In this document: in pieces, positions 1 to 32,127 of the stretch
Numbering within the stretch: position 1 is the stretch's first letter
How the letters are laid out: each line of letters begins with the position of its first letter
Assembly: GCA_028532765.1 (NCBI GenBank)
Contig: JAQQAR010000019.1
Coordinates: 1 to 32,127 of the forward strand
Direction of reading: 5' to 3'
Origin: Sphaerochaetaceae bacterium
Lineage (GTDB): Bacteria > Spirochaetota > Spirochaetia > Sphaerochaetales > Sphaerochaetaceae
DNA: 32,127 bases
Notes under the pieces: generated by a model
Told to the model about the DNA's origin: nothing
What the model saw: the letters and a program-made list of their open reading frames with translations, nothing else
Databases searched by the model: none
Position numbers and translations under genes: made by a program

Positions 1-74
1 GTGTCTTCTTTGGGTGGTATCCAGCAATGAAAGCCTCTCGTCTTGACCCGATAGATGCCCTTAATTACGAATAG
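1..74 (+). CDS. ABC transporter permease, MacB/FtsX type (C-terminal end only)
   Basis: Frame 3 is open from the window edge to a TAG at 72-74. It reads FFGWYPAMKASRLDPIDALN followed by YE. This is the typical C-terminus of MacB/FtsX-type permeases: the end of the last membrane helix, then a 'PAxxAsrldPidALryE' tail. Only 23 complete codons are visible, so substrate and partner ATPase are unknown; such permeases move lipoproteins, peptides or drugs, or signal across the membrane. The histidine kinase gene starts 21 bases after the stop, so a shared transcript is likely. The call rests on a short but characteristic tail. Confidence 0.75.
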   Translation, partial: VFFGWYPAMKASRLDPIDALNYE

Positions 75-95
75 GATTCTCAGGGGAGTATACGC

Positions 96-1421
96 TTGAC
101 TGTTAAGAAAACCAGGTGGATGATCGTTGATGGAAAGGAACCTTTCATCGTCATCACCTCACTCGCTTTTGCCTTCATTGTCTTGATTGCTCTGGTGATA
201 TTTCTCACCTCAGCCCTTCTTGACCGTGAAGAGTTGAGGATGCAGAGTGAGGCTGAACGGGCATTCAACTCGGTCTTTCTTGCTTTGCAGGATAGTACCA
301 ACAAGGCTTTGCAAGCCATGCAGGATGAGAATGTCTCTGGTATTGGTGTGTACAACTCCTTGGGAAGAAAGGTGCTGAGCCTGGGCAATGTCCCGATGAC
401 CATACCCTTGGACCGATTCGATTCTCGCGGTTCTCTGCCCAAGGACGGCTCGAATACGGGGACCGCAACCTTCAATAGAGAGACGGGGATGATAGAATAC
501 ATCCGCTTCAGCCGTCTTACCATCCTCCTGGACACTGGAGAGCTTACCCTTACAGAGAATGGGTTGCTTCCAGCTCCCATTGACTTCCCTGATGTTCTGT
601 ATCTCCACTTTGATGGGCAGAACTATAACCACCGGGTAATGGTCATCATGGTTATCGGCATTGTCTCCAGCATGACATTGGTGGGCCTTTTCTTGTTGGT
701 CCTCTCCATCTACCGGAACAACCGTCGTTATCGGGAGACTATTGCAAAGCAGGAGAGTCTGGTAAATCTTGGTCAAGCGGCAAGGACATTGACTCATGAG
801 ATCAAGAACCCGCTCAGTGCCATTACCATACAGCTTGCACTACTCAAGAAGACACTTCCTGCAAAACATGCCGGGGAACTGAAGCTCATTGAACAGGAGA
901 TCAGAAGGCTTACCCAGCTCACGAACAAAGTCAGTGATTTTCTTCGCAACCCATTGGGCAAGCCAGTTGTTGTTGATCTGAATGAGTTGTTCAACTCTTT
1001 GGTGATGCGGTTTGACAAACCCATTCGGTTCTCAAGTGGATCTCCGCAACAGATTGTCATTGATGTGGACAGGGCACGCTCAGTTTTTGAGAATCTCCTG
1101 AAGAATGCCGTTGAGAGCAGCAATACCCGCGATCCACAGGTAGAGGTACGAATAACCACCGATAAGCGGAATCTTGTCCATATCTATGTCATGGACCGTG
1201 GGGATGGTATAAGGGTTGAGGATTCAAAGAAGATTTTTGACCCCTTCTTCACCACAAAGATTCATGGCTCAGGGATTGGCCTTTCCATCAGCCAGCAGTT
1301 TGTGAAAGCAAGGGGAGGGAATATTCGTCTCTACCCGCGTGATGGGGGTGGAACAGTTGCAGAGGTGGTACTGCCTAAATCCATCCACACGGCCAAATTG
1401 ATGGGAGTAACGAGAAAATGA
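96..1421 (+). CDS. Membrane sensor histidine kinase (NtrB/AtoS-like)
   Basis: This is a 441-residue inner-membrane histidine kinase, the input half of a two-component system with the next gene. A first membrane helix lies at about 17-40, an extracytoplasmic sensor region of about 140 residues follows that I cannot assign to a named fold, and a second helix lies at about 180-206. The HisKA motif LTHEIKNPLSAI carries the phospho-acceptor His234. The ATPase domain shows the N box (FENLLKNAVES), G1 (DRGDGI), the F box (FDPFFTT) and G2 (GSGIGLSI), so the kinase looks complete. The start is a TTG at 96, seven bases after AGGGGAG. The stop overlaps the regulator's ATG (ATGA at 1418-1421), implying coupled translation. 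The signal sensed is unknown. Confidence 0.92.
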   Translation: MTVKKTRWMIVDGKEPFIVITSLAFAFIVLIALVIFLTSALLDREELRMQSEAERAFNSVFLALQDSTNKALQAMQDENVSGIGVYNSLGRKVLSLGNVPMTIPLDRFDSRGSLPKDGSNTGTATFNRETGMIEYIRFSRLTILLDTGELTLTENGLLPAPIDFPDVLYLHFDGQNYNHRVMVIMVIGIVSSMTLVGLFLLVLSIYRNNRRYRETIAKQESLVNLGQAARTLTHEIKNPLSAITIQLALLKKTLPAKHAGELKLIEQEIRRLTQLTNKVSDFLRNPLGKPVVVDLNELFNSLVMRFDKPIRFSSGSPQQIVIDVDRARSVFENLLKNAVESSNTRDPQVEVRITTDKRNLVHIYVMDRGDGIRVEDSKKIFDPFFTTKIHGSGIGLSISQQFVKARGGNIRLYPRDGGGTVAEVVLPKSIHTAKLMGVTRK

Positions 1422-2773
1422 AGATCCTCATTGTTGACGATGAACCAAATATTAGGGATTTGATGCAGCAATACCTCAAACTCGACGGTATAGAAAGTGA
1501 TTGTGCAGAGAATGGGCTCTCGGCACAACGCATGCTTCGAGAAGAGGCATATGATGCTGCTCTTGTCGATCTGAAGATGCCCGGGATGGATGGACTGTCC
1601 CTGATCAGCTGGATCAGGGGAGAAGGGTTTCGTATGCCGATCATCATGGTCAGTGCCCATGGTGAGATTACCGATGCGGTCTCTGCCTTGAAAACCGGGG
1701 CCCAGGACTACATTGTAAAACCTTTCGATCCCGAGGAGTTGACCATCCGCTTGAAGAAACTTGTGGAAGCACAACACTTGAGGAACTTGGTTGAGAGTGA
1801 GACACGAAACAACCGTGAGGATGATAAGCAGATTTTCGTAGGTGAGAGTTCCTCGATCAAGAAAATCAAGGAAGTCATCACCAAGATCGGGGATACTACC
1901 TCAACAGTTCTCATAACCGGTGAGAGTGGGACAGGAAAAGAAGTAGTGGCTCGGGAGATTCATGCTTCCAGTCCGGTCAAGGGTGGTCCCTTTGTAGCTA
2001 TCAATATCGGGGGAGTTCCTGAGAACCTGCTTGAAAGTGAACTCTTTGGCTACGAGAAGGGTGCCTTCACCGGTGCTGCAACACGCAAGACCGGAATGTT
2101 TGAACTGGCAAGTGGGGGAACCCTTTTCCTGGATGAGATCGGCGATATGCCGCTCGCTCTGCAGGTGAAGATACTCAGGGTCTTGCAAGACCGTAGGATA
2201 AGCCGCCTTGGTGGTACAGAGGCAATACCTATCAATGCAAGAATCATTGCGGCTACCAACAAGGATCTTGAACAACAGGTCAGGGAAGGGGTGTTTCGTG
2301 AGGACTTGTTCTATCGGCTTAATGTGGTTCGCATCGTTATACCACCACTGAGGGAGCGCAGGGAAGATATCCCCTTGCTTGCCGCAGGAATTCTCAGGCG
2401 GTTCAACCGTCAGATGGGCCACAAGGTAACCGGTTTCTCTGCAGATGCATTGCAACTGCTTTGCGAGCATGACTTCTTCGGGAACGTCAGGGAGCTGGAG
2501 AATATTCTCGAGCGAGCTGTGATTTTTACCAGTGGAGAAGAGATCCAGTGCGATGACCTTGATCTGAGGGGATCTGTCTCCCTCCATACACAGGCCAAGG
2601 ATGAGCCTTCATCAACACCAACAGAGGCAAAGAGTCTCAAGGATGTAGAAGTTGACGCAATCATCAGGGCCCTCCATCGTTGGGAGGGAAACCGCACACG
2701 AGCAGCCCAAGAGCTTGGCATAAGCCGTAGGACCCTGATCAACAAGATAGCTGAATATGATTTGAATTTATAA
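1418..2773 (+). CDS. Sigma-54-dependent response regulator (NtrC/AtoC family)
   Basis: This is a 451-residue enhancer-binding activator with the three standard parts. The receiver domain has acidic residues D7/D8 and phospho-acceptor Asp51 (VDLKMPG). The AAA+ domain has Walker A GESGTGKE at 168-175, the sigma-54-contacting GAFTGA loop at 215-220 and Walker B LFLDEIGD around Asp239. A Fis-type helix-turn-helix (GNRTRAAQELGISRRTL) occupies the last 28 residues. An intact GAFTGA loop means it should activate RNA polymerase carrying sigma-54 once phosphorylated by the overlapping upstream kinase. I saw no convincing -24/-12 promoter in this window, so its targets are probably elsewhere. Confidence 0.95.
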   Translation: MKILIVDDEPNIRDLMQQYLKLDGIESDCAENGLSAQRMLREEAYDAALVDLKMPGMDGLSLISWIRGEGFRMPIIMVSAHGEITDAVSALKTGAQDYIVKPFDPEELTIRLKKLVEAQHLRNLVESETRNNREDDKQIFVGESSSIKKIKEVITKIGDTTSTVLITGESGTGKEVVAREIHASSPVKGGPFVAINIGGVPENLLESELFGYEKGAFTGAATRKTGMFELASGGTLFLDEIGDMPLALQVKILRVLQDRRISRLGGTEAIPINARIIAATNKDLEQQVREGVFREDLFYRLNVVRIVIPPLRERREDIPLLAAGILRRFNRQMGHKVTGFSADALQLLCEHDFFGNVRELENILERAVIFTSGEEIQCDDLDLRGSVSLHTQAKDEPSSTPTEAKSLKDVEVDAIIRALHRWEGNRTRAAQELGISRRTLINKIAEYDLNL

Positions 2774-2785
2774 GGAGCTTCACCA

Positions 2786-4531
2786 GTGAGTGCATTACCT
2801 ACCTGGGATTTGGATCCCATCTATCCTGGCTGTACCAGCAAGGAATTTCAACATGACCTACAATGGGTGGTCACTGCTTCTAGAGAGCTTGAGGCAAGCT
2901 TTGTAGATACCAAAAAGGATTTGAAAGAATTATTATCTACGTATGAGCTAATCCTTGATTACCTGGAGAACCTCGATGCCTACAGTGCTGCATGCCTAAC
3001 GACCGATACTGCGAATGAGGAGTTCATGAAGGCTGTTTCCCAGACTGAGGAAGCTTCTTTGGTGGTCCAACATATGCAGGTTGCTTTTCTCAACTTTCTT
3101 GCCACCAGAGCAGAGGAAATAGCCCAGCGAAGTGGGGAAGGTGGGGATCTTGAAGCTTATCGATTCCCGCTGAATGAACTCTTGGAAGAACAGCGCCATC
3201 TGATGAGCGAGGAGATGGAAGATCTTGCCAGTGACCTTGCCCGCAGTGGTACTGATGCCTTTTCCCGTTTACAGGAAGCATTGAGCAGCAGTGTTTACAC
3301 TACCTGGGATGAGCAAACCGAGAAAACCGTAATCCAACTGAGAAATGAAGCCTTCAATGCTGATAGGAGTATCCGAAAAAAAGCATTCGAGAAAGAGCTG
3401 GAGATATGGAAGGCCTATGAGGTTGCCTTTGCCTCGAGTCTGAACGGAGTGAAGGGAACCACGATAACCTTGGATGCGAGGAGAGGCTATCCTTCCCCGC
3501 TTGACCGTTCCCTTATGCAGTCACGAATTGATCGCCCTATCCTTGATGCGCTGATCTCCACCATTGAAAAGAACCTGCCCATGTTCAGGGGATACCTACA
3601 GAACAAGGCCAAGGCACTGGGGTTGAAGAGCTGTGCATTCTATGACCTGTTTGCTCCGGTGGGCAAGGAAGAACAACACTTCAGCTATGAGGAGGCTCAT
3701 GCGTTCATCGTCCAGCAGTTCAGTTCCTTTGACCCTGAGATGGGATCCTTTGCTGACCAGGCATTCAAGAATCGATGGATTGATAGCGAGAGTAGGAAGG
3801 GTAAGGTCGGGGGAGCCTACGATACGGCTTTCCCACTGGCAAAGCAGAGTAGGATCCTCTCAAACTTTGACTTCTCCTATAACGGGGTGTCCACCCTTGC
3901 CCATGAACTGGGCCATGCCTGGCATGACCATGTGGTATTGCAGAAAAGCAATCTTCTACGTTCCTATCCGATGACCTTGGCAGAGACTGCTTCCATCTTC
4001 AGCGAGTTCCTTGTCTTCCAGGGAGCACTGGAGGAGAGCAGTAAAGAGGGAAGACTTGCACTCATCGAACACTTCCTGCAGGATGCCACGCAGGTGTGTG
4101 TCGATATCTTGAGCCGGTTTTATTTTGAGAGCGCGGTATTCAGTAGACGGAAAGAGGGAGACTTGAGCGCAAGTGCATATTCAGCCCTGATGGAAGATGC
4201 CCAGAAGAGGACATATGGGGATGGCCTGTGCGTCTACCATCCATACATGTGGGCGGTGAAAGGGCACTACTACTCGTCAGATTTCTCCTTCTATAACTAT
4301 CCGTATGCGTTTGGACAGCTGTTTGCCTTGGGACTCTGGGCTCAAAGCAAACAAACAGGTACGGATTTTCCTGCTTCCTACAAGGAATTGCTTGGAGCAA
4401 CCGGTAGTCTGCCTGCCTCCGAGGTGGCTGGATTGGCCGGGATTGATCTTTCTGATGTCTCTTTCTGGCAGGAAGCGATGGATGTCATTGCCTCCTATGC
4501 AAAGGAATTTGCCGATGGCTTATCAGATTGA
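2786..4531 (+). CDS. pepF: Oligoendopeptidase F, M3-family zinc metallopeptidase
   Basis: This 581-residue cytoplasmic protein is a thimet-type (M3) oligopeptidase that trims short peptides. The zinc site HELGH lies at 373-377. Glu400, in the sequence TLAETASIFSE, is positioned as the third zinc ligand, as expected for the family. No signal peptide is visible, and the length is close to the usual 580-600 residues of PepF. The start is GTG at 2786 behind AAGGAG (2772-2777), only 12 bases after the response regulator stop. The 3' end overlaps the rRNA methyltransferase start by 17 bases. The role is probably general peptide turnover; no link to the upstream two-component system can be shown. 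Confidence 0.93.
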   Translation: MSALPTWDLDPIYPGCTSKEFQHDLQWVVTASRELEASFVDTKKDLKELLSTYELILDYLENLDAYSAACLTTDTANEEFMKAVSQTEEASLVVQHMQVAFLNFLATRAEEIAQRSGEGGDLEAYRFPLNELLEEQRHLMSEEMEDLASDLARSGTDAFSRLQEALSSSVYTTWDEQTEKTVIQLRNEAFNADRSIRKKAFEKELEIWKAYEVAFASSLNGVKGTTITLDARRGYPSPLDRSLMQSRIDRPILDALISTIEKNLPMFRGYLQNKAKALGLKSCAFYDLFAPVGKEEQHFSYEEAHAFIVQQFSSFDPEMGSFADQAFKNRWIDSESRKGKVGGAYDTAFPLAKQSRILSNFDFSYNGVSTLAHELGHAWHDHVVLQKSNLLRSYPMTLAETASIFSEFLVFQGALEESSKEGRLALIEHFLQDATQVCVDILSRFYFESAVFSRRKEGDLSASAYSALMEDAQKRTYGDGLCVYHPYMWAVKGHYYSSDFSFYNYPYAFGQLFALGLWAQSKQTGTDFPASYKELLGATGSLPASEVAGLAGIDLSDVSFWQEAMDVIASYAKEFADGLSD

Positions 4532-5657
4532 GAAGCTTATCCAGGGAGGAGCAGGTCTTACAACCAGTGAGGAAGGAAAACGTATCCTTGTCATGGATGT
4601 GCTCCCTGGTGAGTTGGTCGAGCTAGGGGACTTCCAGGAGAAGGCAGGGTATATCCGCTCAACCCTGCAAACCATCCTCCATGCAAGTGAGGAGAGGATT
4701 ACCCCTCCATGTCCCTACTGGGGAGTGTGTGGGGGTTGTGATTTCCAGTACGCAAAGGATGAATCTCAGGGGATTCTAAAGGAAGGCATTGTCCTCGATA
4801 ACATCAAAAGGCTTGGAGGGATTGACTCAGCTTCTTTCTCTACAGAAAGTCTTGAGACAGGCCCCGCTTGGGGGTACCGGAACAGGGTACGCTTCCATGT
4901 GGATATTGCTGGGCGCAAGGTAGGATTCCTTGGGCGAAAAAGCAAGTCCTTGGTACCTATTGATCACTGTCCTATACTCTCTGAGAAGCTCAATGCACTG
5001 CTTGCGAACCCGGAGCGACTGTTCAAGGCTGCCAGAAGCCTGATGTTCTCGAACAAGGGGGGAAGAAGCGGATACATTGAGGTTCCTGCTTTCAGTGGTG
5101 ATGATGATGTCTCCTTGCTTGATGAAGTGGTCAAGACCACGGTGGGAGGGCATACCTTCTTTGTTACTGCATCGGTGTTCTTCCAGTCCAATAAGTACTT
5201 GCTTCCTGCTCTCACGAGCTATGTAGCCTCCCACGCAGTGGGGGATACCGTTATGGATCTCTATAGTGGAGTAGGAACTTTCAGTGCATTTTTGCAACAA
5301 CCAGGAAGACGTGTAATTGCAGTTGAGCGGCAGAGAGATTGTCTCTCCCTCGCCAATCGCCATACTCCTGATTGTGAGTTCTATAGTGAGCCGGTTGAGC
5401 GTTGGGCCAAGGAGATGAAAGGTTCTGTGGATACGGTTGTGGTCGATCCTCCCAGGGTTGGCCTTGATGCCTCACTCCCTTCCCTGATCGCTTCCTGGAA
5501 GAGCCAACGTATTATCTATGTCTCATGCAACAGTGTTACTCTGGGACGAGACTTGCAACGATTTGCCTCTGAGGGCTACACTCTTACCCAGGTGAAGGTG
5601 TTCGACCTCTATCCTCAGACGTTTCATAGTGAAGTCGTTGCAATCCTTGACCGGTAG
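4515..5657 (+). CDS. rlmD: 23S rRNA (uracil-5-)-methyltransferase, RlmD/RumA type
   Basis: This 380-residue protein would transfer a methyl group from S-adenosylmethionine to C5 of a uridine in 23S rRNA. An N-terminal TRAM-like RNA-binding region (about 1-55) is followed by iron-sulfur cysteines C66, C72 and C75, with C152 as the likely fourth ligand. The methyltransferase domain has the SAM motif VMDLYSGVGTFS, then VVVDPPRVGLD, and catalytic Cys338 in YVSCNSVT. I chose the ATG at 4515, inside the pepF 3' end, because the TRAM region begins there and AAGGAA precedes it; the frame stays open further upstream but that part is pepF out of frame. Whether it modifies U1939, U747 or both cannot be read from sequence. 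Confidence 0.9.
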   Translation: MAYQIEKLIQGGAGLTTSEEGKRILVMDVLPGELVELGDFQEKAGYIRSTLQTILHASEERITPPCPYWGVCGGCDFQYAKDESQGILKEGIVLDNIKRLGGIDSASFSTESLETGPAWGYRNRVRFHVDIAGRKVGFLGRKSKSLVPIDHCPILSEKLNALLANPERLFKAARSLMFSNKGGRSGYIEVPAFSGDDDVSLLDEVVKTTVGGHTFFVTASVFFQSNKYLLPALTSYVASHAVGDTVMDLYSGVGTFSAFLQQPGRRVIAVERQRDCLSLANRHTPDCEFYSEPVERWAKEMKGSVDTVVVDPPRVGLDASLPSLIASWKSQRIIYVSCNSVTLGRDLQRFASEGYTLTQVKVFDLYPQTFHSEVVAILDR

Positions 5658-5669
5658 GGAGAAAAGACC

Positions 5670-7583
5670 ATGAAAGACGGGTTTGTCAAATGTGCAGTTG
5701 CCTCGGCCTCCGTTCGTGTAGCGGATCCCATTCATAATACAGCATCCATTGTTGCGCTTATGCGTTCAGCAGTAGAGAGGGAAGTTCGGCTTCTCGTGCT
5801 ACCTGAGCTGGTAACTACTGCCTACACCTGCGCCGATCTTTTCCTTCAGAAGTCCTTACAGAACGGAGCTGTTGATGCAATAGCCAATGTGGTGGAAGAG
5901 AGCAGTAATAGTGACCTTCTGGTGGTCTTTGGCTCTCTTGTTCCACTCCATGGACGCTTGTACAACTGTGCCGTAGTAGTCCAGGGTGGACGCATTCTTG
6001 GCATGGTCCCCAAGCAACATCTGCCAAACTATCTTGAGTTCTATGAGAAGCGTTGGTTCCGTGTTCCCTCGGATGAGAATATTGAAATAGAGTTTCTTGG
6101 TCAGCGTACCTACTTCGGTACACGCTTGCTCTTTACCTGTACAAACCTTCCCGAGTTGGTGGTTGCCTGTGAAGTATGTGAGGACCTTTGGGTCCCACGC
6201 TCTCCCAGTACTGATCATGCGGTTGCTGGTGCAACGGTCATTACCAACTGTTCTGCAAGTGATGAGTTGGTCGGAAAGGAAGAGTATCGCCGTTCTCTTG
6301 TGGAGACCCAGAGTGCTCGATTGCTCTGTGCATATCTTTACAGCGATGCAGGTGAGGGTGAGTCCACTACCGATCTTGTGTTCTCTCCCCATAACCTGAT
6401 TTATGAGGATGGTCATAAGCTTGCTGAAGAGAGTGGGGTAAGTGATTCACTCCTTGTAACAGAGATAGATGTCCAGAAACTTGCCTTGGAGAGAATCCGT
6501 AGGCAGAGTTTTGGCTACGATGACAATGCTTATCAACGCATACCATTTGCCCTTGAGGAGCGCGGCTGCTCATTGACTAGGAAGTTTGATAGGAATCCGT
6601 TTGTTCCCTCCGATGAGCAGACGAGGGCTGCACGTTGTGAAAAGATTCTGACCTTGCAGTCCCTTGGATTGAAGAAACGACTCGAGCACACGAATGCGAA
6701 ACGGGTAATCGTGGGGCTGTCAGGAGGGTTGGACTCTACCTTGGCCTTGCTTGTCTGTGTAAGGGCTTTCGATGCCCTCAATCTTCCTAGGAGTGGGATT
6801 CTTGCCGTGACCATGCCAGGCTTCGGCACCACCAAGCGTACCAAGGGGAATGCCACCAAGCTCGCCAAAGCGCTTGGCGTGGAATTATTGACCATCTCCA
6901 TCTCGAAGGCAGTAGGGCAACACTTCAAGGATATTGGTCATGACCCTGCTGTTACCGATGTCACCTATGAGAATAGCCAGGCACGTGAGCGTACCCAGGT
7001 CCTAATGGATCTTGCCAATAAGAGGGGTGGGTTGGTTATTGGAACGGGAGACCTCTCTGAGCTTGCTCTTGGTTGGGCAACGTACAACGGAGACCATATG
7101 TCGATGTACGGGGTGAATGCCTCAGTTCCGAAGACCTTGGTCAGACATCTGGTTGCCTACATTGCCATGATCAGCGAGCCTTCATTGAAGAAAGTATTGC
7201 TGGATGTTGTGGATACACCGGTTAGTCCTGAGCTGCTTCCTGCAAAGGGCGATGGAACGATCAGCCAGGTGACCGAAGATCTTGTGGGACCATATGAACT
7301 CCATGATTTCTTTCTTTACCAAGTGGTTCGATTTGGATACAGTCCCGCAAAGGTGTACAGGTTGGCCAAGTATGCGTTTGCCGATATCTATGAACCAGAT
7401 TTCATCCTTGGCTGGTTGAAAACATTCTATCGGCGGTTCTTCAGTCAACAATTCAAGCGATCCTGTCTCCCTGATAGTCCGAAAATTGGATCGGTCTCCC
7501 TTTCTCCCCGTGGGGATTGGAGGATGAGTAGTGATTCCTCTGTGGCTCTCTGGCAACAAGAGTTGGAAACGCTAGCAGAGTAA
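5670..7583 (+). CDS. nadE: Glutamine-dependent NAD+ synthetase
   Basis: This 637-residue enzyme catalyses the last step of NAD+ synthesis, amidating deamido-NAD+ with ammonia from glutamine. The N-terminal nitrilase-type glutaminase domain has the expected Glu-Lys-Cys set: Glu46 (VLPELV), Lys115 (MVPKQHLPNY) and Cys170 (VCEDLWVP). The C-terminal synthetase has the PP-loop SGGLDST at 351-357 and a typical GTGDLSELALGW segment. Both halves are present, so it should use glutamine rather than free ammonia. The start is ATG at 5670 behind GGGAG, 12 bases after the methyltransferase stop, which suggests one transcript. No terminator is obvious after its stop at 7583. Confidence 0.95.
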   Translation: MKDGFVKCAVASASVRVADPIHNTASIVALMRSAVEREVRLLVLPELVTTAYTCADLFLQKSLQNGAVDAIANVVEESSNSDLLVVFGSLVPLHGRLYNCAVVVQGGRILGMVPKQHLPNYLEFYEKRWFRVPSDENIEIEFLGQRTYFGTRLLFTCTNLPELVVACEVCEDLWVPRSPSTDHAVAGATVITNCSASDELVGKEEYRRSLVETQSARLLCAYLYSDAGEGESTTDLVFSPHNLIYEDGHKLAEESGVSDSLLVTEIDVQKLALERIRRQSFGYDDNAYQRIPFALEERGCSLTRKFDRNPFVPSDEQTRAARCEKILTLQSLGLKKRLEHTNAKRVIVGLSGGLDSTLALLVCVRAFDALNLPRSGILAVTMPGFGTTKRTKGNATKLAKALGVELLTISISKAVGQHFKDIGHDPAVTDVTYENSQARERTQVLMDLANKRGGLVIGTGDLSELALGWATYNGDHMSMYGVNASVPKTLVRHLVAYIAMISEPSLKKVLLDVVDTPVSPELLPAKGDGTISQVTEDLVGPYELHDFFLYQVVRFGYSPAKVYRLAKYAFADIYEPDFILGWLKTFYRRFFSQQFKRSCLPDSPKIGSVSLSPRGDWRMSSDSSVALWQQELETLAE

Positions 7584-7629
7584 TATAAGAACCAAATAAA
7601 AAATTGCTTTTCTTTTGTAGCTTCTTTGC

Positions 7630-7648
7630 CCTGTAGCTGTTATACAGG
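7630..7648. promoter_or_regulatory. Inverted repeat CCTGTA-N7-TACAGG ahead of the first barrel gene
   Basis: A perfect 6-bp inverted repeat (7630-7635 and 7643-7648) with a 7-base spacer lies just upstream of the Shine-Dalgarno site (AGGAG at 7651-7655). TATACA at 7641-7646 overlaps its right arm and could be a -10 element, but no good -35 sits at the right distance. It could be a repressor operator or a leader hairpin occluding the ribosome site. Not recognised as a known site. Confidence 0.35.
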
Positions 7649-7667
7649 TGAGGAGTTGCTAAACTGT

Positions 7668-8288
7668 ATGCGCAAAAGTTCACTTATTCTCATTTTCATC
7701 ATGATCCTCATGGTTCCTTCCGCTATCGGTGCAAGGAGCTTACTCAATGTAAGCCTTGGCTTCGGTGCCACCTACTCACCTGAAGAAGCAGGTGATATTT
7801 CCCTTGGATTCCAGGATCCAGATAATTGGATGTTCTCAGGGGAGTTGAGTGCACGTCTCGCATTCCTGCAAGGCCAGGCCATGGTCTATCCCATAACCTG
7901 TAGCGATGATGCACAGGGAGTCCTTCTGATTGGAATGGGTTCGGTGAGTCTGCCCGTTCTTGGTTCGGTACTTGCCCTGGAGTTCGGCGCTGGCCCCAGT
8001 GTTACCTATATGCCGACCTCCTCAAGCAGTTCCCGTTCCTTCTATGAACTTGCAAATGGAGAACGTGCTGATGCTGAGGAAAAAACCTTTACAGAGGCAA
8101 TGTTCGAAAGTCCGGTCTATCTTCAGATCGGGTTGGGCTCTGAAGTTGGTCCTGTGGGAATTAGGGCCAGATGGTTGATGGAAAGTAGTGCAACATTGGG
8201 TTCAGTGTTCAACTCAAATCAGTGGTGGGGCATATTTGCTGTGGATAAGGCCTCCCTCTCCCTTGCGCTGGCACTGAAAATGTTCTAA
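7668..8288 (+). CDS. Small outer-membrane beta-barrel protein (paralogue A)
   Basis: This is a 206-residue exported protein with no recognised enzymatic domain. It starts with a signal peptide (two basic residues, a hydrophobic core, then SAIGA as the likely cleavage region). The mature part alternates polar and hydrophobic residues and ends in KMF, an aromatic terminus typical of outer-membrane barrels. I chose ATG 7668 because the signal peptide begins there and AGGAG lies 12 bases upstream; an in-frame ATG at 7626 would add 14 residues that spoil the signal peptide. It shares a local pattern (F-x-EA-x3-SPV, then alternating strands) with the next gene, so the two are probably tandem paralogues. 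Function is unknown; a structural or porin-like role is inference. Confidence 0.75.
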   Translation: MRKSSLILIFIMILMVPSAIGARSLLNVSLGFGATYSPEEAGDISLGFQDPDNWMFSGELSARLAFLQGQAMVYPITCSDDAQGVLLIGMGSVSLPVLGSVLALEFGAGPSVTYMPTSSSSSRSFYELANGERADAEEKTFTEAMFESPVYLQIGLGSEVGPVGIRARWLMESSATLGSVFNSNQWWGIFAVDKASLSLALALKMF

Positions 8289-8300
8289 ATTTAGTACGCA

Positions 8301-8324
8301 ATAAGTAATGTGTCATAAGTAATG
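8301..8324 (+). repeat. Tandem ATAAGTAATG direct repeat between the barrel genes
   Basis: ATAAGTAATG occurs at 8301-8310 and again at 8315-8324, a 14-bp period. It sits 3 bp ahead of the AAAAGGGG ribosome site (8327-8334) of the second barrel gene. It could be a regulator site or slipped-strand duplication; nothing else supports either. Confidence 0.5.
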
Positions 8325-8341
8325 ACAAAAGGGGTTATGAA

Positions 8342-8974
8342 ATGAAGAAAAAAAGCATGGTATTACTGCTCATCGTATGTGTGATGCTACCTACAGCACT
8401 GAGTGCTGCTGTTGTTGATCTGAGTTTGGGTGCTACTGCGCAGTACAACCAGACGCTTGGTAGTATCAAAGCGGATATTGATGATAATGACTTTGACGGC
8501 ATGGGTGATTTCAAGAACTACACCTTGGGTGCTGATCTTCGTGTGAAGCTACTCATTGCTGAAGTGGATGTGGTTGGGACCTTTGGAACCTATGTGGATT
8601 CATCAATGAATGAATATACCGAGATTTCCGCTCTCACCACAGCTGGTGTCTCGATGGATCTTCTGGGAATTGCCCGCCTCGGCTTTGGCATGGGCCCACG
8701 CTTTCGCGTGCTCATTGATGATGCAGGGAAAGCTCAGATAATTGCAGAAACAGGTACTGTTGAATCCATGGATGATTTTGGTGAGGCCTTTATCAACTCA
8801 CCGGTCGCTTATCGAGCTACCGTTGACTTTAATCTGGGCAATATAATGCTCGGCTTGAACTACACCCTGGATACTGAATATACTTTCAAGAATGCCGCCG
8901 AAGTGAACAAACTGTTTAGCGGAGATCTTGACGATGGCAAGGTTGGTGTTTCTCTCTTGTTCTCACTTTTCTAA
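8342..8974 (+). CDS. Small outer-membrane beta-barrel protein (paralogue B)
   Basis: This 210-residue protein has a clear signal peptide (MKKK, a hydrophobic run, then ALSAA) and a mature region of alternating strands ending in LLFSLF, again an aromatic C-terminus suited to barrel insertion. It resembles the preceding gene: both open the mature part with a 'VSLG/LSLGA' strand and share the F-x-EA-x3-SPV segment near residue 150. The ATG at 8342 has AAAAGGGG seven bases upstream. The 53-bp gap from paralogue A holds a direct repeat but no terminator, so they are probably co-transcribed. A strong terminator follows. The specific function is not recognised. Confidence 0.78.
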   Translation: MKKKSMVLLLIVCVMLPTALSAAVVDLSLGATAQYNQTLGSIKADIDDNDFDGMGDFKNYTLGADLRVKLLIAEVDVVGTFGTYVDSSMNEYTEISALTTAGVSMDLLGIARLGFGMGPRFRVLIDDAGKAQIIAETGTVESMDDFGEAFINSPVAYRATVDFNLGNIMLGLNYTLDTEYTFKNAAEVNKLFSGDLDDGKVGVSLLFSLF

Positions 8975-8994
8975 GAGTACCTATGTATATTACC

Positions 8995-9030
8995 CACAGG
9001 CCCGGAGAAATCCGGGCCTGTGTTGCTTTT
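8995..9030 (+). terminator. Rho-independent terminator after the barrel genes
   Basis: A perfect 11-bp GC-rich stem (CACAGGCCCGG at 8995-9005, CCGGGCCTGTG at 9012-9022) closes a 6-base loop and is followed by TTGCTTTT. It lies 21 bases after the stop of barrel paralogue B, so it should end the upstream transcript. Confidence 0.92.
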
Positions 9031-9040
9031 CGCCTTTGTC

Positions 9041-9055
9041 CAAGTATGGTAGAGT
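9041..9055 (+). promoter_or_regulatory. Possible extended -10 promoter for the small membrane protein-polA run
   Basis: TGG-TAGAGT (9047-9055) resembles an extended -10 element and sits between the terminator and the ATG at 9074. A similar TGG-TACACT lies ahead of the MFS gene at 15941. No good -35 is visible, so this rests mainly on position after a strong terminator. Confidence 0.35.
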
Positions 9056-9073
9056 AGTCAGAGGAGAATCACC

Positions 9074-9403
9074 ATGGCAAGAAGAGGGTTTTTTCACGCA
9101 TTTCTGTCAGCTGTAATTGCTGCAATATTGAGCTTTTTTGTGATGTATTTCTTTATTCCCAGCATGGGAATGCAGTTTCTTGGTGTCAGCTTTGCCCTTC
9201 GTGAAGGATCGGTCAATGCCCAGGTGCTGGATGTAATCAGCGAACAGGCACAAGGCAACCCAGATTTCTCGAGGGATTCGTTTGCACGATTGCAGGAACT
9301 CCTTTCCAGCCCTGAGGTCCGAGAGCAACTGAAGGATGCTGCAAAGGATGGACAACAAGCCCTTGAATCTGCAGTGAAACAAGTAACGGAACGTGCCCAA
9401 TGA
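9074..9403 (+). CDS. Small single-pass membrane protein of unknown function
   Basis: This 109-residue protein starts at ATG 9074 behind GAGGAG (9061-9066). One hydrophobic helix lies at about residues 6-28, preceded by RR, so the short N-terminus probably stays in the cytoplasm. The rest is polar and largely helical, rich in Gln, Glu and Ala, ending VKQVTERAQ. No signal cleavage motif, enzyme motif or named domain is recognised. Its stop overlaps the next ATG (ATGA at 9400-9403), implying translational coupling to the metallohydrolase and then polA. That linkage is the only functional hint. The ribosome site and coupling make it a credible gene. Confidence 0.7.
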   Translation: MARRGFFHAFLSAVIAAILSFFVMYFFIPSMGMQFLGVSFALREGSVNAQVLDVISEQAQGNPDFSRDSFARLQELLSSPEVREQLKDAAKDGQQALESAVKQVTERAQ

Positions 9404-10182
9404 TTCCATTTGAAGTAATCTTTCTCGGCACAGGAACAAGCCATGGTGTTCCTGTTATTGGTTGTAAATGCCCTGTCTGTACTTCCAGCGACCCTCGGGA
9501 TAAACGTTTTCGCTCCAGTATCCTCATCAGGAGTGGGGATCACTCCCTCTTGGTGGATACCACCCCGGAGTTCCGCTTGCAAGCGCTCAGAGCGGATATT
9601 TCTCATCTTGATGCAGTGCTGTATACCCATGACCATGCAGATCATTTTAATGGAATTGATGACCTGAGGGTCTTCTGTAAGGATCAAGTGTTGCCTGTAT
9701 ACTGTCAGGATGCAGTAAAGCATGCAATAACTGATCGCTTTCCCTATGTGCTTACCGGGAGTACAATCGCAGGTGGGGTGCCTCATCTCCAGCTCAATAC
9801 CATGAAGGCATATGAAGCGATTGAGATTGGACCCTTCACGGTGATACCCATTCCCATTCTGCACGGCAAACGGGAGATTTTTGCATTCAGGATTGGAGAC
9901 TTTGCCTATGCAACCGACTGTAGTGAAGTACCGCCTGAGAGTCTTCCCTACTTTAAAGGACTCGATACCCTTGTTGTGGGTGCCTTGCGATATTGGCCGC
10001 ATCCAACTCACTACAGTGTATTCGAGGCAAAGGCTTTTGTAGAATTTGTTGGCGCGAAGCGTGCCTATTTCACCCATCTCAGCCATAATGTGAGCCACCA
10101 AAAGCTGGAAGATGAACTCCCATCTCATATCCATGTGGCTTATGATACGCTCTCGTTAACCATAGGGGGATACCATGGATGA
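9400..10182 (+). CDS. MBL-fold metallohydrolase, PhnP-like phosphodiesterase family
   Basis: This 260-residue metallo-beta-lactamase-fold hydrolase has the metal-binding signature THDHADH (His77, His79, Asp81, His82) and an N-terminal strand/loop LGTGTSHGVPVIGC. Cys22, Cys24 and Cys27 resemble the extra structural zinc site of PhnP and related cyclic phosphodiesterases, as does HFNGIDDLR. A late THLSHN supplies a further metal-ligand histidine. Known relatives cleave cyclic phosphodiesters, but no phn genes lie nearby, so the substrate is uncertain. It begins in an ATGA overlap with the small membrane protein and ends overlapping the polA ATG by 8 bases. Confidence 0.85.
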   Translation: MIPFEVIFLGTGTSHGVPVIGCKCPVCTSSDPRDKRFRSSILIRSGDHSLLVDTTPEFRLQALRADISHLDAVLYTHDHADHFNGIDDLRVFCKDQVLPVYCQDAVKHAITDRFPYVLTGSTIAGGVPHLQLNTMKAYEAIEIGPFTVIPIPILHGKREIFAFRIGDFAYATDCSEVPPESLPYFKGLDTLVVGALRYWPHPTHYSVFEAKAFVEFVGAKRAYFTHLSHNVSHQKLEDELPSHIHVAYDTLSLTIGGYHG

Positions 10183-13015
10183 ACTGTTTTCCAGTCAGGA
10201 TTTTGATCAAGAGAAGTTGCAAAAGGAGGCAAAGGATAGGCCCCTTTCCGTACCACCTAAGCAAGAAGAAAAAAAGAGGGAGTCGACAACACTCAGCGAT
10301 CGAAAGAAATTGTATATTATTGATGGCTATGGCCTGATCTACCGCTCCTACTACGGGTTTTTCAGAAATCCAATGCAGGATACCCAGGGCAACAACATAT
10401 CTGCAGTATATGGATTCTTTTCCACGGTCTTGAAGTTGATACGTGAATACTCACCAGACTATCTGGTAGTTGCGATGGACGGCAAGGAGAAGACGTTTCG
10501 CCATATAATGTATGAACCCTATAAAGCAACCAGGGATGCCGCACCAGAGGACCTCCATACTCAGGTCCCCATTATCAACAACATCCTTAAGGCCTTGAAG
10601 ATTCCATCCATCACAATGGAGGGGTATGAGGCCGATGACATTATCGCCACCTTGAGCGAGGAGGCGACCCGACATGGAATTGACACTATCATGTTTACCG
10701 GCGACAAGGACTTGCTCCAATTGGTGGATGAACACACCTTTGCCTTGAGACCAGCAAAGAAGAATGAAAAATTCTATCAATTGATGGGAGACAATGAAGT
10801 AGAGGCGATGCTTGGGATAAAACCCTCCCAGATAGTCGATTACCTCTCCCTGTTGGGGGACTCTTCGGATAATATCCCAGGGGTAAAGGGAATCGGGGAG
10901 AAAGGGGCTGCAAAGCTCTTGCAGCAATTTGGTACCCTTGACGGCATCTATGAACATATTAAGTTGGTTGCTCCCGGCTTACAGAAGAAGTTGTTGGAAG
11001 GAAAGGAGAACGCGCATCTAAGCAAGAGTCTGGTCGTTCTCAGGCGTGACTTATTCAATGTCGAAACCTTCGATACTGATCAGTACTTGGTCAAGGATGT
11101 AGACTATGAGGCAGCCATTCCCCTGTTCCAGGAGATTGGGATGCGGACCATACTCAAGGAACTTGGACGGGCCTCGGGAGGGGATGCCTCCTCGTTTCTT
11201 CCTGAAAAACCTGTGAAGAAAGCCTCCAAGAACGGTTCTTATGAGGCCGTGACAACTGTAAAAGCACTTGCTGAGTTGCTTGCATCATATGAGAAGGCAG
11301 GTAAACCAGTAGCATTCGATCTTGAGACAACCAGCATTGATGAGATGGTTGCAGATGTTATTGGTTTTTCATTCACCAATGAGGCAGAGAAAGCCTACTA
11401 TGTTCCCTTGGTGCATGAGGGAAAGGAACTCCTGCCAGTCGATGAGGTGCGTGACTTACTTGCCGACTATCTCGGGAGTGGGAAACTCTCGCTTATCGGG
11501 CAGAATTTCAAGTACGACTACAAAGTATTGGTGCGTTGGGGAGTGGTTCCCAAACGTGTTGTCTTCGATACCATGGTTGCAGCATGGTTGTTGGATAGTA
11601 CCTCGGTATTCAATATGGACTATCTTGCAGAGAAGTACCTGGAACATAAGACGGTCCGCTACAGCGATATTGTACCAAAAGGAAAATTACTGAGTGATAT
11701 CCCCTTGGACCAGGTGGTGTTCTATGGTGCAGAGGATGCTGATGTGACCTTCCGCCTCTATGAGGTATTCCTGGAACTACTCAAGGCAAGAGGCTTGCTT
11801 GATTTGCTCAATGACATTGAAATGCCCTTGCTCCTGATCATTGCAAACATGGAGCTTGCGGGTATTTACTTGGAGAGAAGTCGAATAGAGCCTCTCTCCG
11901 AGGAGTTTGAGAAGCGCATTGATGTCATCAAGGAGGAGATATTCTCCATCTGTGGGCATAGCTTCAATCTGAACTCCCCACAGCAATTGCAGGAAGTGCT
12001 TTTTGTAGAGCGTGAGATTCCTACCGGTGCCAAGACCCGCTCAGGATTTTCCACTGCAACTGAAGTACTGGAGCCTTTGCAGGAGACCTACCGCGAAGTT
12101 GCCTTGATCTTGCAATACCGGATGCTCAATAAGCTCAAGAGTACCTATATCGACAAGCTTCCCCTTCAGATCAATGCTGAAACCGGTAGGATTCACCCTT
12201 CATTCAGCCAGACAGGGACTGAAACAGGAAGACTCTCATGCAAAGACCCCAATCTACAGAATATTCCTGTGAGGACCGAAGAGGGGAGAAGAATCCGTTC
12301 TGCGTTCATTCCAAAGAAAGGGTATCGATTCCTCTCGGCTGACTACTCACAGATTGAGCTTGTGGTATTGGCACATATGGCGGATGACCCGGGACTCAAG
12401 AGAGCCTTTGAAGAGGGTGTGGACGTGCATCGTTCTACCGCGAGCTTGATCTTCGATGTTCCACTCGATGAGGTCTCTTCCGATCAACGCCGTATTGCCA
12501 AGACGATCAACTTCGGTGTCATGTATGGTATGGGAACCCATAGCCTGGCGAAGGACCTTAAGATATCACACAGCGAAGCAAAGCAGTTCATCGATCAATA
12601 TTTCCAACGTTATAGTGGGGTCCAGTCCTTTGTTGAGACTACAAGGAGCCGTGCAGAGAAGGATGGCTACGTAACCACCTTACTTGGTCATGTGAGAACC
12701 ATCACCGAGATCAATAGCAGAAGTGCCGTCGAGCGTGCGAAAGCGCAGCGCATCGCGGTAAATACTGTTATCCAGGGGACAGCGGCCGATATCATGAAGC
12801 TTGCAATGCTCCGTGTGTCTGCCTCCATCAAGGAAAAAGGACTCAAGGCCACCTTGTTGCTGCAGATTCATGATGAACTGGTATTTGAAGTACCTGAAGA
12901 TGAGGTGGAAGAGACAAAACACGTAGTACGGGAGGCTCTGGAAGGAGCTGCCAAGCTCAGTATCCCGCTCAAGACCAGCATTGAGGTTGGGGACAACTGG
13001 GGAGATATACACTGA
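10175..13015 (+). CDS. polA: DNA polymerase I with N-terminal extension
   Basis: This 946-residue protein has all three DNA polymerase I domains. The 5' nuclease begins at about residue 45 (YIIDGYGLIYRSYY, Asp50). The 3'-5' proofreading domain keeps its acidic pair (FDLETT, Asp382/Glu384), NFKYD and GAEDAD. The polymerase domain has motif A (DYSQIEL, Asp723), motif B (RRIAKTINFGVMYG) and motif C (QIHDELVFE, Asp900/Glu901). About 41 charged residues precede the usual start. I keep ATG 10175 because AGGGGGA precedes it by five bases, it overlaps the upstream stop, and no start codon with a ribosome site occurs nearer the nuclease domain. It acts in Okazaki fragment processing and repair. Confidence 0.97.
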   Translation: MDELFSSQDFDQEKLQKEAKDRPLSVPPKQEEKKRESTTLSDRKKLYIIDGYGLIYRSYYGFFRNPMQDTQGNNISAVYGFFSTVLKLIREYSPDYLVVAMDGKEKTFRHIMYEPYKATRDAAPEDLHTQVPIINNILKALKIPSITMEGYEADDIIATLSEEATRHGIDTIMFTGDKDLLQLVDEHTFALRPAKKNEKFYQLMGDNEVEAMLGIKPSQIVDYLSLLGDSSDNIPGVKGIGEKGAAKLLQQFGTLDGIYEHIKLVAPGLQKKLLEGKENAHLSKSLVVLRRDLFNVETFDTDQYLVKDVDYEAAIPLFQEIGMRTILKELGRASGGDASSFLPEKPVKKASKNGSYEAVTTVKALAELLASYEKAGKPVAFDLETTSIDEMVADVIGFSFTNEAEKAYYVPLVHEGKELLPVDEVRDLLADYLGSGKLSLIGQNFKYDYKVLVRWGVVPKRVVFDTMVAAWLLDSTSVFNMDYLAEKYLEHKTVRYSDIVPKGKLLSDIPLDQVVFYGAEDADVTFRLYEVFLELLKARGLLDLLNDIEMPLLLIIANMELAGIYLERSRIEPLSEEFEKRIDVIKEEIFSICGHSFNLNSPQQLQEVLFVEREIPTGAKTRSGFSTATEVLEPLQETYREVALILQYRMLNKLKSTYIDKLPLQINAETGRIHPSFSQTGTETGRLSCKDPNLQNIPVRTEEGRRIRSAFIPKKGYRFLSADYSQIELVVLAHMADDPGLKRAFEEGVDVHRSTASLIFDVPLDEVSSDQRRIAKTINFGVMYGMGTHSLAKDLKISHSEAKQFIDQYFQRYSGVQSFVETTRSRAEKDGYVTTLLGHVRTITEINSRSAVERAKAQRIAVNTVIQGTAADIMKLAMLRVSASIKEKGLKATLLLQIHDELVFEVPEDEVEETKHVVREALEGAAKLSIPLKTSIEVGDNWGDIH

Positions 13016-13623
13016 TGATGGTTATCGGGTTGACCGGTAGGGCATGTGCCGGCAAGGATCAGTATGCTGAGGTGTTTGCTTCTTTTGGATGCGATGTAGT
13101 CGACGTGGATTCCCTGGGTCATGATGCACTTGAAGAGAGCAAGGATGAACTCAGGCAGGTCTTCGGAAAAACAATCGTGATCGACGGGAAGGTCGACAGG
13201 AAAGCCCTCGGGTCAATAGTGTTCAGCAATCCACAAAAGCTGAGGGAGCTCGAGTCGATAACCCATCCAAAGATGGTTGAAACGTGTAAACGTCTAATCA
13301 GGGAGGCAAGAGAGGAGCAAAAGCCAGCACTTATTCTCAATGCTGCGCTCCTTAAGCGAATGGGCTTGGAGTCTCTCTGTGACCATATATTGTTTATCAA
13401 GGCACCGTTGCTGTTACGGTTTTTTCGATGTAGAGGGAGAGAAGGGCTATCCTTCAAACGATTTCTTGAACGAGAGAGAGCACAGTTGGATATTGTTCCA
13501 GAGACCGATGTGCAAGGCTTGGATGTGGTGGTATTGGGTAATCACCGCTCAAAGACGGTAATTCATCGACAAGTCATAACCTATTGTGATACCATAGGAT
13601 TACGAATTTCATCCCAGCGATGA
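13015..13623 (+). CDS. coaE: Dephospho-CoA kinase, variant P-loop
   Basis: This 202-residue kinase phosphorylates dephospho-CoA, the last step of coenzyme A synthesis. The N-terminus reads VIGLTGRACAGKDQ. It is a P-loop, but the usual Ser/Thr after the Lys is Asp and the glycine-rich part is altered from the common GGIGSGKS/T. VDVDSLGHDAL and SITHPKM match conserved CoaE segments. The ATG shares one base with the polA TGA (TGATG); a second ATG three bases on is equally possible. Co-transcription with polA is likely, and the polA-coaE order is common in bacteria. The unusual P-loop may be a lineage feature; nothing suggests a broken gene. Confidence 0.88.
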   Translation: MMVIGLTGRACAGKDQYAEVFASFGCDVVDVDSLGHDALEESKDELRQVFGKTIVIDGKVDRKALGSIVFSNPQKLRELESITHPKMVETCKRLIREAREEQKPALILNAALLKRMGLESLCDHILFIKAPLLLRFFRCRGREGLSFKRFLERERAQLDIVPETDVQGLDVVVLGNHRSKTVIHRQVITYCDTIGLRISSQR

Positions 13624-13648
13624 AATCTTTTCCATACGAGGGTTCGAA

Positions 13649-14809
13649 ATGAAAAAATCTGTCCTGATCAATTTGCTGGTCATTACCATTGTTGTTACTA
13701 CATTCGTATTTGTCGGAATGTGGTATCTTCGCCCAGGCGTGCCCAATGAAATTCTCCAGCAAGCAAAAGATAGGCAGTTGCAACCCTTGATGGAGGTAAC
13801 TCCCCCGGTTAGAAAACCCACAGTCGAGGAAGTCTCAGAGGCTGAGACCTTGGCAAGGGAGCTGTTGCCCCGGCTGCAAGAGCAACTTGAGCCGGTATTG
13901 AAAGACTCCATCGCTGCACAAATCCTGGAAGACGAAACACTTCTTAGTTCCCTCGCAGGGCGATTGGAGGAGATGGTACTTCCGTCCCTCAGTGAGAAAC
14001 TTGGGGCTGATCAAGAAGCCTATCAGGGAGTACTTCAGAGTGAGCTTGAAGCGTATGTTGAAAAGAATTTGGCAGAGCTGAGAGCACAAGCGGTTGATCT
14101 GCAGACAACCATCGAGGGAAGTGTCGCCATGCAGTTGGAGATGATGAGAGAGGAGTTGACCAAGGAAGTGGATGAGTATGTCCCTCAGTTGGTTGACCGT
14201 ATGATTCCCCAGGTTGTCGCACAAATTGTCAGCCAGCTCGAGGCAAACAAGGAGACCTATATAGCGGAATTGCAGGCTTCTCTACCCAGCCCTGGTCTGA
14301 GTGAGGAGGAGGCTGTTGCACTCTATGACAGGTATCGTAGTGACATGGTCATGGATTTGGCCCCAACGCTTCTTGATTCCATGGAAGAACCGGTGAGAAA
14401 GGCTGTGCAGGATTATCTGGTTGAAATGAAATTCATCCCACCTGTGCCCAAGATTCCCACTCCAAAAATTTCAATCCAGGTGGATGAACCAGTAGTGGCC
14501 GAAGAAGCTGCTGTGGTTGTAGAAACAGAAGTGGTTGAAGAAAGAGCCCCAGCAATAGAGCCTGAAGTGGCCGAAAAAGCTGCTCCAGTAGCAGAGCCTG
14601 CAGCAGTGGAGGTAATTGCACCGGTAACAGAACCTGAAGTGGTAGAACCAGCTACTCCTCTAAAAAAGGGAGAAGAACCCATTCTTGTTCCTACCTTCGA
14701 AGAGAAGGAAGAGGTGGTATTCATGGAACCTGAGGTCTATGAATCACAGCGTCAGGATATCCGCAAAAAAGCTATTCAAGATGTGCTTGACCGAATAGCT
14801 CCTCTCTGA
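13649..14809 (+). CDS. Membrane-anchored helical protein with Pro/Glu/Val/Ala repeat tail
   Basis: I do not recognise this 386-residue protein. An N-terminal helix (about 6-28) follows KK and would anchor it in the inner membrane with most of the chain outside the cytoplasm. Residues about 55-275 are charged and predicted helical, rich in Glu, Leu and Gln. Residues 300-335 contain three 12-residue repeats of the pattern AP-x2-EPEV-x-E-x2, a likely flexible spacer. The last 20 residues form an amphipathic helix. The start is ATG 13649 behind GAGG, 25 bases after coaE. The 3' end overlaps convergent kamA by 38 bases. An envelope-spanning or scaffold role is a guess from architecture. Confidence 0.75.
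   Translation: MKKSVLINLLVITIVVTTFVFVGMWYLRPGVPNEILQQAKDRQLQPLMEVTPPVRKPTVEEVSEAETLARELLPRLQEQLEPVLKDSIAAQILEDETLLSSLAGRLEEMVLPSLSEKLGADQEAYQGVLQSELEAYVEKNLAELRAQAVDLQTTIEGSVAMQLEMMREELTKEVDEYVPQLVDRMIPQVVAQIVSQLEANKETYIAELQASLPSPGLSEEEAVALYDRYRSDMVMDLAPTLLDSMEEPVRKAVQDYLVEMKFIPPVPKIPTPKISIQVDEPVVAEEAAVVVETEVVEERAPAIEPEVAEKAAPVAEPAAVEVIAPVTEPEVVEPATPLKKGEEPILVPTFEEKEEVVFMEPEVYESQRQDIRKKAIQDVLDRIAPL
14546..14653 (+). repeat. Three in-frame 36-bp repeats encoding a Pro/Glu/Val/Ala spacer
   Basis: Three consecutive 36-bp units (14546-14581, 14582-14617, 14618-14653) encode APAIEPEVAEKA, APVAEPAAVEVI and APVTEPEVVEPA. They keep protein periodicity despite DNA divergence, suggesting selection on a low-complexity spacer. 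Confidence 0.75.
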
Positions 14810-15911
14810 TTGGATCAGGGTAGGTCCTGATTACTCCCTCTGCATTTCTGAACATCCATTCACCTTGTTCGTTTTTCCCAAGTAAATAACTTCTCCCCAA
14901 TGGAACCTTCCCACCACCTTCGGGAAGGTCTATTGCATATACCGGCATGGCAAGGCCGGAGAGACGCTGTCTCAGTTGCTCTTCCAGGTGAAGCCCTTTC
15001 TCGATGGGGACACGAAAGTGAGCGGTTCCTTCCACGAGATCTCCCTGGAAGAGGTAATAGGGTTTGATCCTGTTTGAAACCAAGCGATCGCAAAGCTCAA
15101 CAAGCACCTCTACATCATCGTTTACCCCTTGCAGCAATACTGTCTGATTCATTGCAGGGATACCCGCATCAACAAAGCGGTCTATCGCTTCAATTGCCTG
15201 GGGGGTAAGTTCCCTCGGATGATTGAACTGACACATGAGGTAGAACGGGGCACTCCGGAACTGCTTCAGCATGGCGATCAGGGAGTCTGTGATCCTTGCA
15301 GGATAGGAGGCTGGCATCCTCGTACAGAGTCGGATTACAAGGTCGGGGCGCTTGCCTCTGAACGCTTCTATCATGGACTGTAAACGGGAATCAGAGAGGG
15401 TAAGCACATCACCACCGGTAAAGAGTATCTCTGTCACTTCCTGGTGATTTGCCACATAGGTTGCTGCCTCAATAATCTGGGTTTCACTTGCAGGACCCTG
15501 GAAAGTCCCCGTGAAACGGCGACGGAAACAGTGCCTGCAATACAGAGGACAGATATCAGTGGTCAGGAAGGCGACCCTGCTCTTATACCGGTGAATGAGT
15601 CGGTCTTGCACGCTGTACCTGACTTCTTCCAAAGGGTCTGTACTCCCCTTGGGTTCGGAAATCTGTTCCTCCCTTGTGGGAACTACCTGGCGCCTGAGTG
15701 GATCATCTGGATCTTCTGGGTTGATCAGGGAGAGAAAGTAGGTAGGTATCTTCATAGGGAGAGAAGAGCTCATGTGTTCATCAAAGGCGATCTCTTCCTC
15801 AGTGAGGGAGAGATACTGTTCCAGAGCTTCTTTTGTAGTGACTACTGCCATATCATCGGGAGTTTGCATGAGGATGGTGTACCGTAAACGAGTGATTTCG
15901 TCCAGAGCCAA
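14772..15911 (-). CDS. kamA: Lysine 2,3-aminomutase family radical SAM enzyme
   Basis: This 379-residue radical SAM/PLP enzyme should interconvert alpha- and beta-lysine. The cluster cysteines are C121-x3-C125-x2-C128 (ICPLYCRHCFRRRF). The PLP lysine is Lys335 in IDLPEGGGKVPLG. The aspartates of GDLVEGTAHFR and IDLPEGGGK match positions that bind the substrate side-chain amine in clostridial KamA. The start is probably TTG at 15911, ten bases from GGGAGG (15922-15927); ATG 15869 is an alternative, and an in-frame ATG at 15995 would run into the divergent MFS gene. It may make beta-lysine as a solute or for EF-P modification (epmA and efp are at the other end of the window). KamA versus EpmB is not settled. 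Confidence 0.88.
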   Translation of the reverse strand: MALDEITRLRYTILMQTPDDMAVVTTKEALEQYLSLTEEEIAFDEHMSSSLPMKIPTYFLSLINPEDPDDPLRRQVVPTREEQISEPKGSTDPLEEVRYSVQDRLIHRYKSRVAFLTTDICPLYCRHCFRRRFTGTFQGPASETQIIEAATYVANHQEVTEILFTGGDVLTLSDSRLQSMIEAFRGKRPDLVIRLCTRMPASYPARITDSLIAMLKQFRSAPFYLMCQFNHPRELTPQAIEAIDRFVDAGIPAMNQTVLLQGVNDDVEVLVELCDRLVSNRIKPYYLFQGDLVEGTAHFRVPIEKGLHLEEQLRQRLSGLAMPVYAIDLPEGGGKVPLGRSYLLGKNEQGEWMFRNAEGVIRTYPDPIREELFGQAHLE

Positions 15912-15940
15912 GGAAAGCCTACCTCCCTTTTGGAAATGTA

Positions 15941-15949
15941 TGGTACACT
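15941..15949 (+). promoter_or_regulatory. Possible extended -10 element for the MFS gene
   Basis: TGG-TACACT lies 34 bases before the MFS ATG within the 71-bp divergent gap with kamA. Its form matches the TGG-TAGAGT at 9047-9055. No good -35 is visible. Confidence 0.3.
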
Positions 15950-15982
15950 TATTGCAATCGGAGCGTAACAAGGAGTCTTTCG

Positions 15983-17314
15983 ATGGCCAAAACACAAAAA
16001 AAGGGGTTGAAGGGGTACTACACCACCACCTTTCTGATCGGTCTTGGATTTTTTACCATGGGACTGATGGACCCTCTCTATGATACGTATGTCCCTATCT
16101 TTCTTGCCCGTTTTGTTGAGTCCAAGGCCCTGATCGGGTCGATCATGACCTTCGATAATATTCTGGCCATATTCCTGATTCCTGTCTTCAGTGCCATCAG
16201 CGACAGGACCCATACAAGGATAGGACGAAGGATGCCGTTTATCGTCATCTGTCTCCCCGTTACAGCGGTTGCCTTTGGCTTGATACCCTTCTCAGCCTTG
16301 AACAGCCTTTGGCTGCTTATCCTGCTGGTGTTCATACTCAACCTGTTCAAACAGGCGGTTCGGGGACCTGTCGTTGCACTCATGCCCGATATGATACCCG
16401 GAAATCTTCGTAGCGAAGCCAACGGTGTAATCAATACCATGGGAGGTATTGCCACCATCGTAGGAACAGTCGGGCTTGCAAGGTTGATGGATATCCCGAT
16501 CAATCTTCCCGGTCGTGGACCCACCACCGAAATACTGGCGTTCCCCATCTCCTCTATTCTTGTAATCATCGCCGTACTGCTTCTCTTCTTCTTTGTAAAG
16601 GAGAGAAAGGCAACTGCGTCTGAGCAAAGCGAAAAAAAGGAACCAATCCTTCACTCCCTGAAGGTCATCTTCAAGGAGCAGGACAAGAGTGCTCTCTTTA
16701 TTTTGCTCTCATTACTGTTTTGGTTTATTGGGTACCAAGGGATCCTTCCCTTTGTTGGCTTGTACTCCAAGGATATCCTGAGAACCAGCAGTGGCACTGC
16801 AAGCCTGGCTGCCGGTATGGTGGGCATCGCATATGCTCTCTTCGCCATTCCTTCAGGAATTGTGGCACACCGGGTAGGAAGAAAGAAAACGATTCGTCTC
16901 TCCTTGGCAATTCTGGTTATCTTACTTGCAGGGGTCTTCCTGCATGATCCACTCACCAGTGGGATGAGTGATGCATTCCGTCAATACACGTTCTGGGCCC
17001 TGCTTTTCGGCTTTGGGATATTTTGGGTGTCGGTGGTTACCAACAGCTTCCCGATGCTCTGGCAGATGTCTACCTATCAGACGGTGGGTATTTATACAGG
17101 CCTATACTATTTCTTCAGCCAGCTCGCGTCCATTATCAGCCCTCCGATTACCGGAGCCTTTATCGACTTATTCGGATTCAGGGCGATATTCCTCTATGGT
17201 TCAGCTTCCATGCTGATTGCATTTTTCCTGATGGGCCATGTTAAGAGAGGGGAGCCCTCTGATGATGGAAAGAGTGAGGATTTAGAAACCGATGATGCCA
17301 AGGTGGGAGAATAG
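15983..17314 (+). CDS. MFS transporter, sugar/cation symporter-like
   Basis: This 443-residue inner-membrane protein has about twelve hydrophobic helices, typical of the major facilitator superfamily. A motif A-like loop, SDRTHTRIGRRMPF, follows the second helix and resembles that of SLC45/GPH-like sugar transporters; a second GIVAHRVGRKKT loop marks the second half. Between them is a cytoplasmic charged segment (KERKATASEQSEKK). The C-terminal tail is acidic. The substrate is not readable, though a sugar or glycoside is plausible. The start is ATG 15983 behind AAGGAG (7-base spacing). It is divergent from kamA and its last 33 bases overlap the convergent mntP gene. Confidence 0.85.
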   Translation: MAKTQKKGLKGYYTTTFLIGLGFFTMGLMDPLYDTYVPIFLARFVESKALIGSIMTFDNILAIFLIPVFSAISDRTHTRIGRRMPFIVICLPVTAVAFGLIPFSALNSLWLLILLVFILNLFKQAVRGPVVALMPDMIPGNLRSEANGVINTMGGIATIVGTVGLARLMDIPINLPGRGPTTEILAFPISSILVIIAVLLLFFFVKERKATASEQSEKKEPILHSLKVIFKEQDKSALFILLSLLFWFIGYQGILPFVGLYSKDILRTSSGTASLAAGMVGIAYALFAIPSGIVAHRVGRKKTIRLSLAILVILLAGVFLHDPLTSGMSDAFRQYTFWALLFGFGIFWVSVVTNSFPMLWQMSTYQTVGIYTGLYYFFSQLASIISPPITGAFIDLFGFRAIFLYGSASMLIAFFLMGHVKRGEPSDDGKSEDLETDDAKVGE

Positions 17315-17857
17315 GATTTTTCCTCCGATAAGGATAAGGACAATCCCTCCCAGGATTCCCGCCTTGCTCTGCAGGCGATTACCAAAGTGGTTTCCGATGA
17401 TGACGGCAATCAGTGAGAGGAAAAATGTGATAATGCCGATCAAGGAGATGGAGAGGATGATATCGGTGTTCAGGAATGCTAGGGTGATCCCAACTGCCAA
17501 GGCATCGATACTGGTTGCGATGGAAAGCAGCAATAGTTCTTTGAGATCAATCTGATCCACTGTCTCCACGGGGCAGGTGGGGTCTTCTGTAATGGAATCA
17601 TAGAGCATTTTTACTCCAATGATGGAGAGGAGGATGAACGCAATCCAATGGTCTACAGGTGTAATGAATCGTTCAAACTGATGACCGAGCGCCCATCCAA
17701 TGAGCGGCATTCCCGCTTGGAAGAATCCGAAGGAGAATGCAATGAGGATTCCCTGGGACCAATTGATTCTGCGCATCCTGAGTCCTTTGCATAAGGATAC
17801 AGCAAACGCATCCATAGCAAGGCCTACAGAGAGTATGAGCAATTCTACAATTCCCAA
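17282..17857 (-). CDS. mntP: Manganese efflux pump MntP
   Basis: This 191-residue, six-helix membrane protein exports Mn2+. It has the two-fold family repeat with helix aspartates in VGLAMDAFAVSL near the start and TSIDALAVGITL in the second half, both key metal-path residues in MntP. I place the start at TTG 17857, eight bases after GGAGG (17866-17870), because this gives the normal family N-terminus. An in-frame ATG at 17953 would add 32 unrelated residues and lies upstream of the best promoter. The gene overlaps the convergent MFS gene by 33 bp. The leader is too short for a yybP-ykoY Mn riboswitch, so control is more likely at the promoter. Confidence 0.88.
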   Translation of the reverse strand: MGIVELLILSVGLAMDAFAVSLCKGLRMRRINWSQGILIAFSFGFFQAGMPLIGWALGHQFERFITPVDHWIAFILLSIIGVKMLYDSITEDPTCPVETVDQIDLKELLLLSIATSIDALAVGITLAFLNTDIILSISLIGIITFFLSLIAVIIGNHFGNRLQSKAGILGGIVLILIGGKILFSHLGIIGF

Positions 17858-17887
17858 AACAGGGTCCTCCAATAATTCATGAAGCTG

Positions 17888-17923
17888 AGTATAGGAGGTT
17901 TTTGCATGAAACTCAAGATTGAG
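17888..17923 (-). promoter_or_regulatory. mntP promoter with dyad over the -35
   Basis: On the minus strand, TTGAGT (17916-17911) and TATACT (17893-17888) are separated by 17 bases, a good sigma-70-type promoter with a start near 17881. An inverted repeat CTCAA-GA-TTGAG (17912-17923) overlaps the -35 and could be an operator for a metal-responsive repressor. The promoter is well supported by spacing; the operator is inference. Confidence 0.6.
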
Positions 17924-17937
17924 AAAAAACCTTAAAT

Positions 17938-17951
17938 GTTGGATTTCCAAC
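17938..17951. promoter_or_regulatory. Perfect 6-2-6 inverted repeat between mntP and cupin-hcp
   Basis: GTTGGA-TT-TCCAAC is a perfect dyad in the divergent gap, about 78 bp ahead of the cupin ATG. TTG and CAA are six bases apart, two fewer than in a standard FNR/CRP-type site. It may be an operator for the cupin-hcp transcript, or for mntP. Confidence 0.45.
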
Positions 17952-18028
17952 ATACTGATCTGATTGGTTTTTATACGATGTATGTACTATGAGACATAGA
18001 ACGAATCAATAAAGGAGTTGTGATTGCG

Positions 18029-18352
18029 ATGATTAAGAATTTCAAACCATCTGAAGTGATGAGTTTTGCAGACCAGGTTACCTATCAGGAAGGACAGGTC
18101 GTGAGCAAGACCCTTGCACAAGACAAACATCACAGCCTTACCCTTTTTGCTTTCGAGAAAGGGGAGGAGATCAGCACTCATGCAAGTAGCGGAGATGCTC
18201 TGGTCATTGCCCTTGACGGCGAAGGACTGGTGACCATTGATGGTCAGGAGTTCAAACTGGGAAAAGGGGATTCAATTCTGATGCCGAGTGATCTACCGCA
18301 TGCAATATATGCTCCAGAACGTTTCAAGATGTTTCTGGTAGTCAGTTTTTAA
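18029..18352 (+). CDS. Small cupin-fold protein upstream of hcp
   Basis: This 107-residue protein is a single cupin barrel. The first cupin motif is reduced ([17 protein letters not shown], one His), while the second is clearer ([18 protein letters not shown]). A metal could bind through the remaining histidines, but the usual HxH pair is absent. I chose ATG 18029, since the GTG at 18020 lies only two bases from AAAGGAG (18011-18017); the ATG is eleven bases from it, slightly long. Only 19 bases separate it from hcp, so the two are very likely one operon. The role is unknown: possibly a sensor or protective partner for nitrosative or redox stress. Confidence 0.8.
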
Positions 18353-18371
18353 CTTTATAAGGAGAAATCAA

Positions 18372-20006
18372 ATGGACAACAAGATGTTCTGTTTCCAATG
18401 TCAGGAAACCGCCCGCAATTTCGGATGTACGCAAGTAGGGGTATGTGGCAAACAGCCAGAGACAGCAAACCTGCAGGATCTTTTAATCTATGTAACCAAA
18501 GGGCTGAGCCAAGTTGCAACCAGACTCCGCGGGGAGAACAAGTCGGTCAGTAAGGATATCAACCACATTGTCACCTACAATCTTTTCACCACCATTACCA
18601 ATGCAAACTTTGACGATGAAAAGGTAACCGAGAGAATTCTCCTTACCATCGAGGCAAAGAAGGGTTTACTTGCAGAACTTTCCAGTAAGGAAGGGTTGAG
18701 TGAAGCCGCTCTCTATGACAACACCGATACTGCTTCCTATGAAGAGTTTTCCAAGACTGTTGGTGTACTTGCTGAGAGCAATGAAGATGTCCGCTCCTTG
18801 AAGGAGTTGATCATCTATGGCTTGAAGGGAGTGAGCGCTTATACCAAGCATGCAAACAACCTGATCAAGGAAAATGAAGAGCTTGATGCCTTCATCCAGA
18901 GTGCCCTGAATGACCTGCTTGAAGAGAAGAGTGTTGATGAGCTTGTTGCCCTTACCCTGAAGACAGGGGAATGGGGTGTTGCAGGCATGGCACTGCTCGA
19001 TGGAGCAAATACCGGCACCTATGGTAACCCTGAGATGACAAAGGTAAAGATTGGTGTTGGCAAGAACCCTGGCATCCTTATCAGCGGTCACGACCTCAGG
19101 GACCTCGAGATGTTGCTTGAGCAGACCCAGGGTACTGGAGTTGATGTATACACTCACTCTGAGATGCTTCCTGCCCACTACTATCCCGCATTCAAGAAGT
19201 ATCCTAACTTCTATGGCAACTATGGTAACGCATGGTGGATGCAGAAGAAGGAGTTTGAATCCTTCAACGGTCCCATCTTGATGACCACCAACTGTATCGT
19301 ACCTCCAGCTGAATCATACAAGAGCCGCCTCTATACCACCGGAGCAACCGGTTTCCCGGGCTGCAAGCATATTGAAGGTGGAATCGGGGATAAGAAGGAC
19401 TTCAGTGAGATCATTGAGCTTGCAAAGACCTGTCCTGCTCCAACGGAAATCGAATCCGGAGAGATCATTGGAGGCTTTGCCCACGAGCAGGTCTTCGCTC
19501 TTGCGGACAAGGTAGTGGAAGCCGTGAAGAGTGGTGCGATCAAGAAGTTCGTGGTCATGGGTGGTTGTGATGGCCGTTCCAAGAGTAGGGACTACTACAC
19601 TGAGTTTGCCAAGAACCTGCCCAAGGATACGGTAATCCTGACCGCTGGTTGTGCAAAGTATCGCTATAATAAGCTGAACCTTGGTGATATCGGTGGAATT
19701 CCCCGCGTCCTTGATGCTGGTCAGTGCAACGACTCCTACTCCTTGGCACTTATTGCCTTGAAGTTGAAGGAAGTCTTTGGCTTGGATGACATTAATGATC
19801 TTCCTATCGCCTACAACATTGCCTGGTATGAGCAGAAAGCTGTTATTGTACTGCTTGCCTTGCTTTACCTTGGTGTGAAAAACATCCACCTCGGGCCTAC
19901 ATTGCCTGCATTCCTTTCACCGAATGTAGCCAGCGTATTGGTTGAGAACTTCGGAATTGCCGGAATCTCATCCGTTGAGGATGACCTTGCAGAATTAATC
20001 GGCTAA
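18372..20006 (+). CDS. hcp: Hybrid cluster protein (hydroxylamine/NO reductase), class I
   Basis: This 544-residue cytoplasmic protein contains both iron-sulfur centres of Hcp. The N-terminal cubane ligands are C7, C10, C19 and C25 (C-x2-C-x8-C-x5-C), the spacing of strict-anaerobe class I enzymes. The hybrid cluster ligands are all present by motif: His240, Glu264, Cys308, Cys399, Cys427, Cys452 and Glu487. Family members reduce hydroxylamine in vitro and act as NO reductases protecting against nitrosative stress in vivo. No Hcr reductase gene is adjacent; electrons must come from elsewhere. The start is ATG 18372 behind AAGGAG, in an operon with the cupin gene. A hairpin follows the stop. 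Confidence 0.97.
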
Positions 20007-20025
20007 TGAGCTGGTCTAGGTTATT

Positions 20026-20060
20026 GAAGGGAGCTTCCAGAGAGAGGCTCCCTTCGCTTT
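20026..20060 (+). terminator. Terminator-like hairpin after hcp
   Basis: GAAGGGAGC (20026-20034) pairs with GCTCCCTTC (20047-20055), a 9-bp stem with a 12-base loop, followed by GCTTT. The T-run is weak, but it lies 20 bases after the hcp stop and ahead of a convergent operon. Confidence 0.6.
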
Positions 20061-20070
20061 GTGCATATCC

Positions 20071-20105
20071 AAACAAAGGCTGCCTCTCTTTGGAGAAAGG
20101 CAGCC
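20071..20105 (-). terminator. Rho-independent terminator of the RND operon
   Basis: Read on the minus strand, GGCTGCCT and AGGCAGCC (20105-20098 and 20085-20078) form an 8-bp stem followed by TTTGTTT (20077-20071). It lies 25 bases after the outer-membrane protein stop, closing the operon that runs toward hcp. Confidence 0.8.
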
Positions 20106-20130
20106 ATGTTGCAAAGCGATTGATGAAGTA

Positions 20131-21384
20131 CTAGAAGTACCAGCGAAGTGCAGCCCAGGCCATGGAGTTATCCTGGTAGACTCCGAAAGTACCCTCTTCA
20201 TCACCAACAAATAACTCCACGCCGCCTTCAAGCAAGACTCCATCTCCAAAGTTATAGGAGAGGGATGGCCTTATCAGGGCATTGGCAGGTTCTAGTTCCA
20301 CATAGGTGAAGAGTTTTGCAGTCAGGCGTTCATCAAGGAATGTATCCTGAACCCTGAAGGTGAGGGTGTGGGCAAACTCCTTGATGGGTCTCATCTGACT
20401 CACCAATGAATCATTATGGTCATGGGTGCAGGTAAGCAGATACTGACTCGACCACTGGGCTCCAAGCATATTCCAATCCAGTCCCACTAACGTCTGTATC
20501 TGGTTATGGTACTCGATTGAGATGGGTGGATTACTTGTGGTATCAACGCTATTCAACGGTTTTTCGAGAGCTAGAGCAGCCTCTCCCCTGAGCACCACAC
20601 TTCCCAGGGTTGTATTGAAGCTACCTCCAACAAATCCGTACCGCTCATAACCTTGAGATATTTCTCTTGAGGTCGGAGTAGGAGCAGTTACCCCTGTAAC
20701 CAAGGGTTCATCGGTGAACACATATCCTACGTTTACCTTCCAGCTTATGGTATTTCCAAACCTACCCAACGAGAGGAATGCCTCACTATTTTCCAGGCTG
20801 GACTCTGGCATACTGGGATCATTGATCGTAGCAGTAACTGTTGGAGGAAACGGCATGGAAGGGGTCTGTGCCCACATTGAATCCTGGGAAGGAAGCGTGG
20901 ATGGGATAAAATGCGTCACCCAGATTCCCTGCAGGGTGTAATCTCCTGCATAATAATCGATCTTGATGGCCGGAACTGCCTTACGGATCTCCGTAAAGTC
21001 AGCAAGGATGAACGAGCGCATATCCCTCGGGCTAACCAGGTCGGTAATGAATGCTCCCTCAGCTTCACCCCAGATGACCTTCTGCTTACCGACCCTGAGG
21101 TCTGCATCCTGCAGATAGAAATCGAAGTAGGCTTCCTGAAGATTTAATTCAACACCTTCGTTGGGTGTGCTGTACGCTACCGGGTGCAGGGTGAGTTTTC
21201 CCAGGTCCCCATAGTAGTCATACTTAAGGTCAGCTGTTATCTCATGCACTGGCATGTCAGCTTGGTCAAATCGAAGGGTGACATAGTCTCTAACCATGCC
21301 GCTGAATACCCCGTCCCCGGCTACTGCCGGTGACAGGACTGCAATGAGTAAAATACTTGCTAGTATGATGTTTTTCCGCTTCAT
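20131..21384 (-). CDS. Outer-membrane beta-barrel protein of the RND export unit (DUF1302-like)
   Basis: This 417-residue protein has a signal peptide (MKRKN, hydrophobic core, AVAGD) and a long run of alternating strands ending in RWYF, the aromatic terminus of outer-membrane barrels. Segments such as LQEAYFDFYL, RVGKQKVIWGEAEG and LVSPRDMRSF resemble the DUF1302-type barrels encoded beside MMPL/RND exporters in proteobacteria. That link is by pattern and context only. It starts 3 bases after the LolA-like gene stop, with GGAG overlapping that gene's end, so expression is coupled. A terminator follows. It probably provides the outer-membrane component or acceptor of the export route. Confidence 0.8.
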   Translation of the reverse strand: MKRKNIILASILLIAVLSPAVAGDGVFSGMVRDYVTLRFDQADMPVHEITADLKYDYYGDLGKLTLHPVAYSTPNEGVELNLQEAYFDFYLQDADLRVGKQKVIWGEAEGAFITDLVSPRDMRSFILADFTEIRKAVPAIKIDYYAGDYTLQGIWVTHFIPSTLPSQDSMWAQTPSMPFPPTVTATINDPSMPESSLENSEAFLSLGRFGNTISWKVNVGYVFTDEPLVTGVTAPTPTSREISQGYERYGFVGGSFNTTLGSVVLRGEAALALEKPLNSVDTTSNPPISIEYHNQIQTLVGLDWNMLGAQWSSQYLLTCTHDHNDSLVSQMRPIKEFAHTLTFRVQDTFLDERLTAKLFTYVELEPANALIRPSLSYNFGDGVLLEGGVELFVGDEEGTFGVYQDNSMAWAALRWYF

Positions 21385-21387
21385 TAC

Positions 21388-22176
21388 TTATCTCCTTGGT
21401 CCAATTTTCATCTGTCGTTCACTAAAGAAGCTGTCATTAAAGTCCTGATTGAATTCAACCTCTTCCATTTGAATCCTGGTGGAGGTGTTCTCCTCAAGGT
21501 TTCTCATCGTCATATCAGTGATGACATAGATGCCATCAATTGCTTTATATTCGTCGATAGTGAGTGTCTTTGCGAGCGTTCCATCGGGGAGATAGAACTC
21601 TTTTTTCAGGCCGAACCACTCTCCATCTACAACCCACGAGAGAGTTCTTGGATAGTCCTCATCGCCTTTTGCAACGCTCTCAACCACCAAGGTGGAAACT
21701 CCCTGAACAGTCTCCTTCCTCAGTACCTTGTGTGTATCCAGTTCAGGATGTCGGCTTCCCATATCATCGTAGGTAAAGTCAGAACCCATGAACGAGTCGT
21801 TCTTGCTGTCACTTGCGATACGCTTCACTCTCCTGAGCGCTGGCAGGTAGATGTACTGGTCATCACTTCTGCCATCCTCATAACTGAAGCTGAGGAAGCT
21901 GGTATTTCTTACATCACTGGGGGAGAGGAAGAACATAAGCTTGCTCTCAACCCCATTCTTATCCATTCGGTACTGGGCAATTGTTCGTTCCCTGACCGAT
22001 CCTCTTGCATTGGTAATGGTCATGATCAGATTGGCACTCATGGTATCCCCGCTATCACGGTTATAGACTTCCCACATTACCTCGCTGCCACTTGGGGTGG
22101 CTGCGCTCACGGTAAGTAAGGCGAATGACAAGAGCAGTGCAAGCACACTGATTCGTTTGGTTGTACGTGTGTTCAT
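21388..22176 (-). CDS. Periplasmic LolA-like lipid/lipoprotein carrier of the RND unit
   Basis: This 262-residue protein has an N-terminal signal peptide (RTTKR, hydrophobic core, VSAA) without a lipobox cysteine. The mature region matches the 'outer membrane lipoprotein-sorting protein' LolA-like family found with RND exporters: MWEVYNRDSGDTMSANLIM, then a YIYLPALRRVKRI segment and a GSDFTYDDM segment are typical. Such proteins have an open barrel holding a hydrophobic ligand. It lies between the RND gene (18-bp gap) and the outer-membrane barrel (3-bp gap). A shuttle of lipid or lipid-like cargo from the permease to the outer membrane is the natural inference. The start at ATG 22176 has AAGGAG upstream. 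Confidence 0.87.
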   Translation of the reverse strand: MNTRTTKRISVLALLLSFALLTVSAATPSGSEVMWEVYNRDSGDTMSANLIMTITNARGSVRERTIAQYRMDKNGVESKLMFFLSPSDVRNTSFLSFSYEDGRSDDQYIYLPALRRVKRIASDSKNDSFMGSDFTYDDMGSRHPELDTHKVLRKETVQGVSTLVVESVAKGDEDYPRTLSWVVDGEWFGLKKEFYLPDGTLAKTLTIDEYKAIDGIYVITDMTMRNLEENTSTRIQMEEVEFNQDFNDSFFSERQMKIGPRR

Positions 22177-22194
22177 AAGTAACTCCTTGTATTG

Positions 22195-24480
22195 TTATCG
22201 TATGCGTTTTGGAAGAAACACATGTTTTTTCTCGAGGTAGTGAACAAGCACCACCAGTATGGTAAGCGTGCCCAAGGCACTGGTTGCCATGTTCAGGACG
22301 ATGAGAGCACCAACCTGCCTGTTGGGAGGGAAGACGCTGAACATCAGGATTGCAAAACCACCCATGACGGCGATTGCATTGAAGATGATTGCCCTCCCTG
22401 TATGCCTCAGTGTCGATCTCGTGGCTTGTTCAAGTGAAGATCCCCCGAGGCGTTCATTTGTATAGTGCTCCAGGAAATGGATGGCATAGTCCACCCCAAT
22501 ACCGATGGCAATGCTGGTTATCAAGGCAGTTGCGCTGCTGAGCGGGATTCCAAGCAGTCCCATTACTCCAAAGTTCACGATAGCCGTGATGGCAATGGGA
22601 ACGGTTCCCACGATGCCGATAGACAGATTCCTGAACAAGAGAGCCAGAAGAATGATGATAATTACAAAGCTTAGGGCCAAGCTGATAATCTGTCCTTCCA
22701 GCAAGAGTTCGCTGAATATGAAGGCCTTGTATCCACTGCCGGCATACGTCACTTCAATTTCATGTTCGGCGAAGACTGGGCGATAGGAATCGACCACAGC
22801 AAGGATATCCTTGAGAACAGCAGAGCTGTCACTCTTCAACTGAACAGTAATATTTGCACTGGTATACTCGTAGTCGACGACCTTTTCCAAGGATTCGGGA
22901 TCACCGGAGAATTCGTAGAGCAGGAGATACTGACTTACCAGTTCCTGGGAGTCCGGGATGCTGTAACTTCCCTCCTCATGTTCCATCATTACTTGGTTCA
23001 TCTGCTTGATGAAAGTTGCAAGGGAGAGGGTTTTTGCTACAATTGGATCTTTCTCGATATCATCCTGCATGGAATCCATCGCCTGCAGTACCTCTGGGTG
23101 CTTGAACAGATCTGTCTCGTCCCCGCTCAGGATGATATTCAGGGTGGAGGTACCTCCAAACTTGCTGTTTACGAATTGGTCGGTCTTTGCGATCGTACTG
23201 TCTTCCTCAAAGTTTGCCAGGAAGCTTGTATCAATCCATACCATGCTTGTTCCCCAGATTCCGATGATCAGCACTGCAAGGGAGATGAAAACAACCATCC
23301 TCGGACGACGTAGCAGGAGTGCTTGGAGCTTGTCCGACAGAGTCCCTTTTCCCTGTTGTATCTCAAGATCAGCCTTCGCTCTCTTGTACTTGGGTTTGCC
23401 CAGAAGGTAGAGGGAAGCTGGGAAAAGCAACAAGGCAAGCAACATCTCAGAGAGGACACCGATGGCTGCAAACAACCCAAAATACCGGACAGGAAGTACC
23501 TGGCTGCTCATCAGGGCAACAAATCCGATAGCTGTGGTTATTGCGGTCATGATAATCGGCCTTACCATCTGTTTCAGGGAATGGGTAGCCAGTTCTCCTT
23601 TGGAAAGGTCAGGGTAGGAGAGCATCAGGTGGTGAATGGTATTGTGCATATGAATACCATAGGCAACCCCGATGGCGATCAACATGACAGGAATCATGGT
23701 ATCAACGGCATAGATGGGTATGTTCAACAAGGTCATCAAACCAAAGGAGACCAGTGTCCCGAAAAGCACAATGACCATATTCAGTACTGTATCGCGCAGT
23801 GAACGCAACAAGAGATAGAGCAGGATGATCATGGTGATGATGACCAAGGGGAACATGATCGCCATGTCCTTTGGTCCGAGCTCTGCTAGAGCCCCTTCAA
23901 CCACTGGGCGTCCTGCAACCATGAGGTTCTCAGGTCCTTCCCACTGCCCAGCCCAAGTCTGCAGTGTCTCTGCCTCTATGTCACTGTTCAGTTCAGCAAT
24001 GATCAGTGTAGCCGTCCCATCCTTACTGACATTCCTCCCATAGATCATGGGGTTGGCTTCTACCTCGGCCTGCATCTGTGAGATTGCCGACTCGCTCGTT
24101 TTCCCAGAGTAGAATGGTTCAACCTCAAGGAATCCATCATCACTCTTGATGTTGTCTGCAGTCGTGAGACTGGTTATGGATTCCACTGCATCGAACTCTT
24201 CCTGGAGTGCTACCGTGATGGCATCAATCTTCTGGATGGTACCAGGGTTGTAGATGCCCTCAGGGTGTTCAACTACGATGAGTATTGCATCCTTGATCCC
24301 AAAAAGGCTCTCTGCCTCATCACTGGACACAAAGGCCGGGTGGGTCTTTGGCATATACTCATCAAGGTCTGTCTCCAGTACTGCATTGTTTGCAATCGAG
24401 ATGACAAAGATAGCTGATAGAACCAATACCGCGATCAAGAGAAGAAATGGGCGTTTAGCAAATGATGTGAAAAATCGCAT
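22195..24480 (-). CDS. RND/MMPL-family exporter permease
   Basis: This 761-residue inner-membrane protein has the duplicated RND plan: one helix, a large periplasmic loop (about 32-200), five helices, then the same again with a loop at about 410-580. Paired motifs MLIAIGVAYGIHMHN and SIAIGIGVDYAIHFLEHY occur in the fourth helix of each half; an Asp is present in the second only. Its size and lack of an adjacent membrane-fusion protein place it with MMPL/COG1033 exporters rather than AcrB-type drug pumps. Such proteins use the proton gradient to move lipids or hydrophobic compounds. It is the first gene of a three-gene unit with a TetR-type box just upstream. The start is ATG 24480 behind GGAGG. 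Confidence 0.92.
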   Translation of the reverse strand: MRFFTSFAKRPFLLLIAVLVLSAIFVISIANNAVLETDLDEYMPKTHPAFVSSDEAESLFGIKDAILIVVEHPEGIYNPGTIQKIDAITVALQEEFDAVESITSLTTADNIKSDDGFLEVEPFYSGKTSESAISQMQAEVEANPMIYGRNVSKDGTATLIIAELNSDIEAETLQTWAGQWEGPENLMVAGRPVVEGALAELGPKDMAIMFPLVIITMIILLYLLLRSLRDTVLNMVIVLFGTLVSFGLMTLLNIPIYAVDTMIPVMLIAIGVAYGIHMHNTIHHLMLSYPDLSKGELATHSLKQMVRPIIMTAITTAIGFVALMSSQVLPVRYFGLFAAIGVLSEMLLALLLFPASLYLLGKPKYKRAKADLEIQQGKGTLSDKLQALLLRRPRMVVFISLAVLIIGIWGTSMVWIDTSFLANFEEDSTIAKTDQFVNSKFGGTSTLNIILSGDETDLFKHPEVLQAMDSMQDDIEKDPIVAKTLSLATFIKQMNQVMMEHEEGSYSIPDSQELVSQYLLLYEFSGDPESLEKVVDYEYTSANITVQLKSDSSAVLKDILAVVDSYRPVFAEHEIEVTYAGSGYKAFIFSELLLEGQIISLALSFVIIIILLALLFRNLSIGIVGTVPIAITAIVNFGVMGLLGIPLSSATALITSIAIGIGVDYAIHFLEHYTNERLGGSSLEQATRSTLRHTGRAIIFNAIAVMGGFAILMFSVFPPNRQVGALIVLNMATSALGTLTILVVLVHYLEKKHVFLPKRIR

Positions 24481-24493
24481 ATATCCTCCGATA

Positions 24494-24509
24494 GTTAACG
24501 TTTACTTAC
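24494..24509 (-). promoter_or_regulatory. TetR-type box ahead of the RND gene
   Basis: On the plus strand, GTTAACGTTTACTTAC differs at only two of 16 positions from the box at 25152-25167 ahead of tetR. It lies 13 bases from the RND ATG, adjoining the ribosome site, so a bound repressor would block transcription start. An imperfect dyad, GTTA..TTAC, is visible. Confidence 0.7.
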
Positions 24510-24552
24510 ATATAATTAAAAATTGTCCCTTTTATGGGTTTGAACTGTAAAG

Positions 24553-25134
24553 CTATTGCAAAGAGAAGAGCGTACTTAGGCTAGCGGTGATAGGTCCTGC
24601 CTGTTCACTTAGTTTTGATGGTTCATCCTGCATATGCCAACGCGAGACATAGAGGCGGATGGTACCGAAGGTGATCATTGCAAGCTCAACAGGGTTTATA
24701 TCATTCCTGCACCGCTTCTCTGCAATGGCCTCTGCATAGAATGCAGAGAGTCTCTTCAGGTTTCCCTGTAGCAATGCATCCAATTGTGGCTTGAGTTGGA
24801 TATCAACATTGAATGTCTCCTCAGCGAACAGCATAAGGGTAAATGCTGCATTATGTTCCAAAAGTGTGAACAAGTCATGTACAAACTTGGTGAGCGCTTC
24901 CCTGTAGGAATCTTTTGATGCGAGCAATGTAGCGAACTGTGGCGTAAGTAAGCTATCAAGATGTACAAGGATTGCTTGCAATAACTCATGTTTGCTTGCA
25001 AAATGCCGGTATACAGCTGCTTCGCTGACACCGATGGCGGATGCCACATTCCGGATGGTCAGCTTCTGGATACCATCATAGGCTGTTACGCGGATTGCTG
25101 CTTCAACCAATTCAATTTGTCGTTTTGTCTGCAT
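24553..25134 (-). CDS. TetR-family transcriptional repressor
   Basis: This 193-residue regulator has a typical TetR N-terminal helix-turn-helix (KLTIRNVASAIGVSEAAVY followed by RHFASKHELL) and a helical ligand-binding domain. I use ATG 25134, since the in-frame TTG upstream overlaps the GGAGG ribosome site. It is followed after 72 bp by the RND gene on the same strand. Near-identical 16-bp boxes precede both genes, so autoregulation and local control of the export unit are likely. The ligand may be a substrate of the exporter, such as a fatty or hydrophobic compound, but nothing in the sequence identifies it. Confidence 0.92.
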   Translation of the reverse strand: MQTKRQIELVEAAIRVTAYDGIQKLTIRNVASAIGVSEAAVYRHFASKHELLQAILVHLDSLLTPQFATLLASKDSYREALTKFVHDLFTLLEHNAAFTLMLFAEETFNVDIQLKPQLDALLQGNLKRLSAFYAEAIAEKRCRNDINPVELAMITFGTIRLYVSRWHMQDEPSKLSEQAGPITASLSTLFSLQ

Positions 25135-25151
25135 CGGTCCCTCCAAAGTAA

Positions 25152-25167
25152 GTTAACGATTACTAAC
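25152..25167 (-). promoter_or_regulatory. TetR-type box ahead of tetR
   Basis: On the plus strand, GTTAACGATTACTAAC has dyad ends GTTA/TAAC. It is 14/16 identical to the box ahead of the RND gene and lies 17 bases from the tetR ATG. A minus-strand TATACG (25172-25167) and TTGTCA (25193-25188), 15 bases apart, may be the promoter it overlaps. Confidence 0.7.
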
Positions 25168-25223
25168 GTATACAAAGTTCTCTCCTTTGACAAGAGGATT
25201 GTAGGTTTTTTTTCAAGCTTTGT

Positions 25224-25239
25224 TTGCATTCACTTGCAA
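25224..25239. promoter_or_regulatory. Inverted repeat ahead of the GH105 gene
   Basis: TTGCA-N6-TGCAA, 47 bp before the GH105 ATG, is a perfect 5-bp dyad of the sort bound by LacI-type sugar regulators. TTGACA at 25187 looks like a -35 but no -10 fits it. No regulator for this gene lies in the window. Confidence 0.35.
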
Positions 25240-25286
25240 CCTCACCATTTCAACACGATACTAAAGGCATGGAGGGATCAAGCCAT

Positions 25287-27344
25287 ATGAAACACGTGTC
25301 ATCAATGGATGCAGCTAAAACTATCGTTGAACGGTATCTTGCTTCACATGAAGGTGGCCAATATACTTGGCGACCGTTTGTGAAAAAAGGTATCTACCGA
25401 AGAGAAGATTACCGCTACCATGCAGACTTACAGAGTTTGCTTCCCTCAGCTCCGCTTGGTTCCTACAGCTATATCTGGGGAGTGTACCCCAGCACAGGAG
25501 AGACTACGCTTCGCTTCGCACTCATACCCTATGGTCCGGTCAAAATATATGTGAATGGTGCCTTGGTGGGGGAGAGTGATATATTCAGTGAACGGTATCG
25601 AAGCAAACAGATATTCGAACTCCCAATGAAAAAAGGCCTCAATGATTTGGTCCTGCTCTGTGAAAATACCAGTGGTGGGTTTGGCTGTGAGTTCGGTACG
25701 TGGGTTGGTAAACTGGATTATTATTTCCTTATGCCCTCCCTCTACAGTGAAATGGAAGGGTTGTGTTACTCAGTTGCCCAAGAAACGCATCTGGACAGTC
25801 TTACCTTGGAGTCCTTGCATTCTTTGGATTGGTATCCTGAACGTCCTGAATTACTTGGGGAATCGGTAGATCTTACCAGCATTTTTCCCGATGCAAAGGA
25901 AGGCCAATGTGCGGTATTGGCAACCTTCTTTACCTTGGAGGAGGACCTTTGGTGTACCTTCAGGAGCAATGCCCGGCTTTTTCTTGATGAGCTTCCTGTG
26001 GAGGGATCCCTGGAATTGAAAGCAGGTCGGCATACCCTCCTGCTCCATGCAAGGATTGAGAGTCCACTCTCCTTGGAGGTTCTTAATGCAAAGACCAATG
26101 ATGTGATAGAGGTCTCAAATCCAGTCCTCCCTGCATCGTATCCCTATCGCTATCTGATAGCTGGTCCGTTTGATGCACTTCCTGATGTATACTCACTTCA
26201 ATACACCAAGCCATTTTCTACAGCAAACGGAGATGATTTCTGGCATCTTGAAGGAGAAGATACCTACCTACGGATGTATAATGACAATCCTTTGTTTGGG
26301 CATTGGAACTATCCTCTTGGTGTCACCCTCTATGGCCTGGTGGAAACAGAGCGGATGCTCTGCTCCTCTGATCCTTCCCTGGCGTACCGCATTGCACAGT
26401 ATCTGGAGAACCATATACAAGCCAGTCTTGACTCCTACGCGTATGCAATGTGGGATAAGGATCATCTTGGAGGCAGTACTGCTGTCCATCATCTTATGAC
26501 AAGCCTGGACAGTCTTGATGACTGTGGGTCCTTTGCATCAACGGTCCTCGAAGTAGGCAAGGATCATGAGCTTCATGAATTTGAGGAGATCATAGAGGTG
26601 GTTCGCACCTATATAAGCAAGATCCAGCCCCGCCTGAGCGATGGTACGTTCTTGCGCACCGGCCTTATGCATGAGTTCCATGAGAATACCATGTGGGTCG
26701 ATGACCTGTATATGTCAGTCCCTTTCCTCATCCGCTACAGCCTCTATGCAAAGGATGACTCCTACCTGGAAGACGCCATCAACCAATTCTTCGGGTTTGC
26801 TAAATATCTCTATATGGAAGATAAGGGATTGATGAGCCATGTCTATGATTTTGAACGCAATATTGCCACAGGCATTCCCTGGGGTCGGGGGAATGGATGG
26901 GCATTGTTCAGCCTCTCCGAACTACTGATGGTGCTCTCAGAAGATCATCCGAAACGGAAGAAGCTGCTTACGTTTTTCCGCTCACTCAGTGAGGGGTTCC
27001 TCCGTCATCAGGATGAGGAGGGCATGTTCCATCAGGTGTTGGACATGAAATCTTCCTACCAGGAAAGCTCCTGTACGGCGATGGCAGCCTGTGCCTTCTC
27101 GAGGGGTGTGCGCCGAGGGTGGTATGAGAACCCAGAACCCTACAGGGAAGGATGCTTGAAGGCATGCGATGGACTCAAGAAAAAGGCCATCGATAATGAT
27201 GGCCATGTGAGAGGGGTATGCCGTGGTTCGGAGTTCTCCTGTTCGCGCCACTACTATGCCGAGCAGTTGCTCCCCCGCCTGGATGATACCCATGGAATAG
27301 GTATCATCCTCCTCGCTCTCTGTGAAGGGGAGAAACTTGCTTAA
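25287..27344 (+). CDS. GH105-type unsaturated glycuronyl hydrolase with N-terminal extra domain
   Basis: This 685-residue protein has two parts. Residues about 310-680 match glycoside hydrolase family 105 (YteR-like), an (alpha/alpha)6 barrel that removes unsaturated uronic acid from pectin lyase products: WVDDLYMSVPFL (Asp472/Asp473), WGRGNGW (532-538) and ESSCTAMAACAFSRG (593 on) are the conserved segments. Residues 1-300 are not in ordinary ~370-residue GH105 enzymes. They look beta-rich (YIWGVYPSTGETTLRFALIP, VKIYVNGALVGESD) and may be one or two carbohydrate-binding-like sandwiches. There is no signal peptide, so it acts inside the cell on imported oligosaccharide. I chose ATG 25287, eleven bases from GGAGG. 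It converges on an ABC importer with a shared TTAA stop. Confidence 0.85.
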   Translation: MKHVSSMDAAKTIVERYLASHEGGQYTWRPFVKKGIYRREDYRYHADLQSLLPSAPLGSYSYIWGVYPSTGETTLRFALIPYGPVKIYVNGALVGESDIFSERYRSKQIFELPMKKGLNDLVLLCENTSGGFGCEFGTWVGKLDYYFLMPSLYSEMEGLCYSVAQETHLDSLTLESLHSLDWYPERPELLGESVDLTSIFPDAKEGQCAVLATFFTLEEDLWCTFRSNARLFLDELPVEGSLELKAGRHTLLLHARIESPLSLEVLNAKTNDVIEVSNPVLPASYPYRYLIAGPFDALPDVYSLQYTKPFSTANGDDFWHLEGEDTYLRMYNDNPLFGHWNYPLGVTLYGLVETERMLCSSDPSLAYRIAQYLENHIQASLDSYAYAMWDKDHLGGSTAVHHLMTSLDSLDDCGSFASTVLEVGKDHELHEFEEIIEVVRTYISKIQPRLSDGTFLRTGLMHEFHENTMWVDDLYMSVPFLIRYSLYAKDDSYLEDAINQFFGFAKYLYMEDKGLMSHVYDFERNIATGIPWGRGNGWALFSLSELLMVLSEDHPKRKKLLTFFRSLSEGFLRHQDEEGMFHQVLDMKSSYQESSCTAMAACAFSRGVRRGWYENPEPYREGCLKACDGLKKKAIDNDGHVRGVCRGSEFSCSRHYYAEQLLPRLDDTHGIGIILLALCEGEKLA

Positions 27345-28189
27345 CCCTTCAAGCCGGTTGTAGCCAATCCCTGTACGATATATTTCTGGAAAACCAGGAA
27401 GATGATCAGGACAGGGAGGAGGCTGAGGGTCCCCATGGCAAAGATGGCTGACCAGTCAGTAGATGTCTGCGGGTCGCTGAACATCCTGAGTGCCAAAGAA
27501 ACGGTAAAGAGCCTTGGCTTGTTCAAGAAGAGCAGTGGTCCAAGGAAGTCATCCCATCTCCAGTAGAAGCTGAAGATCGTACTGGTGATTACCGCAGGCT
27601 TGATCAGGGGGAACAGAATCCTTGAGTAGATCATGAAACGATTGCACCCATCTATCTTTGCCGAGTCATCAAGCTCATAGGGGATTTGTCGGATGAACTG
27701 CACCATGAGGAAAATGAAGAAAGGGAGTCCTGCAAATTGGGGAATGATCAATGGTTTGAACGAGTTGATCCAACCAATCTTGTGAAAAATGATGAACTGG
27801 GGAACCATGACCACCTGGTAGGGAATCATCATGGTCAGGAACATGCAGGCATACCAGAATGACCTGCCCCTGAACGGTACCCTGGCAAAGCCATAGGCAA
27901 CCAAACTGGAAGCGATCACCGCTCCAAAGGTGGAGAGAATCGTATAGTAGAAAGAGTTTTTGAAGAAAGTCGTGAAGGTAATCGTATTGTTGAACCTCCA
28001 CCCCCTGATATAGTGCTCCAAGCTCAGGGATTCTGGCATCAGGGAACTGGAACCAAAGATTTCAGCATTGGTCTTGAATGAGTTGGAAATCATCCAGAGA
28101 ATCGGATAGAGCATCAGGAATCCAAGGAGGATGACAATGATGTGGAAAACTGTCTGGCCGAGAAGATATTTTGTTTTTCGGTTCAACAT
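27341..28189 (-). CDS. Carbohydrate ABC transporter permease (MalG/UgpE type)
   Basis: This 282-residue inner-membrane protein has six hydrophobic helices and the permease signature that contacts the ATPase, here DDSAKIDGCNRFMIYSRI, near residue 190. PILWMISNSFKTNAEIF at the start is typical of the second permease of sugar importers. I use ATG 28189, behind GGAGGG within the end of the upstream permease gene; an in-frame start at 28246 would overlap that gene further. It forms a heterodimer with the upstream permease. No ATPase gene follows: its stop TTAA is shared with the convergent GH105 gene, so an ATPase encoded elsewhere, likely a shared MsmK-type one, is needed. Confidence 0.92.
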   Translation of the reverse strand: MLNRKTKYLLGQTVFHIIVILLGFLMLYPILWMISNSFKTNAEIFGSSSLMPESLSLEHYIRGWRFNNTITFTTFFKNSFYYTILSTFGAVIASSLVAYGFARVPFRGRSFWYACMFLTMMIPYQVVMVPQFIIFHKIGWINSFKPLIIPQFAGLPFFIFLMVQFIRQIPYELDDSAKIDGCNRFMIYSRILFPLIKPAVITSTIFSFYWRWDDFLGPLLFLNKPRLFTVSLALRMFSDPQTSTDWSAIFAMGTLSLLPVLIIFLVFQKYIVQGLATTGLKG

Positions 28190-28190
28190 C

Positions 28191-29105
28191 TTATTTACCC
28201 TCCTTTGCTTCATAGAAGACCCAATTGTTTGACGTCTTGAATACAATGCCTGTCATGACACCGATTATCAGCACAAGGACCCAGGCGAGAGCACTTCCAT
28301 AGCCCATATCGTAGTACTTGAATGCCCTTTGGTAGAGATAGAGTGCATACACCAAGGTAGAATTGAGGGGGTCTCCTGAACCTCCTGATACCACAAAGGC
28401 TTGGGTAAAGACCGTGAATCCATTGATCAACTGCATGACAAGGTTGAAGAAGATGACCGGGGTAATCTGGGGAACGGTAATATGAGTGAATTTCTTGAGG
28501 GGGTTTGCCCCATCGATGGAAGCAGCTTCATAGAGTTCCTTGGGAATCTGTCTGAGTCCAGCAAGGAAGATCAGCATGGAGGAGCCAAACTGCCACGCAG
28601 CAAGCAATATCAAAGTCCAGATTGCTGTTGAGGGGTCTCCTATCCAGGATATGTCAGTGATGATCCCAATTTTTGCCAATGCAGCATTGAGTGCTCCATC
28701 AGCCATGAAGAGTCTTCTCCACATGACCGCGATGGCAATTGAACCACCAACCAGGGAAGGTACGTAGTATATTGCCTGGTACACCCTGATTGCACGGGTG
28801 CCACGGTTGAACAGCATGGCAACAAAAAATGCAAAGAGCAGGCGTAGCGGTACCGAAACGAATGCATAGAAGAAGGTAACCTTCAGAGACTGCCAGAAGA
28901 GTTCATCACCGAGCATCCTCCTGAAATTTTCCAGCCCATTGAACATCGGCTCACCGAGTATGTCATATTCGGTGAAGGAGTAGTAGAGGGAGAAAAGGAT
29001 CGGGATAATGGAAAAGGCTATGAACCCCAGCAGCCATGGGCTGATAAAGGCATAGCCGGATAGATCGTCTAAAAACGCTCGCCTGCGAGATGTGAGTTGC
29101 TTCAT
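28191..29105 (-). CDS. Carbohydrate ABC transporter permease (MalF/UgpA type)
   Basis: This 304-residue membrane protein has six helices and the ATPase-contact loop YEAASIDGANPLKKFTHITVP near residue 205. FISPWLLGFIAFSIIPILFS marks the first helix of the MalF/UgpA group. The start is ATG 29105 behind AAGGAG. Its TAA is followed one base later by the next permease ATG. The gene lies between the binding protein and the second permease, the usual order. A large hairpin in the mRNA directly precedes its ribosome site and may lower its yield relative to the binding protein. Confidence 0.93.
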   Translation of the reverse strand: MKQLTSRRRAFLDDLSGYAFISPWLLGFIAFSIIPILFSLYYSFTEYDILGEPMFNGLENFRRMLGDELFWQSLKVTFFYAFVSVPLRLLFAFFVAMLFNRGTRAIRVYQAIYYVPSLVGGSIAIAVMWRRLFMADGALNAALAKIGIITDISWIGDPSTAIWTLILLAAWQFGSSMLIFLAGLRQIPKELYEAASIDGANPLKKFTHITVPQITPVIFFNLVMQLINGFTVFTQAFVVSGGSGDPLNSTLVYALYLYQRAFKYYDMGYGSALAWVLVLIIGVMTGIVFKTSNNWVFYEAKEGK

Positions 29106-29120
29106 GGATGCTCCTTCCGG

Positions 29121-29159
29121 CTATGGAGGAAGACCCGCAGGAGCAGGTCTTCCCCATAG
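29121..29159 (-). ncRNA. Intercistronic mRNA hairpin between binding protein and permease
   Basis: CTATGG-A-GGAAGACC (29121-29135) pairs with GGTCTTCCCCATAG (29146-29159), a 14-bp stem with one bulged base and a 10-base loop. No T-run follows on the minus strand; the permease ribosome site comes next. It likely stabilises the binding-protein mRNA and gives unequal expression, as seen after malE in enteric bacteria. Confidence 0.75.
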
Positions 29160-29172
29160 TGTACCGTTGTGC

Positions 29173-30453
29173 TTACTTCAGAATTTCGTTTCCTCTGCTC
29201 ATGATCTTGGCAACCCCTTCATCAAGGGATACACGCTTCATGAGTATCTCTTGGGAAACATCACGTACCATCTTGAGGAACTCACCGCTGCCTGCTGGAT
29301 CGGGAGCATCAATCGGTCCTGCGTTCTTGGATGCAAGACTGATGTAATCGAAAATCTGCTTGTTGATCGGGTCAACCATTGTTGACATGTGCTCACGTAC
29401 ATCATCAGGAATGGGAACTCCGCGTTCGCCCATCAACATGTCATTAACTTCGATGTTGTTGACAAAGAAGTTAAGGAACTTAGCAGCAAGTTCTGGATTC
29501 TCAGCGGAAGCTGGGATACTGAAGAACATGGAAGGCTTGAGGAATGTTCCCTTTGCCTTTGCGTTTTTAATGTTGGGAAGCAGGGCAATCTCAAGTGGAC
29601 GCTGTGCTGCAGCCTGGGTGGATACAAACTGGTTGGACCAGATGAATTCAACCCAAGTCTCACCCTTGGCAATGGCTCCTTCCTCAGGGCTTACGGTCAC
29701 AAAAGCAGTTTCCGGCTTGATGAGGGCACCTGCATCGAGGAGTCTGAGCTGGATTGCATAGAACTCACGCAGAGCTGCAGGATCGGTAAAACCGAGACCG
29801 GTTTCGCCATAGGTGGATGCTCCAGTCTGACGGATCATGTTGTCGAAACCAACCTTTGGATCAGTGGTGAAGAACGGGATTGTCTGTACACCGGTCTTCT
29901 GGTACACCTGCAGGGCGATACGTTCAAAATCTGCCCAGGTCCAGGTTGCACTGTTGATCTGTGAGATGCCTGCCTTCTTGAGAACTGCAGGGTCATAGGT
30001 AAGACATACAGCGTTGGTGCCCAAGCTGATGCCATACAATTTTCCATCAACCCTACCACCGGTAAGGAAAGAGTCATTGATCTTGGAGAGGTCGATGATT
30101 CCCTTATCAACATACGGGGTAAGGTCAGCGAGCTGATTCCTCTCTACCCACTGGAGCATGTACGCATAGTCATGCTGCATAAGGTCAGGAAGGCTTCCTG
30201 CGGCTGCCTGGGTGTTCATCTTGTCCCAATAGCCACTCCAACCGGTTGTCTCGGTTTCAATGGTGACACCTGGGTTCTTGGCTTCGAACATCTCAACGGC
30301 CTTGTAGGTGCGTTCATCGCGGGTAGGGTTGCCCCACCAAGCGAGTCGCATCGTGTTTGAATCAGTTTCCTCGGCCGCTGCTTGGGCAAAGAGGACACCC
30401 GGCAACAACATGAGGATCACCATGGCGGTGATGAGAACGTTTCTTGCTTTCAT
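29173..30453 (-). CDS. Extracellular solute-binding protein of a sugar ABC importer
   Basis: This 426-residue binding protein belongs to the family 1 (MalE/UgpB-like) group. The signal peptide (MKARN, hydrophobic core, LFAQA) has no lipobox cysteine, so the mature protein should be free in the periplasm. MRLAWWGNPTRDERTYKAV opens the first lobe, and aromatic segments such as TTGWSGYWDKM suggest sugar stacking. I use ATG 30453, eight bases from AAGGAG; the in-frame GTG at 30462 overlaps the ribosome site. It is the first gene of an importer with two permeases and has a good promoter upstream. A plant-polysaccharide oligomer is plausible from the facing GH105 gene. Confidence 0.92.
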   Translation of the reverse strand: MKARNVLITAMVILMLLPGVLFAQAAAEETDSNTMRLAWWGNPTRDERTYKAVEMFEAKNPGVTIETETTGWSGYWDKMNTQAAAGSLPDLMQHDYAYMLQWVERNQLADLTPYVDKGIIDLSKINDSFLTGGRVDGKLYGISLGTNAVCLTYDPAVLKKAGISQINSATWTWADFERIALQVYQKTGVQTIPFFTTDPKVGFDNMIRQTGASTYGETGLGFTDPAALREFYAIQLRLLDAGALIKPETAFVTVSPEEGAIAKGETWVEFIWSNQFVSTQAAAQRPLEIALLPNIKNAKAKGTFLKPSMFFSIPASAENPELAAKFLNFFVNNIEVNDMLMGERGVPIPDDVREHMSTMVDPINKQIFDYISLASKNAGPIDAPDPAGSGEFLKMVRDVSQEILMKRVSLDEGVAKIMSRGNEILK

Positions 30454-30484
30454 ACAAATCACTCCTTTTGTTCGTGTTTTCTAT

Positions 30485-30513
30485 AGAGTACGGGCTCGCG
30501 TGCCAGATGTCAA
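30485..30513 (-). promoter_or_regulatory. Promoter of the sugar importer with dyad in the spacer
   Basis: On the minus strand TTGACA (30513-30508) is 17 bases from TACTCT (30490-30485), giving a transcript start about 25 bases ahead of the binding-protein ATG. The spacer holds a near-perfect 12-bp dyad (GGCTCGCGTGCC, 30493-30504; one mismatched pair) with central CG, like LacI-family operators. The -35 is consensus, the -10 is weak. Confidence 0.55.
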
Positions 30514-30561
30514 AAACTTACTGTAAGCAGTTTTAAACAAAGAAGATAATAGGTATGTATT

Positions 30562-30598
30562 GTCCAAGAATATGTCTGAATTGGACAGAATAGTCCAA
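30562..30598. promoter_or_regulatory. Three GTCCAA/TTGGAC half-sites upstream of the importer promoter
   Basis: GTCCAA (30562-30567), TTGGAC (30581-30586) and GTCCAA (30593-30598) alternate in orientation. The last two form a perfect 18-bp dyad, TTGGAC-N6-GTCCAA. They lie about 50-85 bp upstream of the -35, where an activator would bind. The regulator is unknown. Confidence 0.5.
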
Positions 30599-30625
30599 AT
30601 AAAACCCCCAAGAAATTCCTGGGGG
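30597..30625 (-). terminator. Rho-independent terminator after efp
   Basis: On the minus strand CCCCCA (30625-30620) and TGGGGG (30610-30605) form a stem followed by TTTTATTT (30604-30597). It lies 19 bases after the efp stop, closing the epmA-efp transcript. Confidence 0.85.
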
Positions 30626-30644
30626 CTTATGGGTAAGGGTTAGG

Positions 30645-31208
30645 TCAGCTGTTGACCCGCTCGATATACTCTTTTGTTTCAGTATTGATGCGGATCTTCT
30701 CACCCTGCTTGATGAAAATCGGGACACGGACTTTTAGTCCGGTTTCTGTGGTTACGTACTTGGTTGCACCCTGGACGGTGTCACCCTTTACTGCTTCCTC
30801 AGCCTCTGCTACCAGATAGACCACTTTCGGGGGAAGCTGGATGTCGAGCATCTGCTCTTCCCAGAATGTGCACCGGTAGGTTTCCCCGTCCTTCATAAGG
30901 AACTCATAGTCTGGGAATGTGGTCATCGGTACTTCGATCTGCTCGAAGGTGTCAGTCAACATAAGATGGAAATGCTCTCCATCATTGTACAGATACTGAC
31001 AGTCACGATCCATTACCGTGATGTCTTCAGCGTTATCCTGGGTCTTCATCGTTTCACTCAAGGTCTGGCCTGTTGAGGGGCTCTTCATCTTCAGTCGTAC
31101 GAAGGCGGAGCCTTTGCCGGGATTTACGAACTCTCGGTCAACGACCACAAAGGGTTGTCCTTTGATCAATAAGGCGGTTCCCTTATCGATTTGGCCTGCT
31201 TTAATCAT
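30645..31208 (-). CDS. efp: Elongation factor P
   Basis: This 187-residue translation factor relieves ribosome stalling at proline runs. It has the three-domain EF-P layout and the usual length. The first domain ends in the loop VNPGKGSAFVRLKM, with Lys32 at the position lysylated by EpmA in E. coli (Lys34 there). The C-terminal domain shows GLKVRVPIFIKQGEKIRINT. The ATG at 31208 has GAGG nearby and lies 18 bases after the epmA stop, so the target protein and its modifying enzyme share a transcript. A terminator follows. Confidence 0.97.
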   Translation of the reverse strand: MIKAGQIDKGTALLIKGQPFVVVDREFVNPGKGSAFVRLKMKSPSTGQTLSETMKTQDNAEDITVMDRDCQYLYNDGEHFHLMLTDTFEQIEVPMTTFPDYEFLMKDGETYRCTFWEEQMLDIQLPPKVVYLVAEAEEAVKGDTVQGATKYVTTETGLKVRVPIFIKQGEKIRINTETKEYIERVNS

Positions 31209-31226
31209 GTGTATTACCTCGTATTG

Positions 31227-32127
31227 TTACAAATTACGCGTATCGCCATTCCTCAGCATATCAGAAAGCGGAAAAAGAATCACCCCCTGCAGACTCCTTT
31301 TATCCATAAGCAACATCAACAGGCGATCAAGGCCCATGGCTACCCCTGAACACTGGGGCATGGATGCAAAGGTATGGGCAAGAGAGGGGTCGGTATCAGG
31401 GATGACAGAGCCACTGTCCATCCTGTTTTCCACCAGCTTTGCATACTCACTCTGGTAGTAGGCAGAGATGGTGTTCTCACTTCTCTCTTCGTCATAACAG
31501 TTGGCGATTTCCACACCTCTGATGTACAGTTCCCACCTTCGTCGGTAAAGGCCGTCAGCCTTTGCAAGGCAGGCAATCTGCCTTGGATACTGCTCCAGTA
31601 CCAAGGGGCAGTCTTGGGGAAGGTTTGGCTCAACGAAGGTCAGGAAAATCCTGTTGAATGTGTCCTCCCAGCTTTCCGGCCCAGGGGGGAGAGAAAGACC
31701 GAGTCTCTGTGCTTCCTTGGCAAGCGAGCTTTGTCGCTGGTTGAGTTTCAGGTCAATCCCCGCATAGGTGAGCATTGCCTCTTCAACACTCATTCTTCTG
31801 AAGGGAGGCCTCAGGTCCTGTGGACTGTCCTCACTCAGCAGTGAGGCGACAAGATCTTCAGTGAGGGTGATGGAGTCCTGTTCATCTGCACCTATGGTGT
31901 AATATTCAAGCATTGAGAACTCGATATTGTGGATATTTCCCAGTTGTTCACTGTTCCTGAAGCAATGGCTGATCTGGTAGATACTGCCGATTCCCTCCGC
32001 GATAAGCTGCTTCATGAAAATCTCGGGTGAAGGAACCAGGTAGAGATCCTTGGAGGGTAGAAAGGGGTTCTCAAACCGTGTGGAAAAGTTCTCGATGGTA
32101 GCTTCAGGTATCAGAGTGGGACTGAGT
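31227..32127 (-). CDS. epmA: EF-P lysine ligase EpmA (GenX/PoxA), 5' end beyond the window
   Basis: This is the C-terminal 299 residues of a class II lysyl-tRNA synthetase paralogue lacking an anticodon-binding domain. The frame stays open past the ATG at 32015 to the window edge (TPEATIENF-like sequence, then DLYLVPSPEIFMKQLIAEG), so the gene continues off the edge and that ATG is internal. Motif 2 appears as ISHCFRNSEQLGNIHNIEF and motif 3 as GVAMGLDRLLMLL. EpmA attaches beta-lysine to the tip lysine of EF-P, and efp is the next gene on the same transcript. A full lysyl-tRNA synthetase is unlikely because the visible layout matches GenX and the efp linkage is specific. Confidence 0.93.
   Translation of the reverse strand, partial: LSPTLIPEATIENFSTRFENPFLPSKDLYLVPSPEIFMKQLIAEGIGSIYQISHCFRNSEQLGNIHNIEFSMLEYYTIGADEQDSITLTEDLVASLLSEDSPQDLRPPFRRMSVEEAMLTYAGIDLKLNQRQSSLAKEAQRLGLSLPPGPESWEDTFNRIFLTFVEPNLPQDCPLVLEQYPRQIACLAKADGLYRRRWELYIRGVEIANCYDEERSENTISAYYQSEYAKLVENRMDSGSVIPDTDPSLAHTFASMPQCSGVAMGLDRLLMLLMDKRSLQGVILFPLSDMLRNGDTRNL

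Follow-up and report, generated by a model that had tools for sequence, protein, structure and literature searches.

Among the closest studied relatives of the locus described here is AmeABCD of Castellaniella defragrans, the loss of which lowers monoterpene tolerance (PMC6394551). An RND permease of the HAE3 lineage is co-expressed in this system with two further proteins, one in the outer membrane (DUF1302) and one in the periplasm (LolA superfamily, DUF1329), and no AcrA-type adaptor is involved (PMC6394551). AmeC (COG4447) is its fourth part, and the genes are ordered barrel–LolA–AmeC–RND (PMC6394551). In Pseudomonas putida, PP_0765 (DUF1302), PP_0766 (DUF1329), PP_2018 and PP_2019 are required for growth on Tween 20, and a substrate transport system was predicted by the authors (PMC10866462). 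These genes belong to the same families as those of the present locus but are divided between two loci, and the available part of that source reports neither a TetR cassette nor operator boxes. A third related gene set is the operon PG1178–PG1181 of Porphyromonas gingivalis, which encodes a TetR protein, an MMPL transporter, a LolA-like protein of solved structure (9tp6) and a hypothetical protein (PMC10434189, PMC10470040, PMC13103446). This operon is among the most heme-/iron-responsive operons of that organism (PMC10470040, PMC10434189). Based on family and operon, PG1179 is inferred to be LolA3.

The cassette of the Sphaerochaetaceae bacterium differed from AmeABCD in its gene order, tetR–RND–LolA–barrel, in the lack of AmeC, and in the presence of a dedicated TetR with two predicted operators. 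The intergenic spaces of 18 and 3 bp are too short to hold an AmeC gene between RND, lolA and barrel. Overall, the cassette was interpreted, with a probability of about 0.68, as a self-regulated envelope transport operon, in which a TetR with two palindromes would control a transport route, more likely export, that operates without an adaptor.

Gene Layout of the Locus

The window, i.e., the whole stretch of 32,127 nucleotides that was analysed, contained the following features of the system.

20078..20105, minus strand: intrinsic terminator ending the operon, with a 12-pair stem and a T-rich tail; recognised as a hairpin after the barrel gene
20131..21384, minus strand: outer-membrane beta-barrel of 417 aa that matches DUF1302 and has an aromatic residue at its C-terminus; profile matches and model
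21388..22176, minus strand: LolA-like periplasmic protein, 262 aa, PF17131 and DUF1329, predicted fold fitting P. gingivalis LolA3; profile matches and model
22195..24480, minus strand: MMPL/HAE3-like RND permease of 761 aa with two MMPL halves and the TM10 motif GVDYAIH, whose Asp664 is invariant; profile matches and alignment
24491..24508, minus strand: predicted operator 2, TAAGTAAACGTTAACTAT, with 10 bp between it and the start codon of RND; conservation and genus alignment
24553..25134, minus strand: tetR, TetR-family repressor, 193 aa, TetR_N and a YsiA/FadR-like C-terminal region (TetR_C_4); profile matches and orthologues
25149..25166, minus strand: predicted operator 1, TTAGTAATCGTTAACTTA, overlapping the −10 element of the tetR promoter; conservation and genus alignment
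25165..25170, minus strand: putative tetR −10 element TACGTT, kept within the genus; from conservation and spacing
25188..25193, minus strand: putative tetR −35 element TTGTCA (CTTGcCA as the consensus of the genus), separated from the −10 element by 17 bp; from conservation and spacing

The four genes lay on the minus strand in the order tetR–RND–lolA–barrel, with intergenic gaps of 72, 18 and 3 bp. The gene calls, strand, gaps and closing terminator given in the sequence-only reading were all borne out by the open reading frames of the window and by the hairpin at 20105–20078. The tetR gene was taken to start at the ATG at 25134; an alternative open reading frame with a TTG start extends to 25146, and this start is unlikely because relatives have the same ATG with a ribosome-binding site directly ahead of it. 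Searches of the window for Rfam families and tRNA genes gave no matches.

A hybrid-cluster-protein (Prismane) gene at 18372–20006 was convergent with the operon and adjoins it in most genus-mates. A divergent GH88 gene was considered as a member of the system and was dropped, since it is not beside the cassette in L047, L049 and L052. A second, distant pair of RND and LolA-like genes was located elsewhere in the same genome, at the end of contig C50 (L061:142-3263); the pair was divergent from a pyruvate-kinase-like gene, and no tetR was seen adjoining it.

RND Permease, LolA-Like Protein, and Barrel

The RND permease matched MMPL (PF03176) with 125.8 bits against a cut-off of 20.5. HAE3 (TIGR00921) was its best-scoring NCBIfam family, although the score of 266.9 bits was below the cut-off of 351.9 bits. 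The AcrB-type ACR_tran profile was likewise missed (25.1 bits against a cut-off of 28), and no AcrA-type adaptor gene was present in the operon. The classical tripartite RND pump (AcrAB-TolC) has an AcrB-type permease and an AcrA-type adaptor, whereas the cassette matches it in neither. Asp664 of the second half was invariant, whereas the corresponding site in the first half, residues 273–274 of the TM4 motif, was Ala-Tyr in 47 relatives and Ala-Asp in 56, out of 105. A one-sided proton relay is possible in this permease.

The LolA-like protein matched DUF1329 with 39.6 bits (cut-off 23.1) and LolA_like with 202 bits. None of the 21 aligned LolA-like proteins matched the canonical LolA family, which we take to be PF03548, at E ≤ 0.01. 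The predicted structure had a pLDDT of 88, and its fold was nearly identical to that of P. gingivalis LolA3 (PGN_0947), whose crystal structure fitted 234 residues at 1.2 Å with a Z score of 33.8. The next nearest structures were the DUF1329 protein 4z48 and then 3bk5, and true LolA and LolB were much farther away. The barrel protein scored 35.2 bits for DUF1302 (cut-off 23.2), a family that was also matched by all 18 orthologues; its model was moderate (pLDDT 79) and corresponded to a porin- or AlgE-type barrel. The sequence-only reading had called these two proteins LolA-like and barrel, with structure prediction as a check, and a LolA fold and a porin/AlgE-type barrel were indeed obtained. 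Its view of a gene set that covers the inner membrane, periplasm and outer membrane without an AcrA-type adaptor also agreed with the profile matches and the operon content.

TetR Protein and Predicted Operators

The TetR protein matched TetR_N (PF00440) with 48.4 bits against a cut-off of 24, and the same domain was matched by all 12 orthologues. The C-terminal family TetR_C_4/YsiA was matched by 10 of the 12. The best solved relatives were Bacillus FadR structures (PDB 3whb, 1vi0, 5gp9), and Bacillus FadR (YsiA), a TetR regulator that responds to acyl-CoA, shares this C-terminal family with the cassette TetR. The DNA-recognition helices of the two are nevertheless unlike each other, and the cassette TetR is far under the FadR family cut-off (equivalog NF053878, 56.4 bits against 200).

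Two matched boxes just upstream of the tetR and RND start codons had been proposed from the sequence alone. The two 16-mers were present at 25152–25167 and 24494–24509 and were identical at 14 of 16 positions. Comparison with relatives indicated that the real register of the boxes is an imperfect palindrome of 18 bp, with the minus-strand sequences TTAGTAATCGTTAACTTA at box 1 and TAAGTAAACGTTAACTAT at box 2. The palindromes end 14 bp (tetR) and 10 bp (RND) ahead of the start codons, and their consensus is TTAGTTAACGTTAACTAA-like within the genus and TTAGTGAATATTAACTAA-like outside it. Inside the window alone, the match of the pair was only mildly unusual in a shuffle test, which carries little force because its pattern was derived from the same two sites. 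Across the 3.16-Mb genome, AGTWAWCGTTAACTDA was matched with one mismatch or none at the cassette locus only; with a looser pattern, isolated one-mismatch sites also occurred apart from the cassette. A lone box-like site, AGGGATCGTTAACTCA (G000 contig C87:86679-86694), recurs outside the cassette in several genomes of the genus.

Box 1 overlapped the −10 element of the tetR promoter, and the −35 (CTTGcCA) and −10 (TACGTT) elements were kept across the genus with a spacing of 17 bp. Box 2 lay immediately in front of the RND Shine-Dalgarno sequence. In this genus, the DNA that precedes box 2 and the RND gene contained no evident sigma-70-like promoter, and operator 2 may therefore work as a roadblock rather than at a promoter.

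Conservation Within the Genus

In the genus (26 genomes), the sites occurred as a pair at the cassette. Both boxes recurred upstream of the tetR and RND orthologues, and the DNA surrounding them was little conserved past close species. The pair was absent from the six genus-mates without an RND orthologue (G004, G011, G015, G017, G022 and G023), most of which are incomplete bins, with only G017 looking complete. Computation established the gene set and the predicted operators, and showed that the latter are conserved and confined to the locus. The TetR is predicted to act locally as the repressor of the entire unit, i.e., of its own gene and of the transport genes. This assignment is well supported, because the boxes are conserved, are found only at the locus and are missing as a pair from genus-mates without the genes. 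The local repression by TetR suggested in the sequence-only reading was thus upheld as a predicted regulon with two matched operators, conserved and confined to the locus.

Distribution Across Phyla

A protein-based scan of 84,980 species genomes gave 80 loci, 4 of which duplicate genomes already among the relatives. Most of the records were metagenome bins, and phyla represented by a single bin therefore count weakly. The genes tetR–RND–lolA–barrel were found on one strand and in the same order in almost every readable locus among the 80, and a tetR orthologue occupied the same position in nearly all cassettes. Both boxes were present in 51 of the 70 loci in which both upstream regions were readable, and at least one box in 67. 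The loci with both boxes came from Bacteroidota, Spirochaetota, Ignavibacteriota, Calditrichota, Cloacimonadota, Fidelibacterota, Latescibacterota, Chlorobiota, Aminicenantes and one Pseudomonadota bin. Among 91 cassettes, 72 had two boxes that both outscored 99% of shuffled sequences. A matrix was also trained on the genus of the window alone and tested on other phyla to avoid circularity, with the 99% shuffle level taken as a pass. According to this matrix, 61 of 115 held-out promoter regions from other phyla passed, versus 6 of 443 control regions (1–3%), made up of 1 in 73 lolA regions, 2 in 65 barrel regions and 3 in 305 random ones.

The four proteins diverged in step (Mantel r 0.71–0.92), a correlation that can arise from co-inheritance and from shared host ancestry alike. 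The phyla were intermixed in the RND tree, which is compatible with some transfer and is no proof of it. The cassette and its two boxes recur in about ten named phyla and have been studied almost nowhere; no paper describing this cassette in Sphaerochaeta was found. The conservation of boxes and gene order on which the sequence-only reading depended was hence found across the genus and in other phyla, with the boxes kept at both tetR and RND. Its emphasis on a spirochaete did not hold, since the same genes and operators occur in Bacteroidota, Ignavibacteriota, Cloacimonadota, Calditrichota and others. This emphasis is further weakened by the related gene sets studied in Castellaniella (PMC6394551) and Pseudomonas (PMC10866462).

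Extra genes lay between the four in some Bacteroidota and Cloacimonadota cassettes. An additional outer-membrane protein with an HHSNGQ...NY motif was frequent in Bacteroidota-type cassettes (L134:8033-9013, L117:7693-8712 and 13 other loci); its match to outer-membrane phospholipase A1 was weak and under the Pfam cut-off. In some Cloacimonadota/Fidelibacterota-like cassettes (L115:6784-7886, L100:3386-4452), RND and lolA were separated by two genes of the ArsP_1 permease type. A small cupin gene was recurrent, at L167:4048-4386 and some ten further loci, and was often placed after tetR and before RND. In one Neomarinimicrobiota genome, the cassette was opposite a divergent second tetR–lolA–barrel set, with a hemerythrin gene in between (L147:233-3062).

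The relatives of PG1178–PG1181 formed a sister group. Their LolA proteins were 65–80% identical to LolA3, whereas their RND proteins were distant (E about 1e-110 to 1e-125 versus 1e-290), and a TetR was distant or was not found. The palindromic box was present in both cassettes of the present kind that were compared and in none of 12 relatives of the PG1178–PG1181 operon, P. gingivalis itself not being among them. Moreover, two Bacteroidales genomes hold both kinds of operon, and the boxes were at the cassette kind only. Transfer of the heme/iron response of PG1178–PG1181 to the cassette was considered and dropped, since that operon belongs to a sister group without the box, and the response is a lead at most for the cassette.

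Proposed Mechanism and Alternative Explanations

In the proposed mechanism, TetR would bind the palindrome over its own promoter and repress itself, and its binding ahead of the RND gene would repress the pump, carrier and barrel. An intracellular hydrophobic or acyl-type ligand on the C-terminal domain of TetR may then cause derepression. From the protein families we infer a transport route from RND to the LolA-like protein to the barrel. The permease would extract an amphiphile from the inner membrane at the expense of the proton gradient, via the Asp of TM10; the LolA-like protein would ferry the molecule through the periplasm in a greasy groove; and the DUF1302 barrel would hand it to or through the outer membrane. 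An outward direction is weakly favoured by analogy with AmeABCD. An acyl-lipid or fatty-acid-like cargo is weakly suggested by three weak, independent hints, namely the FadR-like sensor, the phospholipase-like gene in Bacteroidota cassettes and the Tween 20 phenotype of the P. putida DUF1302/DUF1329 genes (PMC10866462). A broader proposal is tentative and rather doubtful in its full extent: a widely shared, self-regulated export system for acyl lipids or fatty acids in non-proteobacterial diderms, which would sense an intracellular acyl-CoA-like ligand, deliver lipid to the outer membrane or the outside without an adaptor, and carry a repressor–operator pair recognisable across about ten phyla.

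The same parts could work in the opposite direction, with the barrel, LolA-like carrier and RND taking exogenous lipids or fatty acids inward, or returning outer-membrane lipids, upon induction by acyl-CoA. FadR-like regulators control fatty-acid use, and the cassette TetR is nearest to FadR among solved structures. The phospholipase-like gene of the Bacteroidota cassettes, itself a weak match, points the same way, as does the requirement of P. putida DUF1302/DUF1329 genes on Tween 20, which is an uptake-type phenotype (PMC10866462). This import reading is nonetheless unlikely: the scanned neighbouring proteins of the window included no fatty-acid degradation enzyme, and a TetR gene adjoining an RND gene is the usual arrangement for efflux. 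Furthermore, the HAE3/MMPL pumps studied so far have been described as moving their cargo outward, and AmeABCD protects against its own substrate (PMC6394551).

A second, specialised branch of lipoprotein sorting, in which the LolA-like protein carries lipoproteins and the RND permease stands in place of LolCDE, would suit the Pfam name and the LolA fold. It was considered very improbable, given that canonical LolA was matched by none of the aligned members, that LolA3, the closest solved protein, binds LolB just weakly and was proposed by its authors to have a separate function (PMC13103446), and that gliding and amylase secretion were unaffected by the lolA3 deletion in F. johnsoniae (PMC11885536). 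The chance that the boxes serve a different regulator, or are an element of promoter structure, was also judged slight. Box 2, with no clear promoter nearby in the genus, would fit such a role, but in the two Bacteroidales genomes with both operon kinds the boxes go together with the cassette and its kind of TetR, and the pair is missing in genus-mates without the cassette.

Biological Significance

The cassette is a compact, testable unit of four genes and two predicted operators with a self-confined regulon. It occurs in many phyla and bears on the movement of lipids and oily compounds in diderms outside Proteobacteria. The conserved predicted operator is a simple DNA signature that parts this group from look-alikes such as the heme-responsive P. 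gingivalis operon, and the TetR protein provides a handle for finding the cargo.
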